A DNA stretch of 64,000 bases from the NCBI GenBank assembly GCA_026625625.1, contig CP113055.1, positions 2,172,501 through 2,236,500 on the forward strand, given 5' to 3'. Under the pieces are notes generated by a model. It had not been told where the DNA came from, did not search any database, and worked only from the letters and a program-made list of their open reading frames with translations. The translations under genes were made by a program, and so were the position numbers. Positions 1 to 64,000 of this stretch are shown here, in pieces. Source of the DNA: Blastomonas sp. SL216 (GTDB taxonomy: Bacteria > Pseudomonadota > Alphaproteobacteria > Sphingomonadales > Sphingomonadaceae). Within the stretch, counting starts at the first letter, position 1. Each line of letters starts with the position of its first letter.

Positions 1-2
1 TG

Positions 3-359
3 GTGGCGGAAACCGCCATGGCGTGGCTGATGCTGCCGGTGATGTTCCATGCAGCCGCCCGGTTGTTGCAGCGCGATCATCGCTGGCGTGCACCGATCGC
101 GCGCGCGGTCTTCCCCTTCTATATCGTGCACCAGACGGTCATCGTGCTGGCAGGCTATGCGTTACGCGACAGCGGCTTGGGGGCGCCTGTGGTATCTGGA
201 GTGATGCTGGCCGCGACAGTGCTGACCGGGCTGATCGCCTATCAGGCCGCAGCCCGTTTCGGCTGGATCGGCTGGCTGCTCGGCGTACCACCCCGCTCTG
301 CCACCAGCCGCCCGGGCATCATGGCGCGGTCTGGAACGGTTTTGCCTCGGCAAGGATAA
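3..359 (+). CDS. acyltransferase 3 family protein, C-terminal fragment
   Basis: The reading frame is open at the window edge, so this is the last ~118 residues of a longer gene. It carries hydrophobic helices and the FPFYIVHQTVIV segment, which resembles the last membrane helices of acyltransferase-3 (O-acetyl/acyl transferase, OpgC-like) proteins. Such proteins acylate sugars or glycans at the inner membrane; the substrate here is unknown. Its 3' end overlaps the convergent egtD gene by about 41 bp. Family call is moderately sure, specific role is not. Confidence 0.6.
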   Translation: MAETAMAWLMLPVMFHAAARLLQRDHRWRAPIARAVFPFYIVHQTVIVLAGYALRDSGLGAPVVSGVMLAATVLTGLIAYQAAARFGWIGWLLGVPPRSATSRPGIMARSGTVLPRQG

Positions 360-1311
360 GCGCGAACCAGTCGTCCGGATCTGTCCATTCGTGCAGCGTC
401 GTCCAGCCGCCCGCGCGCAGCAGCAGCCGGGCATCGCGGGGGCCATATTTGTGGCTGTTCTCGGTATGGATGGTCTCGCTCTTCGCCATGCTGAAGCGCT
501 CGCCCAGCACCGTGAAATCGATATCCTCCAGCGCTTCGAGATGCATCTCGATCCGGGCGTAATTGTCATTCCAGCGCGCGACATGGCGGAAGCGCTCGAC
601 CGGGATGGTCGCATCGAGCTCGCGGTTGATGCGGTGGAGCAGGTTGAGGTTGAACCGCGCCGTCACGCCCTGCGCATCATCATAAGCCGGGACGAGAATA
701 TCGGGCGACTTGATCCGGTCCATCCCGATCAGCAGCAGCGAGCCGACGCCCAGCGTCTCGCGCATCGAGCGGAGCAGGTCGAGCGAGGTGCGCGCGACCA
801 TGTTCCCGATGGTCGAGCCAGGGAAGAAACCGAGCTTGGGCGTGCCTGCGACAGCATCGGGCAGCTGCAGCGGGCGCATGAAATCGCCTTCGAGCGGATG
901 CACCGCAAGGCCCGGGAAATCCGCCGCCAGCGCAGCGGCGGATTCGCGCAGGAAATCGCCGGAAATGTCGATCGGCACATAATGCTGCCCCTGCACCGCG
1001 CGCAGCAGATGCGGGGTCTTGACCGACGAGCCCGATCCGAATTCCACGACCGCCCGGCCGCGTCCGCCCATCTCGGTCACCTCGCCGCAATAGCGTTTCA
1101 GCAGGCCGGTTTCGGTGCGGGTCGGGTAATATTCGGGCAGATCGGTGATCGCCTCGAACAGCTCGGAGCCGGTCTTGTCATAGAACCAGCGCGCCGGGAT
1201 CGCGCGGCGGCTGTCGCGGAAACAGGCGAGCACATCGGCACGAAAGGCAGGATCGGGATCACCCGTGGCGGCTGCGGACTGGGCTTCGGGAGTCTTGATC
1301 AGGGTCGCCAA
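319..1311 (-). CDS. egtD: L-histidine N-alpha-methyltransferase EgtD
   Basis: EgtD trimethylates histidine to hercynine with S-adenosylmethionine, the first step of ergothioneine synthesis in the cytoplasm. The 330-residue protein has the family length and the features YDKTGSELFE (44-53), PEYYPTRTE (59-67) and the SAM-binding VVEFGSGSS (88-96). The start is TTG at 1309-1311, preceded by a GGAG box about nine bases upstream; no ATG fits. It follows egtB by 20 bp on the same strand, so the two form an egtB-egtD operon. The 3' end overlaps the convergent acyltransferase gene. Confidence 0.93.
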   Translation of the reverse strand: MATLIKTPEAQSAAATGDPDPAFRADVLACFRDSRRAIPARWFYDKTGSELFEAITDLPEYYPTRTETGLLKRYCGEVTEMGGRGRAVVEFGSGSSVKTPHLLRAVQGQHYVPIDISGDFLRESAAALAADFPGLAVHPLEGDFMRPLQLPDAVAGTPKLGFFPGSTIGNMVARTSLDLLRSMRETLGVGSLLLIGMDRIKSPDILVPAYDDAQGVTARFNLNLLHRINRELDATIPVERFRHVARWNDNYARIEMHLEALEDIDFTVLGERFSMAKSETIHTENSHKYGPRDARLLLRAGGWTTLHEWTDPDDWFALILAEAKPFQTAP

Positions 1312-1331
1312 GGGTCGGTCTCCGGTGCGGG

Positions 1332-2606
1332 TCAGCTCAGGTCTTTGGCCAGCCTGAGGCCTGTGAACTGCCAGCGTTGATGGGGATAGAAGAAGTTGCG
1401 ATAACTGGGACGCACGGAGCCGCGCGGGGTTGCACAGCTTGATCCGCGCAGCACGAACTGGCCGGACATGAACTTGCCGTTATACTCGCCGACTGCGCCC
1501 TCTGCCGCCTTGAAGCCGGGATAGGGGCGATAGGCGCTGCCGGTCCATTGCCAGACATTGCCGAACAACGCGTCCGCCGCATCGGCGCGCGGGCGTACCG
1601 CACCGGCGCGGTCGAGCTGGTTGCCGGATGCGGGATCCTGAAATGCGGCGATCGCCTCCCACTCCTGCTCGGTCGGCAGGCGCGCGCCGGCCCAGCTGGC
1701 ATAGGCATCGGCCTCGTACAGGCTGATATGGCAGACCGGTGCTGCCGGATCGACGCTGCGCAGCCCGTCCAGCCCGAACTGCATCCAGCCGCCATCCTCG
1801 CCCTGCTGCCAGTAAAGCGGCGCGGTGATGGTTTCCGCATTCACCCAGGCCCAGCCATCGGACAGCCAGTGACGCGGATCGGCATAACCGCCATCGGCGA
1901 TGAACGCCGCCCATTCGCCATTGGTCACCGGGCGCCTGGCAAGCGCATAGGGGGTCAGCAGCACAGCATGCCGCGGCCCTTCGCAATCGAACGCGAAGCC
2001 ATTGTCGTGATGGCCGATCTCCACCTGCCCCACCGGCCCTTCAATCCACTCGAGCGGCGTGGATTCGACCGAGGCCATCGGCACCGGCGGCCAGACCGCC
2101 GGGTGCAGCGGGTTCTGCGCGAACAGGTGCAGAATATCGGTCAGCAAAAGCTCCTGGTGCTGCTGTTCATGGTTGAGCCCCAGTTCGACCAGATCGAGCG
2201 CATCGTTACCAAGGGTCGGCAGCGCCGCCTGCACCGCCGCATCGACATGCGCGCGATAGGCGCGGATGTCGTCGAGCGAGGGCCGGGTCAGCATGCCGCG
2301 CATCGGCCGCGCATGGCGCGCGCCTTCGGCCTCGTAATAGCTGTTGAACAGATAGGCGTAATTCGGGTCGAACGGCTGATAGCCGCCAACGTGATCGCGC
2401 AGCACGAAGGTCTCGAAGAACCAGCTGGTATGCGCCAGATGCCATTTGGCGGGTGAGGCATCATCCATCGACTGGACGGTGGCATCAGCGTCGGAGAGAG
2501 TTGCTACGAGATCGAGCGTGAGATTGCGGATGGCGCGGAAGCGATCGCAAAGGTCAGCCGGACGGCTGTCGTCAAACTCAACGATCGGCGAAGTGCTGTT
2601 GGTCAT
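1332..2606 (-). CDS. egtB: ergothioneine biosynthesis sulfoxide synthase EgtB
   Basis: EgtB is a non-haem iron enzyme that joins a thiol (cysteine or gamma-glutamylcysteine) to hercynine using O2. The N-terminal DinB-like domain holds the expected iron-ligand histidines: KWHLAHTSWFFE (54-65) and NHEQQHQE (145-152). The C-terminal formylglycine-generating-enzyme (FGE-sulfatase) fold ends in the LRGSSCATP and FFYPHQRWQFTGLRLA motifs. I chose the ATG at 2606 because GAGGGG lies about seven bases upstream; an in-frame ATG at 2618 adds four residues. Genes for EgtC and EgtE are not in the window, so thiol choice and C-S lyase are unresolved. Confidence 0.92.
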   Translation of the reverse strand: MTNSTSPIVEFDDSRPADLCDRFRAIRNLTLDLVATLSDADATVQSMDDASPAKWHLAHTSWFFETFVLRDHVGGYQPFDPNYAYLFNSYYEAEGARHARPMRGMLTRPSLDDIRAYRAHVDAAVQAALPTLGNDALDLVELGLNHEQQHQELLLTDILHLFAQNPLHPAVWPPVPMASVESTPLEWIEGPVGQVEIGHHDNGFAFDCEGPRHAVLLTPYALARRPVTNGEWAAFIADGGYADPRHWLSDGWAWVNAETITAPLYWQQGEDGGWMQFGLDGLRSVDPAAPVCHISLYEADAYASWAGARLPTEQEWEAIAAFQDPASGNQLDRAGAVRPRADAADALFGNVWQWTGSAYRPYPGFKAAEGAVGEYNGKFMSGQFVLRGSSCATPRGSVRPSYRNFFYPHQRWQFTGLRLAKDLS

Positions 2607-2618
2607 TCTACCCCTCAT

Positions 2619-2702
2619 CCGTCATTCCCGCGAAAGCGGGAATCCCGCTATGCGATCCGCGAGATAAATAGCGGGACCCCCGCCTGCGCGGGGGTGACGA
2701 CG
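2619..2702. repeat. palindromic dispersed repeat (REP-like)
   Basis: The stretch holds two nested palindromes: TTCCCGCGAAAGCGGGAA and CCCCCGCCTGCGCGGGGG, each flanked by GTCA/TGAC, with inverted AGCGGGA/TCCCGCT between them. The GTCATTCCCGCGAAAGCGGGAATC unit is a widespread intergenic repeat type in proteobacteria. It lies between the cobalamin operon and egtB and could stop transcripts from either side. Confidence 0.65.
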
Positions 2703-2741
2703 GAAATAGTAAACCACTGCATCCACAGCGGTCACGAAAAT

Positions 2742-3305
2742 CTATCGCGAAGCACCCGGCACCCAGAGCGGGTCATTGCCGTTGTTGATCCGGCGCGCGA
2801 GGACGAACAGGAAGTCCGACAGCCGGTTCACATAGATACGCGCCTGCGGGTTGATCGATCCCTCATGCGATGCGGCGACCAGCGTCCGCTCAGCCCGACG
2901 GGCGATGGCGCGGGCAAGGTGCACGGCTGCAGCAGCGGGGCTGCCGCCGGGCAGGATGAAGCTGGTCAGCGGCGGCAGGCTGTCGTTCACTGCATCGATG
3001 CGCTGCTCGATCCAGGTCACCTGGCTGGGCACGATGCGCAGCACCATCTCGGACGGGGTGAAATCATCGCCCGGAGTCGCAATGTCCGCCCCCAGATCGA
3101 ACAGGTCGTTCTGCACGCGGATCAGGTCGGCGGCGAAATCGCTTTCACCCAGCGCGACCACGGCAAGCCCCAGCGCGCTGTTCAGCTCGTCAATATCGCC
3201 GATTGCGGCCATGCGGGCCGAATGCTTGGGAATGCGCGAGCCATCGACCAGGCCGGACGTGCCATCGTCGCCGGTGCGCGTGTAGATCTTGTTGAGCTTG
3301 ACCAT
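2742..3305 (-). CDS. cob(I)yrinic acid a,c-diamide / cob(I)alamin adenosyltransferase, PduO type
   Basis: Transfers the adenosyl group of ATP to cob(I)alamin to make adenosylcobalamin. The 187-residue protein starts MVKLNKIYTRTGDDGTSGL, the ATP-binding N-terminal signature of the PduO family, and has the conserved Arg-rich helix ARAIARRAERTLV and the C-terminal YVNRLSDFLFVLAR segment. The ATG at 3303-3305 is chosen because this signature begins there, although the frame is open far upstream. It lies 29 bp after the twin-membrane protein gene in a three-gene minus-strand operon headed by gluQ. No cobalamin-dependent enzyme is visible nearby. Confidence 0.92.
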   Translation of the reverse strand: MVKLNKIYTRTGDDGTSGLVDGSRIPKHSARMAAIGDIDELNSALGLAVVALGESDFAADLIRVQNDLFDLGADIATPGDDFTPSEMVLRIVPSQVTWIEQRIDAVNDSLPPLTSFILPGGSPAAAAVHLARAIARRAERTLVAASHEGSINPQARIYVNRLSDFLFVLARRINNGNDPLWVPGASR

Positions 3306-3334
3306 GTGTCGTGTACCGCCGCTGCCGTGAAGGC

Positions 3335-3556
3335 TCAGCGGTTGACCAGCATCAGCACCGCGACAGCAGCAATCGCCATCGCCTGATATTTGACGCGCGC
3401 GAACATCATCTTGTTCTGCATCTGATGGCTGCGGCCGACCCCGGGGTTTTTGAGGTCCTCCTCGGTCATCTGGATGAAGGCGACAAGGCCACGCACAAGG
3501 CTGACCAGAACCATGATTGCCAGTGCGACAATCGCCAGGATGATGATGACGTTCAT
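3335..3556 (-). CDS. small twin-transmembrane (HIG1-like) protein
   Basis: A 73-residue protein with two hydrophobic helices (about 2-28 and 53-71) separated by a polar loop containing MTEEDLKNPGVGRSHQMQNKMMFARVK split over both sides. The arrangement and the QNKMMFARV segment fit small HIG1-domain 'twin transmembrane' proteins of alphaproteobacteria. HIG1 proteins in mitochondria act with respiratory complexes; no function is established for this bacterial form. Its ATG overlaps the gluQ stop by 4 bp, so translation is probably coupled. Confidence 0.75.
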   Translation of the reverse strand: MNVIIILAIVALAIMVLVSLVRGLVAFIQMTEEDLKNPGVGRSHQMQNKMMFARVKYQAMAIAAVAVLMLVNR

Positions 3557-4416
3557 GGCACGCTATATGAGGGCTCGGCCCAGGAAATGCCAGACGGTAG
3601 AATGGCTTTACGCAAATTTTCCAGCAGCAAAGGTCCATCCCTCCCCTTTTCGCGCAAGAGACCCAGCGCCGCCGCACCTTCGCTCTTGGCCAGCTTGCGC
3701 CCGTCTGCGCCCGCGAGCAGCCGGTGATGGCGATAGAGCGGCACCGGCAGATCGAGCAGCGCCTGCAGCAGCCGGTGGACATGTGTCGCCAGAAACAGGT
3801 CGCGCCCGCGCACGACATGGCTGATCTGCTGGTGCGCATCGTCCAATGTCACGGCCAGATGATAGCTGGCGGGGGCATCCTTGCGCGCGAGCACGACATC
3901 GCCGAACAGCTCGGGCTTTGCGGCCTGCTCGCCCGCGGCCATGTCGTGCCAGACCAGCGCGCCGGTCTGCTCGAGCGCCTTGCCAATATCGAGCCGCCAG
4001 GCATGCGGTTCGCTCAACCTTCGATGGGCGCGGTCGTCGTCGCTGAGCGCGCGGCAGGTGCCGGGATAGACCAGCCCCTCGGGCCCCGGCTGCGCCCCGG
4101 CACTGGCAATCTGGCTGCGGGTGCAGAAACAGGGATAGATGAGGCCCCGCGCCTTCAGTGTATCGAGCGCTGCGTCATAGGCGGCGAGACGCGATGACTG
4201 GAACAGCACCTCCCCGTCCCAGTGCAGCCCCAGCCAGCGCAAATCGGCGAAGATCGCCTCGATGCGCTCGGGCGTTGAGCGCATGCCATCGATATCCTCG
4301 ATCCGCAGCAGAAACGCGCCGCCCAGCTGCCGGGCGAGGTCATGGGCTTGGCACGCCGCATAGGCATGGCCCAGATGCAGCGCGCCATTGGGGCTTGGCG
4401 CAAAGCGGGTGCGCAT
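3553..4416 (-). CDS. gluQ: tRNA glutamyl-Q(34) synthetase GluQRS
   Basis: Attaches glutamate to queuosine at position 34 of tRNA-Asp. The 287-residue protein is a truncated glutamyl-tRNA synthetase without an anticodon domain: HLGH (14-17, the HIGH signature), LLRIEDID (36-43), the zinc set CFC...Y...C (C96, C98, Y117, C121), and KLAKS (241-245, the KMSKS signature). The start is ATG at 4414-4416; a GTG directly before it is also possible. It heads the operon with the twin-membrane and cobalamin adenosyltransferase genes. Confidence 0.93.
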   Translation of the reverse strand: MRTRFAPSPNGALHLGHAYAACQAHDLARQLGGAFLLRIEDIDGMRSTPERIEAIFADLRWLGLHWDGEVLFQSSRLAAYDAALDTLKARGLIYPCFCTRSQIASAGAQPGPEGLVYPGTCRALSDDDRAHRRLSEPHAWRLDIGKALEQTGALVWHDMAAGEQAAKPELFGDVVLARKDAPASYHLAVTLDDAHQQISHVVRGRDLFLATHVHRLLQALLDLPVPLYRHHRLLAGADGRKLAKSEGAAALGLLREKGRDGPLLLENLRKAILPSGISWAEPSYSVP

Positions 4417-4612
4417 CACCTGAGCCCCTTCCGTCCCTTGGGTGCAATATGCGGACTTATCACCATATATTGTGGAAACGCCCCCTTGACCTTGGCCGCG
4501 CGGTCATGCTGATTAACCGTAAATCGGGCACATTCAGGATTGTCACGGGGCTGTCACGCACTTGAGTCTATAGGAATTACAGCGGACGAATGGGAGAGGG
4601 TTTGAGCCGACC

Positions 4613-5215
4613 ATGTTTCATCCCGACTTGATCGAACGGGCGGTACGCGATCCGCAGCCGGACATTGGCCGGCACCCGGACAGTTGCCCCGCCCTTGTGT
4701 TGAACGCCGATTATACCCCGCTCAGCTATTATCCCTTGAGCCTGTGGCCGTGGCAGACCGCGATCAAGGCGATCTTCCTCGACCGGGTCGATGTCATCGA
4801 GACCTATGAGCGCGAGGTGCACTCCCCGACGATCCAGATGAAGATCCCGTCGGTGATCGCGCTCAAGCAATATGTGAAGCCGTCCGAATATCCGGCCTTC
4901 ACCCGCTTCAACCTGTTCCTGCGCGACCGCTTCCACTGCCAATATTGCGGATCGCCGCACAACCTGACCTTCGACCATGTCGTCCCGCGCCGCCTGGGCG
5001 GCAAGACCACCTGGCAGAATGTCGCCACCGCCTGCGCCCCGTGCAACATGCGCAAGGGCGGGCGCACCCCGGCGCAAGCAAACATGCGCCTGATGGTCCA
5101 GCCGATCCGCCCAACCAGCTGGCAGCTGCAGGAACGCGGGAGAGCTTTTCCGCCGAATTACCTGCACGAGAGCTGGCATGACTGGCTGTATTGGGATGTC
5201 GAGCTGGAGGCTTGA
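4613..5215 (+). CDS. HNH endonuclease family protein
   Basis: A 200-residue protein with a C-terminal HNH domain: CQYC (109-112), TFDHVVPRRLGG (119-130, the catalytic His of the beta-beta-alpha metal fold), and NVATACAPCNMRKG (136-149) with the second CxxC. The two CxxC pairs bind a structural zinc. The N-terminal ALVLNADYTPLSYYPLSLWPWQTAIKAIFLDR segment is typical of a widely conserved chromosomal HNH family, not of a restriction enzyme or homing nuclease. The start ATG has a purine-rich GGGAGAGGG some 15 bases upstream. The cellular role of this family is not established. Confidence 0.9.
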   Translation: MFHPDLIERAVRDPQPDIGRHPDSCPALVLNADYTPLSYYPLSLWPWQTAIKAIFLDRVDVIETYEREVHSPTIQMKIPSVIALKQYVKPSEYPAFTRFNLFLRDRFHCQYCGSPHNLTFDHVVPRRLGGKTTWQNVATACAPCNMRKGGRTPAQANMRLMVQPIRPTSWQLQERGRAFPPNYLHESWHDWLYWDVELEA

Positions 5216-5254
5216 GGGATGGCCCTTGGCCATGGCTATTTGGTCAGGCACCAC

Positions 5255-5284
5255 TAGAACACGAACATGTAGAACACGAACATG
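5255..5284 (+). repeat. 15-bp perfect tandem duplication over the barstar-like start codon
   Basis: TAGAACACGAACATG occurs twice back to back (5255-5269 and 5270-5284). The second copy supplies the ATG of the barstar-like gene; the first supplies an ATG followed immediately by the TAG of the second copy, making a start-stop minimal frame 15 bases upstream. Confidence 0.9.
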
Positions 5285-5587
5285 GAAACAATCAGCCTGA
5301 GCGGCGAGAAATGGCGCACCGAGCAAGACTTCTATGATGCGCTCGCCGTGGCATTGGGCTGCGTCGATTGGCACGGACGGAACGCCGACGCATTTCTCGA
5401 TACCATGGTCTATCACACGGATCTAAACCGCGTGCAGCCGCCCTATCGGGTGGTCATCCGCGATGTGTCGAACGACATGCGCCAATTTCTAACCGACTTC
5501 GCATCATGGGTTCAGGATGCCCGAGAAAATCGAAAAGCCGAGCCGGAATGGGGCGATGATGTCGATGTCGCCGTACTGGTCGCCTAG
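5282..5587 (+). CDS. barstar family protein
   Basis: A 101-residue acidic protein matching the barstar (ribonuclease inhibitor) fold: W at 11, E14-DFYDALAVALG, then DWHGRNADAFLDTM (29-42), the helix that in barstar blocks the barnase active site, and a C-terminal strand VDVAVLVA. Barstar-like proteins bind secreted or contact-delivered RNases. No partner barnase or other toxin is next to it, so it is an orphan immunity-type gene or has another partner. The start region is a perfect 15-bp tandem duplication. Confidence 0.8.
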   Translation: METISLSGEKWRTEQDFYDALAVALGCVDWHGRNADAFLDTMVYHTDLNRVQPPYRVVIRDVSNDMRQFLTDFASWVQDARENRKAEPEWGDDVDVAVLVA

Positions 5588-5907
5588 GCCATAGCCACCG
5601 ATATCGGCGGACTGGCGCATAGCCGCTTTTTCGACTGGAACCCAATTACCCCCGCCGCTCAGCCTGAGCCTGTCGAAGGCCCCGCTATAAGGCCAGCTTG
5701 GGCGCGGGTCCTTCGACGACGCGGGCTGCGCCCGCTGCTCAGGATGAGCGGGGGTGGTTAGGCTTGGTACCGATAAGCCCTCTCCCCTTCAGGGGGGAGG
5801 GTTGGGAGGGGGGCTGCGCGAACCGTTGGCCCCTCTCAACTGCGGCTAGGCAGACAAGCTGCCAAGCCTCCGTATCTCTCCCCTCAAGGGGAGAGAGCGG
5901 ACATGGA
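5588..5907. repeat. intergenic cluster of dispersed inverted repeats
   Basis: No gene is seen in this 320-bp gap. It holds two repeat types. At 5655-5752, CAGCCTGAGCCTGTCGAAGG is answered by an inverted CCTTCGAC...GCTCAGGATGAGCGG, a common sphingomonad intergenic repeat. At 5778-5897, CCCTCTCCCCTTCAGGGG and CTCTCCCCTCAAGGGGAGAG form C-rich/G-rich palindromes. The last palindrome is 11 bp past the stop of the TPR-PRMT gene and may serve as its terminator. Confidence 0.7.
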
Positions 5908-7293
5908 TCAAGCCACCTTCACCTGCTCGACCGCCGCGATCACCTCGAGCGGGCGGACGATCAGCGTCACGCGGTCATGGCCCACCGCGACGTTCAGCAC
6001 GTCGCCCGCCTTGACGACGACGGGCTCAGGGAAGTTGTGCAGCATCTGCAGCCAGCCGCCATCGGTATAGCCGTCGGGATGGTTGTCGAAGGTGATGCCC
6101 TCGGCAAGGTCGACATGCATCCACTGGACGATGCCGCTGGCGATGCCGTCTTCGAGCACGTTGATCTGCAGCAGGTGCAGGTCGCTCTGGTGCTGCGTCC
6201 GGGTAAGGTCGATATGCACCAGCTCGACATCGTCGGACAGGCGCTTCCAGTCGGTCATCGTGCCGTGGATCGGCAGCCTGGGCGAGGCGAGCGCGCCGAA
6301 GCGCGAAATGTCGAAGCCCGAGACCTGATCGACAAAGACATAGTCTGCCAGCACCGGGCTTTCGACCAGGCAGCCGATCGCCGAGGCGGCGCGCGGGATG
6401 ACGATGGCATCGGGCTTGAGTAGCCGCGCATGCGCATCCTCGAACGTGTCGATAACATGTTCGGTGAGCAGGTCGCTCGAGAGGATTTCGGAGACCAGAA
6501 TGTCCGCGCGTTCCTCCAGATGCGTACCGACCTTCAGTTCGGTCGAGGGCGCGGTGTGGACGGTGATCGCATCGGCATAGCCGTTATCGGCGATGATCTG
6601 GCGCGCCATGTCGGCGATGATCGGCACCATCTCGCACGCGGTGACCGATTGCGCCCCGGCGCGCGCAGCCATCATCGACAAAAGCCCGCTGCCGGTGCCG
6701 ATATCGAGCACGCGGGCGTCCGGGCCGGCCTCGGCCAGCGCGGCGATGATCGCGGCCTCGAACGCATCGTTGCGGCGCACGTCGTTGAGCATCGGGATAT
6801 GCCAGAAGGGCACCATTTCGGCGCTCAGGCGGCGGATCTGATGTTCGATATGGATATTGCCCGGCTGCAGTGCCTGGGCGCGGCGGAACTGGTCGAGCGC
6901 CTCGGCCTTGCGACCGGCATCGGACAGCATCACCGCCAGGTTGTTGGCGGCGATCGCGTTGGCTGGGTCGGCAGCGCAAGCGGCCTGCATCGCGGTGATG
7001 GCCAGCTCCGCACGGCCGGTACGGCTGTAGATCAGGCCCTTTTCGTGATGCGCCACGGCATGGTCAGGATCGATCGCGAGCAGCGTGTCCCACAGCTCGA
7101 GCGCCTCTTCATTGGCGCCGCGCAGGCCGAGAATGCCGGCAAGGATCGGCAGCACCTCTGCGGTGCGATAATCATGATCGATGACCAGACGATAGCGCTC
7201 TTCGGCCGCGGCGAGATTGCCTGCCGCCTGAAGCTCCATCGCCTCGTGCAACAGGGTGCGGGCCAAGGCGATGTCGTGCGCGGTATCTGTCAT
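5908..7293 (-). CDS. TPR-repeat protein fused to a PRMT-like arginine methyltransferase
   Basis: A 461-residue protein. Residues ~10-150 are TPR helices (for example ALELWDTLLAIDPDHAVAHHEKG and ALDQFRRAQALQPGNIHIEHQ halves). Residues ~165-455 are a class I methyltransferase: ARVLDIGTGSGLLSMMAA (193-210) is motif I, E221 the ribose-binding acid, and SEILSSDLLTE (268-278) occupies the place of the PRMT 'double-E' loop. A later SGIVQWMHVDLAEG segment sits where PRMTs have the beta-barrel THW region. The layout (TPR then PRMT) recalls eukaryotic PRMT9/PRMT7. It is likely a protein arginine methyltransferase, but target and activity are unknown. Confidence 0.75.
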   Translation of the reverse strand: MTDTAHDIALARTLLHEAMELQAAGNLAAAEERYRLVIDHDYRTAEVLPILAGILGLRGANEEALELWDTLLAIDPDHAVAHHEKGLIYSRTGRAELAITAMQAACAADPANAIAANNLAVMLSDAGRKAEALDQFRRAQALQPGNIHIEHQIRRLSAEMVPFWHIPMLNDVRRNDAFEAAIIAALAEAGPDARVLDIGTGSGLLSMMAARAGAQSVTACEMVPIIADMARQIIADNGYADAITVHTAPSTELKVGTHLEERADILVSEILSSDLLTEHVIDTFEDAHARLLKPDAIVIPRAASAIGCLVESPVLADYVFVDQVSGFDISRFGALASPRLPIHGTMTDWKRLSDDVELVHIDLTRTQHQSDLHLLQINVLEDGIASGIVQWMHVDLAEGITFDNHPDGYTDGGWLQMLHNFPEPVVVKAGDVLNVAVGHDRVTLIVRPLEVIAAVEQVKVA

Positions 7294-7400
7294 GCTGTCC
7301 CCCCAATGGGCGTTAACTCAGTTCAACAGACTATTAACGTGAAGGGTTAACAAACCGTCACCTGTCCCGCATTGGCATGACGGCCCCGTCGCACAGGCAT

Positions 7401-7436
7401 TTGACGTTCCGCGAAATGGAACATAATAAGAACAAA
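7401..7436 (+). promoter_or_regulatory. SOS promoter with LexA operator for imuA-imuB-dnaE2
   Basis: GAACATAATAAGAAC (7419-7433) is an exact GAAC-N7-GAAC site, the LexA box of Alphaproteobacteria. It overlaps CATAAT (7422-7427), a plausible -10 element, with TTGACG (7401-7406) as -35 at a 15-bp spacing. The operator ends two bases before the imuA ATG, so LexA would cover the promoter core. The transcript would begin at or next to the ATG. Confidence 0.85.
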
Positions 7437-8278
7437 TGCCCTGCCCTCGCGATTCCCTCGAGTCCCTGAAAGCCCGGATTGCCGGGATCGAACGCGCATG
7501 CGCGGGGGAAACCGGGGGCGAACCGGCAGAGCTCGCGCGCACCGGACATGCGGGCATCGACGCCGCGTTGGGCGGCGGGCTGATGCGCGCGCGGCTGCAT
7601 GAAATCTTTGCCGCCGAAGCCGACGATGCTGGGTGCGCGACCGGATTCACAGCAGCCCTGGCGCTCAGACTCGGCGTGCACCTGGGGGGCACTTTGGTCT
7701 GGCTGCGCGAGGGCGAGGCGGAAAAACGCGGCGGGCAGCTGCACGCACCGGGGCTGGTCGAGATCGGGCTTTCCCCCGCGCAGGTCATCCTGGGCACGCT
7801 GCCCGATGCGCTGGCGGTGCTGCGCGCCGCCGCCGATGTCACCCGCTGCGGCGATGTCGGGGTGGCGGTGGTCGAGCTGTGGCGTGATCCCCGCGCGCTC
7901 GATCTCACCGCGAGCCGCAGGCTGGCACTGGCGGCGGAGGCCTCGGGCGTCACCGTGATCGCGCTGCGCATCGCGGCCACGCCTTCGCCCAGCGCGGCGC
8001 AGACCCGGTGGCAGGTGGGCGCTGCGCCCTCGCTGCCGATGGAAGCCAATGCCCCCGGCTATCCTGCCTGGAAAATCGAATTGTTGCGCCAGCGCGGACG
8101 CCCGGCCGGCGGTGCGTGGCGCGTGGAGTGGAACCGTGAACAAGCCTGTCTTGCTGAGGCCCTGCCCGTCGGCAGTGCCGGAACCGGAGGCGCAGCGGCG
8201 CTATCTGGCGCTGTTCTTCCCCTTTCTGCCGGTCGACCGGCGCGCGCGGCAGCGCTCGGCTTCCGACGGGCCGGATAG
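7436..8278 (+). CDS. imuA: ImuA family protein (SOS mutasome)
   Basis: ImuA is a RecA/SulA-related accessory protein of the ImuAB-DnaE2 translesion mutasome. The 280-residue product shows the family's LARTGHAGIDAALGGGLMRARLHEIFA (35-61, split across two lines of the fold), VLGTLPDALAVLRAAAD and SRRLALAAEASGVTVIALR segments. The ATG at 7436 directly follows the LexA box, leaving no room for a ribosome binding site, so translation is probably leaderless. The gene runs 143 bp into imuB in another frame. Induced by DNA damage as the first gene of the cassette. Confidence 0.88.
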   Translation: MPCPRDSLESLKARIAGIERACAGETGGEPAELARTGHAGIDAALGGGLMRARLHEIFAAEADDAGCATGFTAALALRLGVHLGGTLVWLREGEAEKRGGQLHAPGLVEIGLSPAQVILGTLPDALAVLRAAADVTRCGDVGVAVVELWRDPRALDLTASRRLALAAEASGVTVIALRIAATPSPSAAQTRWQVGAAPSLPMEANAPGYPAWKIELLRQRGRPAGGAWRVEWNREQACLAEALPVGSAGTGGAAALSGAVLPLSAGRPARAAALGFRRAG

Positions 8279-9749
8279 GGCGGACGACAGCGCGCCTTTG
8301 GTGCTGGTCGAAAAGGTGCGCGGCGCGATGCGCATTGCCGCCACCTGCCCCGAAGCGCGCGCCCAGGGCCTTGTCCCCGGCATGATGCTGGCCGATGCGC
8401 GCGCGCAGGTGCCCCAGCTTCGCGTCGAGGCGCATGATCCGCTGGCCGACATGGCCTGGCTGGAGCGGCTGGCCGATCATTGCGACCGCTTCACCCCGCT
8501 CGTCGCCACCGACCCGCCCGACATGCTGGTGCTCGACATTACCGGCTGCACGCATCTGTTCGGCGGCGAAGCTGCGCTGGTCGCAGCGGCGGAGGATTAT
8601 CTCGCGCGCTTCACCGACCATCTGCGCACCGGCTGCGGCGACACGCCCGAGGCAGCAGAGGCGCTCGCCCGCTTCGCGCCGGGGGTGACGCTCGCACGGC
8701 CCGAAGACAGCGATATCGTGCTCCGCCGCCTGCCGGTCGCGGCGCTGCGGATCGAGGAGGAGACCGAGACCGCGCTGATCCGCGCCGGCCTCAAGACCAT
8801 CGGTGACCTTGCGATGCGGCCCAGTGCGCCGCTCGCCGCGCGCTTCGGCGAGGCGCTGGTGGACAGCCTCGACCGGCTGCTGGGCAGCGCCGACAGCCGC
8901 ATCACGCCGCGCCGCAGCCTGCCCGCCTTGCGCTTCGAGCTGCGTTTTGCCGAGCCGATTGCGCGCACCGAGGCGGCGATGGCGGCGCTTGCCGATCTTG
9001 CGGGCCAGGCGGCCGAGGCGCTGGAGCAGCGCGGCATGGGTGGGCGGCATTTCGCCGCGCGCTTCTATCGCAGCGACGGCAAGAGCTTTGACCTCGCGGT
9101 CGAATCCAGCCTGCCGATGCGCGATCCGCAAGTGCTGATGCGGCTGCTGCACGAGCGGCTCGACGCGCTCAGCGACCCGATCGATCCGGGCTTCGGCTTC
9201 GACATGATCCGGCTGATCGTCCCGCGCATCGAGCCGCTGACCCCGGCGCAGCTGCAGCTGGAGGGCGGCGCGGTGAGCGAGGAGGCGATGGCCGCGCTGA
9301 TCGACCGGTTGAGCAGCCGGCTGGGGCGCGGCGCGATCCGCCGTTTCCAACCGCGCGACACGCACATCCCCGAACAGGCGGCGCTCACCCTGCCCGCGGT
9401 CGATCTGCCCGCGCCCGAGCCCTGGGCCGCACCCGAGCCGGGCGAGCCGCCGACACGGCCCATTCACCTGTTCGACCCGCCCCAGCCGATCGAGGTGATC
9501 GCCGAGGTTCCCGATGGCCCGCCGCACCGTTTCCGCTGGAGGCGCCAGCAGCATCATGTCGTGCGCTTCGAGGGGCCCGAGCGGATCGCCGCGCCATGGT
9601 GGCAGCATGCGCCGGGCAAGAGCGGTCTGACCCGCGATTATTACCGGGTGGAAGACGCGCGCGGCCGCCGCTTCTGGATCTTCCGCCACGGCCTGTACGA
9701 CAACGAACGGCCCGATCCGCGCTGGTATGTGCACGGCCTTTTCGCATGA
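8136..9749 (+). CDS. imuB: ImuB, Y-family polymerase-like mutasome protein
   Basis: ImuB is a catalytically inactive Y-family polymerase relative that bridges DnaE2, ImuA and the beta clamp during error-prone synthesis across lesions. The N-terminal RRYLALFFPFLPVDRRAR and DMLVLDITGCTHLFGGE segments match the polymerase palm, and the expected catalytic acid of strand 1 is missing (FFPFLPVD instead of xDxDxF). The C-terminal region carries the DUF6504-type tail WIFRHGLYDNERPDPRWYVHG. The GTG start at 8136 is chosen because a GGAG box sits seven bases before it. The stop overlaps the dnaE2 ATG (ATGA). Confidence 0.92.
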   Translation: MNKPVLLRPCPSAVPEPEAQRRYLALFFPFLPVDRRARQRSASDGPDRADDSAPLVLVEKVRGAMRIAATCPEARAQGLVPGMMLADARAQVPQLRVEAHDPLADMAWLERLADHCDRFTPLVATDPPDMLVLDITGCTHLFGGEAALVAAAEDYLARFTDHLRTGCGDTPEAAEALARFAPGVTLARPEDSDIVLRRLPVAALRIEEETETALIRAGLKTIGDLAMRPSAPLAARFGEALVDSLDRLLGSADSRITPRRSLPALRFELRFAEPIARTEAAMAALADLAGQAAEALEQRGMGGRHFAARFYRSDGKSFDLAVESSLPMRDPQVLMRLLHERLDALSDPIDPGFGFDMIRLIVPRIEPLTPAQLQLEGGAVSEEAMAALIDRLSSRLGRGAIRRFQPRDTHIPEQAALTLPAVDLPAPEPWAAPEPGEPPTRPIHLFDPPQPIEVIAEVPDGPPHRFRWRRQQHHVVRFEGPERIAAPWWQHAPGKSGLTRDYYRVEDARGRRFWIFRHGLYDNERPDPRWYVHGLFA

Positions 9750-12700
9750 CGAAAAGGCCCGCAGACGACCCTGTTCGCATGACCGCCGGTTTTGCCGAAC
9801 TGGTCACGGCGACCAATTATTCCTTCCTGCGCGGGGCATCGCACCCGGCGGACATGGTCGCGCGCGCGCTCGAACTCGGGCTGGCGGGGATCGGCATTGC
9901 GGACCGCAACTCGGTCGCCGGCGTGGTCCGCGCGCATATGGCGCTGCGCGATGCACACAAGGCGGCGGCAGAGATCGGTGCGCCGCCCCCCGATCTGCGC
10001 CTGCTGGTCGGCGCGCGGCTGGTCTTTGCCGATGATACGCCCGACATCATCGCCTATCCCGCGACGCGGCACGGCTGGGGGCGGCTGACCCGGCTGCTCA
10101 CCACGGGCAACTTGCGCGCCGTCAAGGGCGATTGCGTGCTGCGCCTGCCCGATCTGCTCGAGTTTATCGACGACCTGCTGCTGATCGTGATGGCCTCGCC
10201 CGATGATGCGCCGCTGCTGCGCATGCTTGAGCAGGCTGCGCCGGGCCGCGTGTGGATCGGCGCCCATATGCCGCGCAAGGGATCGGACCGCCGCCGCCTC
10301 GCCCGGCTGATGCGGCTTGGCGAGCAGACCAGCGTGCCCCTCATCGCCACGAACGACGCGCTTTACGCAGAACCGGCGCAGCGCCCGCTGCACGATGTGC
10401 TGACCTGCATCGGCGCGGGCACGACCATCGCCGAGGCCGGGCGGATATTGGAGGCCAATGCCGAACGCCATATCAAACCCGCGGACGAAATGGCGCGGCT
10501 GTTCGCCGACTGCCTCGATGCGATCGCGCAAACGCTGCGCCTGATGCAGCGCGTGCGCTTCACGCTCGACGACCTGCGCTACCAGTATCCGCTGGAGCCC
10601 GTCCCGCAGGGCTGGGAGGCACAGGCCTGGCTCGAGCATATGGTGACGCAGGCCGCGCACGAACGCTATGGCGCGGAGCTGCCCGCAAAGGTCCGCGCGC
10701 TACTCGACGAGGAATTCGCGCTCATCGCCAAGCAGAAATACGCCTGCTACTTCCTCACCGTGCACGATCTGGTGCGCTTTGCCCGCAGCCGCGAGCCGCC
10801 GATATTGTGCCAGGGGCGCGGGTCTGCGGCCAATTCGATCGTCTGCTTCCTGCTCGGCGTCACCTCGGTCGATCCGGTGACGCACGACCTGCTCTTCTCG
10901 CGCTTCGTTTCCGAAGAGCGCGCCGAGCCACCCGATATCGATGTCGATTTCGAGCATGAGCGGCGCGAGGAGGTGATGCAATATATCTATGCCCGCTATG
11001 GCCGCCACCGCGCCGGCATCGCCGCGACGGTGATCCATTATCGCCCGCGCAGCGCGGTGCGCGAGGTCGGCAAGGTGCTCGGCTTTTCGGAGGATGTCAC
11101 CGCGCGGCTGACCAGCACCATCTGGGGCAGCTTTTCCAGTTCGATGGCCGAGCAGCGCTATGCCGAGGCCGGGTTCGATCCCGACAATCCGGACATCGTG
11201 CGCTTACGCGATCTGGTCGACCAGATCCTGCACTTCCCCCGCCACCTGTCGCAGCATGTCGGCGGCTTCGTGCTGACCGAGGACCGGCTCGACGAGACCG
11301 TGCCGATCCACAATGCCGCGATGGAGGACCGCACCTTCATCGAATGGGACAAGGACGATATCGACGCCCTGGGCCTGATGAAGGTCGATGTGCTGGCATT
11401 GGGCATGCTTACCTGCATCCGCAAGGCCTTTGCGCTGATGCGCGACCATGGCCTGGGCGAGCACGATCTCACCGTCGATCTCGATGCCGATGACCCTCAA
11501 GTCTATGACATGCTGTGCCGGGGCGACAGCATCGGCGTGTTCCAGGTGGAAAGCCGCGCGCAGATGAACATGCTGCCGCGCCTGCGCCCCCGCACGCTCT
11601 ATGACCTGACCGTGCAGGTCGCGATCGTCCGCCCAGGCCCGATCGAGGGCGATATGGTCCACCCGTATCTGCGCCGTCGCTCCGGCATCGAGCCAGTCGA
11701 ATACCCCTCGCCCGCCCCGCCGCATCCCGCAGATGAGCTGAAAACGCTGCTCGGCCAGACCTATGGCGTGCCCTTGTTCCAGGAACAGGCGATGAAGCTG
11801 GCGATCGTCGCGGCGGATTTCACGCCGTCAGAGGCCAACCAGCTGCGCCGCGCAATGGCGACCTTCCGCAATGTCGGCACGATGCACAATTTCCGCACCA
11901 AGCTGGTCGAGGGCATGACCGCGCGCGGCTATACCGCCGAATTTGCCGAGCGCTGCTTCAAGCAGATCGAGGGTTTCGGCAGCTATGGCTTTCCGGAGAG
12001 CCACGCCTTGTCCTTCGCGCGGCTGGTCTATGTCTCGTCCTGGATCAAGTGCCACCACCCGGCGGTCTTCGCCTGCGCGCTGCTCAATTCGCAGCCGATG
12101 GGCTTTTACGCGCCTGCGCAGATCGTGCGCGACGTGCGCGAGCATCAGGTCGAGGTGCGCCCGATCGACATCAACGCCAGCCATTGGGACAACCGGCTGG
12201 AACGCGACATCAGGGGCCGTCTGGCGCTGCGGCTGGGCTTTCGCCAGATGGACGGGTTTCGCGCCGCCTGGGCCGAAGCCCTGGTCCAGGCGCGGCGGGC
12301 GGACGGGCGGTTCGTCTCGATCGAGCGGCTGGCGCGGCGCGCCGACCTGCCCAGCGCCGCACTGCGCCTGCTCGCCGACGCGGATGCGTTCGGTTCGCTC
12401 GGCCTCTCCCGGCGGCAGGCCTTGTGGGAGGTGCGCCGCACGCCTTCGGGCGAGCTGCCGCTGTTCGCCGCGGCCAGGGCGCGCGAGCTGGGCGCGGAGC
12501 CCGACATGCAACTGCCGCAAATGCCCGCGGCCGAAGAGGTCGTGACCGATTACCAGGTGCTGCGCCTGTCGCTGAAGGACCATCCGATGAGCTTCCTGCG
12601 CGCGCGGCTGCGCGAGGAAGGCGTACTCAGCTGCGAGGACACGACCAACGCCAGGGCGGGCGCGGCGGTGCGCACCGCCGGCGTCGTCCTCGTCCGCCAG

Positions 12701-13048
12701 CGCCCCGGCAAGGGCAACGCGATCTTCGTGACGATCGAGGACGAGACGGGGATAACGAACGTCGTCCTCTGGGCCCGCCTGTTCGAACGCTACCGCCGCG
12801 CAGTCATGGCGAGCCGCCTGATGCAGGTCGAAGGGGTGCTCCAGCGCAGCCCCGAAGGCGTGGTGCATCTGATGGCGAGCCGGGTGGTGGATCGCACGGA
12901 TTTGCTCGCGACACTCACCGCGTCGCGAGGGGATGGCGAGGCCGCGATGACCCCGCCGCTGGCGCGTGGGGATGAGGTGGCGAGGCCGGTGCCGTCACGC
13001 CATCCGAGGGACGCAAGGGTGCTGCCTAAGTCGCGGGATTTTCATTGA
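9746..13048 (+). CDS. dnaE2: error-prone DNA polymerase DnaE2
   Basis: A C-family polymerase alpha subunit (1100 residues) that performs mutagenic lesion bypass with ImuA/ImuB. The N-terminal PHP domain begins FAELVTATNYSFLRGASHP; the palm contains PPDIDVDFEHERREE near residue 394-408 with the catalytic aspartates; GFGSYGFPESHALSFA marks the helix-hairpin-helix thumb region; the C-terminal OB domain includes GIVLVRQRPG-like and FVTIEDETGITNVVLW. The ATG overlaps the imuB stop by 4 bp, so expression is coupled to the SOS promoter at 7401. Confidence 0.96.
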   Translation: MTKRPADDPVRMTAGFAELVTATNYSFLRGASHPADMVARALELGLAGIGIADRNSVAGVVRAHMALRDAHKAAAEIGAPPPDLRLLVGARLVFADDTPDIIAYPATRHGWGRLTRLLTTGNLRAVKGDCVLRLPDLLEFIDDLLLIVMASPDDAPLLRMLEQAAPGRVWIGAHMPRKGSDRRRLARLMRLGEQTSVPLIATNDALYAEPAQRPLHDVLTCIGAGTTIAEAGRILEANAERHIKPADEMARLFADCLDAIAQTLRLMQRVRFTLDDLRYQYPLEPVPQGWEAQAWLEHMVTQAAHERYGAELPAKVRALLDEEFALIAKQKYACYFLTVHDLVRFARSREPPILCQGRGSAANSIVCFLLGVTSVDPVTHDLLFSRFVSEERAEPPDIDVDFEHERREEVMQYIYARYGRHRAGIAATVIHYRPRSAVREVGKVLGFSEDVTARLTSTIWGSFSSSMAEQRYAEAGFDPDNPDIVRLRDLVDQILHFPRHLSQHVGGFVLTEDRLDETVPIHNAAMEDRTFIEWDKDDIDALGLMKVDVLALGMLTCIRKAFALMRDHGLGEHDLTVDLDADDPQVYDMLCRGDSIGVFQVESRAQMNMLPRLRPRTLYDLTVQVAIVRPGPIEGDMVHPYLRRRSGIEPVEYPSPAPPHPADELKTLLGQTYGVPLFQEQAMKLAIVAADFTPSEANQLRRAMATFRNVGTMHNFRTKLVEGMTARGYTAEFAERCFKQIEGFGSYGFPESHALSFARLVYVSSWIKCHHPAVFACALLNSQPMGFYAPAQIVRDVREHQVEVRPIDINASHWDNRLERDIRGRLALRLGFRQMDGFRAAWAEALVQARRADGRFVSIERLARRADLPSAALRLLADADAFGSLGLSRRQALWEVRRTPSGELPLFAAARARELGAEPDMQLPQMPAAEEVVTDYQVLRLSLKDHPMSFLRARLREEGVLSCEDTTNARAGAAVRTAGVVLVRQRPGKGNAIFVTIEDETGITNVVLWARLFERYRRAVMASRLMQVEGVLQRSPEGVVHLMASRVVDRTDLLATLTASRGDGEAAMTPPLARGDEVARPVPSRHPRDARVLPKSRDFH

Positions 13049-13074
13049 GGGGGGCAGGAATATCCGGCTCGACC

Positions 13075-13425
13075 CTAACCGATCATATCCGAAATTGCAG
13101 CGCGCAAGGCTCTACGGTCATCCTCCGCCAACCAACCGAGTTGGCGGATAATCAGGCCTCGCTCCAGCGTCGCGACAAGCGGCTTGACGGCCGAAGGCTT
13201 GAGCAGGCCCGCAGCCTGCCATTCCTTCAGCCACACCTCGCCAAATGCCGCAGACGCACGGAGTTGGCTGGTTATCGCCATCAGGATCACATCGGGTCGC
13301 AACGCATGATAGTTCGCCGAGCTGATAACGACAGCGGGACGCCGCTTGGATGTTGTTTGATCAGTGAATGGGAAGGGAACCAGAACTACGGCGCCGAAGG
13401 CGACACCCGCTTCCTCAAAGGGCAT
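13075..13425 (-). CDS. PemK/MazF-type endoribonuclease toxin
   Basis: A 116-residue protein starting MPFEEAGVAFGAVVLVPFPFTDQ, with VVLVPFPFTDQ and SKRRPAVVISS (the SH3-like barrel core of MazF/PemK toxins), DVILMAITSQL and a C-terminal VKPLVATLERGLI. The family cleaves mRNA. The start at 13425 lies inside the end of the antitoxin gene (11-bp overlap), a normal TA arrangement in which translation is coupled. Longer in-frame starts exist upstream but are inside the antitoxin. Confidence 0.85.
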   Translation of the reverse strand: MPFEEAGVAFGAVVLVPFPFTDQTTSKRRPAVVISSANYHALRPDVILMAITSQLRASAAFGEVWLKEWQAAGLLKPSAVKPLVATLERGLIIRQLGWLAEDDRRALRAAISDMIG

Positions 13426-13648
13426 CGTAGATGTCGTCTTCGGGATTATCCCAGACGGCGGCAAAAGCAGGAATGCTTGCTGCGGTTACCATCCGGCCAA
13501 GCTCATGCTCGCTATTGACCGATGCCCCGTCACGCATCGCGATGAAGTCAACAAAATCCTCAACTTCACTCTGACGGGCGCGCGAAAGCATACCGATCTT
13601 ATCGATCAGCGCGCGCGGCACGGGCTTCGGATCGGGTGCAATTGCCAT
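13415..13648 (-). CDS. antitoxin of the PemK/MazF-type pair (DUF2281-like)
   Basis: A 77-residue acidic protein with the segment ALIDKIGMLSRARQSEVEDFVDFIAMRD (13-40), which resembles the short helical DUF2281-type antitoxins ('L..LP...Q.EV.DFV.FL'). It lies immediately upstream of and overlaps the toxin gene on the same strand. The C-terminal half (residues 50-77) is probably the flexible toxin-neutralising segment. No DNA-binding domain is obvious. Start ATG at 13646-13648; Shine-Dalgarno weak. Confidence 0.75.
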   Translation of the reverse strand: MAIAPDPKPVPRALIDKIGMLSRARQSEVEDFVDFIAMRDGASVNSEHELGRMVTAASIPAFAAVWDNPEDDIYDAL

Positions 13649-13802
13649 GGTTTCAATAATGAGGGCAGACGAACTCGGTATCAACCCTTTATCGGCTATT
13701 GAAGCGCATCTGGAACTTGATGGCCTGACGTTCCCCACCTTCCCCATTGACCTCCCCCCATCACCTCCTACCCTCTCCCGCAAACCAACAGGAGAGCCCG
13801 CC

Positions 13803-14657
13803 ATGACCACCACCGCCGACCCCAACGAACTCAAGGGCGAAGACTGGGCCGGCGAGATGGGCATCAAGTGGCTCACCCATATCGACCGGTTCGAGGGGAT
13901 GATTGCCCCCATCGGCGAGGCGCTGCTGGCGCGCGCAGGCATCGCGCGGGGCGAGCGGGTGATTGATCTGGGGTGCGGCGGAGGACTGACCTCGCTCGCT
14001 GCAGCGGAGGCGACCGGGCCGCAGGGTGCGGTGCTGGGGCTGGATATCTCACCCGATCTGATCGACGAGGCGCGCCGCCGCGCCGAAGAGCATCCGAATG
14101 TCCGCTTCCTGTGCGCCGATGCGGCGACGGTAACGCTGGAAGATGCGCCCTATGACCGGCTGATCTCGCGCTTCGGCTCGATGTTCTTCGCCGATCCTTA
14201 TGCTGCCTTCGCCAACCTGCACGGTCTGATCAAACCCGGCGGGCGGATCGATCTCGCGATCTGGGCGGCGCCGCGCGACAATCCTTGGATGATGGAACTG
14301 ATGGGCGTTGCGCGGTCGCATATCGACATTCCCTCGCCCGATCCGCGCACGCCCGGGCCGTTCGCCTTTGCCGATCTCGATTACGTCCGCGACATCCTGG
14401 CGCAGGCCGGTTTCTCCGCCCCCGACATTGAAGCCTATCAGGGCGAACAGGCGATTGGCGGCGCGGGGGCGCTGCCAGAGGATGCGGCGGACTTCGCGCT
14501 CGCCAGCATGGCGATCGGCCGTGCATTGGCCGAGGCCGGACCGGACGTTCTGGCCAGCGCGCGCGATGATCTGCTGGGCCTTTTCACCCGCCACTATCGG
14601 GATGGCGAAGGCGTGATGATGAAGAACAAGGTGTGGCTGCTTACCGCCACTGCGTGA
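13803..14657 (+). CDS. class I SAM-dependent methyltransferase
   Basis: A 284-residue methyltransferase with motif I VIDLGCGGGL (53-62), an acidic end of strand 2 (VLGLDISPDLIDEAR) and post-motif ADAATVTLEDAPYDRLISRFGSMFF. It resembles UbiE/Methyltransf_11 enzymes that act on small molecules, but the substrate cannot be told. AGGAGAGCC precedes the ATG at 13803 by about eight bases. It stands alone, divergent from the TA pair. Confidence 0.85.
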   Translation: MTTTADPNELKGEDWAGEMGIKWLTHIDRFEGMIAPIGEALLARAGIARGERVIDLGCGGGLTSLAAAEATGPQGAVLGLDISPDLIDEARRRAEEHPNVRFLCADAATVTLEDAPYDRLISRFGSMFFADPYAAFANLHGLIKPGGRIDLAIWAAPRDNPWMMELMGVARSHIDIPSPDPRTPGPFAFADLDYVRDILAQAGFSAPDIEAYQGEQAIGGAGALPEDAADFALASMAIGRALAEAGPDVLASARDDLLGLFTRHYRDGEGVMMKNKVWLLTATA

Positions 14658-14672
14658 TCGGCGCTGGGCCCA

Positions 14673-15413
14673 TCACTCCTGCACGTTAGCGACGTTATAC
14701 TTGAACACCTCGTCCTGCGTCAGGCAGCGCCGGGTCGATCTGTCACCGCCGCCGCCGCCGCTCGCCACCGCCTTCTGCTTGTACATGATATCGGTCAGCA
14801 GCTTGCGCGAGACGCCCATGCGGATGAGGAAGTCATTGTCCTCGCTGGCCAGCAGCGCGCTTTCCTGCTCGATATCGCCGATCAGTTCGACCGTGGTATC
14901 GGTGCCCAAGGCCACCGATTGATCGATCGCATCGCGGTCGCCCGTCATCGTGAACATGTGCACCATGAAATTGCCGCCCGGCTCCACCACGCGCAGCTGG
15001 CCGCCCATGAACACGAAATTGCACGCCGAAAAGCAGGTCCAGCCCGCCGGAATGCGCGTCACCATCCCCGGCGTCGAGCGGATCAATCGGCCCGCCGCAT
15101 TCCCTGCCCGCGCGTTACCGCCGGGCGAGCGCAGCCAGATCTCGCTGATATCGGGATTGTCGGTCAGCGCCTTTTGCAGCCGGTCGGGCAATGTCTGATC
15201 GACCGGACCTTCGGCCAGCAGCACCTTGGCATCGCCCTTCTTGACGACCTTCAGCGCCATGATCTTGTTGGCCGACCAGTCGGGCGCCTGCGGGCAGCTG
15301 GGATTGGCCGGATCCATCGGCACCGGCGACTGGGCGCAGAGCAAGGCCGCTGCCGCAAGGCCCACAAGCATCCGGGGAAAGGCGTGCGTCAAATCAGGCC
15401 TGCGCAATTTCAT
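14673..15413 (-). CDS. periplasmic ClpP/crotonase-fold protein (COG3904-like)
   Basis: A 246-residue secreted protein; hydrophobic helix at 14-27 acts as signal peptide. The core shows IWLRSPGGNARAGNAAGRLIR (92-112), WTCFSACNFVFMGG (125-138) and GGNFMVHMFT (147-156), matching the ClpP-like fold in which S129 and H152 would be the nucleophile and base. C127 and C131 flank the Ser and could form a disulfide. Proteins of this group are called 'predicted periplasmic protein' and have no proven substrate. The start overlaps the end of the upstream gene by 20 bp, so the two form an operon. Confidence 0.7.
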   Translation of the reverse strand: MKLRRPDLTHAFPRMLVGLAAAALLCAQSPVPMDPANPSCPQAPDWSANKIMALKVVKKGDAKVLLAEGPVDQTLPDRLQKALTDNPDISEIWLRSPGGNARAGNAAGRLIRSTPGMVTRIPAGWTCFSACNFVFMGGQLRVVEPGGNFMVHMFTMTGDRDAIDQSVALGTDTTVELIGDIEQESALLASEDNDFLIRMGVSRKLLTDIMYKQKAVASGGGGGDRSTRRCLTQDEVFKYNVANVQE

Positions 15414-15945
15414 AGCGCGCAGCACCCGGCTTCTTGCACATGCGCTTGGATACGGTGGTTTCCTCGCCCTCGACGATGATGACATCGTTGACGTTCATGC
15501 AGGTCGAGCCATCGGCCAGCTGGGTCTTGCCGACCACGGTCGAGGTGCCGGACACGTCCTTGCGCGTCTCGCTGGTCCAGGTGGACGTGCTGCCCACCTC
15601 TTCGCCGCGCGTCGCCTCCAGCGTCGCGTCTGCGGCCTGTTTCTGCTCCTTGGGCTCGAGCTTGCAGGCGATGGCATCGGTCAGCAGACCGGCCACTTCG
15701 GGCACGGGCAGGAAGCTCGGCAACCCCGCGCGGCTGGCAAGCCCGCCCAGCACGCCGCCGAGCACCGATCGTCCGGCTGCCTTGCCGGTACTGTCGTCAC
15801 ACCCGTTGGCGGTCTTGCCGCTGCTGCTGGGGCGCGAGCGCAACAGGCCGCCAAACTGGGCCTGAGCGGGCATGGGCAATGCCATGGCCAGCGCCGCGGT
15901 CAGTGCCGCTGTTTGCGCGGCCCTTTTCATCAACATGCTATCCAT
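15394..15945 (-). CDS. secreted protein of unknown function
   Basis: A 183-residue protein with a signal peptide (hydrophobic 10-24, cleavage near AQAQF). The middle has Gly-rich SVLGGVLGGLASRAG; the C-terminal part has DGSTCMNVNDVIIVEGEE split by two strands and ends CKKPGAARYEIAQA. That last part resembles the C-terminal domain of some sphingomonad surface-antigen-like proteins. An AGGAGA box lies nine bases before the ATG at 15945. It overlaps and precedes the ClpP-like gene, so the two products probably act together in the periplasm. Confidence 0.6.
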   Translation of the reverse strand: MDSMLMKRAAQTAALTAALAMALPMPAQAQFGGLLRSRPSSSGKTANGCDDSTGKAAGRSVLGGVLGGLASRAGLPSFLPVPEVAGLLTDAIACKLEPKEQKQAADATLEATRGEEVGSTSTWTSETRKDVSGTSTVVGKTQLADGSTCMNVNDVIIVEGEETTVSKRMCKKPGAARYEIAQA

Positions 15946-16155
15946 CGTCCAGCCTCTCCTGTCAGGAACCGCCAACGACCCTGACCTGATGGTACCGTAG
16001 CGGAAAAATCCGGTCAAACCATGACCCGCGTCACACCTGGAAAGTCGGCGCAAGACTAAGCCGCGAAGATCGTTCCGGATAGGATATTCCTGCCAGCGCA
16101 TGACGAAAGTTACGTGTCTTTGCAGTTAATTAACCTAAATCCATCACAAGACGCC

Positions 16156-18096
16156 ATGCCTGTCCGCCTACCCCCGTGGTTCCGATTGATGTCAGTCAGC
16201 TCGCGCACCGCGTGGAGCCTGGCGATCGGATTTACCCTGGTGATTGCCGCAACAGCCCTAGTCGCCTTCTGGCAGGAACGCGCGCGAGCGATCGACGAAT
16301 CGCTGGGACGGCTCGACCAGCGCAACAGCAAGGTGGTCGAGGAACTCGCCCAGCGGTTCGACCGGATCGAGAAGACCCAGGCGCGCACGATCGAGCTTTT
16401 CCTGGTCGAGCGGGCCGCGCTCAGCCCGGAAAAGGCGCAGCAGCTGTTCAACGCGCTGTACCCGCGCAGGCCCGATGGGACCCGGCGCAGCACCGATGCG
16501 ATGTTCGAAGGCGGCGCAACGCCGATCGGCATGACCCAGGGGATGGCCGGTTTCATTCCCGCCCGAGCCGACCGCGATCCCGAGGCGGTGCGCGATATCG
16601 TCGCGGCAACGCTCGCGGTCCGAAGGCTGGGCGATGGCAGCCGGTTCGAGCTGGAAAGCCTGTATTATTTCACGCCGCGCAACGAGATCGTGATCTTTGC
16701 CCCCAATCGGGCCGATCGGCTGGAATTCTATCGCCACACGGCGCCTGCCAGCTTCGCCTTTCAGGACCGGGAATTTGCCACGATAGCGACCGTTGCGGCC
16801 AACCCGGCGCGGCAGATGCGCTGCACCGGGCTGCAGTCGCTGATCTCGCTGAAATACCAGGAAGTCTGGACCACCGGCTGCATGACCCCGCTGGACCGCG
16901 ATGCGCGCCATATCGGCACCTTCGGCACGTCGATGCCGCTCGACGAGATCGCCCCGGCGGGACGCTTTGGCGGGTCACAGGAAGAACAGGTCATTCTGAT
17001 CTCGCGCGAGGGGCGGCTGATCTATCACCCCGGCTATACCCGGCAGAACAGCCGCAAGACCGAGGAATATCTCGACATCACCACGACCGATCAGCCCGAG
17101 CTTGCCGCGCTGTGGAAGCTGGTGCGCCAGCATGGTGCCAAGGGCTTTGTCGGGCGGGCACAGGCGCTGAACGGCTATGTCGCGCTGCGCCAGGTGCCGG
17201 GCGCGGGCTGGTATGCGCTGACCGTCAAACCCGAACAGCTGATCATGGCGCGGGCGCTGGCCCCCATCCCCCGCATCGCGGCAATGGCGGCAATCGCGCT
17301 GACGGTCTGCCTGCTGATCGTCACCCTGGTGCTGCGCCAGCTGGTCGCCAAGCCCTTGCGACGGCTGTCGCGCGAAGCCGAGCGGATCACCCGCGAACTG
17401 GCCGCAGAAGCCATGCTGGAAATGCCCGAGAACGAGCGCAGCGGCAACGAGGTAGCGCAGCTCGTCGCCCGGTTCGAGACGATGGCGAGCGCCATCCGCA
17501 CCTCGCATGCCGGGCTGGAGCAGCGCGTCGCCGAACGCACCAGCGCGCTCAACGAGGCGAACGACAAACTGCGCATCCTGTCCGAACTGGACCCGCTGAC
17601 CGGTGTTGCCAACCGGCGCAAGATCATGGCCGAACTGGAAACGCGGCTGGACCGCATGGGCCCCGGCAGTGCGCTGGCGGTGCTGGTGCTGGACGTCGAC
17701 CGGTTCAAGGCGATCAACGATCGGCACGGCCATGTCGCGGGCGATGATGCGCTGCGCGCGCTGGCCACCCGCGTCCAGTCGCTGCTGCGTCCCGGCGATG
17801 CGCTGGGCCGGATGGGCGGCGAGGAATTCATGATCATTCTGGACCGCGCGCGTCCGGTGGTGGCCGACGCGATTGCAGAGCGCGTCCGCGCTGCCATAGC
17901 ACGCCAGCCGTTCCAGGTTCACGGCGACGTGACGCTCAAGATCACCGCTAGCTTTGGCCTCGCCGCATGGGTACCGGGCGACAGCGCCAAGGCGCTCTAT
18001 GCACGGGCCGATGAAGCGCTGTATGAAGCCAAGGCAGCCGGACGCAACTGCGTCATTGCCAGCTTTGCCAGCCAGCACAACCGCAACGCGGCCTGA
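16156..18096 (+). CDS. membrane diguanylate cyclase with extracytoplasmic sensor and HAMP
   Basis: Makes the second messenger c-di-GMP from two GTP. Order: transmembrane helix (~18-38), a ~330-residue periplasmic sensor of Cache type, second helix (~376-397), HAMP linker, short coiled coil (VAERTSALNEANDKLRIL) and a GGDEF domain with RMGGEEF near residue 554, so the active-site signature is intact. RPGD five residues before GGEEF is the inhibitory I-site, so product feedback is likely. No EAL domain. I use the ATG at 16156; a GTG at 16114 would add 14 residues, and neither has a clear ribosome binding site. Confidence 0.9.
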   Translation: MPVRLPPWFRLMSVSSRTAWSLAIGFTLVIAATALVAFWQERARAIDESLGRLDQRNSKVVEELAQRFDRIEKTQARTIELFLVERAALSPEKAQQLFNALYPRRPDGTRRSTDAMFEGGATPIGMTQGMAGFIPARADRDPEAVRDIVAATLAVRRLGDGSRFELESLYYFTPRNEIVIFAPNRADRLEFYRHTAPASFAFQDREFATIATVAANPARQMRCTGLQSLISLKYQEVWTTGCMTPLDRDARHIGTFGTSMPLDEIAPAGRFGGSQEEQVILISREGRLIYHPGYTRQNSRKTEEYLDITTTDQPELAALWKLVRQHGAKGFVGRAQALNGYVALRQVPGAGWYALTVKPEQLIMARALAPIPRIAAMAAIALTVCLLIVTLVLRQLVAKPLRRLSREAERITRELAAEAMLEMPENERSGNEVAQLVARFETMASAIRTSHAGLEQRVAERTSALNEANDKLRILSELDPLTGVANRRKIMAELETRLDRMGPGSALAVLVLDVDRFKAINDRHGHVAGDDALRALATRVQSLLRPGDALGRMGGEEFMIILDRARPVVADAIAERVRAAIARQPFQVHGDVTLKITASFGLAAWVPGDSAKALYARADEALYEAKAAGRNCVIASFASQHNRNAA

Positions 18097-18130
18097 GCCT
18101 GGCGCGGCCTTCCGGTCGATCCGGGGTGAT

Positions 18131-18460
18131 TGGTGCGGGCGGGGGGACTCGAACCCCCACGGGCAAAGCCCGACGGATTTTCTTACCCGCCACGGCTTTC
18201 GCCGCCGTCCCAGTCAACGGGACGTTCGGGGTCTGGACTATCCCTTCACCCTGCCCCGCCCAGCCCATCTGCACAGGCCGCTGCGAGGTTTAGGTGCTGC
18301 CCGTCTAGTCTCTACACCTTCCCGGCCTGCCGACCGGGCTTGGCTCGGGATTGCCATCTGACAGGGTTCCCCGAATTTGAGCAGTTCTACGTCGCAGGTT
18401 TCCCCGCGCGCACTCACATGATGTTCAAGTCCGTTGCGTCTACCATTTCGCCACGCCCGC
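18131..18460 (-). tRNA. tRNA-Leu(UAA), interrupted by a group I intron
   Basis: Read on the minus strand, the 5' exon is 18460-18427 (34 nt, GCGGGCG acceptor strand to U34) and the 3' exon is 18181-18131 (51 nt, ending in encoded CCA). Joined, they give an 85-nt type II tRNA: acceptor GCGGGCG/CGCCCGC, D-arm with AAATGGTAGA, anticodon arm ACGGA-CTTAAAA-TCCGT, long variable arm CGGGCTTTGCCCG, T-arm GGGGGTTCGAGTCCCCC. The anticodon UAA appears only after removal of the 245-nt insert between U34 and A35, so function depends on splicing. Confidence 0.93.
18182..18426 (-). ncRNA. group I intron (IC3-like) in tRNA-Leu(UAA)
   Basis: The 245-nt insert follows the U34 of the anticodon and ends in G, as group I introns do. 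Visible parts, in RNA sense: CUGCGA...UCGCAG (P3), AAUUCGGGGAACCC (Q region), hairpin CCCGG/CCGGG (P6), GACUAGACGG (R region) pairing GACUA with UAGUC of GAUAGUCC (P7, S region), a GGGACG/CGUCCC hairpin (P9) and a GAAA tetraloop stem CGGC/GCCG. GAGU near nucleotide 12 can pair with exon ACUU and gives the U-G wobble of P1. There is no open frame for a homing endonuclease, so it is a ribozyme-only intron. Confidence 0.9.
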
Positions 18461-18544
18461 ACGGCGCACGGGTCTATAAGCCGGTAAGGCTGAACACGGC
18501 AAGCCCGTTGCAGCTACCCGAACCCAGCTTCCGGCCTCGAAGGC

Positions 18545-18826
18545 TCAATCCGCGTTGAGGCGGGCGCGCATTTCCTTGCCGGGCTTGAAATAGGGCACGC
18601 GCTTGGCGGGAACGTCCACCGCTTCGCCGGTGCGCGGGTTGCGCCCCTTGCGTGGCTCGCGGGCGCGGGTGGAAAAGGCACCGAAGCCGCGCAGCTCGAC
18701 CCTGCCCCCCTCGGCCAGGCGATCGATGATGTTGTCGAAGAAGATATCGAGGATCTTTTCGATCTCGTCCGGCCGCAACCCTGGATTTTCTTCCGCCAGA
18801 AGCTGCAGCAGCTCAGATCGTATCAT
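18545..18826 (-). CDS. ihfB: integration host factor subunit beta
   Basis: A 93-residue HU/IHF-family DNA-bending protein; with IhfA it shapes promoters, origins and recombination sites. It shows [45 protein letters not shown] split over the DNA-binding arm and [11 protein letters not shown]. The FKPGKEMR end and the position after rpsA identify the beta subunit. AGGAGA lies eight bases before the ATG at 18826. A 318-bp gap with a terminator separates it from rpsA, so it probably has its own promoter. Confidence 0.93.
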
Positions 18827-19144
18827 GGCCAATCTCCTGCAATCGATTACACGACGGGATGCTAGGGCGCGGCGTCCCTCACACCCCACCCAACAATCAA
18901 TTGACCAGCCCCCCGACAAGCCAATGCGCCTGACCCGTAAAACGGAAACGCAGATGCCAGTGCCTGACCGCTGTCTCCAGAAATCAGGCAGTCAAATGCT
19001 GCCCGAAATCGTGATTGGTTTCAACGATGTTCTTGGCACAACTGCCGAACTTAGCGCCAGATTGCACAAAAAAGGGCACCGGCGGAACGCCGATGCCCCT
19101 TTTTGAAACGTCACCCGTGCTCGCGCAGGGGCGAAGGCTTGCGA
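18827..19144. other. ihfB upstream region, no gene
   Basis: This 318-bp gap holds the rpsA terminator at its right end and presumably the ihfB promoter on the minus strand. I see no convincing open frame or RNA gene in the rest of it. Confidence 0.5.
19068..19104 (-). terminator. rho-independent terminator after rpsA
   Basis: On the minus strand GGGCATCGGCG pairs with CGCCGGTGCCC around a short TTC loop, followed by TTTTTT and preceded by AAAAA. It begins 41 bases after the rpsA stop codon. The symmetry with A- and T-runs would let it work in both directions. Confidence 0.88.
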
Positions 19145-20857
19145 TCAGTCCTCGCGCTGCTTGAGCGCGGCACCCAGGATGTCGCCCAGCGACGCACCCG
19201 AATCGGACGAACCGTATTGCGCCACAGCCTGCTTTTCTTCAGCCAGCTGGTGTGCCTTGACCGAGAAGGTCGGCTTGCGCGAACGGTCGAAACCGGTGAC
19301 CATGGCATCGAGCTTCTGGCCAACCTGGAAGCGATCCGGACGCTGTTCGTCGCGGTCACGGCCCAGATCGTTGCGCTTGATGAAGCCGGTCGCGCCGTCT
19401 TCGCCCACCTGGACTTCCAGGCCGCCGTCGCGCACTTCAAGCACGGTGACGGTGACGACTTCGTTCTTGCGCAGGCTGGAGCTGTCCGCACCGCCCATGG
19501 CAGGCGCACCCTTTTCGAGCTGCTTCATGCCCAGCGAAATGCGCTCCTTCTCGACATCGACGTCGAGAACGATCGCCTTCACCTGCTCACCCTTGAGGTG
19601 CAGGTTGAGCGCGTCTTCACCCGAAATGCCCCAGGCGATGTCCGACATGTGAACCATGCCGTCGACGTCGCCATCCAGGCCGATGAACAGACCGAATTCG
19701 GTCGCGTTCTTGACTTCGCCCTCGACGACGCTGCCCACCGGGTGCTTTTCTGCAAAGGCATCCCAGGGGTTCGACTGCGCCTGCTTGAGGCCCAGCGAAA
19801 TGCGGCGCTTTTCGGCGTCGACTTCCAGAACGATGACATCGACTTCCTGGCTGGTCGAAACGATCTTGCCGGGGTGGACGTTCTTCTTGGTCCACGACAT
19901 TTCCGAAACGTGCACCAGGCCTTCGATGCCCGGCTCCAGCTCGACGAACGCACCATATTCGGTGATGTTGGTGACAGCACCGGTGAGCTTCGCGCCAACC
20001 GGATACTTGACGCTGGCGCCTTCCCACGGATCGCTTTCCAGCTGCTTCATGCCCAGCGAGATGCGCTGCGTATCCTGGTTGATACGGATGATCTGCACCT
20101 TGACGGTTTCGCCAATGGTGATCGCTTCGCTCGGGTGGTTGATGCGCTTGTAGCTGATGTCGGTGACGTGCAGCAGGCCATCGATGCCGCCCAGGTCAAC
20201 GAACGCACCGTAATCGGTGATGTTCTTGACGACGCCGTCGATGATCTGGCCTTCAGCCAGCGACTGGATGAGGCCGGTGCGCTGTTCGGCACGGGTTTCT
20301 TCCAGAACGGCACGACGCGAGACAACGATATTGCCGCGACGACGGTCCATCTTGAGGATCTGGAACGGCTGCGGAATGTCCATCAGCGGGGTGACGTCGC
20401 GCACGGGGCGGATGTCCACCTGGCTGCCGGGCAGGAAAGCAACGGCGCCGTCGAGGTCGACGGTGAAGCCGCCCTTGACGCGGCCGAAGATCACGCCTTC
20501 GACGCGCTTGCCTTCGCCGAATTCATTTTCCAGCTTGTCCCATGCGGCTTCGCGGCGTGCGCGGTCGCGCGACAGCATCGCTTCGCCATCGGCATTCTCG
20601 ATGCGGTCGACATAGACTTCGACTTCGTCACCGACCTTCAGGCCGTGGTCCTGACCGGGGGCGGCGAATTCGCGCAGCGCCACGCGGCCTTCCGACTTCA
20701 GACCGACGTCGATGACGGCCTTGTCGTTTTCAATAGCGGTGACCGTGCCCTTGACGACGCGGCCTTCGAATCCGCCGTCAACGGCAGCAGTGCCGCCCAG
20801 CGATTCGTCGAGAAGTGCCGCAAAATCATCGCGGCTGGGAAATGCCGTAGAGGCCAT
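19145..20857 (-). CDS. rpsA: 30S ribosomal protein S1
   Basis: S1 binds mRNA and helps the 30S subunit start translation. The 570-residue protein has six S1 (OB-fold) domains; the repeated signature is visible as NITDYGAFVDLGGIDGLLHV, NITEYGAFVELEPGIEGLVH and NATEFGLFIGLDGDVDGMVH, each ending in RISLGMKQ or RISLGLKQ. The ATG at 20857 gives MASTAFPSRDDFAALLDESL; the longer frame upstream is not S1-like. There is no good Shine-Dalgarno, as is usual for S1 mRNAs, which are autoregulated. It lies between cmk and ihfB, the classic order, after a 200-bp leader. Confidence 0.96.
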   Translation of the reverse strand: MASTAFPSRDDFAALLDESLGGTAAVDGGFEGRVVKGTVTAIENDKAVIDVGLKSEGRVALREFAAPGQDHGLKVGDEVEVYVDRIENADGEAMLSRDRARREAAWDKLENEFGEGKRVEGVIFGRVKGGFTVDLDGAVAFLPGSQVDIRPVRDVTPLMDIPQPFQILKMDRRRGNIVVSRRAVLEETRAEQRTGLIQSLAEGQIIDGVVKNITDYGAFVDLGGIDGLLHVTDISYKRINHPSEAITIGETVKVQIIRINQDTQRISLGMKQLESDPWEGASVKYPVGAKLTGAVTNITEYGAFVELEPGIEGLVHVSEMSWTKKNVHPGKIVSTSQEVDVIVLEVDAEKRRISLGLKQAQSNPWDAFAEKHPVGSVVEGEVKNATEFGLFIGLDGDVDGMVHMSDIAWGISGEDALNLHLKGEQVKAIVLDVDVEKERISLGMKQLEKGAPAMGGADSSSLRKNEVVTVTVLEVRDGGLEVQVGEDGATGFIKRNDLGRDRDEQRPDRFQVGQKLDAMVTGFDRSRKPTFSVKAHQLAEEKQAVAQYGSSDSGASLGDILGAALKQRED

Positions 20858-21057
20858 AAATCCAACGTTCCTTAAACAGTTTTGTCCGGCCAGCCGGTTG
20901 TCTCCGGCGGTCTTGGCCCAACCTGCCCCCCGGGCCGAATGCACCGGAAAGCGCCCGAAAAGCGCATGTTACAGGCACAACAGGCAGATATGCGAAAAGC
21001 GCGAACGCTCGCCCGGACCGCTTGCGGCGCGTGCGATGTTCACGATGATCGAAACAT

Positions 21058-21699
21058 CTAAGGTCGGGCGGATCGTCCGCCTTCTGTCCTGCTGTTCACC
21101 AGCTCAATGGCTCTTTGAACGGCCTGCCCTATAGTCAAATCGCTGGTATCAAGCAAGAGCGCGTCCTCAGCGGGTTTGAGCGGGGCGACCGCCCGGCTGG
21201 AATCGCGCGCATCGCGTGCGGCAAGATCCGCTGCGATCTCCTCCAGCGTCACATCCTCGCCGCGCGAGCGCATCTCGTTGAACCGCCGGGCAGCACGCGC
21301 AGCGACGCTCGCGGTGACGTAGAGCTTGGCCTCGGCCCCCGGCGCGATCACCGTGCCAATATCGCGTCCATCGAGCACCGCCCCGCCCGGCTGTGCGGCA
21401 AAGGCGTGCTGGCGTTCAAGCAACGCAGCACGCACCGCCGGATGGCGCGAGGCGCGGCTGGCGAGGCCGCCTGCCATCTCGCTGCGCAAATGCTCGTCTC
21501 CGAGCAGCGCATCATCAAACGCGCATCCGGCCAGCGCCTCGTCGGCATTGTCCGGATCGCCGCCCAGCCGCACCGTCATCACCCCGACGGCGCGATAGAG
21601 CAGCCCGGTATCGAGATGCGGCAGGCCGAAATGCGCAGCCAGCGCCTTGGCGATCGTGCCCTTGCCGCTCGCTGTCGGCCCATCCACCGCGATGATCAT
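21058..21699 (-). CDS. cmk: cytidylate kinase
   Basis: Phosphorylates CMP and dCMP to the diphosphates. The 213-residue protein has the P-loop VDGPTASGKGT (5-15), the CMP-binding HLDTGLLYRAVG (28-39), the insert domain with DGRDIGTVIAP and the lid ARDARDSSRAVAPLKPA. It sits just upstream of rpsA, the usual neighbour. Its ATG overlaps the stop of the beta-lactamase gene by 4 bp, so the five genes aroA to cmk are probably one transcript. Confidence 0.96.
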   Translation of the reverse strand: MIIAVDGPTASGKGTIAKALAAHFGLPHLDTGLLYRAVGVMTVRLGGDPDNADEALAGCAFDDALLGDEHLRSEMAGGLASRASRHPAVRAALLERQHAFAAQPGGAVLDGRDIGTVIAPGAEAKLYVTASVAARAARRFNEMRSRGEDVTLEEIAADLAARDARDSSRAVAPLKPAEDALLLDTSDLTIGQAVQRAIELVNSRTEGGRSARP

Positions 21700-22631
21700 G
21701 GCCGCTTGCCCGCCTCGGCGGCTGCCTGCTGCTGGGCCAGAGCCTTCAGGAAGCCGTGTTCCATCGTGCTGTTGAAGCGCTGCAGCTCTGACGGATCGAC
21801 AAAGGCGTCCTTTTCCCCCGCCAGCTGCCGCGCGCGCTTGGCGTGCAGGCCGAAGAAAATGTCGTGATTGGCCAGGAACACGTCCGCCTGCATCCCGCGC
21901 ACCTTGGCGAAGCTGGCGCGGTAATTGTCAGCCATGCCGGGATAGGCGGGCGGCACCAGCGACTGGCCGCCCAGCGAGGCGCTGCAGTGGAGGAACAGCT
22001 TGCGTGGGCGACCCGTGGAATCGCGCGCCATCAGGCTCCACGACGTGCACCCCGGCGAGTGGCCAGGGGTCAGATGCGCGGTCAGCGTTACGCCGCCCAG
22101 CGTCACCATGGCGCCATCGCCCACCACCTTGTCGACGCGTACCGGCGGAAAAGGCGAATCCTTGCTCGGCCCATGGTCGACACGGCCGGCTTCCAGATAG
22201 GGCTTGTCCGCAGCACTCGCGACCATCACCGCGCCGCTGGCCCGCTGCAACCCTGCCAGGCCTGCCGCATGATCATAATGGCCATGCGTGTTGAGCAGAT
22301 ATTTGATGTCTGCAGGATCAAAGCCGAACGCGCGGATATTCTCCAGAATCTGCGGTACCGATTGCGCCAGCGCGCCATCGATCAGCACATGGCCATCGGG
22401 CGTGGTGATCAGGAACACGCCGAGCCCATAGGTTCCGACATAATGCACATTGTCGATGATCGTGAACGGGGCCAGCCGGTCGTTCCAGCGCATGGCGATG
22501 CCGGTTTCGTCGATGGGCCCGCGTTCCGCCGCAGCGATATCCGCATCGCTGGCGAGGCGCGGCGCCGGGGTGGTGGTAGAGGCGCAGGCGCTCAAGCCGA
22601 GCGCTGCTGCAAGGCTGATGACCAGTTTCAT
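21696..22631 (-). CDS. subclass B3 metallo-beta-lactamase, lipoprotein
   Basis: A 311-residue zinc hydrolase. All subclass B3 ligands can be seen: NTHGHYDHAAG gives H116, H118, D120, H121; TPGHSPGCTSW gives H191; LANHDIFFG gives H256. HCSASLGG contains the Ser typical of B3 enzymes in place of the B1 cysteine. The N-terminus [16 protein letters not shown] is a lipoprotein signal with C16 as the lipidated residue, whereas most B3 enzymes are soluble periplasmic. It is co-transcribed with cmk (4-bp overlap) and the membrane protein (4-bp overlap). It may hydrolyse carbapenems, but housekeeping context and lipid anchor leave other roles open. Confidence 0.85.
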   Translation of the reverse strand: MKLVISLAAALGLSACASTTTPAPRLASDADIAAAERGPIDETGIAMRWNDRLAPFTIIDNVHYVGTYGLGVFLITTPDGHVLIDGALAQSVPQILENIRAFGFDPADIKYLLNTHGHYDHAAGLAGLQRASGAVMVASAADKPYLEAGRVDHGPSKDSPFPPVRVDKVVGDGAMVTLGGVTLTAHLTPGHSPGCTSWSLMARDSTGRPRKLFLHCSASLGGQSLVPPAYPGMADNYRASFAKVRGMQADVFLANHDIFFGLHAKRARQLAGEKDAFVDPSELQRFNSTMEHGFLKALAQQQAAAEAGKRP

Positions 22632-22888
22632 GACGGTTTCCCTTCGCGCCGTTCGCGCAGCGCCTTGACGATGCCCAGAAAGGCAATCAACCCCCAGGCG
22701 GTTTCCAGGATCACTGCGGCCAGGTTGAAATGCACCGAAAGCGAGATCAGCAGCAATATCGCGCCTGCCAGGTTGATCGCATTGAACAGCAGCTTGTCCA
22801 TCTGCTCCACCCGGTTGGCATAGATGAAACCGCCCATGAACAGCACGCTGCCGATGATGCCGATGATATTGGCGGCAAGCGGGCTCAT
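22628..22888 (-). CDS. small three-helix membrane protein (CBU_0592-like)
   Basis: An 86-residue protein that is almost all hydrophobic: helices at about 5-25, 33-52 and 55-75, with a basic C-terminus [11 protein letters not shown] on the inside. The [30 protein letters not shown] pattern (split at the loop) fits the CBU_0592 domain family of unknown function. It overlaps aroA by 4 bp upstream and the beta-lactamase by 4 bp downstream, so translation of all three is coupled. Confidence 0.75.
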
Positions 22889-24228
22889 GCCGCCGGCCGC
22901 GCCTGATCCAGCAGCGCCAGGAAATCGGGGAAGCTGGTGGCGATCGGGCGGGTATCGTCCACCTCCACGCCGCGTTCGCTGACAAGGCCCGCCACCGCAA
23001 AGCTCATCGCGATGCGATGATCGAGCAGCGTCGCGACCGGGCCGCCGCCGGGCAGCAGCGCGCCGCCGCTGCCGGTGATGACCAGGCCATCCTCCTGTTC
23101 CTCGACCGCCACGCCAATCGCTTCGAGCCCGCGCGCCATCGTCGCCAGCCGATCCGATTCCTTGACGCGCAGCTCGTCGAGCCCGGTGGTCACCGTGGTG
23201 CCGTGCGCCATGGCAGCGGCGATGAAGAACACCGGAAATTCATCGACCATGCTGGGCACGATCGCCGGATCGACGGCGATGCCCTGAAGCGTGCTGGCCC
23301 GCACGCGCAGGTCCGCCACCGGCTCGCCGCCGACCGTGCGCGCGTTGAGCCGCTCGATCTGCCCGCCCATCTGCTCCAGCACCGTGATGAGGCCGGTGCG
23401 GGTCACGTTCATGCCGACATTCTCGATGATCAGGTCCGATCCCGGCACGATCAATGCCGCAACGATGAAGAACGCGGCGGAGGACGGATCGCCCGGCACG
23501 ACAATGTCCTGCGCCTTGAGGTCGCACGGACCGGTGACCGATATGTGCCGCACGCCATCGGCATCGGTCGCCACCGTCAGCGGCGCGCCGAATCCGGCCA
23601 GCATCTTCTCGCTATGGTCGCGGGTCGCCACCGGTTCGATCACCGTGGTTGTGCCCGGCGTGTTGAGCGCCGCGAGCAGGATCGCCGATTTCACCTGCGC
23701 CGATGCGACGGGCAGCCGGTAGGTGATCGGCACCGCAGGTTGCAGCCCGCGCACCATCAGCGGCAGCGTGCCGCCGGGGCTGGCGTTGAATTCTGCCCCC
23801 ATTTCGCTCAATGGATCGATAACCCGCGCCATCGGACGGCGGCTCAGCGAGGCATCGCCAGTGAACATCGCGGTGATCGGGTGGCTGGCGACCAGCCCCA
23901 TCAGCAGCCGGGTCGAGGTGCCGCTATTGCCCATGTCGAGTGCCTGGGCCGGTTGCATCAACCCGCCGACCCCCACGCCATGGACGGTCCAGACGCCATC
24001 ATCGCCCTGCTCGATCTGTGCCCCCATGGCCCGCATCGCCGCAGCGGTAGCCAGAACATCCTCGCCCTCCAGCAGGCCGGAGATGCGGCTGGTCCCGACG
24101 CACAGCGCAGAGAGCATCAGCGCGCGGTGCGATATCGACTTGTCGCCGGGCACACGGATGGCGCCCTTCAGCGCGGAACCTGCGGAAAAGCGGCGCGGGC
24201 GCGCGGCCTCGTCAGCGTCATGGGCCAT
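22885..24228 (-). CDS. aroA: 3-phosphoshikimate 1-carboxyvinyltransferase (EPSP synthase)
   Basis: Sixth step of the shikimate pathway: joins phosphoenolpyruvate to shikimate 3-phosphate. The 447-residue protein has [18 protein letters not shown] (N-terminal Lys-Ser binding loop), [16 protein letters not shown], and [15 protein letters not shown]. The GNSGTSTR loop is the -NSGTSxR- form of the shikimate/glyphosate site; an Ala is not present where glyphosate-resistant class II enzymes have it, but I cannot class it firmly. Start ATG at 24226-24228 ([11 protein letters not shown]). It leads the operon through cmk and faces the FYDLN gene. Confidence 0.95.
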
Positions 24229-24416
24229 GATGTTCAGTGCATATCCGTTTGGGCAAGGCTGCCGGGGGTAAAAGCGACGCAGCTTTTGACAGCGGCACAA
24301 AGCTATGGCAAGGCGCACGCCAATTTTCCCGCTGGCTGCGCCGATGCGGCCTTGCGGGAATGTGCATCCTTCTCCACATCGATCAACCGATTGTATCGAA
24401 AACCGAGGCATTATTC

Positions 24417-24731
24417 ATGATCAAGCCTGAATGGGGCGCCAAGCACAGCTGCCCGAAATGCGGCACCCGCTTTTACGACCTTGGCAAGGACGACCCCGTA
24501 TCCTGCATCAACTGCGGCAACAGCTGGACGCCCGAGCCGGTGCTGAAGTCGAAGCAGCCGCTGCCCTTCGAGGAAGAGAAGAAGAAGGTCATCGAGAAGG
24601 AGGACGTCGATCTGGCCGATGAGGATCTGGACATCGACGAGGACGGCGATTCGCCGGACAACGATGTCGATCTGGGTGGCGACGACGATCTGGGCGTCGC
24701 TGCGGCGGACGACGACGACGAGGAAAGCTGA
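24417..24731 (+). CDS. FYDLN-acid family protein (TIGR02300)
   Basis: A 104-residue protein conserved in alphaproteobacteria. The N-terminus has two CxxC pairs (C12, C15, C30, C33) that form a zinc ribbon around TRFYDLGKDDPVSC, the FYDL signature. The C-terminal half is highly acidic (DVDLADEDLDIDEDGD and a D-rich end). Function unknown. It is divergent from aroA, the usual place for this gene. Confidence 0.88.
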   Translation: MIKPEWGAKHSCPKCGTRFYDLGKDDPVSCINCGNSWTPEPVLKSKQPLPFEEEKKKVIEKEDVDLADEDLDIDEDGDSPDNDVDLGGDDDLGVAAADDDDEES

Positions 24732-24758
24732 GGCTTTCGGTCGGACTCACGAAATATC

Positions 24759-24784
24759 GGCAAGGGGCAAAATTGCCCCTTGCC
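24759..24784 (+). terminator. candidate terminator hairpin after the FYDLN gene
   Basis: GGCAAGGGGCAA and TTGCCCCTTGCC form a perfect 12-bp stem with a two-base centre, 27 bases past the stop. No T-run follows, so intrinsic termination is plausible but not certain. Confidence 0.5.
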
Positions 24785-24850
24785 ACCTTCGGATCGCTCG
24801 ACTAAAGGGCGGTCCTTCCCGACGCCGGGGGCCAAATTCCGGCGAAAAAT

Positions 24851-24926
24851 GGGGCCTTAGCTCAGCTGGGAGAGCGCTACACTGGCAGTGTAGAGGTCAG
24901 CGGTTCGATCCCGCTAGGCTCCACCA
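24851..24926 (+). tRNA. tRNA-Ala(GGC)
   Basis: A 76-nt cloverleaf with encoded CCA: acceptor GGGGCCT/AGGCTCC, D-arm GCTCAGCTGGGAGAGC, anticodon arm CTACA-CTGGCAG-TGTAG with GGC, and T-arm AGCGGTTCGATCCCGCT. No intron. Confidence 0.96.
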
Positions 24927-25307
24927 TTTTTCCTTGCATCGCTGCACCACTTCAGACCTTCGCTGACATGCGCCAGCGGCGACGATCGCCATGGCGTATT
25001 TCCGGTCTGCAGGCTGCGTTTCTCCCCTCCACGGCCAAAGCAAAAAAAGGCTTGCGCCTCTGCGGCCCAGCGGGCGACCAGTCTGGATCACCTGAAACAT
25101 CAGGCCTGCCAGCCAGAATCATCCGGAACCATTTCGACGTTTTTCAGTAAAGCTGAATAACGACACCAAAACGATTCCTATCAAGATCAATGGATCGTTG
25201 AATTCATCAGCGTCTGGCGAATTCGGTTCTCAGCCTTGCCAAGTTTCTTTGCGTGCAAGTAAGCCCATCGATATTTCGTGAAAGCCTCATTGCATGGACT
25301 GAGCGAA
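24927..25307. other. intergenic, no gene seen
   Basis: This 381-bp stretch between tRNA-Ala and the HExxH gene has only short frames without family features. It is less GC-rich from about 25100 on, and holds the promoter of the downstream gene. No hairpin followed by a T-run is evident. Confidence 0.5.
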
Positions 25308-25751
25308 ATGAAGATTTCCACTCTAGTGACAAGCCTTTTGTTGGCGGCTTGCTGGCCTGCCCCGTCTGCCTCTGCACAGCAGGTCATAGCAGCAGGGCAG
25401 CTCGACCTTGCGGGCTATCAGGCGACCTGCGGGTCGGCCCGGACCGTGGTGTTGCCGATGGCAGACATCGCTGCCACCCGGGGAGGCACGATCTATCTCA
25501 ACTCCGCCCTTATGGCGAGGCCCCGTGCCGAACAGCTGTTCTGGTACACGCATGAATGCGCCCATCTCATTTTTGGCGGCGGCGAGATGCGGGCGGACTG
25601 CTGGGCGGTGCAACAGGGCCGCCTTCACGGCTGGTTGTCGCCTGAAGATTTTGACGTGCTGGCTGCATCCATGCGGCGGCACCCAGGCGATCGGGCACAC
25701 CCGCCCGGACCCCAGCGGGTTGCGGCGATGGCGGCCTGCTATGATCGATAG
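25308..25751 (+). CDS. small secreted HExxH metalloprotease-like protein
   Basis: A 147-residue protein with a signal peptide (MKISTLVTSLLLAAC then ASAQ; C15 could also be a lipobox cysteine). The mature part has FWYTHECAHLIFGGGEMRADCWA (79-100, split here by the helix end): H82-E83-x-x-H86 is a zincin HExxH motif, and D97 or E93 could be the third ligand. Two Cys (C41, C98) could bond. The mature part is small for a protease, so it may be a minimal peptidase or an inactive binding protein. Not a family I can name. Confidence 0.65.
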   Translation: MKISTLVTSLLLAACWPAPSASAQQVIAAGQLDLAGYQATCGSARTVVLPMADIAATRGGTIYLNSALMARPRAEQLFWYTHECAHLIFGGGEMRADCWAVQQGRLHGWLSPEDFDVLAASMRRHPGDRAHPPGPQRVAAMAACYDR

Positions 25752-25789
25752 GGCTTGCTTTGCCGCCTGCTATGCTGAGGATGCCCAGG

Positions 25790-26422
25790 ATGACCCATCT
25801 GATCATCGCAGGCGCAACAGGGCTCGTCGGTAGCATCACGCTGGCCAAGGCGCTGGCAGACCCGCGAGTGACGCACGTGACCGCGCCGACCCGCAGCGCG
25901 CTGACGCCGCATGCCAGGCTGACCAATCCGATCGTCGACTACGAGGCGTTGCCGACCGATGCAGACTGGTGGCGCGCCGATGCGGTGATCTGCGCACTCG
26001 GAACGACGCGGGCCAAGGCCGGATCGGATGCGGCCTTTTACCGGGTCGACCATGATTATCCGGTGATGGTGGCCCATGCTGCGCGGGCGCATGGCGCGCA
26101 AGCCATGGCGCTCGTCTCCGCAATCGGAGCGGATGCGCGCTCGCGGCTGCTTTACAACCGCACCAAGGGCGAGGTGGAGGCCAGCATCGGCGCACTTGGC
26201 TATCCCAGCTATACCATCGTCCGCCCCGGCCTGATCGGCGGCGAACGCCAGGAATTCCGCCCGGCAGAGCGCGTGTCCGACGCCATCCTGCGTGTGCTTG
26301 GCCCTGTGCTGCCGCGTCAATGGCGGATCAGCCCGGCGGAAAACATCGCCGCTGCGCTGATCGATGCCGCGCTAGCAGCCAGGCCCGGGCGGCATATCGT
26401 CAGCGCCGCCCAGCTCGCCTGA
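25790..26422 (+). CDS. NAD(P)-binding epimerase-like protein
   Basis: A 210-residue Rossmann protein: IIAGATGLVGS (5-15) is the dinucleotide loop, ADAVICALGTTRAKAG follows strand 4, and YNRTKGEVEASI gives a YxxxK-like catalytic pair. It resembles HTATIP2/YwnB-type atypical short-chain dehydrogenases used on sugars or quinones; substrate unknown. The ATG at 25790 has GAGG nine bases upstream. Single gene between the HExxH gene and the convergent M28 peptidase. Confidence 0.8.
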   Translation: MTHLIIAGATGLVGSITLAKALADPRVTHVTAPTRSALTPHARLTNPIVDYEALPTDADWWRADAVICALGTTRAKAGSDAAFYRVDHDYPVMVAHAARAHGAQAMALVSAIGADARSRLLYNRTKGEVEASIGALGYPSYTIVRPGLIGGERQEFRPAERVSDAILRVLGPVLPRQWRISPAENIAAALIDAALAARPGRHIVSAAQLA

Positions 26423-26425
26423 CCC

Positions 26426-28090
26426 TCACTCCTTCGGGACGCCCGCCTTGTCGCGGATCGCCTTGAATTCCGAACCGGCCTTCCACTGCGGCCAGCGGTT
26501 TGAATTCGCCAGCTCCGCCCCGATCACGCCGATCAGCTCGATATCCTGCACTGCGCCATCCAGGTTCCAGTCCGGGCCCCATTGGTCGCAGGCCTGGTGA
26601 TAGCACTGGCCGGTATAGGCATCGATCCACGCCTGACCCGCGGCGCTGCCGCCGACCTTCAAGTTCGATGCACCGGCAATGCCCATCAGCAGCATCACCG
26701 GCACCCCGCGCTTGGCGAAGGAGAAATGGTCGGCGCGATAGAACAGCCCGCGTTCGGGCAGGCTCTCGGGCGTCACGGTGCGCCCCTGGGTGGCGGCGAC
26801 GCGGGCCATGTCGTCTTCCAGCGTGTTCTGCCCCTTGCCGACCAGCACGACATCATTGGCCGCCCCTGCCGTCTGCAGGATGTCGAGCCCCAGATTGGCG
26901 ACGGTCCGCTCCATCGGATAGACCGGATTGGCGGCATAATATTCGGAGCCGAGCAGCCCGCGTTCTTCTGCCGTCCACACGCCGAACACCACCGAGCGCG
27001 CCGGAGCCGGCCCCGCCTTCATCGCACGCGCAATTTCCAGCATGCCGGCAATGCCCAGCGCATCGTCATTCGCCCCGGCGCGATAGATGCGGCCCTGCGC
27101 ATCGGGCTTGCCCTCGCCATAGGCATCCCAGTGCGCACCATACATCACGACCTCGTCGGGCCGGGTGCTGCCGGGAATCCTGGCGAGCACATTGTGGCTG
27201 GTCACCACCTCGGGCAGAACGGGAATATCCGCGTTCAGCGTCACGCCCTTCAGTTCGACCGGGCGGAAGGACGGCGACCGCGCTGCGACCTCCATCCTGG
27301 CAAGATCCAGCCCTGCCGCCGCAAAAAGCCGCGCCGACATGTCGGCAGAGAGCCATCCCTGGAGCTTCAGGCTGGTGAGCTTTTCAGGCGCACGCACGAT
27401 GTCGTAATTCTCTCCGCCGGGGCTGATCACGACATTCCAGCCATAGCCGACGCCTGCGGCATTGTGGACGATCAGCGCCGCGATCGCGCCCTGCCGCGCG
27501 GCTTCCTCGAACTTGTAGGTCCAGCGGCCATAATAGGTCATCGTCCGGTCACCGAACTTGCCTGCTGCAGGTTCGCCCGGCTTGGCGGCGAAATCGGGAT
27601 CGTTGATCAGGAACACCGCGACCTTGCCCTTGAGGTCCGCGCCCTTGAAATCGTCCCAGCCACGCTCGGCGGCCTTCACGCCATAGCCGACGAACACCAG
27701 CGGCGCATCGGCGATGCGCGCGGCATCTTCGGGGCGGATGGTCGAAAGGTAGATATCCTCGGACAGCCTGGCCGCAGCCTCGCCCTTGGGCGTCGCGAAG
27801 GCAAGCTGGCGCGGCGTCTGCAACCGGGTGTGCAGCAGCGGCACCTTCTGCAGCCACTGGCCATCGGGTCCGGCGGGCTCCAGCCCCAGCGCTTCGAACC
27901 GCGCGATCAGATAGCCCAGCGTCCTGTCCTCGCCGCGCGTGCCAGGCGCCCGCCCCTCGAACATGTCGGAGGCGAGCGTTCGGACGGTCTCGGTCAGCCG
28001 ATCGGCCTCTACCGCGATGCGCGGCTGAGCCTGGAGCGGAGAGACAAGGGCAGCAGCGGCTGCAGCGACAAGCAGGACATGTTTCAGCAT
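26426..28090 (-). CDS. secreted M28 family metallopeptidase with PA domain
   Basis: A 554-residue zinc aminopeptidase. Signal peptide 1-21 (LLVAAAAAALVSPLQAQ). A protease-associated insert (GKVAVFLINDPDF to NVVISPGGENYD) precedes the catalytic part, where YGAHWDAYGEG (His ~320), GANDDALGIAGMLEIAR (Asp ~341) and TAEERGLLGSEYY (Glu ~377) carry the metal ligands and the general base. It likely cleaves peptides in the periplasm or outside. Situated 46 bp after the ArsR-type gene on the same strand. Confidence 0.92.
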   Translation of the reverse strand: MLKHVLLVAAAAAALVSPLQAQPRIAVEADRLTETVRTLASDMFEGRAPGTRGEDRTLGYLIARFEALGLEPAGPDGQWLQKVPLLHTRLQTPRQLAFATPKGEAAARLSEDIYLSTIRPEDAARIADAPLVFVGYGVKAAERGWDDFKGADLKGKVAVFLINDPDFAAKPGEPAAGKFGDRTMTYYGRWTYKFEEAARQGAIAALIVHNAAGVGYGWNVVISPGGENYDIVRAPEKLTSLKLQGWLSADMSARLFAAAGLDLARMEVAARSPSFRPVELKGVTLNADIPVLPEVVTSHNVLARIPGSTRPDEVVMYGAHWDAYGEGKPDAQGRIYRAGANDDALGIAGMLEIARAMKAGPAPARSVVFGVWTAEERGLLGSEYYAANPVYPMERTVANLGLDILQTAGAANDVVLVGKGQNTLEDDMARVAATQGRTVTPESLPERGLFYRADHFSFAKRGVPVMLLMGIAGASNLKVGGSAAGQAWIDAYTGQCYHQACDQWGPDWNLDGAVQDIELIGVIGAELANSNRWPQWKAGSEFKAIRDKAGVPKE

Positions 28091-28136
28091 GGCCCGCCTT
28101 TAGCGGCGGCAGGTCCTGCGGCGCAAGCGGCGTGGC

Positions 28137-28517
28137 TCAGGCCGCCTCGGCGGTGTCCAGCGGATCGAGCGCGTCCTGCTCCCACAACTGCTTGGCGCGC
28201 TGGACATCGCTGTCGCTCACCTTGCCGATGCGATGCGCGATAAAGTCGATGCCGTCGATCAGCCACAGCGCGAGCTGCGGCTGGGTCAGGCGATAGACGC
28301 GGCTCTGGGCAAAGGATTCGATCTCCACCAGCCCCAGCGCGCGGAGCACCGCGAGATGCTGCGACAGCCGGGTCGGCGTGATGTCGAGCGCTGCGGCCAT
28401 CTCGTTGACCGTCTGGTCGCCCACGCGCAGCTTCTGGATCAGACGAATGCGATCCGGGTGCGAGATCTGGCGCAATACGGTGGCGAGTTCATGGGCAACG
28501 ATCTTGCGGCTGGGCAT
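28137..28517 (-). CDS. ArsR-family winged-helix regulator
   Basis: A 126-residue regulator: LRQISHPDRIRLIQKL (helix 1-2), VNEMAAALDITPTRLSQHLAVLRALGLVEIE (recognition helix), QSRVYRLT (wing). No metal-binding Cys pair (ELCVCDL type) is present, so it is not a classical arsenic sensor; the ligand is unknown. It starts 3 bp after the stop of the IMDH-like gene, so both are probably one operon, and it may control that operon or the M28 peptidase gene behind it. Confidence 0.88.
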   Translation of the reverse strand: MPSRKIVAHELATVLRQISHPDRIRLIQKLRVGDQTVNEMAAALDITPTRLSQHLAVLRALGLVEIESFAQSRVYRLTQPQLALWLIDGIDFIAHRIGKVSDSDVQRAKQLWEQDALDPLDTAEAA

Positions 28518-28520
28518 GGT

Positions 28521-29726
28521 TCAAAATTCTCCGTTGGCGGCCACGATCCGCAGGGCGGGCCTAGGCTTGCGTGATGACATGGGGTGCGAGGCTGCGGGGA
28601 TTGCGCGCCAGCTGGACTTGCGGCGCGATGGCCGGTCTCCGCCCCGGCACAGCTGGTGGATGAATTCGCTGTCGGTCACTTCGGTGACATAGGGCGCGAC
28701 CGAACCGCGACCCGGGGTGATGATGCCGCAATCCCAGATCTGCGCGGCACCCTGCATCAGGCGCTGCGCGACATGAGTGAGCCCTGCATGCTGTGCGGCC
28801 AGCGCCAGCGCCTGCACCAGCAGCGGCGCATTGAGCGGCAGCGCATCATCGGCCTCGTCCAGCACTTCGCCAGTGACCAGCGCCAGACCCCGCCGGTGCC
28901 ACAGCATCGGCCAAGGGGCCCAGATGCCGGTAATCTCGGCCAGCATCGCAAAGACCAGGCTGCGCAGATCGGGAAGAACGATGATCGCATCCCAGCGTCC
29001 GGCGTGCCGGACAAGGTGGCATAGCGCATCCTCGATCGGCAGGATCTCGATCTCCTGCTCGTCGCGCGGCGAGGCCCGGCCGCCGACCAGCATCTGCCGC
29101 ACCAGGGCGTTGCGACGACGCGCATCGACGATGATGGCAATGCGCTTGCGTCCTTCGGCCGTGGCAGCCTGCAGCATCGCGCGCATGACGGCAGCGCGGG
29201 GTACCGGGGCGGCGCAATCCTCGTCCATCGGGCAGGCTGATGGATGCGGCGACATCAGCATCACATCCAGCGTGCTCGCCTTGAGCGGCTTGCCGGTTCC
29301 CTGATCGTGAAGGTAGCTCGCCACCCAGTGCGCACGCGGCAGGGCGCTATCGCCCCCCGTCTGGAAAGCCACCGGCGAGATATTCTGCCAGGGCGCGAAT
29401 ACCGGCGCTGCCGTCGCGGTCATGGCGGGTGCGGCCCAGGCAGCGACCTGACGCAGCGCCGACAAGGGCTTTGGCGGCGCTGTACGGATGTCGAGGTCAA
29501 GCCATGCGGTGAGCCGCGACAACGCATCCTGCCAGTCGTCAGGGGTCGCATCGACCGCTTCGGCGAACAGAAGTTGCGTTGGCGTGACCACGCTCAGCGC
29601 TGGGCGCTGGCTGGCGGTAAGCCCCTGACCGGCTTGAACTGCGGGGAACCGGTCAGGGGCACCGCCCCCGGGGACAACCTGAAAGGAGCGGGTGGGCAGA
29701 TCAGGCTGTTCAGGGCGTGTTTCCAT
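28521..29726 (-). CDS. isocitrate/isopropylmalate-dehydrogenase-like protein, apparently degenerate
   Basis: A 401-residue protein that I do not recognise as a known active enzyme. Its second half aligns by eye with LeuB-type dehydrogenases: IEDALCHLVRHAGRWDAIIVLPDLRSLVFAMLAEITG corresponds (in pieces) to VDNAAMQLVR...FDVIVT..LFGDILSDEA..TG, then LPLNAPLLVQALALAAQHAG to IANPLATILSAAMMLR. The metal-binding aspartates of FGDILSDEA are replaced by RSLVFAMLAE, so catalysis is unlikely. A basic tail of ~45 residues follows. It lies 3 bp before the ArsR gene and is divergent from the LysR gene of the dab operon. Confidence 0.5.
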   Translation of the reverse strand: METRPEQPDLPTRSFQVVPGGGAPDRFPAVQAGQGLTASQRPALSVVTPTQLLFAEAVDATPDDWQDALSRLTAWLDLDIRTAPPKPLSALRQVAAWAAPAMTATAAPVFAPWQNISPVAFQTGGDSALPRAHWVASYLHDQGTGKPLKASTLDVMLMSPHPSACPMDEDCAAPVPRAAVMRAMLQAATAEGRKRIAIIVDARRRNALVRQMLVGGRASPRDEQEIEILPIEDALCHLVRHAGRWDAIIVLPDLRSLVFAMLAEITGIWAPWPMLWHRRGLALVTGEVLDEADDALPLNAPLLVQALALAAQHAGLTHVAQRLMQGAAQIWDCGIITPGRGSVAPYVTEVTDSEFIHQLCRGGDRPSRRKSSWRAIPAASHPMSSRKPRPALRIVAANGEF

Positions 29727-29848
29727 AAGGCAGACCCTTGGCTGGGGATGGGTGTGGCATTTGGCTAAACCGATTGCCCTGATCTGGAAAATTCAATAAA
29801 ATGGCCTAAGCGTTCCGATAAAGTGAATTAACATGGGAAAATCGGCCG

Positions 29849-30730
29849 ATGCATCTCAATTTCAAGCACCTGCGCTATTTCCATGCGGTGGCGCATGACG
29901 GCAATCTCACCAACGCCGCGCGGCGGCTCAACGTGTCGCAATCGGCGCTGTCCACGCAGATCAAGCTGCTGGAAGAAAGCATGGGACATCAACTGTTTGA
30001 ACGGCGCGGCCGCAGGCTGGAGCTGACCGAGGCGGGGCGCGTCGCGCTCAACTATGCCGACAGCATGTTCGAGACCGCCAACGAGATGCTGGCGACTTTT
30101 GCGGGCGGCAGCGGCAACAGCCGCCGGCACCTGCGCGTCGGCGCCCTGTCCACCCTCTCGCGCAACTTTCAGATGCGTTTCCTGGCGCCGATGGTCGGGC
30201 GCGATGACGTGCATATGGTGATCCGATCGGGCTCGCTGCGCGATCTGGTCAAGGCGCTGGAGGCGCACGAACTCGACGTGCTGCTGACCAACCGCCTGCC
30301 CTTTCGCGATAGCGGCACCAACTGGGTCGCGCATCTCGTCGACCAGATTCCCGTGAGCCTGATCGGGCCGCAGAAAGTGGATGTCACCCGCACCGCGCTG
30401 CGCGAACTGCTGACGACCATGCGGCTGGTCATTCCCGCGCAGGACAGCGGGGTTCGCGCCGATTTCGACCTGCTTGTCGACCGGCTCGGCATCCTGCCCA
30501 ATATCGTCGCCGAAGCTGATGACATGGCCATGCTGCGCCTGTTGCTGCGCGCCGGAACGGGCATCGGCGTGGTGCCGCCCATCGTGGTGCGCGACGAGAT
30601 CAACACCGGCATGCTGCACGACATCATGGCCATCCCCGGCCTTACCGAATCCTTCTATGCAATGACCCAGTCGCGGCGCTTTCCGCACCCCCTGGTCGAT
30701 CAGCTGCTGGAGATCGCCAGAATCGCCTAG
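29849..30730 (+). CDS. LysR-family regulator (NhaR-like), probable regulator of dabBA
   Basis: A 293-residue LysR protein. The DNA-binding domain begins NFKHLRYFHAVAHDGNLTNAARRLNVSQSALSTQ (two halves), and the effector domain runs from ~95 to the end. The N-terminal sequence is close to NhaR-type regulators. It directly precedes dabB on the same strand (114-bp gap), the place where LysR regulators sit next to DAB operons in other bacteria. Role in sensing low CO2/bicarbonate is inference. Confidence 0.88.
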   Translation: MHLNFKHLRYFHAVAHDGNLTNAARRLNVSQSALSTQIKLLEESMGHQLFERRGRRLELTEAGRVALNYADSMFETANEMLATFAGGSGNSRRHLRVGALSTLSRNFQMRFLAPMVGRDDVHMVIRSGSLRDLVKALEAHELDVLLTNRLPFRDSGTNWVAHLVDQIPVSLIGPQKVDVTRTALRELLTTMRLVIPAQDSGVRADFDLLVDRLGILPNIVAEADDMAMLRLLLRAGTGIGVVPPIVVRDEINTGMLHDIMAIPGLTESFYAMTQSRRFPHPLVDQLLEIARIA

Positions 30731-30844
30731 TTCTGAATTTCAGATGCTAATCTTGCTTTCATTGAATTTTCCGTATCGATCGCCTCACGCTATCCGAACC
30801 CAAACGCTTTGCCCCCGCCGGGGCAGCACGGAGACGGAAAGACG

Positions 30845-32404
30845 ATGGATATCGCCCTGGGCCTTGCAACCGGCATCACCGCATTCAGCGCGCTGGGCCT
30901 GATCGCCCTGTTCGCCGGAGACCGCCATGCCCGCCTGACCGGGCTGGCGCTGGAAGCGGGCGTGCTGGCCTGTCTGGGCCTTGCCATCGCCGCGCTTGTC
31001 CAGCTGGTGATGACCGGCCCGGTGACGGCAGAGCTTCTCATATGGCAGAGCCTGGGCTTCTCGCTGCGGCTCGATGCGGTCAGCCTGCCGGTGACCATCC
31101 TCGTCGCCTTTGTCGGCTGGGTGGTGCTCCGCTATTCGCGCACCTATCTGGGCGACGAGCCTCGCCGCGCCTTTTTCCAGGCCTGGCTGAGCTTCACCTT
31201 GGCCAGCGTGCTGCTGTTCGCGCTGGCGGGCAATCTGGTGCAGCTGGTCCTGTTCTGGATCACCACCAGCCTCAGCCTCCACCGTCTGCTGCTGTTCTAT
31301 CCCGACCGTGCCGCGGCACGCCGCGCCGCGCGCAAGAAGTACCTGACCGCGCGCATCGCCGATATCGTGCTTGTCGCATCGGCAGCATTGCTCTTCGCGA
31401 TCTACCGCACCGGCGACATCGCGACCATGCTGGACACGGCGTGGGTCGGTGCAGGTCACCCCGCCATTGCCCTGGCGGTGCTGGGCCTCGCGGTCGCTGC
31501 GGTTATCAAATCGGCCCAGTTCCCGCTGCACGGCTGGCTGACCGAGGTGATGGAGGCCCCTACCCCGGTCTCTGCGCTGCTCCATGCCGGCGTCATCAAT
31601 GCCGGCGGCTTCCTGCTCATCCGCTTTGCCGATGTCATGCTGCTATCGCCTGCGGTGATGGCGGGGCTGGTGATGATCGGCGGCTTCACGGCAGTGTTTG
31701 GCGGGCTGGTGATGCTTACCCAGCCTGCGGTCAAGACCTCGCTTGCCTGGTCCACCGTGGCGCAGATGGGCTTCATGATCATGCAGTGCGGCCTGGCGCT
31801 GTTCCCGCTGGCGATGCTCCACATCATCGCGCACTCGCTCTACAAGGCGCACAGCTTCCTCGCTTCGGGCGGTGCGGTGGAGCGGATCGCGGCACTGCGG
31901 CGGCCCGGCCCGGTCGCGATACCCGGCGCCAAGGCTGTCACCGGCGCATTCATCGCCGCGCTCGCCATCTATGTCGCGATCGGCTTTGCCTTCCGCTTTC
32001 AGGACAGCTCGCCCCAGTCGATCGCGCTGGGTGCGATCCTGATCTTCGGCGTCGCCTATCTGCTGGCCCAGGGCCTCGCCGGAGCCGCGCCGGTGGCATT
32101 GATGCGGCGGATGGTCGCCTATTCGCTGGCGGCGTCGCTCGGCTATTTCACGCTGCATCACGTGGCCGATGCGCTGCTGCTGGGCACGCTGCCCGCAACC
32201 CCTGCCCCCGGCCCGCTCGAATGGGTGCTCATCATCCTGGCGGTGGTCAGCTTTGGCCTGGTCGCGATCGCCCAGTCGATGTTCCCGCTCTGGGCCTATC
32301 ACCCGGCAGCAGCGGGGCTGCGGGTCCACCTGTCCAACGGGCTTTATGCCAATGCGCTGTTCGACCGTCTGCTCGGCGGGTGGACGCTGCGCCGGTCGCG
32401 CTGA
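30845..32404 (+). CDS. dabB: inorganic carbon transporter subunit DabB
   Basis: A 519-residue membrane protein related to NuoL/MrpA proton-translocating subunits, with about 13 predicted helices. It keeps the NuoL-like core KSAQFPLHGWLTEVMEAPTPVSALLHAG (split) and HIIAHSLYKAHSFLASG, including the Lys/His residues of the proton path. In DAB complexes DabB drives vectorial CO2 hydration by DabA with the cation gradient. ATG at 30845 after GGAGACGG. The gene precedes dabA by 36 bp. Confidence 0.9.
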   Translation: MDIALGLATGITAFSALGLIALFAGDRHARLTGLALEAGVLACLGLAIAALVQLVMTGPVTAELLIWQSLGFSLRLDAVSLPVTILVAFVGWVVLRYSRTYLGDEPRRAFFQAWLSFTLASVLLFALAGNLVQLVLFWITTSLSLHRLLLFYPDRAAARRAARKKYLTARIADIVLVASAALLFAIYRTGDIATMLDTAWVGAGHPAIALAVLGLAVAAVIKSAQFPLHGWLTEVMEAPTPVSALLHAGVINAGGFLLIRFADVMLLSPAVMAGLVMIGGFTAVFGGLVMLTQPAVKTSLAWSTVAQMGFMIMQCGLALFPLAMLHIIAHSLYKAHSFLASGGAVERIAALRRPGPVAIPGAKAVTGAFIAALAIYVAIGFAFRFQDSSPQSIALGAILIFGVAYLLAQGLAGAAPVALMRRMVAYSLAASLGYFTLHHVADALLLGTLPATPAPGPLEWVLIILAVVSFGLVAIAQSMFPLWAYHPAAAGLRVHLSNGLYANALFDRLLGGWTLRRSR

Positions 32405-32440
32405 GCCGCAACCGTTCCAGATTTTCCGAGGAGATTTGCC

Positions 32441-34864
32441 GTGACGCACGCAACCCTGAACCATCCGGGCAGCCAGACGCCCGACATCGCGACCATCGCC
32501 GATCGCGCAGCCCGCGCCATCCCGCCGGTCTGGCCGCTCGCCTCCAGCGTCGCGGTGAACCCCTATCTCGGCCAGGCAGAGCTTGACCTGGCCACCACCG
32601 CCGCCTTGCTGGCCCGGGTCAGCGATGCGCCCGCCACCATGGCCCGCAGCTGGTATCGCGAACGGATCGCCAGCGGTGCGATCACCGAGGGCGACCTGGC
32701 CGCTGCGCTTGCCGCCTGTGACGCTGCGCCCCGCCCGGGAAGCGTCGGCGAGCTGAAGCTGGCCACCCAGCGCCCGCATGTCCGCAAGGATCCGCTGCCG
32801 ACCATCGCCGATCTGGCAGCACGCGTGTCCGGCATCGACTGGCCCGCCGTGATCGCCGAGCGGATGGGCAACTGGATCGCTGCGTGGAGCGACGAGGGCC
32901 AGGCGCTCTGGGCCGCGCCGCGCGGCAAATGCGCCTATCGCGCCTGGCAGGCGGTCGCGACGCACGACCTGACGCCGGAAATCGCGGGCCTCAAGGGATT
33001 TGCGGCCTTTGTCGCCGACGCGCCCGACAGTGCCGACGATGCGCTTGCCGCCAGCGTCAGCCGCCTGATGCTGCCGGCAGAGGCGATGCCCACCTATTTC
33101 CATGCGCTGCTGATGACACTGGGCGGCTGGGCGCAGGTCGGCCGCTACCGGCTGTGGCAGGCAGAGCTGGCCGGTCATCGGGACAGCGCGCTGACCGATC
33201 TGCTGTGCATCCGCCTGATGTGGGAGGATGCGCTGTTCACCCAGTATCGCCGGCAGATCATGGAAGCCTGGCAGGAGGTGGTCGAGGCGCATGCTGCCCC
33301 CGTCCGCCCCGATGCCGACCAGATCATCGATGCCATCCTGCAGGAAGCCGCCGAGCGCGCGGGTCAGCGCTCGATCGGCGAGACGCTCGCCGCAGCGCCG
33401 CGCGCTGCCAGCACCACGCCGCCGACGCTGCAGGCCGCATTCTGCATCGATGTCCGCTCCGAGGTGTTCCGGCGCTCGCTCGAGGCGCTGGATCCGGCGA
33501 TCCAGACCCTGGGCTTTGCAGGGTTCTTCGGCTTGGGCGCATCGCACCGGCGCTTTGCATCGGATGTCGCCGAACATCGGCTGCCGGTGCTGCTCAACCC
33601 CAAATTGACGACCTGTTCGGGCGGCCCGGAAATTGCCGAGGACGACCGCTCGGCGCGCTACCGGTCGCGCGCCAAGCGTGCCTGGGGGCGGTTCAAGCTG
33701 GCTGCCGTCTCAAGCTTCGCCTTTGTCGAGGCGGCTGGCCCCGTTTATCTCGGCAAGCTGGTCCGCGATACCTTCGCGCTCAAGAAGACTAGCCTGCCGC
33801 ATGACCCGATGCCGCGCCCGGACCCGGCGCTGAGCCTGCAGGACAAGATCGACGCGGCAACCGCCGTGCTGCGTGCCATGTCGCTGACGCGCGACTTCGC
33901 GCCGCTGGTGCTGCTGGTCGGACACGGGGCGAATGTCGTCAACAATCCGCATGCCAGCGGGCTGCATTGCGGCGCGTGCGGCGGTTATTCGGGTGAGGTC
34001 AATGCTCGGCTGCTGGCGGCGCTGCTCAACGATCCGGCGGTGCGCGGCGGGCTGGTGGCCAATGGCATCACGGTTCCGACGACCACATTGTTCCTCGCCG
34101 GGCTGCACGATACCACCACCGACAGCGTGCTGGTCTATGATGGCGACCATCCTTCGCCCGCCCATGCGGTCGATATCGGCCAGGCCAGGACCTGGCTGGC
34201 GAGCGCCGGTCTGGTGGCACGGGGCGAGCGGGCTCTCCGCCTGCCGCGCGCCGACAAGGCCGCCGACATTGCCCGGCGCAGCCGCGACTGGGCGGAAATC
34301 CGCCCGGAATGGGCGCTGGCCGGCTGCAAGGCGTTCATCGCCGCGCCGCGCAGCCGCACCAGCGGCAAGAGCCTGGAGGGTCGCGCCTTCCTGCATGACT
34401 ATGAATGGCAGCAGGACCAGGGCTTTGGCGTGCTGGAGCTGATCATGACCGCGCCGGTGGTCGTCGCCAGCTGGATCAGCCTGCAATATTACGGCTCTTC
34501 GGTCGCCCCGGACGTGTTCGGCGGCGGCAACAAGCTGATCCACAACGTCACCGGCGGCATCGGCGTGGTCGAAGGCAATGGCGGCACACTGCGCGCAGGG
34601 CTGCCGCTGCAGTCGGTGCATGATGGCAAGGATCTGGTGCACGAACCGCTGCGGCTCAGCATATGCATCGAAGCGCCTGTCGAAGCGATGACCGCGATCC
34701 TGGAAAAGCATGCAGGCGTGCGCGCGCTGTTCGACAATCGCTGGCTGCACCTGTTCGCACTGGGCGCCACGGGCGAGCTGGCCTGGCGCTATGTCGGCAA
34801 TCTGGAATGGGAGCGGGTCGATGGCCTGGGCCAGACGATGATCGAACGCGATCTGGCCGCCTGA
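32441..34864 (+). CDS. dabA: inorganic carbon transporter subunit DabA (DUF2309)
   Basis: An 807-residue peripheral protein with a beta-carbonic-anhydrase-like zinc site. The ligands are visible: FCIDVRSE (Cys and Asp near 336/338) and [23 protein letters not shown] (split; His near 495, Cys near 510). With DabB it converts CO2 to bicarbonate unidirectionally in the cytoplasm, accumulating inorganic carbon. The GTG at 32441 has GAGGAG ten bases before it. No RuBisCO or carboxysome gene is nearby, so it probably feeds anaplerotic carboxylases in a heterotroph. Confidence 0.93.
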
Positions 34865-34873
34865 TAGGTACCC

Positions 34874-34891
34874 ACGGCCCGCCTGGGCCGT
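34874..34891. terminator. hairpin between dabA and the convergent GNAT gene
   Basis: ACGGCCC-gcct-GGGCCGT forms a compact 7-bp GC-rich stem 9 bases past the dabA stop and 19 bases before the end of the convergent gene. No T-run follows, so function as terminator is only likely. Confidence 0.45.
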
Positions 34892-34910
34892 CAGCGTCAA
34901 TCCGTCCCCG

Positions 34911-36131
34911 TCATTCCGCCAGCAGCGAGGCTGCGGCGGACAGCGCGAGGCCGGACATCAGCAGGCGGCGGAGCGTCAGGCTGGAGGGTATGCCGGCCAC
35001 CCGCACCGCATCGGCCAGCCCGGCGGCGAGCGCCAGCGTGCCCGAACCGCTGGTTTCCTCCCAGCGCGGGCGCAGCGCTGCTGCCACCGATGCGCTGCGG
35101 ATCACCAGAATGTCCTGGATGCGCGATCCGGGCCTCGCGCCCAGTTCCTGCTTGTAGCCGCTATCGCCCGCACCCCAGTCGATCAGCCGCACGCCGCGCG
35201 CCAGGGCGTGATCGACGGCATGCACGGTGACGATCTGACCGGGGGAAAATTCCGCAAAGCCCTCGTCATAGCTGCTGGCAATTCCGTACGAAATGTCCGC
35301 GCAGATGAGATCGAGCGAGAAGGCGATCGGGCGATCCGCGACATAGAGCACGGTAACGGTCAGCTTTTCGGCAAGATCGGGATTGACGATCGCCCGCTGC
35401 CAGTGCGCCAGCATCTGCGGGTTGAGGAACTTGGCGCCGCTGCGGTCGGTGCGCCGCCCAACCCAGCTATTCTCCTCGATACGGGCAAGGTCGCTGAAAA
35501 TCTGGCGCGACCAGTCGGCTCCGTGCACGATGCGCACCGTCACCGGGCCCTGCTCTTCCAGCCGGGCCGCCATGCGCCGCACCTTCTTGCGCCGCGACTT
35601 GCTGGGCCAGGCGTCGGGAGAACCGGGTTCCGCCAGGTCCTGAATGAAGCTCTGCCCCATGTCGCGGATCAGCACGTGCCAGCCGGTCGCATCGGCAGCA
35701 GCGATCATCAGCTTTGCCAGCCGGTCGTCCTGATAGATCGGCCCCAGGCGCAGCAGCGGCCCCAGCGCGACCTGCGCCACCGGATGTTCGAGCACCGCGC
35801 GCATGTCGCCGACGCCGGTGCTGGGATCGATCGCCGCGCTGCGGAACGGCCAGTAGCTTCCGGCCAGCGACCGGGCGCGCAGCCCGGGCGGTCCCAGCTG
35901 GCGCATCGGCAATGCCAGGATGGGGCTGCCATCACCGCGCCGGGCGACCAGTGTCGAAATCTGGAGAGGCTCGCCCCGACAGAACCAGCCATCCTGCAGA
36001 AAGCCATGGCTCGCTGGCGCAAGCGCGGCCAGCTGATTGACGACAGGCGAAACGCCGTTCACCAGCGCACAATCGATCGTCCCCAGCGCCACGGCATTGG
36101 CCCGCATGTCGCGATGATCGATGTGCAGCAA
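34911..36131 (-). CDS. GNAT family N-acetyltransferase (BcsL/CelD type)
   Basis: A 406-residue protein of the CelD/BcsL acetyltransferase group (Acetyltransf_6). The GNAT core is in the C-terminal half: SRRKKVRRMAARLEEQGPV, LYVADRPIAFSLDLICADISYGIASSYDEGFAEFSPGQ (in pieces) and GVRLIDWGAGDSGYKQELG. Such proteins often act in exopolysaccharide synthesis; here the gene is alone. TTG start at 36129-36131 with AGGAGA five bases before it; an ATG at 36107 is the alternative. Confidence 0.8.
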   Translation of the reverse strand: MLHIDHRDMRANAVALGTIDCALVNGVSPVVNQLAALAPASHGFLQDGWFCRGEPLQISTLVARRGDGSPILALPMRQLGPPGLRARSLAGSYWPFRSAAIDPSTGVGDMRAVLEHPVAQVALGPLLRLGPIYQDDRLAKLMIAAADATGWHVLIRDMGQSFIQDLAEPGSPDAWPSKSRRKKVRRMAARLEEQGPVTVRIVHGADWSRQIFSDLARIEENSWVGRRTDRSGAKFLNPQMLAHWQRAIVNPDLAEKLTVTVLYVADRPIAFSLDLICADISYGIASSYDEGFAEFSPGQIVTVHAVDHALARGVRLIDWGAGDSGYKQELGARPGSRIQDILVIRSASVAAALRPRWEETSGSGTLALAAGLADAVRVAGIPSSLTLRRLLMSGLALSAAASLLAE

Positions 36132-36255
36132 AGCGCTCTCCTGAAAAGGCTTGAGACCCGGCTATCGCATGAAGACGATAAGCGCAGGTTAAACCCGGCC
36201 TATGGCCGAAGCAATGGCCGCCGGAGCACAGGCCCCGGCGGCATTGGCTCTTGGG

Positions 36256-37773
36256 TCAGAATTCCGACCAGTCGTCGTCATCGCCCTTGAGCGCAAGGTT
36301 GCCGCTAACCATCGGCATGCGTGCGGCCTTTCTGACGACCGGACGCGCGGAACGATGGGCCACCGGCGCGGCAGCCTGCTGGCCCAGCTGGAACCGGGCG
36401 ACCTTCTCGGCCAGTTCCTGCGCTTCGCTCGCCAGGCTGCGGGCGGACGCTGCGGTCTCTTCGACCATGGCCGCGTTCTGCTGGGTCATCTTGTCCATGT
36501 CGCCCACGGCCGAATTGACCTGGATCATGCTGGCCGACTGGCTTTCTGCCGAGGACGCGATGCGCGTGATGACCTGGCTGACTTCACCCACGCGTTCGAC
36601 GATGCGCGTCAGCATGGTGCCGGTTTCACCGACCAGCTTGACGCCATTGTCGACATGTTCGGTGCTGTTGCTGATCAGCGACTTGATCTCCTGCGCGGCA
36701 TCGGCGCAGCGCTGGGCGAGGGCCCGCACTTCATGCGCAACCACCGCAAAGCCCTTGCCCGCATCGCCTGCACGAGCCGCTTCGACCCCCGCATTGAGCG
36801 CCAGCAGGTTGGTCTGGAAGGCAATGCCATCGATGACGGTGATGATCTTGCCAATCTCGCTCGACGATTTCTCGATCGAGTCCATAGCCCCCACGGCCTT
36901 GCCGACGATCACGCCGCCTTCGGTGGCTTCGGCCTGCATCTTGGCCATTTCGGCATTGACCGAAACCGCGCTGCGGGTGGTTTCCTGCACCATTTCGGTG
37001 GCAGCGCGCATCGCTGCGGCAGTCTCTTCGAGCGAGGCCGCCTGTTCCTCGGTACGCGATGCCAGATCGTCGGCACCGGTGCGGATTTCGCCGCTGCCCG
37101 ACGAGATGACGCTGACGCTGGAGCTGACCGCTAGCAATGTGTCGCGCAGCGCTGCGGTGGCCGCGTTGAAGTCCTGCTCAACCTGCGCATAGTCGGACGG
37201 AAGCCCGTCCATCCGTGCGGTCAGGTCCCCTTGGGCCAGGCGCTGCAAGGCGCTGCCCATCTGCCCGAGCACAACCCCACGCACCTTTTCCTCGGCATCG
37301 ACGAAATAGGTGGAGAGCGCGACATCGATATCGAGCAGCGACACCTTGACCAGCGCCGATACATCGCGGGCGAGCTTGCGACGACCGGGCACGAAGCGCA
37401 GAAGGCCGGGCGAGATCATCCCGTGAATCATCTCTTCCAGGATCAGCGCATAGCCGCCGACATACCATTTCGGTTCCAGCCCGATCCGCGCATGCACCTG
37501 GCCCACGCCAACGGCGCGCTTCATGTAATCATCGGTGAGGCCGTCACCGAAGATCTTCATCCAGTGGCTATGCTGGGCGTTCTTGGCGTACTGAAGCCGC
37601 GAGCTGTCCGAGAAAAAGCCCTTCAGCTCGGGGATGCCCCCGACCTTGCGGTAGAATTTCTCAAGCGCGCGGTTGACGTGGCGACCCAGCGAACGCTTCA
37701 CCCTGCGGAAGGTGGAGGTGTCTGCACGGTCCAGTTCGTAAAACTCAAGCCTCTCCTGCAATCCGGATTGCAT
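36256..37773 (-). CDS. globin-coupled methyl-accepting chemotaxis protein (soluble)
   Basis: A 505-residue aerotaxis-type receptor. Residues ~1-170 are a sensor globin: HSHWMKIF (68-75) and [19 protein letters not shown] (90-108) with H94 as probable proximal haem ligand. Residues ~185-470 are the signalling coiled coil with the hairpin tip [31 protein letters not shown] (split). There is no transmembrane segment, so it is cytoplasmic. The C-terminus [10 protein letters not shown] is a CheR/CheB-tether-like tail. ATG at 37773 follows GGGAGAAAAGG. No che genes are in the window. Confidence 0.92.
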
Positions 37774-37989
37774 TTCCTTTTCTCCCAAAAAAGGTAAAAC
37801 AACTCTCAGGAAGGGGCATTAGAATGGACGGGTTAATTAGGTGTTTCCGGCGACAAAAAACCTCAAAATTGGTGGTAAACGCGAATTAACGGTTTCGACC
37901 TGACAAACGCGAACCCATTGCAGGGCTTCGCTTCTTTAAACACCTAGCAAAAGATTTCCCGTTACCTTCCGATTCTTGAAGATACGCTA

Positions 37990-38019
37990 GAAGGCCAGGA
38001 GATTGCTCTCCTGGCCTTC
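37990..38019 (-). terminator. terminator of the Ca-binding-repeat gene
   Basis: A perfect 13-bp stem, GAAGGCCAGGAGA pairing TCTCCTGGCCTTC with a four-base loop, begins 26 bases after the stop of the minus-strand gene at 38045. The following sequence is only moderately T-rich on this strand. Confidence 0.6.
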
Positions 38020-38044
38020 GCTTTCGACCCTTTTGGGTATCTGG

Positions 38045-38350
38045 TTATTCAGCGGCATCCATGGGATCGGCCTTGTCGGGATTGCCATCACCGTCGGTAT
38101 CCCAAGCATCGGCCTTGCCGTCATTGTTGCGGTCCCAGGCATCCATCGTGCCGTCGCCGTTCGAATCCAGCGTGGCGGGCGGAGCCTTTTCGGCCGTGGC
38201 CGGGGCTTCAGCGCCGGGAGCCGGGGTTTCCGATGCCGGTGCTTCGGTCGCCGGGCTGGCCGGGGCTTCCTGCGTGGCGTCCTGCGCCAGGGCCGGGGTT
38301 GCGGCGAGCGCGCCAGCGGCGATCAGGGTTCCGATAATCGTGTTCTTCAT
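38045..38350 (-). CDS. small secreted protein with EF-hand / TSP3-like calcium repeats
   Basis: A 101-residue protein. Signal peptide MKNTIIGTLIAAGALAATPALAQ is followed by a Pro/Ala/Glu-rich linker and then three DxDxDG-type loops in a row: LDSNGDGTMDAW, DRNNDGKADAW, DTDGDGNPDKAD, which are calcium-binding motifs as in thrombospondin type 3 repeats or dockerins. No partner cohesin is present. GAGGAG lies eight bases upstream of the ATG. Function unknown; an extracytoplasmic Ca buffer or adhesive linker is possible. Confidence 0.75.
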   Translation of the reverse strand: MKNTIIGTLIAAGALAATPALAQDATQEAPASPATEAPASETPAPGAEAPATAEKAPPATLDSNGDGTMDAWDRNNDGKADAWDTDGDGNPDKADPMDAAE

Positions 38351-38662
38351 GGCTTTTACTCCTCGTGAATATTGCGACCCCTTGGTCCGGGGCAGTTGGG
38401 GGCCTTGGTTGCTCCGCAGCATCAACGAGGTGAACCGGCCGCTGTTCCGCTGGCCTGATGCCGGTTTACTTGCAGGTCGGTGGGTTCCGGCAAGTTGTCG
38501 CAAGCATATTTCGCCACAGCGCACGAAAATTGGCAACGCAGCGCCCAATCGCGCGAATCCAGCGACGAATATCTGCTTCGGTTCGTCGCAAACCGAAAAG
38601 AAAAGGGCGCCCCTCCCTGCGGAAGAACGCCCTTTTACTGGCAGCTTCTGTGACAATAGAGC
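38351..38662. other. intergenic region with terminator, no gene
   Basis: The 312-bp gap between the acyl-CoA dehydrogenase gene and the Ca-repeat gene contains the terminator at 38601-38636 and the promoter region of the Ca-repeat gene. No open frame looks real. Confidence 0.5.
38601..38636 (-). terminator. rho-independent terminator after the acyl-CoA dehydrogenase gene
   Basis: AAAAGGGCG and CGCCCTTTT form a 9-bp stem with an 18-base loop, 27 bases past the stop; on the minus strand the stem ends in CCCTTTT followed by CTTTT. Confidence 0.8.
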
Positions 38663-40465
38663 TTAGGCTGCGGCAAACAGCTCCGGCTCGAGCGCCATGA
38701 TCGCATCCGACCCAGCCTCGATCTTGCGGCGCAGCGCGCCGGCATCGGGCATGATCCGCTCGGCGAAATAGCGCGCGGTCTTCAGCTTGGTTTCGTAGAA
38801 CACGGCATTGCCGCTGCCTGCTTCCAGCGCAGCGATCGACGCACGCATCATGCGAAGCCACATCAGGCCCAGCGCCACAATGCCCATGATGTGCATATAG
38901 CTGTGCGCGCCTGCACCGACATGGTTGGGGTTCATCATGCCGTTCTGCATGAACCACATGGTCGCAGCCTTCAGCTCGCCCACGGCCTTTTCGAGGCGGT
39001 TGGCGAAATCGGCGAGGCGCTCATCAGACTTGGCATCGGCGCATTCGCTGTCGATGATGCCGAAGAACGTCTGAACGGCGCGCCCGCCGTTCTGCGCCAG
39101 CTTGCGTCCGACCAGGTCCATCGCCTGCACGCCATTGGTGCCTTCATAGATCATGGCGATGCGCGCATCGCGCACATACTGTTCCATGCCCCATTCGGCG
39201 ATATAGCCATGGCCGCCATAGATCTGCTGCATGTTGGTGGCGATCTCATAGCCCTTGTCGGTGCCATAGCCCTTGATCACCGGGGTCAGCAGGCTGATCA
39301 GGTCGTCGGCGGCGACGCGCTCTTCCTCGGTCTGTGCCTTGTGCGTCAGGTCGACCTGCAGGCCGCCCCACAGGATCAGCGCGCGAAGGCCCTCGTTGAT
39401 CGCCTTGGCTTCCATCAGCATGCGGCGGACATCGGGATGGACGAACAGCGTGTCGGCCTTTTCGCTGGCATCCTGCGCGCCGGTGAGCGCACGGCCCTGG
39501 CGGCGGTCGCCGGCATATTGCACCGCGTTCTGGTAAGACACTTCGCCCATCGACAGGCCCTGACCGCCCACGCCCAGGCGCGCGGCGTTCATCATGATGA
39601 ACATCGCGGCGAGCCCCTTGTTCTCCTCGCCAACCAGATAGCCGGTGGCGCCATCATAGTTCATCACGCAGGTCGAATTGCCGTGAATGCCCATCTTGTG
39701 CTCGATCGAGCCGCACGACACCGCGTTGCGCTCACCGAGCGAGCCATCGTCATTGACGAGGAACTTCGGCACGATGAACAGCGAGATGCCCTTGACGCTA
39801 TCAGGCGCATCGGGAGTCTTGGCCAGCACCAGATGGATGATGTTCTCGGTCAGGTCGTGCTCGCCCGACGAGATGAAGATCTTGGTGCCGGTAATGGCAT
39901 AGGTACCGCCGGGCTGCGGAACCGCCTTGGTGCGGATGAGGCCCAGGTCCGTACCGCAATGCGGTTCGGTCAGGTTCATCGTACCGCCCCACTTGCCGCT
40001 GATCATGTTCGGCGCGTACTTTTCCTTCTGTTCCTGGCTGCCCTTGGCGAGGATCGCGGAGACCGCGCCATGGGTCAGGCCGGGATACATGGCGAACGCC
40101 ATGTTGCTCGACGACATGAATTCCTCGAACGCGATGCCCACGACGTGCGGCATGCCCTGCCCGCCGAACTCTTCGGGCGCGGCCAGCGTGCCCCAGCCCG
40201 CTTCGCAATATTGCTGGTACGCTTCCTTGAAGCCGTCAGGCGTGGTCACCGTGCCGTCGGCATGACGGGTGCAGCCCTGCTGGTCCCCGATCTGATTGAG
40301 CGGAAACAGCACTTCCTCGACGAACTTGCCTGCCTCTTCGAGCACGGCGGAAAGCACGTCGGGCGCGGCATTGTCGAAGCCGGGCAGATTGGAATATTTC
40401 TCGATTCCCAGCACCTCGTTCAGGATGAACTGGGTATCGCGCACCGGTGCGGTATATTTGGGCAT
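38663..40465 (-). CDS. acyl-CoA dehydrogenase, DmdC-like
   Basis: A 600-residue FAD enzyme that forms a 2,3-double bond in an acyl-CoA. It has the N-terminal helix domain, the mid domain with MNLTEPHCGTDLGLIRTKA (flavin/substrate loop), GTKIFISSGEHDLTENI, and a C-terminal domain with EGTNGVQAMDLVGRKL containing the catalytic Glu, followed by the extra ~120-residue C-terminal extension. The extension puts it with the 3-methylmercaptopropionyl-CoA dehydrogenase (DmdC) group; the true substrate may be another acyl-CoA. It lies 106 bp from the MerR regulator on the same strand. Confidence 0.9.
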   Translation of the reverse strand: MPKYTAPVRDTQFILNEVLGIEKYSNLPGFDNAAPDVLSAVLEEAGKFVEEVLFPLNQIGDQQGCTRHADGTVTTPDGFKEAYQQYCEAGWGTLAAPEEFGGQGMPHVVGIAFEEFMSSSNMAFAMYPGLTHGAVSAILAKGSQEQKEKYAPNMISGKWGGTMNLTEPHCGTDLGLIRTKAVPQPGGTYAITGTKIFISSGEHDLTENIIHLVLAKTPDAPDSVKGISLFIVPKFLVNDDGSLGERNAVSCGSIEHKMGIHGNSTCVMNYDGATGYLVGEENKGLAAMFIMMNAARLGVGGQGLSMGEVSYQNAVQYAGDRRQGRALTGAQDASEKADTLFVHPDVRRMLMEAKAINEGLRALILWGGLQVDLTHKAQTEEERVAADDLISLLTPVIKGYGTDKGYEIATNMQQIYGGHGYIAEWGMEQYVRDARIAMIYEGTNGVQAMDLVGRKLAQNGGRAVQTFFGIIDSECADAKSDERLADFANRLEKAVGELKAATMWFMQNGMMNPNHVGAGAHSYMHIMGIVALGLMWLRMMRASIAALEAGSGNAVFYETKLKTARYFAERIMPDAGALRRKIEAGSDAIMALEPELFAAA

Positions 40466-40571
40466 CTTGAGGTCCTCTCAAAAAGTTTCAAGCTGTTGCG
40501 GCCAGGCTTGGGGAAGGCCTGGCATTGGGCGTGGTCCATCGCGGCAACCGCCCGGATCGGATTAAGGCCTT

Positions 40572-41000
40572 TCAGCCCAGGTCGGCACGATCCACCTGCT
40601 CGACCATCTTCACGAATTGCGAAAGCTCCTGGATCGCGCTTTCGAGGTCCTTCTTCTGCTTGCGCATCAGGGCTATACGCTCCTTGCAGCGCTGCAGTGT
40701 CACGCGGCGCTGTTCGCGCCGTCCGTCGCCGATGTCGTACAGATCGATCATCTCGCGGATTTCGCCCAGGCTGAAACCCACATTCTTGGCGCGCATGATC
40801 CAGGCCAGCCGCGCGCGGTCACGCTTGGAATAGACGCGGGTCAGCCCGCGCCGCTCCGGCGCGATCAGTCCCTCGTCCTCGTAGAAGCGCAACGCCCGGG
40901 CGGTGACGCCGAATTCGTCCGACAGATCGGAAATGGTGTAGCTGTCCCGGTTTTGCAGATCGGGAGTGTCGATGCGGCCAAGAGTCGAACGGTCGTGCAT
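40572..41000 (-). CDS. MerR-family transcriptional regulator
   Basis: A 142-residue regulator. The winged-helix part reads YTISDLSDEFGVTARALRFYEDEGLIAPERRG with DRARLAWIMRAKNVGFSLGEIREMI (in pieces), then a long coiled-coil dimer helix (QRRVTLQRCKERIALMRKQKKDLESAIQELSQFV). No effector-binding Cys is seen in the short C-terminus. It is of the type that controls acyl-CoA/branched-chain catabolic genes (LiuR-like), which fits the adjacent acyl-CoA dehydrogenase. I chose the ATG at 41000. Confidence 0.88.
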   Translation of the reverse strand: MHDRSTLGRIDTPDLQNRDSYTISDLSDEFGVTARALRFYEDEGLIAPERRGLTRVYSKRDRARLAWIMRAKNVGFSLGEIREMIDLYDIGDGRREQRRVTLQRCKERIALMRKQKKDLESAIQELSQFVKMVEQVDRADLG

Positions 41001-41020
41001 GCAGTCTGCGCTACATTCCC

Positions 41021-41036
41021 TTGACGTAAACGTCAA
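41021..41036. promoter_or_regulatory. palindromic operator upstream of the MerR gene
   Basis: TTGACGTAAACGTCAA is an imperfect-centre palindrome (TTGACGT/ACGTCAA around AA) 20 bases before the MerR start. It resembles the TTTACGT-type boxes of LiuR-class MerR regulators of acyl-CoA catabolism. On the minus strand TTGACG can double as the -35 element, as expected for autoregulation. Confidence 0.6.
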
Positions 41037-41042
41037 GTAAAT

Positions 41043-41570
41043 TCAGTCGCCGCAAAGTCGCTTGATCGATCGTCCGCTGGCTGCACCCGCCGCGGCATTG
41101 CCCGGTTCGACCAGCGCGAACGATGCCCCGGCAAGGCTCGCCCGGTCGCTGCAAATCGCAGAGCATGCCGCCGGCACGCTGCCCGGCAGCGCCAGGGCAT
41201 TGCCGTCGAATCGGGCGGAAAAGCGGCACCCGGCCACATCATCGCCCTCGCCGCTGCGCGACAGGCTGATCTCGGCCGTCTCGCCGGAAAGGTTGGCACG
41301 CCCCGTCGCCTCGCACTGGCTTGATCCGCCAAAGGTCACAAGCACGCCGACTGCATAGCCCTGGTCGCGGGTGCCGCGCGCGCAGAACGCATCCGATCCG
41401 GTCGCGCCGGGATCGGCAAAGCTTCCCGCCAGATCGATGGCCTGCGGATCGGCGATCACGCCCGCATCGATCGCGGCGGCGTCCAGCGGGGTCATCGCAT
41501 CATCATCGCCGCCGGCCTGTGAAACGCTGCACCCGGCAAGCATCAGGCAGGCGAGCAGCGCAAGCCGCAT
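41043..41570 (-). CDS. lipoprotein of unknown function
   Basis: A 175-residue protein with a lipoprotein signal [14 protein letters not shown] (C14 in LAGC). The mature part has FCARGTRDQGYAVGVLVTFGGSSQCEATGRANLSGETAEISL (in pieces), many Gly/Ala/Ser and several Cys (FCAR, QCEA, GCRF, ACSAICSD, LCGD) that could form disulfides. No family I can name. The start overlaps the stop of hisI (TGATG), so the two are translated together. Confidence 0.65.
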   Translation of the reverse strand: MRLALLACLMLAGCSVSQAGGDDDAMTPLDAAAIDAGVIADPQAIDLAGSFADPGATGSDAFCARGTRDQGYAVGVLVTFGGSSQCEATGRANLSGETAEISLSRSGEGDDVAGCRFSARFDGNALALPGSVPAACSAICSDRASLAGASFALVEPGNAAAGAASGRSIKRLCGD

Positions 41571-41935
41571 CAGGCGATCCGTTCCAGCGCGCCATCGGCC
41601 GCAACCCGGCGATAGAAGCACGAAGGCGCGCCGGTGTGGCAGGTGGGACCGGCGGGCGATGCGATCACCCAGACCGCGTCCTGGTCACAGTCGATGCGCA
41701 GTTCGACAAGCTTGAGCACATTGCCCGAGCTTTCGCCCTTTTTCCAAAGGCTGGCGCGCGAACGTGACCAGAAATGCACCTCGCCGGTTTCGGTCGTCAG
41801 CCGCAGCGCCTCTTCATTCATATGCGCGACCATCAGCAGCGCACCACTCGCCGCGTCGGTGACGCACGCCGTGATCAGCCCTGCGGCGTCATATTTGGGG
41901 TCCAGGTCCAGCCCGGTTTCGCGGATATCGGCCAT
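41570..41935 (-). CDS. hisI: phosphoribosyl-AMP cyclohydrolase
   Basis: Third step of histidine synthesis: opens the adenine ring of phosphoribosyl-AMP. The 121-residue protein has [36 protein letters not shown] (in pieces), IDCDQDAVW and [13 protein letters not shown]; the Cys residues in these motifs bind the zinc. It lacks a HisE domain, as in alphaproteobacteria, and is not with other his genes here. Confidence 0.95.
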
Positions 41936-42085
41936 AAAGCCCGGTTAATCGCACCCAGCGCCCCGTGCAACACGGTTAACGAAAAATGACCTGCGAAATC
42001 ACCTGTGACAAAAGCAAGACAAACCCCATTTGCGTGCCTATAGGGGTGCCGAACCACCCGGCTGCAACCGAATCGGGCGCGCAAC

Positions 42086-43546
42086 ATGATCACCACTCAT
42101 CCTTTTGACGACGACAAGCTGCGCGAAGAGTGCGGCGTTTTTGGCGTAGCCGGAGCAGTCGATGCTGCTGCCATGGTGGCGCTGGGCCTGCACGCGCTGC
42201 AGCACCGCGGCCAGGAGGCCGCCGGTATCAGCAGTTTCGACGGTCGCCATTTCCACAACCACAAGGCGCTGGGCCATGTGGCGGGCAATTTCGACAGCGA
42301 AGAAACGATGCGCACGCTCAAGGGCGATTGGGCGATCGGCCATGTCCGCTATGCCACCACCGGCGAGACCGCGCTGCGCAACGTGCAGCCGCTTTATGCC
42401 GAACTGTCCTCGGGCGGCTTTGCCATCGCGCATAACGGCAACATCTCCAATGCGATGAAGCTGCGCCACGATCTGGTGCGCACCGGATCGATCTTCCAGT
42501 CGACCTCGGACACCGAGACGATCATCCATCTGGTCGCGACCTCGCGCTACCGGACGCTGCTCGACAAGTTCATCGATGCGCTGAAGCAGGTAGAAGGTGC
42601 CTATTCGCTGATCTGCCTGACCGATAGCGGCATGATCGCCTGTCGCGATCCGCTGGGCATCCGCCCGCTGGTGATGGGCCGCATCGGTGACACGGTGATC
42701 TTCGCCTCCGAGACCGTAGCGCTCGATATCGTCGGCGCGGAGTTCGTGCGCAGCGTCGATCCGGGCGAACTGGTGGTGGTGAGCGGCGGCGAAATCCGAT
42801 CGCACCGTCCCTTTGCGGACAAGGCGTCGCGGCCCTGCATCTTCGAGCATGTCTATTTCTCGCGCCCCGATTCCATCGTCGATGGATCGTCGGTCTATTC
42901 GGTGCGCAAGGCGATCGGCGCGCAGCTGGCGATGGAAAACCCCATCGAGGCAGACCTGGTCGTCCCGGTGCCCGACAGCGGCACGCCTGCGGCGATCGGC
43001 TATGCCCAGCAATCGGGTCTGCCGTTCGAGCTGGGCATCATCCGCTCGCATTATGTCGGCCGCACCTTCATCCAGCCGGGTGACGGCGTGCGCCATCTGG
43101 GCGTCAAGCTGAAGCACAATGCCAACAAGCCGCTGATCAACGGCAAGCGTCTGGTGCTGATCGATGATTCCATCGTGCGCGGCACCACCTCGCTCAAGAT
43201 CGTGCAGATGATGCGCGATGCCGGCGCGGCCGAAGTGCATATGCGCATCGCCAGCCCGCCGACGATGCACAGCTGCTTCTATGGCGTCGACACGCCCGAG
43301 CGATCGAAACTGCTCGCGGCGCAAAAGTCGATCGAGGAAATGCGCCAGTTCATCCAGGCGGATTCGCTGTCCTTCCTCTCGATCGATGGCCTGTATCGCG
43401 CGCTGGGCGAAGCCAATCGCAACGATGACAGCCCGCGCTATTGCGACGCCTGCTTTACCGGCGACTATCCCACCTCGCTCACCGATCTGGCCGAGCGCGA
43501 CCAGCCCAACCAGCTGACCCTGCTGGCCGAACGGGTCGCCGGCTGA
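42086..43546 (+). CDS. purF: amidophosphoribosyltransferase
   Basis: First committed step of purine synthesis: PRPP plus glutamine to phosphoribosylamine. The 486-residue protein has a 15-residue propeptide before C16 (REECGVFGV), the N-terminal Ntn glutaminase (HALQHRGQEAAGI, IGHVRYATTG) and a C-terminal phosphoribosyltransferase with VLIDDSIVRGTTS as PRPP loop. It is followed after 13 bp by the SDR gene, probably in the same transcript. Confidence 0.96.
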   Translation: MITTHPFDDDKLREECGVFGVAGAVDAAAMVALGLHALQHRGQEAAGISSFDGRHFHNHKALGHVAGNFDSEETMRTLKGDWAIGHVRYATTGETALRNVQPLYAELSSGGFAIAHNGNISNAMKLRHDLVRTGSIFQSTSDTETIIHLVATSRYRTLLDKFIDALKQVEGAYSLICLTDSGMIACRDPLGIRPLVMGRIGDTVIFASETVALDIVGAEFVRSVDPGELVVVSGGEIRSHRPFADKASRPCIFEHVYFSRPDSIVDGSSVYSVRKAIGAQLAMENPIEADLVVPVPDSGTPAAIGYAQQSGLPFELGIIRSHYVGRTFIQPGDGVRHLGVKLKHNANKPLINGKRLVLIDDSIVRGTTSLKIVQMMRDAGAAEVHMRIASPPTMHSCFYGVDTPERSKLLAAQKSIEEMRQFIQADSLSFLSIDGLYRALGEANRNDDSPRYCDACFTGDYPTSLTDLAERDQPNQLTLLAERVAG

Positions 43547-43559
43547 GGATTTCACGACC

Positions 43560-44273
43560 ATGACCGACAAAGTTCTGCAGGGGCAGCTGGCCCTGGTGAC
43601 CGGCGCGAGCCGTGGCATTGGCGCGGCCACCGCCAGGGCGCTTGCAACCCGCGGCGCGCATGTCATCCTCACCGCCCGCACGGCCAAGGACCTGGAAGGC
43701 GTAGAGGACGCGATTTTCGAGGCCGGCGGCACCGCGACCATCGCCCCGCTCGATCTGACCGATGGCGACAGCATCGCGCGGCTCGCAGCGGCCATCAGCG
43801 GACGCTGGGAGGCGCTCGACATCCTGGTGCTCAATGCCGCGATGCTGGGCAGCCTGGGTCCGGTTCCGACGATCGACGGCACCGAGCTCAACCGCCTGAT
43901 GACGCTCAACGTGCTGAGCGCGCAGGCGATGATCGCGCATTTCGATCCGATGCTGCGCAAGAGCAGCGATGCCCGCGTGGTCGCCCTGACCAGCTCGGTC
44001 GCCGCCAGCCCCCGCGCCTTCTGGGGCGCCTATGGCGCATCCAAGGCCGCGCTCGAGGTGCTGCTCAGCGCCTATGGCGAGGAAATGCGCAATATCGGCA
44101 AGATCCGCACCGCCATCGTCGACCCGGCCCGCACCCGCACCGCGATGCGCGCCAAGGCCTATCCCGGCGAAGACCCGGCGACGGTGAAACTGCCCGAAGT
44201 GGTGGGCGAGGCAATTGCGGACCTGGTCTCGAACGCGTTCGAGACAGGGACAAAGGTTGTGCTCGAGGGGTGA
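43560..44273 (+). CDS. short-chain dehydrogenase/reductase
   Basis: A 237-residue SDR with the cofactor loop TGASRGIGAA (14-23), LNAAM in place of the NNAG motif, and a catalytic Ser (LTSSVAAS) with YGASK (Y-x-x-x-K). Basic residues after the glycine loop suggest NADP(H). Substrate unknown. It follows purF by 13 bp, a pairing seen in other sphingomonads. Confidence 0.9.
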   Translation: MTDKVLQGQLALVTGASRGIGAATARALATRGAHVILTARTAKDLEGVEDAIFEAGGTATIAPLDLTDGDSIARLAAAISGRWEALDILVLNAAMLGSLGPVPTIDGTELNRLMTLNVLSAQAMIAHFDPMLRKSSDARVVALTSSVAASPRAFWGAYGASKAALEVLLSAYGEEMRNIGKIRTAIVDPARTRTAMRAKAYPGEDPATVKLPEVVGEAIADLVSNAFETGTKVVLEG

Positions 44274-44283
44274 ACGCGTCGTT

Positions 44284-45387
44284 CTAGCAGCCATCAAGCT
44301 CTGCCAGCAACGTGCCCAGGGCGGCGCGATATTCTTCCGGATCGACCGTGAAATCGAAGTGGCTCGGTCCCCAGGCCCCTTTTTCGCGCATCTGGCTGCT
44401 ATGCCCGGCAAGGCAGGCATAATCGAGGCCCGCCGCATCAGCCAGCGTGTAGTAATATGGGAAGACATGGTCGGTGGGCACCAGTTCCATGACCTTGGTA
44501 CCCGGATGGCAAAGCGCAATATTGGTCAAGCCTGAACCATGCGCACCGACCACCAGTTCAGCTTGCCGGAAATGGCTGAACTCGTCGCTGACACGCGCAT
44601 GATCATAGATTTCGAGCCCCATTTCCCGCGAAATGGCCTCGATCTCTGCCGCGTTCGCGATGAGGCGCTTGCCCAGGCGGGGCACAAAGAGCCGACGGCC
44701 AGCGCAAGCGACAGGCTGAAAAGGGCGCGCGAGCGTATCTGGCACCACGCGCGCATAGTTGCGCCGGGTCCCTGGAAAGGACGTGACCAGCAATCGATCC
44801 GCGACGATTTCGGGCACCCGGTTGGCCCAGACGCACTTGCTCTCGGCGATGCCGAGTGCGCCGAGCATTTGACGGGCAGATTTTGAAGGCGGCTCGTAAA
44901 TATAGACGTGATCGATTGCGTCCAGCGTCCAACCGGCCTTGAGGGCAATGCCAAGCCGCGACACGCCGTCCAGCAGATAATGGCCATAGCTGTCCGAGGC
45001 AAATTCGCACACCAGCGAAAGACAGGTGCCCGCCAACCGCTTTGGCGGACGCAGCGAGAGTATCGAGGGCGAAGAGTAGAGCGCCTGGCCATACCAAGTC
45101 GTTTCCCGGACAACCGTGCCGGATGACGAACAGCATTTGCCGGACCGGCCCGATGCGCGGCCATTGGGCAGTGTATAAACCCCCAGTGCCGGGATCGGAT
45201 CGATCATGCTCGCGAAATCGACGTCCAAGGTGCCAAAACGACGCGGTGGCGTGCGGACACGATCGTCTGCAGCGAACGCCTCGGACCAGCTGTCAGGATG
45301 AGCAGCGCTATATGCAGCGTGCGTCGTGGCAACGCTGCGGGGCGGACGAACAACCGCCTTGGCTACCGCTTTAAGCAAGCCCTTCAT
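44284..45387 (-). CDS. glycosyltransferase family 61 (DUF563) protein
   Basis: A 367-residue protein; the C-terminal half carries the GT61 signature: FSHFRQAELVVGAHGSGLTNIALCHPGTKVMELVP (in pieces), the HGSGLTN turn being the most diagnostic. The upstream SDSYGHYLLDGVSRLG is also typical. Such enzymes transfer sugars to surface polysaccharides or glycans. The gene has lower GC and stands next to an AT-rich gap, suggesting acquisition. No other polysaccharide genes adjoin it. Confidence 0.85.
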   Translation of the reverse strand: MKGLLKAVAKAVVRPPRSVATTHAAYSAAHPDSWSEAFAADDRVRTPPRRFGTLDVDFASMIDPIPALGVYTLPNGRASGRSGKCCSSSGTVVRETTWYGQALYSSPSILSLRPPKRLAGTCLSLVCEFASDSYGHYLLDGVSRLGIALKAGWTLDAIDHVYIYEPPSKSARQMLGALGIAESKCVWANRVPEIVADRLLVTSFPGTRRNYARVVPDTLARPFQPVACAGRRLFVPRLGKRLIANAAEIEAISREMGLEIYDHARVSDEFSHFRQAELVVGAHGSGLTNIALCHPGTKVMELVPTDHVFPYYYTLADAAGLDYACLAGHSSQMREKGAWGPSHFDFTVDPEEYRAALGTLLAELDGC

Positions 45388-45904
45388 GTGCCTCTCTTAC
45401 AACGGACCGGCGCGTTAGCGAACCCCGATCAAGACGGAAACAGCCTTGGCATGGGAGCGCACCTAACCAGGATAAAGGGGGCTAGGGATGCACTGTTGCC
45501 TCTGGCCCGTTACTCCCACGGCAACGAAAATACTGCCATATACCAAGAAAAATCGGACGTATTTTGCCGAGTAGTATTGACAATGATAGCATTATTCAAA
45601 TTAAATATTTAAACTACGCGTGTTTGTAACCGACCGCCAGCGTTGAACGAAAATATAATTGGGCGCTGCGCTAACCAACTTTTCGCCACCGAAACTTGTC
45701 CTCACGAATCGTCAATTTTGCGCGTACAGGCGATTCTCAACGTCCCTTTTTATCGGCTCAAATGAGCGATAATGGACGGTGCCGAGCAGATTTATAACAT
45801 CGAGTGTCTAATAAATTGGACAGGTGGTTATCAACAGTGTTATACACAGGCGTAAGCAATAATGTGGCCAGGGAGCCAACTGCCGGACTGAGGAAAACAC
45901 TGCC
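45388..45904. other. AT-rich intergenic gap with two DnaA-box-like sites
   Basis: This 517-bp stretch is markedly AT-rich for the window (for example the run around 45580-45615) and has no convincing gene. TTATCAACA (45828-45836) and TTATACACA (45840-45848) lie three bases apart; the second fits the DnaA box TTWTNCACA exactly. A few short hairpins occur. It could be the edge of an acquired segment rather than an origin. Confidence 0.5.
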
Positions 45905-46417
45905 ATGCTCGCCGTGATTTATGCTTTGTTTTTCGTCTGTTCTGCGGTTTTTGCTGTGGCAGCTATCCGCCAATCGCTGACTGATCATCAGGATCGGATT
46001 GCAGCGCTGTTTACCGAACAGCGCTCGCAGGATCAGGAAGACATCATCACGGTGACGATCGCGCCAGCCATGGTGTTCATCGCAGCGCCTGCTCCCGATT
46101 TCGCGTCGCGCAATGCGCTCACCATGACACCAAGGGCCTATGCCTTCAGCCGCGCGGGCAAACTCATATGCGCCTCGCTGCCAGCGCCTGCTTCATCGGT
46201 CGGCGGCTTCCGGCTTCGGGGCGATGATAGCGCTGTAGCATGGTCCTCCCAGGGCTCTGGCGGCCTGCCAATGGCCCGCCGATCGCGCCCTGCAGCGGCC
46301 AGCCTTGCCTTGCCGCCCGGCACGAGGCCCTGGCAGCGGCGCCTGTCGGTCATCGTTGGCGCTGCCCATCCCCTCAGGGCCGACTCCACCCGGCTCATGC
46401 TTATTGCAGCACGGTGA
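45905..46417 (+). CDS. hypothetical small membrane-anchored protein
   Basis: The frame codes for 170 residues. The N-terminus MLAVIYALFFVCSAVFAVAAIRQSL is one membrane helix, followed by LTDHQDRIAALFTEQRSQDQEDIITVTI, a charged helix. TGAGGAAA precedes the ATG by about nine bases, supporting the start. The last ~80 residues are low-complexity and overlap the opposite-strand region before the esterase, so the true end may lie earlier or the frame may be damaged. No family known. Confidence 0.5.
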   Translation: MLAVIYALFFVCSAVFAVAAIRQSLTDHQDRIAALFTEQRSQDQEDIITVTIAPAMVFIAAPAPDFASRNALTMTPRAYAFSRAGKLICASLPAPASSVGGFRLRGDDSAVAWSSQGSGGLPMARRSRPAAASLALPPGTRPWQRRLSVIVGAAHPLRADSTRLMLIAAR

Positions 46418-46475
46418 AGCACGCTCTGGGATCCGGTTCCTGCGCGCCCACTTCCAGAAAGCCCGTGAAGCCCCC

Positions 46476-47513
46476 CTATTGCACCACTCGGCTTTCATAG
46501 ACCGGCCTTCCGCCCGGCAGCAGATGCGCGGCCATGAAATCGGCGGTGCGTTTCGCAAGCGACTGGCCATCGACGGTACGGACGAAAAAGCCGCTGCCGT
46601 TGAAGTCATGCCCCGCGCCAGCCAGCGTATAGAAAGTGAAGGGCACACCGACCTGGCGGGCGCGGTCGGTCAGTTCGGTGGCTTCGCTGAAGGATACGGT
46701 GGTGTCCGCGGTCCCATGCATCACGAATAGCGGGGCCTCGCCATTCTGCAGGTCGGTGTCGCGGAACAGCCCCCCCCAGTAATCGACCACCACGCGCGGC
46801 TCGGGCCGGGCAATGCCATAGGGATTCAGCGAATAGGCCGTGTGCAGCACGGTATAGGCGCCGGCGGACGAGCCCCAATAGGCGATGCGGGTGGGATCGA
46901 TGCAGAAGCTCGCAGCATTGGCCTGCATCCAGCGCAGCGCGCGCACCGAATCTTCGACCGCCGCGACAAAGGCCGTCACCCTGGGCGACTGCTGGCTGGG
47001 ATCGAGTGCGCGATAATCGCGTTCGAACGCTGCAAACTCGCTCGAGATGACCGGATTGTCGCCCTGCAGGCGATATTGAATCGAGATCAGGTTGATGCCG
47101 AGCGGAGCCAGCTCATCGGCCATCGCCACGACCTGCTGCCCCTTGCGGCTGCCCCCGACAAAGCCGCCGCCATGGACGTAGAGCACCGTGGGGCGCGGAT
47201 TGGTGCAGCTCTGGTTGGGCCGGTAGCTGTCGAGGAACAGGGGGATAGAGCCGCTGGTGGTCGGACCATCGCCATAGCGGATATCGGCGCTGAGCACCGC
47301 ACCGGTGGGCGGAGGCGATGGCGTCGGGCTGGGCGCGGGCGTGGGTGCCGGGGTTGGCGCGGGCGACGGGGCCGGGGTGCCGGTCGATGGCGGCAATTGC
47401 ACCGGTGCGGTCGGGGACGCCCCGCCACCGCCACATGCCGTCAAACCGCCCAGCAATACCAGGCCGAGCATCAACCCGTGACTGTGCAAATTGCGCTTGA
47501 GACCCGCTTTCAT
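46476..47513 (-). CDS. alpha/beta-hydrolase (esterase) lipoprotein
   Basis: A 345-residue protein. The signal ends in a lipobox LTAC, followed by a Pro-rich PTPAPTPAPSPTPSPPP tether of about 35 residues that lifts the domain off the membrane. The catalytic domain has VLYVHGGGFVGGS (oxyanion HGGG), IAYWGSSAGAYTVLHTA (nucleophile Ser in GxSxG), MHGTADTTV (Asp) and GAGHDF (His): the full triad of the hormone-sensitive-lipase-like/BD-FAE family. It likely de-esterifies a carbohydrate or small ester at the cell surface. Confidence 0.85.
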   Translation of the reverse strand: MKAGLKRNLHSHGLMLGLVLLGGLTACGGGGASPTAPVQLPPSTGTPAPSPAPTPAPTPAPSPTPSPPPTGAVLSADIRYGDGPTTSGSIPLFLDSYRPNQSCTNPRPTVLYVHGGGFVGGSRKGQQVVAMADELAPLGINLISIQYRLQGDNPVISSEFAAFERDYRALDPSQQSPRVTAFVAAVEDSVRALRWMQANAASFCIDPTRIAYWGSSAGAYTVLHTAYSLNPYGIARPEPRVVVDYWGGLFRDTDLQNGEAPLFVMHGTADTTVSFSEATELTDRARQVGVPFTFYTLAGAGHDFNGSGFFVRTVDGQSLAKRTADFMAAHLLPGGRPVYESRVVQ

Positions 47514-47598
47514 GCTGCGCCCTCCGCCGAAGACCGGCAGCATAGGGCCGCGCCAGCATTGCTGTCCAGCCTCCCCAGCGTAGCGATGACCGCGCGGC

Positions 47599-48474
47599 TT
47601 ATTCGAGCGCGGTGATGATCGCGCTGAAGTCCAGCCCCTGCGCGTCCGCCTCGACGAACGCCGCATAGATCGCTTCGGCCCGCTCGCCCATCGGCACGCG
47701 CGCACCGCTCGCCTTGGCGGCTTCGAGCGCGAGGCGCATGTCCTTGAGCATCAGCGCGGCGGCGAAGCCTCCGGCATAGCCGTTGTCGGCGGGGCTGGCG
47801 GGGCCGACGCCGGGGACGGGGCAATAGCTCGTCATCGACCAGCTTTGCCCTGAGGCCTTGGACGAGATATCGTAGAAGGTCTGGAGGTCGAGCCCCAGTT
47901 TCTTCGCCAGCGCAAAGGTCTCGCAAGTCGCGGCCATGGTCGCGCCCAGCAGCATGTTGTTGCAGATCTTCGCCGCCTGGCCTGCGCCATTGTCGCCGGC
48001 ATGGATCACCGCCTTGCCCATATCGGCGAGGATCGGTTCGGCGCGGGCAAAACCGTCCGCGCTGCCGCCAACCATGAAGGTGAGCGTGCCGCCATTGGCC
48101 GCCGCGATTCCGCCCGAGACCGGGGCATCGACCGCCTCCAGCCCGCGCGCCTTGGCAGCGCTCGCGACATCGCGCGCGGTATCGACATCGATAGTCGAAC
48201 AATCGATCAGCAGCGTGCCCGCCCTAGCCGCGCCGAACACGGTGTCTTTGTACACGGCCGCGACATGCTTGCCCGCGGGCAGCATGGTGACGACGACATC
48301 CGCCTCGCTCACCGCCTGCACCGCGTCGGACACCGGATGGCACCCGGCGGCCCCGGCGCGCGCCAGCGCCTCGCCCGACAGGTCGAACGCGATGACCCTG
48401 TGCCCGGCCTTGGCGAGGTTCGCCGCCATGCCACCGCCCATATTGCCCAGGCCGATAAATCCGATGGTCGCCAT
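47599..48474 (-). CDS. mmsB: 3-hydroxyisobutyrate dehydrogenase
   Basis: Valine degradation: oxidises 3-hydroxyisobutyrate to methylmalonate semialdehyde with NAD. The 291-residue protein has GFIGLGNMGGGMAANLAKAG (the Rossmann loop), DAPVSGGIAAANGGTLTFMVGG (substrate loop) and GAGQAAKICNNMLLG with the catalytic Lys. It is the last gene of the mmsA / VOC / mmsB set on the minus strand. Confidence 0.93.
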   Translation of the reverse strand: MATIGFIGLGNMGGGMAANLAKAGHRVIAFDLSGEALARAGAAGCHPVSDAVQAVSEADVVVTMLPAGKHVAAVYKDTVFGAARAGTLLIDCSTIDVDTARDVASAAKARGLEAVDAPVSGGIAAANGGTLTFMVGGSADGFARAEPILADMGKAVIHAGDNGAGQAAKICNNMLLGATMAATCETFALAKKLGLDLQTFYDISSKASGQSWSMTSYCPVPGVGPASPADNGYAGGFAAALMLKDMRLALEAAKASGARVPMGERAEAIYAAFVEADAQGLDFSAIITALE

Positions 48475-48882
48475 TCAAGTCTCTCCGCTATCTTCAAGCG
48501 CGTCTGCGCGCGCTTCGATCAAATCCCATCGGTTGCCGTAAAGATCGGCAAACACCGCGACCTTGCCATAGACCTCGTGGCGCGGCGCTTCGGCAAAGGC
48601 GACGCCCGCCGCGACCATGCGCGCATGATCAGCGTCAAAGTCGGATGTGTGGACGAAATAGGCCACGCGCCCGCCTGCCGCCCTGCCGACTGCAGCCAGT
48701 TGCTCCTCGGATGTGGCTCGAGCAAGCAGCAGCTGCCCGCCATGCGCACCACCGACCCGGACCCAGCGCTTGCCGCCGCCCAGATCGCTGTCCTCGAACA
48801 CGCGCCAATCCAGCGCCGCAGTGAACCAGGCGATGGCCTCGTCATAATCGCGGACCAGATAGGCGCTATAGGCAAGCTGCAC
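48475..48882 (-). CDS. VOC (glyoxalase/dioxygenase-like) family protein
   Basis: A 135-residue protein with one vicinal-oxygen-chelate domain: LVRDYDEAIAWFTAALDWRVFEDSDLG at the start and VYGKVAVFADLYGNRWDLIE at the end (E121 would be a metal ligand). Starts at GTG 48880-48882, 15 bp from the end of mmsA; a GGAG box lies about ten bases before. It ends directly at the mmsB start, so it is in the same operon. Substrate unknown. Confidence 0.8.
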   Translation of the reverse strand: MQLAYSAYLVRDYDEAIAWFTAALDWRVFEDSDLGGGKRWVRVGGAHGGQLLLARATSEEQLAAVGRAAGGRVAYFVHTSDFDADHARMVAAGVAFAEAPRHEVYGKVAVFADLYGNRWDLIEARADALEDSGET

Positions 48883-48897
48883 GGTCAGGCGCTCCGC

Positions 48898-50397
48898 TCA
48901 ACCCATGGTCGGGATGACAAAGGCGTTGCCGCCATCCACCGCGCCATCAGGCCAGCGCGCGGTCACGGTCTTGATCTTGGTCCAGAACTTGACGCCTTCC
49001 ATGCCGTGCTGGTTGGTGTCACCAAAGGCGCTGCGCTTCCAGCCGCCAAAGGTGTGGTACGCCACCGGCACCGGGATCGGCACGTTGATTCCGACCATGC
49101 CGACATTGACGCGCGCGGCGAACTCGCGCGCGGCATGGCCGTTGCGGGTGAAGATCGCAACGCCATTGCCATATTGGTGCTTGCTGGGCAGCGCGACGGC
49201 TTCCTCGAAATCCTTCGCGCGGACGATCTGCAGCACGGGGCCGAAAATCTCTTCCTTGTAGCTTTCCATGTCGGTGGTCACGCGGTCGAACAGCGTGGGG
49301 CCGACGAAAAATCCGTTTTCATGCCCCTGCAGCGTGAAGCCGCGGCCGTCGACGACCAGCTCGCCGCCCTCGTCGATACAGGTCTGGATCCAGCCTTCGA
49401 CCTTCGCCTTGTGCGCGGCGGTGACCACCGGGCCGTAATCGGCATCGGGATCGGACGAGACGCCGAGGCGCAGCTGCTCGATTGCGGGAATCAGCTTGGC
49501 GCGCAGGCGATCTGCCGTCTCGTCGCCCACGGGGACGACCACGGGCAGCGCCATGCAGCGCTCGCCCGCCGAACCAAAGGCCGCGCCCGCAAGGTCCTTG
49601 ACCACCTGGTCGAGGTCCGCATCGGGCATGACGATGCCATGGTTCTTCGCGCCGCCCATCGCCTGCACGCGCTTGCCCGCCGCGACACCGCGCTGATACA
49701 GGTAATGCGCAACATCGGACGATCCGACGAACGACACGCCCGCGATCGCCGGGTGATCGAGGATCGCGTCGACCATTTCCTTGTCGCCATGCACGACCTG
49801 CAGGATGCCATCGGGCAGGCCCGCTTCGCTCATCAGCTCGGCCAGGCGCACCGGCACCGAGGGGTCACGCTCGGACGGCTTGAGGATGAAGGCGTTGCCC
49901 GTCGCGATCGCGGGGCCGAACATCCACATCGGGATCATCGCGGGGAAGTTGAACGGCGTGATGCCAGCGCCGATGCCGATCGGCAGGCGCATCGAATAGA
50001 CGTCGATGCCCGGGCCTGCGCCGTGGGTATATTCGCCCTTCACCGCATGCGGGATACCGCAGCAGAATTCGATGACTTCCAGCCCGCGCTGGATATCGCC
50101 CTTGGCATCGGCATGGACCTTGCCATGCTCGCTCGAGAGCAGAGCGGCGAGCTCGTCGATATGCGCCTCGACCAGCTCCTTGAACTTGAACATCACGCGG
50201 GCGCGGCGCTGCGGGTTGGTCGCGGCCCAGGCGGGCTGCGCGGCGAGCGCGGCATCGACCGCAGCATCGAGCACGGCAGCGCTGCCCAGATCGACCTTCG
50301 CCTGTACCGTGCCGCTATTGGGATCGAAAATGTCGGACTGGCGGGTGCTGGCGGGGGCGGTAACGCCGGGGGCCAGGCGGTGGGTGACGGTGCGCAT
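48898..50397 (-). CDS. mmsA: CoA-acylating methylmalonate-semialdehyde dehydrogenase
   Basis: Converts methylmalonate semialdehyde to propionyl-CoA in valine and inositol catabolism. The 499-residue aldehyde dehydrogenase has TPFNFPAMIPMWMFGPAIATGNAFILKPSE (in pieces), GAAFGSAGERCMALPV with the catalytic Cys, and FGPVLQIVRAKDFEEA. The ATG at 50397 has GGAGAGC upstream; the frame runs further but without homology. First gene of the mmsA / VOC / mmsB operon, facing the LysR gene. Confidence 0.95.
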   Translation of the reverse strand: MRTVTHRLAPGVTAPASTRQSDIFDPNSGTVQAKVDLGSAAVLDAAVDAALAAQPAWAATNPQRRARVMFKFKELVEAHIDELAALLSSEHGKVHADAKGDIQRGLEVIEFCCGIPHAVKGEYTHGAGPGIDVYSMRLPIGIGAGITPFNFPAMIPMWMFGPAIATGNAFILKPSERDPSVPVRLAELMSEAGLPDGILQVVHGDKEMVDAILDHPAIAGVSFVGSSDVAHYLYQRGVAAGKRVQAMGGAKNHGIVMPDADLDQVVKDLAGAAFGSAGERCMALPVVVPVGDETADRLRAKLIPAIEQLRLGVSSDPDADYGPVVTAAHKAKVEGWIQTCIDEGGELVVDGRGFTLQGHENGFFVGPTLFDRVTTDMESYKEEIFGPVLQIVRAKDFEEAVALPSKHQYGNGVAIFTRNGHAAREFAARVNVGMVGINVPIPVPVAYHTFGGWKRSAFGDTNQHGMEGVKFWTKIKTVTARWPDGAVDGGNAFVIPTMG

Positions 50398-50513
50398 CGA
50401 TGCTCTCCTGTGCAAAGCCGTATCTTTGCCCGGCGCAATAGCTTCTGGCATTCATGCAAGCAATTGCGTAAAAACGTCACAGCAAGCTGCATAAATACAA
50501 TGGCGGGAGCAGG

Positions 50514-51431
50514 GTGAACGATGGGCCGGACGGGCGCATGAACTGGGACGATCTGCGCATCTTCCTGATGCTGGCGCGCGCCGGATCGGTGGCAGAGGCC
50601 GCGCGGCGGCTGGAGATCGACCCGACCACGGTCGCACGCAGGCTGCAACGGCTGTCGGGCGATCTGCAATCGACGCTGTTCGAAGCGAGCGGCAAGGGCA
50701 TTGCGCTCACCGAACATGGCCGCAAGCTGCTGCATTATGCGGAGGGCGCGGAACAATCGCTGGTCGATGCGCGCACCGAGCTGACCGGCGAGCAGACGGT
50801 GTTTGCGGGCACCATAAGGGTGAGCGTTGCCGAGGGCTTTGCCGCCTGGGTGATCAGCCGCAACCTGGCCGATTTCCACCGCCAGCACCCCGCGATCCGC
50901 ATCGAGCTGGTCGCAACCAACGGCTTCCTCAACCCCTCCAAGCGCGAGGCGGACCTGGCAATCATGCTCTCGCGCCCGACCGCGGGGCCACTCAAGGTCC
51001 GCAAGCTGGTCGACTATCAGCTCGGCGTCTATGCAGGCCGCGACTATCTCGCCAATGCCGGGCCGATTGCGTCGGTCGAGGACCTGCGCCGTCACCCGCT
51101 GATCGGCTATATCCCCGATTTCATCTATGCCGACGAGCTGCGCTATCTCGACGAGATCGGCCCCGGCCTGGAACCGGTGCTGACCAGCTCGAGCATCAAC
51201 GTCCAGCACAGCCTGATCGCCTCGGGCGCGGGCGTGGGGATTCTCCCGTGCTTCATCGGCGAACAGAATGCGCGGCTGGAGCGGGTGCTGGCGGGAAGCG
51301 TCGCGATCCATCGCAGCTTCTGGCTGGTCGTGCATCGCGACATGCGCAAGCTCGCGCGGGTCGATGCGTTCATCCGCTGGCTCGACGCGCTGGCGGAGCG
51401 GATCGCGCCGGTGATGGGGGAGGATGGATGA
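50514..51431 (+). CDS. LysR-family regulator, divergent to mmsA
   Basis: A 305-residue LysR protein with DDLRIFLMLARAGSVAEAARRLEIDPTTVARRLQRL (in pieces) and an effector domain ending SASGAGVGILPCFIGEQN-like. The GTG start has GGAG five bases before it; an ATG at 50538 is possible. Divergent from mmsA across a 116-bp gap, so it very likely regulates the mms operon. Confidence 0.88.
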   Translation: MNDGPDGRMNWDDLRIFLMLARAGSVAEAARRLEIDPTTVARRLQRLSGDLQSTLFEASGKGIALTEHGRKLLHYAEGAEQSLVDARTELTGEQTVFAGTIRVSVAEGFAAWVISRNLADFHRQHPAIRIELVATNGFLNPSKREADLAIMLSRPTAGPLKVRKLVDYQLGVYAGRDYLANAGPIASVEDLRRHPLIGYIPDFIYADELRYLDEIGPGLEPVLTSSSINVQHSLIASGAGVGILPCFIGEQNARLERVLAGSVAIHRSFWLVVHRDMRKLARVDAFIRWLDALAERIAPVMGEDG

Positions 51432-51591
51432 GCATGAATCGACGGGCAGCCAGATTTCCAGCTTTGCACCGGCGACCTTGCATATGGTCTGCAATATCGT
51501 GATCTGCTTTGGTGACTGCGGACAGGGTGGCTTCGCGGTTGACCTCGCCCGCTCCAAACCATAGCCCTGTAGGTAACGGACCGGGGGGACT

Positions 51592-52605
51592 ATGGCCGAC
51601 ACATCAGCCGCTGAAGCAGTTCGCACCAAGGCGGACATCATCTATGTGCTGTTTTGGTTGATTGCCGTTCCGCTCGTGCTCGTCCTCACGGTCGTTATCA
51701 GCAGCCTGGTAGAGGACAGTACGTGGAGCATTGTTACGGCCATCGTCACCTTTCTGTTTGCCAGCGGGTTTGCCCTCACCTCCTTCGAGAGCCTTCGCAA
51801 TCGCCAGAGACAATCGGAATACGCTTTGCGGTATCCAGGCTTTCGAGGCGCGACCTTTCCCGTTTACTATCTTCTGAAATGTGAGGGTGGTGCCGACACG
51901 GTCGAGTTTGATAATCAAGATGCGATCTATTCGCTTGCTGAAGCTCAAGACGAACTGTTTTTCCTCCGCAACAAGCGACCGGACGATATCGAAAGAATGC
52001 CTTTGGGTGAGCTTGTCACGGTCCGGGGCTGGTCAAAACCGCTTGCGATCCCCCTTCATGAAGTTGTCGATGTGACGGTCATCGAACGGAGCGATGAAGA
52101 AATTGCCAGCAGCTCTATCGATCATCGAGATTTTGCCGAGCGGCTTGGCTCCCAGATCGCACAGCAGCTCACCGGCACGAAGATCAAAACGACCATCATT
52201 CCCTATGCCGCATTTGTGGTAATCACGTTGCGCAAGGAACGTGGTACCGGCATCATCTTGCTTGCAGTCCCGACTACGGTCACGGCTGCCGCCCTGAAAA
52301 CCATGGGCGAACGAATTCAAGACGATGACTATGAACTGCCCTGGTTGATCGGCGCGGCTGTCGATGCCGCGGTGAGTGAAGTGCAAGATCAGGCACCTGA
52401 CGAAATCGGCGATCTGACGAATGAAACGCTCGGCCAAGGCGTTCAGACAGCGGCCGAAATAGGCGGAGCCGTAAGCGAAGCCTTGGGTTGGCTAGATCCG
52501 GATGCCGCAACCATTTCCAGTACGTCCGGCGCCCGTGGACGCCAGATGGCGCGCCTTATTGCGCTGCGTATCAATCAGCGGAGCGGGCGCATCGCGGTTC
52601 ATTGA
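51592..52605 (+). CDS. membrane protein of unknown function
   Basis: A 337-residue protein I cannot place. Residues ~14-36 and ~45-64 are membrane helices (VLFWLIAVPLVLVLTVVI and WSIVTAIVTFLFASGFALT); the rest is soluble, with an acidic middle (DELFFLRNKRPDDIERMPLGELVTV) and a C-terminal helix-rich part. It lacks family motifs. Codon use and GC are lower than neighbours. The preceding 160 bp hold a possible decayed regulator (see findings). Transferred origin is plausible. Confidence 0.55.
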   Translation: MADTSAAEAVRTKADIIYVLFWLIAVPLVLVLTVVISSLVEDSTWSIVTAIVTFLFASGFALTSFESLRNRQRQSEYALRYPGFRGATFPVYYLLKCEGGADTVEFDNQDAIYSLAEAQDELFFLRNKRPDDIERMPLGELVTVRGWSKPLAIPLHEVVDVTVIERSDEEIASSSIDHRDFAERLGSQIAQQLTGTKIKTTIIPYAAFVVITLRKERGTGIILLAVPTTVTAAALKTMGERIQDDDYELPWLIGAAVDAAVSEVQDQAPDEIGDLTNETLGQGVQTAAEIGGAVSEALGWLDPDAATISSTSGARGRQMARLIALRINQRSGRIAVH

Positions 52606-52633
52606 CCAGCTGTCGCGGGCCAATGCTTATCCC

Positions 52634-53755
52634 TCAAGGCACCACCACCTGCCGGATCGCCGTCCCGCTCGCCAGTTCATCGAACAGCGCGTTGATCTCT
52701 GACAGCGGGCTCACCGAGCTCAGCAGCTTCTCCACCGGCATGCGTCCGGCGCGCCACAGGGCGATGTAGCGCGGGATGTCGCGCGAGGGGATGGCGTTGC
52801 CCATATAGCTGCCCATCAGCGTCTTGCCGTCGCCGACCAGCGACACGGCGGGGATCGAAAGCATGTCCGCCGGGTTCGGAAGCCCCACGGTGACGATCCG
52901 CCCGCCGCGCCGCGCGAGGCCATAGGCTTTTGCCAGCACCGGGGCCTTGCCGACGGTTTCGATCACCAGATCGGGCTTGCGGCCCAAGGCTGCGACCACC
53001 GCCTCTTCGCCATCCTCGGGAGGCACAGCGGCCATTGCGCCCAGTTCCAGCGCCAGCGCGCGCTTGGTGGGCATGGGGTCGATCGCGATCACCGGATGCG
53101 CACCGCCCGCGATCGCGGCCATCAGCGCAGCGAGGCCGACGCCGCCCAGGCCATAGACGACGACGCTCTCGCCTGCGCGCAAGGCTCCACCGTTGAGCAC
53201 CGCGCCCGCGCCGGTCAGCACCGCACAGCCGAAGAGCGCAGCGATCTCCACCGGAATGTCGCTGTCGATCTTCACCGCCGAGCGCCGGTCGACCACGGCA
53301 TGCGTCGCGAAGGCCGAGGAGCCCAGATGATGCTGCACCGGCACGCCGTTCTCGGACAATCGCCGCTCGCCGCCCAGCAGCGTCCCCGCGCCGTTCGCCG
53401 CGGCGCCATTGCCGCAGAGATAGCCCTCGCCCGAATGGCAGCTGGGGCAATATCCGCACAGAGGCAGGAAGCTCAGCACCACGCGGTCACCGGCGGCGAA
53501 ATGCTGCGCAGCAATCGCGCCGGGCTCGAGCACTGTCGCCACCGCCTCATGCCCCAAAGCCATCGGCATCGGGCGCGGGCGGTCGCCGTTGATCACGGAA
53601 AGGTCGCTATGGCAGAGCCCAGCAGCCTCGATCTTCACCAGCATCTCGTCCGCTCCTGGCGGGGCGAGATCGACCTCGGCCAGGCGCAGCGGGCGGGTGT
53701 CGGCATAGGGGCCCTTGTGGCCGATGCGGTCGAGAATGGTCGCGGTGATCTTCAT
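52634..53755 (-). CDS. zinc-dependent alcohol dehydrogenase (class III-like MDR)
   Basis: A 373-residue MDR enzyme. Catalytic zinc: LCHSDLSVI (Cys46-like) and GHEAVATV (His67-like); structural zinc: CGYCPSCHSGEGYLC (four Cys); cofactor loop VYGLGGVGLAAL. It oxidises an alcohol with NAD(P); the substrate (formaldehyde-glutathione, long-chain or aromatic alcohol) cannot be told from sequence alone. It ends 28 bp from the convergent unknown membrane protein gene and follows the M20-like gene by 61 bp. Confidence 0.92.
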   Translation of the reverse strand: MKITATILDRIGHKGPYADTRPLRLAEVDLAPPGADEMLVKIEAAGLCHSDLSVINGDRPRPMPMALGHEAVATVLEPGAIAAQHFAAGDRVVLSFLPLCGYCPSCHSGEGYLCGNGAAANGAGTLLGGERRLSENGVPVQHHLGSSAFATHAVVDRRSAVKIDSDIPVEIAALFGCAVLTGAGAVLNGGALRAGESVVVYGLGGVGLAALMAAIAGGAHPVIAIDPMPTKRALALELGAMAAVPPEDGEEAVVAALGRKPDLVIETVGKAPVLAKAYGLARRGGRIVTVGLPNPADMLSIPAVSLVGDGKTLMGSYMGNAIPSRDIPRYIALWRAGRMPVEKLLSSVSPLSEINALFDELASGTAIRQVVVP

Positions 53756-53816
53756 AAGCTCACCTCATGCCGTCTCGCCCGCCCGCCCGCAAGCGCCGCG
53801 CCGCCTCCTCGCCCGA

Positions 53817-55358
53817 CTAGCGAACAGATGCCAGCTGGTACATGATCTCGGCATAGCCCAGGGTTGCCTCGGTAATCCCGGCGACCTTGGGGTTGGTCGA
53901 TTCCACGACATAATATTCGTCAGGCGCGTGCGCGCCGCTGCCATGGCCGATGCCGAAATGGCCGGCGGGGATGCTGACCGGCGGGGCGGTGAACACCGCA
54001 CCCGGCCAGGAGCCTGCGAGCCGCGGGTTGAGGTTCGCCTTGACGCCGAGCTTGGCATAGGCGGCCAGTTCCGCCTTGATCAGCCGGCTGTCCTCCGACA
54101 CCTCGGTCGGATCATAGCCGCCCGAGACATTGGCCTCGACATCGCTGAAGCCGTTCTTGTCGAGATGCGCGCGCAGTTTCGCTTCGGCCTCGGCGCGGGT
54201 CTGGTTGGGCACGAGCCGGAAATCGAGCTTGGCGACCGCGCGTCCGGGCAGCACCGTCTTGCCGCCGGGACCGGTATAGCCCGCGACCAGCCCTTCGATA
54301 TTCGCCGTCGGCTCCTGCGCCAGCCGCACCAGTGCCTGGTCGAACGGCAGGTCGTCGATCCAGTGGGTGACGCCGAAGGACTGCTTCATCTGCGCCTCGT
54401 TCATCCCCTTGGCGGCCTCGGCGATCAGCGCCTTTTCGCGGTCCGTCAGCGGGCGCACATTGTCGCTCCATCCGCCGATCGCGACATTGTTGCCATCGGG
54501 CGTGACCAGCGTCTGCAGCGCCTGAACCAGCCGCCATGTCGGGGAATCGATCATCGCCTTGTAGCTGGAATGGACGTCACCCTTGGGCCCCCTGCCCCAT
54601 TTCGCGCCGCTGGCGACCAGTTCCAGTTCGATCACGCCCTTGGAGCCGAGATTGACCTGCACCTCGCCATTCGTCCCCTGCCAGCTCGCCGGAATGAAAA
54701 TGCCCTCGCACTTTTTCAGCGCGGACAGCACATCGGGGCGAGTCGCGATCTGCTTGAAATTGGGCGATCCGATCTCCTCCTCGCCCTCGCACAGCAGGAC
54801 CAGGTTGACCGGCGGCTTGACCCCGGCCTTTTTCATCGCGTGCAGCGTGGCGAGCAGCGTTGCCTCCGGTCCCTTCTGGTTCACCGCGCCACGACCCATG
54901 ATAGCCTTGCCCCAGCCGGGCTTGTCGACGATCCGCGCCTCCAGCGGCGGCGAGGACCATTCCGCCGGGTCAAACTGCTTGACGTCGTACATGAAATAGA
55001 TGCCCAGCGTCCGCTTGGCGCCATTGTCCATCACCCCGAAGACGCCGGGATGGCCATCGGACGGCACGGTGGTGACGCCGGCAAAGCCCGCCGACTTGGC
55101 CAGGTCGACCATATAAGCCGCGCCTTCGGCCATGTTGAGATTCTCTGCCGCAATCGAGGGGAGCTTGATCCAGTCCTGGATGCGCTTGATGTCCGCGTCG
55201 CGGTTGCTCTCCGCCGCCTTGCGGATGCGCGCCATCTCGCTTTCCGCCGCTGCCAGCGCCGCGCCGCCTGTGCCGGTCAGCGCCATGCCAGAGCCGATCA
55301 GGGCAGCAGAGCGCAGCATGGTGCGGCGGTTCGGATTGGTGGCGGTCGTGTCAGTCAT
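53817..55358 (-). CDS. Tat-exported M20-family peptidase homologue with altered metal ligands
   Basis: A 513-residue protein. NRRTMLRSAALIG (10-22) is a twin-arginine signal. The catalytic fold is M20 (carboxypeptidase/dipeptidase): CEGEEEIGSP (190-199) keeps the base and one metal ligand, and FGIGHGSGAHAPDE keeps the last His. But FMYDVKQFDPAEW (122-134) has M123 where the first ligand His (GHYDV) should be, and GRGAVNQKGP (155-164) has N160 where the bridging Asp should be. The change suggests a modified or lost metal site. ATG at 55358 precedes the Tat signal. Confidence 0.85.
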   Translation of the reverse strand: MTDTTATNPNRRTMLRSAALIGSGMALTGTGGAALAAAESEMARIRKAAESNRDADIKRIQDWIKLPSIAAENLNMAEGAAYMVDLAKSAGFAGVTTVPSDGHPGVFGVMDNGAKRTLGIYFMYDVKQFDPAEWSSPPLEARIVDKPGWGKAIMGRGAVNQKGPEATLLATLHAMKKAGVKPPVNLVLLCEGEEEIGSPNFKQIATRPDVLSALKKCEGIFIPASWQGTNGEVQVNLGSKGVIELELVASGAKWGRGPKGDVHSSYKAMIDSPTWRLVQALQTLVTPDGNNVAIGGWSDNVRPLTDREKALIAEAAKGMNEAQMKQSFGVTHWIDDLPFDQALVRLAQEPTANIEGLVAGYTGPGGKTVLPGRAVAKLDFRLVPNQTRAEAEAKLRAHLDKNGFSDVEANVSGGYDPTEVSEDSRLIKAELAAYAKLGVKANLNPRLAGSWPGAVFTAPPVSIPAGHFGIGHGSGAHAPDEYYVVESTNPKVAGITEATLGYAEIMYQLASVR

Positions 55359-55511
55359 GATGGTTTCAGCCTCGCAGCAGCAGTGGGAAGGCGGCAGGCT
55401 GGACCAGCGGAACCGGCGATGCAAGTCGTAACGTGATGTAAACGGATGGCTCGCTAAATCCTTGAATCACAAGGGCCTATCGGGGGGCCTGAGCTGCGAG
55501 CCCAATGCATT

Positions 55512-55934
55512 ATGTTGAACCAGAATTTCGTCCATCAGCATGCGGAATTGCTGACACAGGCGGACGCCATCCTCACCGCGGTGGGCCAGGGCAATGATGA
55601 CGCTTTGGGCAAATTGCCCAGCATGCGGCTGGCCTTCTCGCGCCTGGTCAACAGCCATTGCAGCGTCGAGATCAAGCTGGTCAACAACCAGGCAGACACG
55701 ATGGAAAAGGACGCGGAAAAATCCCTGCTGCTGCGCCGCTTTCATGACGAGCTGCTGGCCTGGCGCGCGGATCTGATGGATTGCAACGCGCGTTGGCCGC
55801 AGCGGCGGGTGGCAGAGGATCGCAGCGGCTTTGTTGCGGCCTTTCGTAGCCTGACCGACCGGCTCAAGGCCCGCGTCTCATGGGAGGAGCGGACCTTCTA
55901 CCCAGCTATATTCGGGCAAGCCAGGCGGCGCTGA
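55512..55934 (+). CDS. hemerythrin-domain protein
   Basis: A 140-residue four-helix protein with spaced His/Glu: FVHQHAELL (H8, H10), NSHCSVEIKL (H49, E53), RFHDELL (H78), SWEERTFYPAIF (E126). This is the pattern of hemerythrin-like di-iron sensors or oxygen carriers, although the ligand set is not complete in the typical spacing (no HxxxE in helix 4). Possible role in oxygen, NO or redox sensing. Confidence 0.7.
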   Translation: MLNQNFVHQHAELLTQADAILTAVGQGNDDALGKLPSMRLAFSRLVNSHCSVEIKLVNNQADTMEKDAEKSLLLRRFHDELLAWRADLMDCNARWPQRRVAEDRSGFVAAFRSLTDRLKARVSWEERTFYPAIFGQARRR

Positions 55935-56213
55935 TCATTCCACCCAGGCCGTACGGCTGCGGGTGACGTGGAACAGCGGCTGCATAGGCTGGGCAGCGAC
56001 ATCGGCAAGCGGGATCGCCGTTGCGCAGACGGCGCATTCCGCGCTCATCCGGCCGATATGCCAGCTCTTGCCGCCACAGCCGGGGCAGTGGTTCACATCG
56101 CTTTGATGATAGAGCGGCATGAAGCCGCGCCCCGAGATGCGACGGGCAAAGGCATGGCCTGCCGCCAGCGCCTGGGCGGGGTCGAATGTGGGTCGGGGAA
56201 AGTGCATCGTCAT
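55935..56213 (-). CDS. small zinc-ribbon protein
   Basis: A 92-residue protein with one zinc ribbon: CPGC (43-46) and CAVC (60-63), with DVNHCPGCGGKSWHIGRMSAECAVC (in pieces). No other domain. Convergent to the hemerythrin gene, ending at its stop. Function unknown. Confidence 0.7.
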   Translation of the reverse strand: MTMHFPRPTFDPAQALAAGHAFARRISGRGFMPLYHQSDVNHCPGCGGKSWHIGRMSAECAVCATAIPLADVAAQPMQPLFHVTRSRTAWVE

Positions 56214-56390
56214 GGCCTGTTATCCTCGATAGCTCCCATGCCTTACGCACGGACGGCAAAACGGTTTCCTTGCGCGACCAACCGTTCATCGCATCTGTAT
56301 CAGCCTCGGCTGGCTACGCTGTGACGGGCGGTATGAATTTCCTGAACGCCGCACAACAAATGCCGCTTGCCGTTCGCAACATTTGATATA

Positions 56391-56406
56391 AATATGATAT
56401 CATATT
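56391..56406. promoter_or_regulatory. 16-bp perfect palindrome before the SPFH gene
   Basis: AATATGATATCATATT is a perfect palindrome just upstream of the ribosome binding site (GGAGG) of the SPFH gene, in the likely promoter. The GATAT unit also occurs at 56385-56389. It is a candidate operator, most simply for the Arc-type protein encoded two genes down. Confidence 0.6.
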
Positions 56407-56429
56407 TTTCGACTCGGAGGGCGTTTCCC

Positions 56430-57344
56430 ATGCAGCAGAATTCCTCTTTTGACGGCGGACCGGACAGCGGCGCGATGGTGGCCAGCACCGAAAGCCATGC
56501 CAGCACCTTCAACGGCTATATCTTCCTGTTGCTGATGCTGGGATCGATGCTGCTGCCGGTGCTCGGCGTCGTGATGGCCAAGGGTGGCAACCCGCTGGGC
56601 TTCGGCCTGATGATCTTCGGCGGGCTGGCCTTTCTGCTGATCATCTCGGGTTTCTACATGCTCAACCCCAATGAGGCGGCGGCGATCCAGCTGTTCGGCA
56701 GCTACAAGGGCACCGATCGCAACACCGGTCTGCGCTGGCGCTGGCCGTGGCTGAGCCGCAAGAAGATCTCGGTGCGCGTGCACAATGTGACGTCGGAAAA
56801 GGTCAAGGTGAACGACCTTCGCGGCAACCCGGTGGAGATCGCGACCAATGTCGTGTGGCGCGTGTCCGACACCGCCAAGGCGCTGTTCGATGTCGAGAAT
56901 TACCAGGAGTTCGTCGACATCCAGATCGAAAGCGCGGTCCGCGTCATCGGTGCGCGCTACCCCTATGACGATTTCAACGCCGACGAAGTGACGCTGCGCG
57001 GCGATGCCGACGAGGTCAGCCACGAGCTTGAAAAGCAGCTGCAGGAACGCGTCGGAACGGCCGGCGTGCAGATCGACGAATGCCGCCTGACGCACCTCGC
57101 TTATGCGCCGGAAATCGCCCAGTCGATGCTGCGCCGCCAGCAGGCCGAAGCGGTGATCGCGGCGCGTTCGCGGCTGGTCGAAGGCGCGGTAACCATGGTC
57201 GAACATGCGCTGGCGATGCTGAGCGAGAAGAACGTCGTGCACCTGGACGACGAACGCAAGGCGGCGATGGTCTCGAACCTCATGGTGGTGCTGTGCGGCG
57301 AACGCGACACCCAGCCGGTGGTCAATGCCGGGTCGCTCTATTGA
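56430..57344 (+). CDS. SPFH (stomatin/prohibitin) domain protein
   Basis: A 304-residue protein. Two membrane helices (~28-50, ~57-77) are followed by a SPFH/Band7 domain: [33 protein letters not shown] (in pieces), [15 protein letters not shown], and a coiled-coil end [24 protein letters not shown] proteins organise membrane microdomains or bind proteases such as FtsH. GGAGG precedes the ATG at 56430. It is followed by an Arc-type repressor gene, a common pairing. Confidence 0.88.
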
Positions 57345-57364
57345 GCTGACCATCAGAGCCAGCC

Positions 57365-57562
57365 ATGGCCGCCCCGCCCAAGAAACCCTTTGCCCTGCGC
57401 CTCGATCCGTCGCTTCACGCGGCGATCGAGCGCGCAGCCGCGCAGGAGCTGCGCAGCGTCAATGCAGAGATCGAGATCCTGCTGCGCGAGGCACTGGCGC
57501 GGCGCGGGATCAAGCTTGCGCCACCAGAGCAAAGGCCGAGGGGGCGGCCGCCCAAGGAATGA
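57365..57562 (+). CDS. Arc-family ribbon-helix-helix DNA-binding protein
   Basis: A 65-residue protein: FALRLDPSLHAAIERAAAQELRSVNAEIEILLREAL (in pieces) is a ribbon-helix-helix of Arc type, with the -F-x-L-R-L-D- strand first. The C-terminal PRGRPPKE is AT-hook-like. It starts 20 bp after the SPFH stop and may repress that operon via the palindrome at 56391. Confidence 0.85.
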   Translation: MAAPPKKPFALRLDPSLHAAIERAAAQELRSVNAEIEILLREALARRGIKLAPPEQRPRGRPPKE

Positions 57563-57716
57563 TGCCGCGCAGCAACGGGCCTGGCCGAACCATCGTTCGC
57601 TATTGCGGCCCGACCGTGCTAGGGTCGCCGCATCCGATAACCGTGATCGCCGATAACGCGCGCAATCGCGCGCGCTGCTGCCTGATTGTCTGGAAATCGG
57701 ACGAGGAGAGTATGCT

Positions 57717-57989
57717 GTGCGCATCACCGAAAAATTCTGCCGTGAGCAGGAAAGCCTGCAGCTCGCCAAGGCCGCCGCCGAACCGCTCAAGAACCGCCAG
57801 GGCATCGCGCTCGATGCGGCCAAGGCCTGGAATGCCGCCGCCAAGATCGCGCACAAGCATGAAGCCGGAATGCAGCCGCTCGACAAGCTGGACGCCGCCA
57901 TCGTCCGTGAATTTGCCGAAGAGGACGTCGCGCTGGCGCTTGGCGGTCAAGCCGCGCCCGCCGAAGAGTTCGCCGCCGCGCTGCACTGA
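57717..57989 (+). CDS. hypothetical protein
   Basis: A 90-residue, mostly helical, Ala- and Lys-rich protein (IALDAAKAWNAAAKIAHKHE). No family recognised. GAGGAGAG lies eight bases before the GTG start at 57717, better supported than the overlapping ATG in another frame. Stands alone. Confidence 0.55.
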   Translation: MRITEKFCREQESLQLAKAAAEPLKNRQGIALDAAKAWNAAAKIAHKHEAGMQPLDKLDAAIVREFAEEDVALALGGQAAPAEEFAAALH

Positions 57990-58018
57990 GCACGTTGGGC
58001 GCACCCCATCGAGGATGT

Positions 58019-58612
58019 TCAATCCCCGGTGGGTGCCCATTCGGCGAACACGGCATCCAGCTGAGGCCGTGGCCGCTCTTCGAGCGGCTGGCTTGCGGTA
58101 CCGATGAACAAAAAGCCCGCGATCTGCTCCGGCGCTGCCCCGAACAGGTCACGCACCGCATCGCTATAGCTCGGCCAGCCGGTGATCCAGCCGCCGACAA
58201 AGCCCTGCGCGTGCACCGCGTGCAGCAGGTTCATCACGAACGCCCCTGCCGAAAGCTGCTGTTCCCACAGCGGAATCTTGCTCGATTCGCGGGGGCTGAA
58301 CAGAACGACCAGCAGCTCGGGCGCCTGCCGTGCGAATGTCTCCATCGCCTCGATCTCCAGCCGCCCGGCCTCGGGCTTTTCGGCGCGATAGGCGCTCGCG
58401 AGCTTTTCGGCGAAGGCATCGCGCTGATCGCTCGCGACATGCACCACGCGCCAGGGGTTCAGCTTGCCATGATCGGGCGTGCGCAGCGCCGTCGCTACAA
58501 TCTGCCGGATCTGCGCGGCATCGGGGCCCGGCGCGATCATGTCGCGCGGGCGGCCCGAGCGGCGGCTGGCAAGATAGCGGGTCAGCGAGGAAAGATCGTT
58601 GAATTCGGTCAC
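58019..58612 (-). CDS. nitroreductase-family FMN oxidoreductase
   Basis: A 197-residue flavoprotein. SRRSGRP-like start, ALRTPDHGKLNPWRVV (FMN and substrate loop) and the C-terminal GFLFIGTASQPLEERPRPQLD are typical of the YdjA/nitroreductase fold. It may reduce quinones or nitro compounds with NAD(P)H. Start GTG at 58610-58612; the longer frame upstream is non-homologous. Confidence 0.88.
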   Translation of the reverse strand: MTEFNDLSSLTRYLASRRSGRPRDMIAPGPDAAQIRQIVATALRTPDHGKLNPWRVVHVASDQRDAFAEKLASAYRAEKPEAGRLEIEAMETFARQAPELLVVLFSPRESSKIPLWEQQLSAGAFVMNLLHAVHAQGFVGGWITGWPSYSDAVRDLFGAAPEQIAGFLFIGTASQPLEERPRPQLDAVFAEWAPTGD

Positions 58613-58765
58613 GCAAGGGCTCCGGCAGCAGGGGGGCAAGCGGCAGTCTGGTAACAACTGCAACAAGGCGCTTCACACCCGCGCATTTTTGTCTAGGTTG
58701 GCCGCCACGCTATGGACGGCCCAGGGACTGGCCGCCAACAGAAAATCGACGGGAGATATGCGATA

Positions 58766-60349
58766 ATGGCCAGCGGTTATGCCGTGAGCGGCGATTCCAA
58801 GGGCACATTCCTGGGCCATCCCAAGGGCCTGTATGTGCTGTTCTTCGCGGAAATGTGGGAACGCTTTTCCTATTACGGCATGCGCGCGCTGCTGATCTTC
58901 TACCTCACCAAGCACTGGCTGTTTTCGGACGAGCAATCGGGCGTCATCTACGGCGCGTACACCGCCTTGGTCTACATCACCCCTGTGCTCGGCGGCTATC
59001 TCGCCGACCGCTATCTCGGCCAGCGCAAGGCGGTGACCTATGGCGCGGTGCTGCTGACCTTCGGCCATCTGCTGATGGGCTTTGAAGGCACGGGCGGGCA
59101 GGATCCGGCATCGCTCAGCATTTTCTGGCTGGCGCTCGCCTTCATCATCGTCGGATCGGGCTTCCTCAAGGCCAATATCTCGGTGATCGTCGGCCAGCTC
59201 TATCCGCGCACCGATGTGCGCCGCGATGGCGCGTACACGATCTTCTACATGGGCATCAACCTCGGCGCATTTCTCGGCTCGCTGGCCTGCGGCTATCTGG
59301 GCGAGGTCTATGACTGGTCCTATGGCTTCGGCGCGGCGGGCGTCGGCATGGCGCTGGGTCTCATCGTGTTCATCCTGGGCAAGCCGCTGCTGTGCGGACG
59401 CGGCGAAGCGCCCGATGCGGCAGCGCTCGCCAAGCCTGTCCTCGGCATCAAGCTCGAATGGCTGCTTTATGTGGTCGGCGTGGCAGCCGTTCTGGGCATC
59501 TGGGTGCTGATCCAGTATCAGGACGTGGTTGGCTGGCTGCTGCTCGCCTCGGGCGTCGCGCTGGTCGGCTATGTGCTGCTCACCGCCGTGACCAAGCTGC
59601 CGCGCGAAGACCGCGACCGCATTTTCGCGGCGATGTTCCTGATCCTCGGTTCGGTGCTGTTCTGGGCGCTGTTCGAACAGGCAGGCTCCTCGCTCAACCT
59701 CTATACCGACCGCTATGTCGACCGCGGCGGCGTGCCGGCCTCGGTCTTCCAGTCGGTCAATGCGATGTACATCGTGCTGCTCGCCCCGATCTTCGCGACC
59801 ATCTGGACGCTGCTGGGCCGCAAGGGGCTGGAGCCCAGTGCCCCTGCCAAGTTCGGCCTGGCGATGATCCAGCTCGGCGCGGGCTTCCTGGTTCTCGTCG
59901 CAGGCGCGGCGGCGACCGGACCCGGCGTACCGACCCCGGTGCTGTTCATCTTCCTCATCTATCTGCTCCACACCATGGGCGAACTCTGCCTTTCCCCGGT
60001 CGGCCTCAGCGCGATGAACCGGCTCGCACCCGCGCACATGGCCTCGCTGATCATGGGCACCTGGTTCTTCGCATCGGCCTCGGGCAATTTCGCCGCCGGC
60101 CTGATCGCGGCGGCCACGGGTTCGGAAAAGGCGAGCGGCGAAGGCGCGGGCCAGCAGGTGGTGCTCGACGTCTATTCGCAGATCGGCTGGATCGCGATCG
60201 GTGTCGGCATCGGCGTGCTCGTCATCGCCCCGCTGATCAAGAAGCTGATGCACCTCGACACGCTCAAGGATGCCGAGCCGCTGGCAGGCGAGGACGAACT
60301 TGCCGAAAACCAGGCGGCAGGCGTCCATCCGGCCACGCGCGGTGCCTGA
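58766..60349 (+). CDS. proton-dependent oligopeptide (POT) transporter
   Basis: A 527-residue, ~12-14-helix MFS transporter that takes up di- and tripeptides with protons. EMWERFSYYGMR (the ExxERFxYY signature) is near residue 31, and the central motifs FYMGINLGAF and MGELCLSPVGLSAMNRLAP are present. ATG at 58766 with GGGAG ten bases upstream. It precedes two secreted amidohydrolases, which together suggest peptide use. Confidence 0.93.
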   Translation: MASGYAVSGDSKGTFLGHPKGLYVLFFAEMWERFSYYGMRALLIFYLTKHWLFSDEQSGVIYGAYTALVYITPVLGGYLADRYLGQRKAVTYGAVLLTFGHLLMGFEGTGGQDPASLSIFWLALAFIIVGSGFLKANISVIVGQLYPRTDVRRDGAYTIFYMGINLGAFLGSLACGYLGEVYDWSYGFGAAGVGMALGLIVFILGKPLLCGRGEAPDAAALAKPVLGIKLEWLLYVVGVAAVLGIWVLIQYQDVVGWLLLASGVALVGYVLLTAVTKLPREDRDRIFAAMFLILGSVLFWALFEQAGSSLNLYTDRYVDRGGVPASVFQSVNAMYIVLLAPIFATIWTLLGRKGLEPSAPAKFGLAMIQLGAGFLVLVAGAAATGPGVPTPVLFIFLIYLLHTMGELCLSPVGLSAMNRLAPAHMASLIMGTWFFASASGNFAAGLIAAATGSEKASGEGAGQQVVLDVYSQIGWIAIGVGIGVLVIAPLIKKLMHLDTLKDAEPLAGEDELAENQAAGVHPATRGA

Positions 60350-60392
60350 TCGACACCAGAAAACCACTTCCGAACTGCGACAGGGAAATAGC

Positions 60393-61814
60393 ATGCGATA
60401 CGGGTATCTCGGCGTCTGTCTGGCGGCCATTGCGGTCGTCGGATGCGCCAACACGGCGACGACGGAACGGCCCGCAGCCGCCAGCGACAGCACGGCCAAG
60501 GCCGAGAAGGTCAGCATCAACGAAAACCCCTATCCCAGCACCTACAAGGCCTATCCGGGTGTCGCGACGGCGATCCGCAACGTCACCATCTTCGATGGCG
60601 AAGGCGGCCAGATCGACAATGGCGTGGTGTTCTTCACCGACGGCAAGATCACCGCAGTGGGAGGGGCGGACACGCCGATCCCGGCCGATATTGCGGTGTT
60701 CGACGGCACCGGCAAGTTCGTCACGCCCGGCATTATCGATATCCACAGCCATCTGGGCGACTATCCCTCGCCCGGCGTCTCGGCGCATTCGGACGGCAAC
60801 GAGGCGACCAGCCCGGTGACCGCCGATGTCTGGGCCGAACACAGCGTCTGGCCGCAGGACCCCGGCTTCAGCCGCGCGCTGGCAAACGGCGGCGTCACCA
60901 GCCTGCAGGTCCTGCCGGGCTCGGCCAACCTGTTCGGCGGACGCTCGGTCACGCTGAAGAATGTCCCTGCCCGCACGATGCAGGCGATGAAATTCCCCGG
61001 CGCGCCTTATGGCCTCAAGATGGCGTGCGGCGAGAACCCCAAGCGCGTCTATGGCAGCCGCAACCAGAAGCCGGCCAGCCGCATGGGCAACCTTGCCGTC
61101 AACCGCCAGACCTGGGCGCGCGCGGCCGAATACAAGGCGCGCTGGGACGAGTACGAGAAAAAGGGCGGCACGCCCCCTGCCCGCGATATCGGCATGGATA
61201 CGCTGAAGGCTGCGCTGGAAGGCAAGATCCAGATCCATAACCACTGCTATCGCGCGGATGAAATGGCCATCGTCATCGATATGGCCAAGGAGTTTGGCTA
61301 CAAAGTGTCGACCTTCCACCACGCGGTGGAGAGCTATAAGATCGCTGACCTGCTGCGCGAGAACAACATCTGTTCCGCCGTCTGGGCCGACTGGTGGGGC
61401 TTCAAGATGGAATCCTATGACGGCATTCCGGAAAATGCCGCGATCATCCAGAACGCCGGCGCCTGCACCATCATCCATTCGGACGATCAGGACCAGATCC
61501 AGCGGCTCAACCAGGAAGCCGCCAAGGCACTGGGCGATGGCCGCCGGATGGGCTTCAACATTTCGGACGCCACCGCGATCCGCTGGCTGACCTATAACCC
61601 GGCCATGGCGATGGGCATCGCGGACAAGACGGGCAGCCTGAAGCCCGGCAAGATGGCCGATGTGGTGCTGTGGAATGCCAATCCGCTGTCCGTCTATGCC
61701 CGGCCCGAAAAGGTCTGGGTCGATGGCGCGCTGCTCTATGATGCGAACGATCCCAAACGCCGTCCGGTGAGCGATTTCGAGCTGGGCCAGCCGGGTGAGG
61801 GAGACACGAAATGA
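60393..61814 (+). CDS. amidohydrolase lipoprotein
   Basis: A 473-residue enzyme of the amidohydrolase superfamily. Signal and lipobox VVGC (C18). The metal site starts with VTPGIIDIHSHLG (H ~117 and ~119), the HxH of the superfamily; IHNHCYRADE and IHSDDQDQ carry later ligands. It probably hydrolyses a C-N or N-acyl bond (imidazolonepropionase/dipeptidase-like); substrate unknown. Its end overlaps the next amidohydrolase gene by 4 bp (ATGA), so the two are coupled. Confidence 0.85.
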   Translation: MRYGYLGVCLAAIAVVGCANTATTERPAAASDSTAKAEKVSINENPYPSTYKAYPGVATAIRNVTIFDGEGGQIDNGVVFFTDGKITAVGGADTPIPADIAVFDGTGKFVTPGIIDIHSHLGDYPSPGVSAHSDGNEATSPVTADVWAEHSVWPQDPGFSRALANGGVTSLQVLPGSANLFGGRSVTLKNVPARTMQAMKFPGAPYGLKMACGENPKRVYGSRNQKPASRMGNLAVNRQTWARAAEYKARWDEYEKKGGTPPARDIGMDTLKAALEGKIQIHNHCYRADEMAIVIDMAKEFGYKVSTFHHAVESYKIADLLRENNICSAVWADWWGFKMESYDGIPENAAIIQNAGACTIIHSDDQDQIQRLNQEAAKALGDGRRMGFNISDATAIRWLTYNPAMAMGIADKTGSLKPGKMADVVLWNANPLSVYARPEKVWVDGALLYDANDPKRRPVSDFELGQPGEGDTK

Positions 61815-63121
61815 TGAGGGTGTTTCTTTCCGCAGGCGTGGCAGCAGCCGCCATGCTCGCTGCCCCCGCCACCGCGCAGACCGTGGCGATCACCGGCGGC
61901 AAGCTGGTCATCGGCGATGGCAGCGCACCGATTGAAGGCGGCACCGTAGTGCTGCGCGATGGCAAGGTCGTCGCCGCCGGGGCTAGCGTTGCCGTGCCCG
62001 CAGGCGCGCAGGTCGTTGATGCCAGCGGCCGCTGGGTGACGCCGGGCCTGTTTGCCGGCTTCAGCCGCCTGGGCCTGGTCGAGGTCGAGGCGGTCAACGA
62101 AACCAATGACTCGAGCGCGAGCCGTGGCGATTTCTCCGCAGCGATCGATATCGTTCCGGCGATCAACCCCAAGGTCAGCGCGATTGCCGTCAACCGCGCT
62201 GCCGGCATCACCCGCGCGGTAGTGGCCCCGGCCGCTCCCGCTGCGATCTTCGCGGGCATGGGCGCGGTGATCGATCTGGGCGATGATTACAACGCCGTCA
62301 CCAAGGGCCGCGCCTTCCAGTTCGTCGAGCTGGGCGAGACCGGATCATCCAAGGCCGGTGGCAGCCGCGCCTCGGCCTTTCTGGAATTCCGCAACGCGCT
62401 GATCGAGGCGCGCGCGCTCGCCAATGGCCAGCGCGGGCTGCCTGCGCATCCGCATGATGCGCTGCTCAACCGTCAGGATGCCGCCGCCCTGGTGCCGGTG
62501 GTCAATGGCGAAATCCGCCTGCTGGTGCATGTCGAGCGCGCGGCCGATATCCTCAACGTGCTCAAGCTGCGCGAGGAATTCCCCGCGCTCAAGCTGGTGC
62601 TGGTCGGCGTGTCGGAAGGCTGGCTGGTGGCGAACCAGATCGCGGCGGCGGGTGTCCCCGTCATCGCCTCGGCGCTCAACGACCTGCCATCGGAATTCGA
62701 AAAGACCGCCGCAACCCAGTCGAATATCGGCCGGATGAAGCGTGTCGGGGTCACCGTCTCGATCGGCATGATCAACGACAATGACGCGCATCGCCTGCAT
62801 TATTCGCCGCAATATGCGGGCAATCTGGTCGCGCTTCAGCGTGTTCCGGGGGCCAGCGGGCTCAGCTGGGACCAGGCCTTTGCCGCGATCTCGTCGGGCC
62901 CGGCCCAGGCCATGGGCGTGGATGCGATGCTCGGCAGCCTGAAGCCCGGCCGCCAGGGCGATGTGGTGATCTGGGATGGCGACCCACTCGAGCTGTCGTC
63001 AGCGCCGGTGGCGGTGATGATCGACGGCGTGCAGCAGCCGCTGGACAACCGTCAGGCACGGCTGCGCGACCGCTATCGCACCCCGCAGGAAGGGGCTTTG
63101 CCCAAGGCGTATGAACGCTAA
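61811..63121 (+). CDS. amidohydrolase-like protein lacking the HxH motif
   Basis: A 436-residue secreted protein (signal MMRVFLSAGVAAAAMLAAPATAQ, split). It has the amidohydrolase fold and its C-terminal SLKPGRQGDVVIWDGDPLEL, but where the first protein has GIIDIHSHLG it has GLFAGFSRLG (about residue 77): both metal-binding His are missing. It is likely a non-catalytic partner of the preceding amidohydrolase, with which it is translationally coupled. Confidence 0.8.
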   Translation: MMRVFLSAGVAAAAMLAAPATAQTVAITGGKLVIGDGSAPIEGGTVVLRDGKVVAAGASVAVPAGAQVVDASGRWVTPGLFAGFSRLGLVEVEAVNETNDSSASRGDFSAAIDIVPAINPKVSAIAVNRAAGITRAVVAPAAPAAIFAGMGAVIDLGDDYNAVTKGRAFQFVELGETGSSKAGGSRASAFLEFRNALIEARALANGQRGLPAHPHDALLNRQDAAALVPVVNGEIRLLVHVERAADILNVLKLREEFPALKLVLVGVSEGWLVANQIAAAGVPVIASALNDLPSEFEKTAATQSNIGRMKRVGVTVSIGMINDNDAHRLHYSPQYAGNLVALQRVPGASGLSWDQAFAAISSGPAQAMGVDAMLGSLKPGRQGDVVIWDGDPLELSSAPVAVMIDGVQQPLDNRQARLRDRYRTPQEGALPKAYER

Positions 63122-63181
63122 GATGCGGTGAACGGAGGATTCGCTGCGGCGAGCCTCCCGGCGCGCAGGGGGAGAGCCGCG

Positions 63182-63862
63182 ATGCAGGGTTATGCGATGC
63201 TGTTGGCGGGGGCGGTCGGCTTTGTCGGCAGCCATTTCGCGATGTCGCACAGCTTGCGCGCGCCCATGGTTTCCCGGCTGGGGGACAAGGGCTTTCAGAT
63301 TGTCTATTCGCTGGTGTCCTTCGCCACGCTGTTCCTGATGATCGAAGGCTTCAAGCGCGCCCCGGTGACCGCGCCATTCTGGGTGGCGGGCGATGGGCTC
63401 TGGGCTGTCAGCACAGTATTGATGCTGATTGCGTTGATCCTGTTTGCAGGCTCGCTGATCGGCAATCCTGCGCTGCCCGTCCCCGAGGCTGCGGCCAAGC
63501 GGATCGCGGTGAAGGAGCCGGGCGGCGTTTTCCGCATCACCCGCCACCCGATGATGTGGGGCTTTGCGCTCTGGGGCATCGCCCATAGTCTTATCGCGCC
63601 GCGCGTCGACAGCTTCATCCTGTGCGGCGCGATCATCACGCTGGCGCTGGTCGGGGCGAAACTGCAGGACGGCAAGAAGTTCGTGCTGATGGGCGATGCC
63701 TGGCTGCACTGGCAATCGCGCACCAGCTTTCTGCCATTCGGGCGCGGCCTCGCCTTTCCCGGCTGGCTGGCGCTGATCGGTGGCGTGCTGCTGTGGCTGG
63801 CGGCGCAATGGGCGCATATGCCGCTGGGCGCAGGCGCGGCGGGCATCTTCCGCTGGCTGTAA
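63182..63862 (+). CDS. NnrU family membrane protein
   Basis: A 226-residue protein with six predicted helices. FRITRHPMMWGFALWGIAH (~120-138) is the NnrU/methyltransferase-like core motif. NnrU is linked to denitrification in some bacteria, but no nitrite or NO reductase gene is near, so the role here is open. GGGGGAGA precedes the ATG at 63182. Confidence 0.88.
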   Translation: MQGYAMLLAGAVGFVGSHFAMSHSLRAPMVSRLGDKGFQIVYSLVSFATLFLMIEGFKRAPVTAPFWVAGDGLWAVSTVLMLIALILFAGSLIGNPALPVPEAAAKRIAVKEPGGVFRITRHPMMWGFALWGIAHSLIAPRVDSFILCGAIITLALVGAKLQDGKKFVLMGDAWLHWQSRTSFLPFGRGLAFPGWLALIGGVLLWLAAQWAHMPLGAGAAGIFRWL

Positions 63863-63910
63863 TCGCCCCTCCCCTTTAGCCGACTGGCCAGGCGCCCTAT
63901 ATCCCAACCC

Positions 63911-64000
63911 ATGGCGCTGCCCGACATCATCACCCAATGGTTCGCGCAGCGCGGCTGGTCACCCCGGCGGCATCAGCTCGACATGCTCGAACAGGCCGAT
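63911..64000 (+). CDS. start of an Lhr-like DEXH-box helicase (partial)
   Basis: The first 30 codons give LPDIITQWFAQRGWSPRRHQ and LDMLEQAD, matching the start of ligase-associated DEXH-box DNA-repair helicases (the WF.RGW.PR.HQL motif). The gene runs off the window end, so the rest cannot be judged. Confidence 0.7.
   Translation, partial: MALPDIITQWFAQRGWSPRRHQLDMLEQAD

Follow-up and report, generated by a model that had tools for sequence, protein, structure and literature searches.

The question raised by this locus is whether a tRNA-Leu(UAA) gene that is interrupted within its anticodon loop can still give a tRNA and, if it can, where the interrupting sequence came from. The window analyzed here is a stretch of 64,000 nucleotides from the genome of Blastomonas sp. 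SL216. Our results suggest that the insert is very probably a resident, ribozyme-only group I intron, that no tRNA-Leu(UAA) gene other than its host was found in this sphingomonad genome, and that it would splice by a route predicted from its guide sequence and P7. The gene and its surroundings are laid out as follows.

18460-18131, minus strand: split tRNA-Leu(UAA) gene (ARAGORN with introns, sequence)
18427-18460, minus strand: 5′ exon of tRNA-Leu(UAA), ending ...CGGACTT (U33 U34) (ARAGORN with introns, sequence)
18182-18426, minus strand: group I intron of 245 nt inserted between U34 and A35, with G as its last base (ARAGORN, Rfam, our covariance model R1, sequence)
18131-18181, minus strand: 3′ exon of tRNA-Leu(UAA), which begins AAAATCCG and encodes the CCA (ARAGORN, sequence)
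18545-18919, minus strand: gene for an HU/IHF-type DNA-binding protein, the upstream neighbor (Pfam PF00216; lies within the stretch aligned to two intronless species)
19145-20944, minus strand: gene with six S1 domains, next upstream (Pfam PF00575; its 3′ part aligns to intronless species)
16114-18096, plus strand: gene for a GGDEF protein, downstream and convergent (Pfam PF00990)

The gene at 19145-20944 is presumably that of ribosomal protein S1. A scan for consensus promoters upstream of the split gene found no site. When ARAGORN was run without introns it missed the split gene and called only a tRNA-Ala within the window; with introns allowed it placed a tRNA-Leu(taa) at exactly 18460-18131 with a 245-nt intron after position 34, and the joined exons fold into a complete 85-nt tRNA-Leu(taa) with an encoded CCA. 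The exon coordinates of the preliminary description, and its 245-nt insert after U34 ending in G, were correct to the base. On the minus strand the intron begins GAAC and ends GGGTAAG. According to the paper that describes it, tRNAscan-SE 2.0 was not built for the detection of self-splicing group I introns (PMC8450103). Finders of tRNA genes can pass over split genes of this kind, as ARAGORN does without its intron option, and because of this the genome would seem to lack a needed tRNA.

The assignment of the insert to the group I introns, as first proposed, holds. Rfam model RF00028 (Intron_gpI) matches the window at 18436-18225 over its full model length with 44.9 bits (E 3.6e-10), a score below the gathering score of 50. 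As RF00028 missed the intron at gathering thresholds, we used it in E-value mode together with R1, a covariance model of our own. The intron is the sole RF00028 match at E 0.001 in the genome, which is one contig of 3.86 Mb. The elements of the core and the guide are located at the following positions.

18224-18388, minus strand: catalytic core from P3 to P7 (model R1, 151.7 bits, with the window's own intron in the R1 seed)
18379-18384, minus strand: 5′ strand of P3, CUGCUC (17-row alignment)
18297-18302, minus strand: 3′ strand of P3, GGGCAG (four of six pairs with changes on both sides)
18306-18310, minus strand: 5′ strand of P7, GACUA (17-row alignment)
18236-18240, minus strand: 3′ strand of P7, UAGUC (outer pair AU in 14, GC in 2 and UA in 1 of 17 rows; the other four pairs invariant)
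18412-18415, minus strand: guide sequence GAGU (P1), which pairs with exon ACUU and sets U34 opposite G

The helices were tested on 17 tRNA-hosted introns of one family, the window's included, aligned over the core, and eight helices were counted, namely P3, P4, P5, P6, P6a, P7 and P8 in two parts. Pairing is present in 96.8% of 593 cells as compared with 28-46% in slid versions, a comparison that favors the structure because it was drawn from the same 17 sequences. Changes on both sides occur in 15 of 35 pairs against 6.9 in shuffles, none of the 500 shuffles being as high. Standard pairs make up 100% of P3 and P7, where double-sided changes are found at 4/6 and 1/5 pairs respectively, and P3, P6a, P7, P8 and inner P5 keep their pairing through double-sided changes. 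P4 and P6 are invariant in the 17 introns and so are neutral as evidence, and the outer P5 pair is unsupported since it holds 14 of the 19 unpaired cells. The unconstrained fold of the pre-tRNA has a z of -3.5, such a fold being unable to hold the P3/P7 pseudoknot.

At the splice sites there is a U at 18427, a guide G at 18415 and a terminal G at 18182. In the predicted route, the guide GAGU would pair with exon ACUU in the pre-tRNA and place U34 opposite G; a guanosine bound in P7 would attack after U34, the freed U34 would then attack after the terminal G, and the exons would join into a UAA anticodon loop as the intron leaves. A simple rule recognizes a guide, GAGT or GGGT, in 107 of 129 trnL(UAA) rows, including that of the window, and the 22 rows without one are 12 cyanobacterial and 10 others. 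In a relative hosted by tRNA-Lys(UUU), L061, the guide read by eye is GAAG, and since it faces CUUU, guide and target change together. Removal of the insert by a protein splicing endonuclease, as for archaeal tRNA introns, would fit its position in the anticodon loop; the complete group I core, in which P3, P7 and P8 covary, the U before the 5′ site and the terminal G all speak against this, and we give such an explanation practically no credence. From the tRNA host and the core motifs we take the intron to be of subgroup IC3. Its longest stop-free stretch is one whole frame of 81 codons, which is too short for a homing endonuclease. By its length of 245 nt the intron appears to have no room for such an enzyme, in agreement with the ribozyme-only state noted at the outset.

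Whether the cell needs this gene depends on the rest of the genome. The covariance model finds 41 other tRNA genes, whose Leu anticodons are CAA, TAG, CAG and GAG, and no second tRNA-Leu(UAA), intact or otherwise, was found in the genome by the covariance model, by a search with the spliced gene or by a search for the anticodon arm; this was a check that the preliminary description had called for. The absence is likely rather than certain because the list from the model search does not contain Ile-GAU and Ala-UGC, both of which are expected in rRNA operons. The anticodon-arm search does recover an unsplit trnL(UAA) where one is present, for example in G149, whose intron is in a tRNA-Lys, and in the control genomes G058, G060 and G062 an unsplit trnL(UAA) was found and no intron match was seen. 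A tRNA-Leu pattern too long by one base for this gene matched three other Leu tRNAs of the genome and a chance site with three mismatches, and was discarded. In 42 GC3-rich ORFs of the window, some of which may be spurious, UUA accounts for 6 of 1,545 leucine codons, so the codon is rare but used, and because this tRNA is the only reader of UUA that was found it would depend on splicing. As a separate observation, G012 has an intron-bearing trnL(UAA) (L055) and two unsplit-looking tRNA-Leu(UAA) anticodon arms, at G012:C13:28850 and G012:C52:70571.

The Rfam score below the curated cut-off is what one might expect if the gene were a decayed or non-functional copy whose insert no longer splices. 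We consider this very improbable: the exons, once joined, match the unsplit genes of two congeners at 98-99% identity, the core shows both conservation and covariation, and the genome searches turned up no other tRNA-Leu(UAA). The pattern of the sequence indicates instead that this is a real group I intron, probably active, in a tRNA gene that is probably needed.

The two congeners make the genus a natural experiment, with both alleles, split and unsplit, at one locus. Among nine genomes, our own included, trnL(UAA) is split in seven and unsplit in two (G579 = L216 and G095 = L217) at the same locus. The alignment of the window with G579 and G095 runs from 19961 to 18424, taking in the S1-protein and HU/IHF genes upstream, and then resumes at 18181, and the sequence of the unsplit congeners is uninterrupted through CGGACTTAAAATCCG. 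In a tree of the upstream flanks (0.8-1.5 kb), which has one outgroup, a further intended one, L052, having been left out, G579, G095 and G583 form a clade with support of 1.0. The deeper forks are weak (0.19-0.63), with the exception of the one uniting this clade with G157 and G582 (0.996). G583 thus carries an intron inside a clade otherwise without one, and it is a different intron: in the FastTree tree its neighbor is L056 (the G583 intron being L219; support 0.73), and the introns of the other six congeners group with L055 and L062 (support 0.90). The simplest reading is that the intron was lost within the genus and that there was one later gain, of another sort, in G583.

The preliminary description had set a trnL(UAA) intron in a sphingomonad against the better-known alphaproteobacterial introns of tRNA-Arg(CCU) and had taken it to bear on intron transfer versus ancient descent; wider searches show that such an intron is not exceptional. 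RF00028 matches were obtained in 18 of 199 genomes of the family; of these 21 matches, 17 are tRNA-hosted, 16 by trnL(UAA) and one by trnK(UUU). With R1, matches were present in 49/385 genomes of the class, 41/398 of the phylum and 20/396 of the order; these counts take in our own genome and were made with filters by which weak matches are lost. A pattern scan of named genomes gave at least 118 stretches, many of them from metagenome bins by title, and among the matches listed the titles include Alpha-, Beta- and Gammaproteobacteria, Acidobacteriota, Binatota, Actinomycetota, Bacteroidota, Chloroflexota, Cyanobacteriota and others. From the 207 rows of the alignment, 199 distinct introns were kept, with L136, L150, L246, L276, L284, L286 and the window (twice) taken out as identical or gappy. 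Their hosts are Leu(UAA) in 129, Arg(CCU) in 28, Lys(UUU) in 9, Arg(UCU) in 5, Lys(CUU) in 4, Ile or Met(CAU) in 4, Thr(GGU) in 3 and Thr(UGU) in 1, with 16 rows unlabeled. Leu(UAA) is thus the host of 129 of the 183 assigned introns, in a sample that is biased because the model and the pattern were built around the window's intron type. Such introns are frequent in Alphaproteobacteria, and the window's intron is ordinary as a class. No account in print of a trnL(UAA) intron from Alphaproteobacteria was found in a search of mostly open-access literature that included passages of PMC4033280, PMC8450103, PMC3984707, PMC11835236 and PMC6125680.

Hosts were assigned by the rule that the exon ends in T and the intron in G, which 134 of 165 rows passed, scripted labels later reaching 178. 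For 12 loci the host was set by hand (L095, L136, L137, L142, L147, L163, L168, L263, L264, L267, L273 and L277), and the taxon names of the tree rows were entered from record titles. The flanks of 15 of the 16 unlabeled rows, and of L286, were viewed; most read as tRNA genes, some of which end at contig ends or runs of N. The ARAGORN hosts Phe for L055, Ser for L059 and Thr for L061 were border artifacts, for which the T/G rule gives Leu(UAA), Leu(UAA) and Lys(UUU).

The same core family also occurs in Lys(UUU), after position 35 in L061, L280 and L282 and after 34 in L114, L166, L170 and L207 (Microbacterium), in Lys(CUU) (L081, L089 and L134), in Thr(GGU) (L102, L126 and L211), in Thr(UGU) (L125) and, after 34, in Arg(UCU) (L182 and L185). 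At L133 3002-3164, as read by eye, an intron of this kind splits a tRNA-Leu(CAA) gene after U33. Three genomes of genus g24, each of 2.1 Mb, have a second RF00028 match of 330-382 nt with no tRNA called (L065, L066 and L067 in G170, G109 and G024), which by eye interrupts a phage-like-looking ORF, and at L064 1501-1661 RF00028 matches weakly (26 bits), with a possible ORF in the interior. We take the sequence before the L064 match to resemble a phage DNA polymerase.

The gene and the site are those of the cyanobacterial and plastid trnL(UAA) intron, as had been pointed out: in the 12 cyanobacterial loci compared and in the window the insertion is after U34. The two sorts of intron are also alike in size range, in being RNA-only and in the architecture of the core. 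This likeness invites the explanation that the window's intron is a direct relative of the cyanobacterial one, by common descent or by transfer. The core of the window's intron, however, has a mean identity of 0.70 (0.67-0.74) with the 12 cyanobacterial trnL introns, on average the lowest of any host group; trnL introns from non-sphingomonads average 0.84 and those of trnK, trnR, trnT and trnI 0.75-0.83, although the ranges overlap, the lowest Arg(CCU) intron being at 66% and the highest cyanobacterial one at 74%. The cyanobacterial introns end AGAATG or AGGATG and the window's GGTAAG, and none of the 12 has a guide by the simple GAGT/GGGT rule, whereas the window's intron does. The 12 form one branch with support of 1.0 in a FastTree tree of 199 rows, and eight cyanobacterial rows form one long, separate branch (100/99) in an IQ-TREE tree of 77 rows whose bootstrap had not settled.

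The phylogeny against cyanobacterial trnL that the preliminary description had asked for was divided in its outcome: the branch is separate in both trees, and the AU tests depend on the columns used. On the core alone (131 columns) a single trnL group that includes the cyanobacteria is not rejected (p 0.69), nor is a group of the cyanobacteria with the main sphingomonad type (p 0.53). With 34 columns around P2 added, both groupings are rejected (p 0.011 and p 0.008, respectively); the extension consists of P2 only, because the P9 segment was recognized in 35 of the 77 rows and its columns were dropped. The P2 alignment may be noisy, since with it the main sphingomonad type is itself rejected as a clade (p 0.009) and the six congeners nearly so (p 0.066). 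A single clade of all tested sphingomonad trnL introns is rejected with p 0.03 on the core and p 1.2e-5 with P2. A second sphingomonad type (L057, L063, L105 and L281), unlike that of the window, groups with introns of Rhodobacterales and Rhizobiales in the FastTree tree; it was defined after that tree had been seen, so its AU p-values are not strict. As judged from these sequences, the shared site does not by itself establish shared descent with the cyanobacterial lineage, and the core alone is compatible with it. Weighing the identical gene and position, the similar length and core motifs and the AU result on the core against the low identity, the long branch and the rejection with P2, we think direct kinship with the cyanobacterial intron unlikely.

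The preferred reading is that the window's intron would descend from a pool of tRNA introns common to Alphaproteobacteria, Acidobacteriota, Binatota and others, apart from the cyanobacterial trnL branch. The trnL(UAA) introns of other sphingomonads, Rhizobiales, Rhodobacterales, Acidobacteriota and Binatota have host and site in common with it, with core identities of up to 98% within the genus and, among labeled rows, 92% outside the sphingomonads. Alphaproteobacterial tRNA-Arg(CCU) introns share its core family, with core identities of 66-85% (mean 79%), and differ in being inserted after position 36 of another tRNA. The Azoarcus pre-tRNA-Ile intron has a host with a CAU anticodon and an insertion position different from that of the window's intron. 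It is similar in being a small tRNA intron in Pseudomonadota and dissimilar in its host tRNA. The structure of the Azoarcus intron has been solved, according to PMC3984707.

The surroundings of some relatives make the movement of endonuclease-free tRNA introns a testable question. At 5 of 205 loci a regex search detected, 193-231 bp upstream of the gene with the intron, the 5′ half of a broken tRNA-Leu gene, and the missing 3′ half was found in three of the five genomes (G129, G1227 and G1228), at 80.9, 34.6 and 58.3 kb downstream respectively. In the other two, the genomes of L105 and L123, no displaced 3′ half was recognized. The three intervals are the following islands.

G129:C2:83000-167000 (L309-L313): island of 80.9 kb, in a genome of the window's family
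G1227 (L314-L315): island of 34.6 kb, in a Bradyrhizobiaceae MAG (L103)
G1228 (L308, L316-L318): island of 58.3 kb, in Enterovirga (L131)

The ends of each island share exactly 7 bp, CTTAAAA, which is the anticodon loop, and in all three an intact native tRNA-Leu(UAA) is read once the flanks are joined and none from the separate halves. The start of an intron-bearing trnL(UAA) lies 164-200 bp in from the left end, and a gene for a tyrosine integrase adjoins the displaced 3′ half at the right end, in 3/3 islands. The host is Leu(UAA) for L103, L131 and L281; calls of Ser and Phe for the island genes of G1227 and G1228 were border artifacts, L103 and L131 being Leu(UAA) by the T/G rule. An island that splits the native trnL(UAA) also supplies a replacement gene, and the intron of this replacement interrupts the integration core itself. 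Such islands represent a concrete vehicle for endonuclease-free tRNA introns, and give a testable reason for the anticodon-loop position of tRNA introns. The integrases of G1227 and G1228 carry PF00589 with PF13356, and the G129 protein shares 57% identity with the G1227 one across 376 residues. Relatives of the island integrase are present in 43 of 385 genomes of the class at E 1e-60, and 18 of the 30 loci of related integrases that were viewed (L319-L348) lie near 3′ portions of tRNA genes, portions that by eye start in the anticodon loop of Met/Ile CAU, Lys, Arg, Leu CAA, Thr and Asn tRNAs. This integrase family seems to target the anticodon loops of many tRNAs.

These islands suggest how proteobacterial trnL(UAA) anticodon-loop introns could have spread, namely within replacement tRNA genes on integrative elements, where they would be favored because the intron splits the 7-bp core between CTT and AAAA so that neither the replacement gene nor any later carrier of the intron could be a target; the window's intron, whose position is precisely between CTT and AAAA, would then be a resident outcome of this process. 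We put this forward tentatively and hold it to be rather unlikely. No island is present at the window's trnL(UAA), whose flanks are syntenic with the empty sites, and a close homologue of the G129 integrase was found in 1 of 189 genomes of the family, G129 itself; for both of these reasons the link from the islands to the window's intron is one that we infer.

Genes of this kind are also carried by plasmids. The window gene matched 1,279 plasmid records at 60-80% identity. The gene on pCTX-M3 (L349 5001-5299) shows 92% identity with the island-borne L131 gene across 353 bp and 84% with the L103 island across 472 bp, the latter similarity beginning at the left end of the island. ARAGORN's label of "tRNA-Stop" for the L349 gene was a border artifact, and by eye it is Leu(UAA). 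The pCTX-M3 gene in turn matches 1,280 plasmid records, 1,273 of them at ≥99% identity and 1,257 with ≥80% covered, and the carriers are mostly Enterobacterales and Acinetobacter. In 3/3 opened records of this type (L349 5001-5299, and L352 and L353 3501-3799) it stands beside aac(3)-IId and the gene for an AAA ATPase, and the intron-bearing trnL(UAA) may point to the source of that plasmid segment. Phage records gave only partial matches, in six records. A different intron-bearing trnL(UAA) is present at L350 5001-5290, near trb genes on a conjugative plasmid of Bradyrhizobium.
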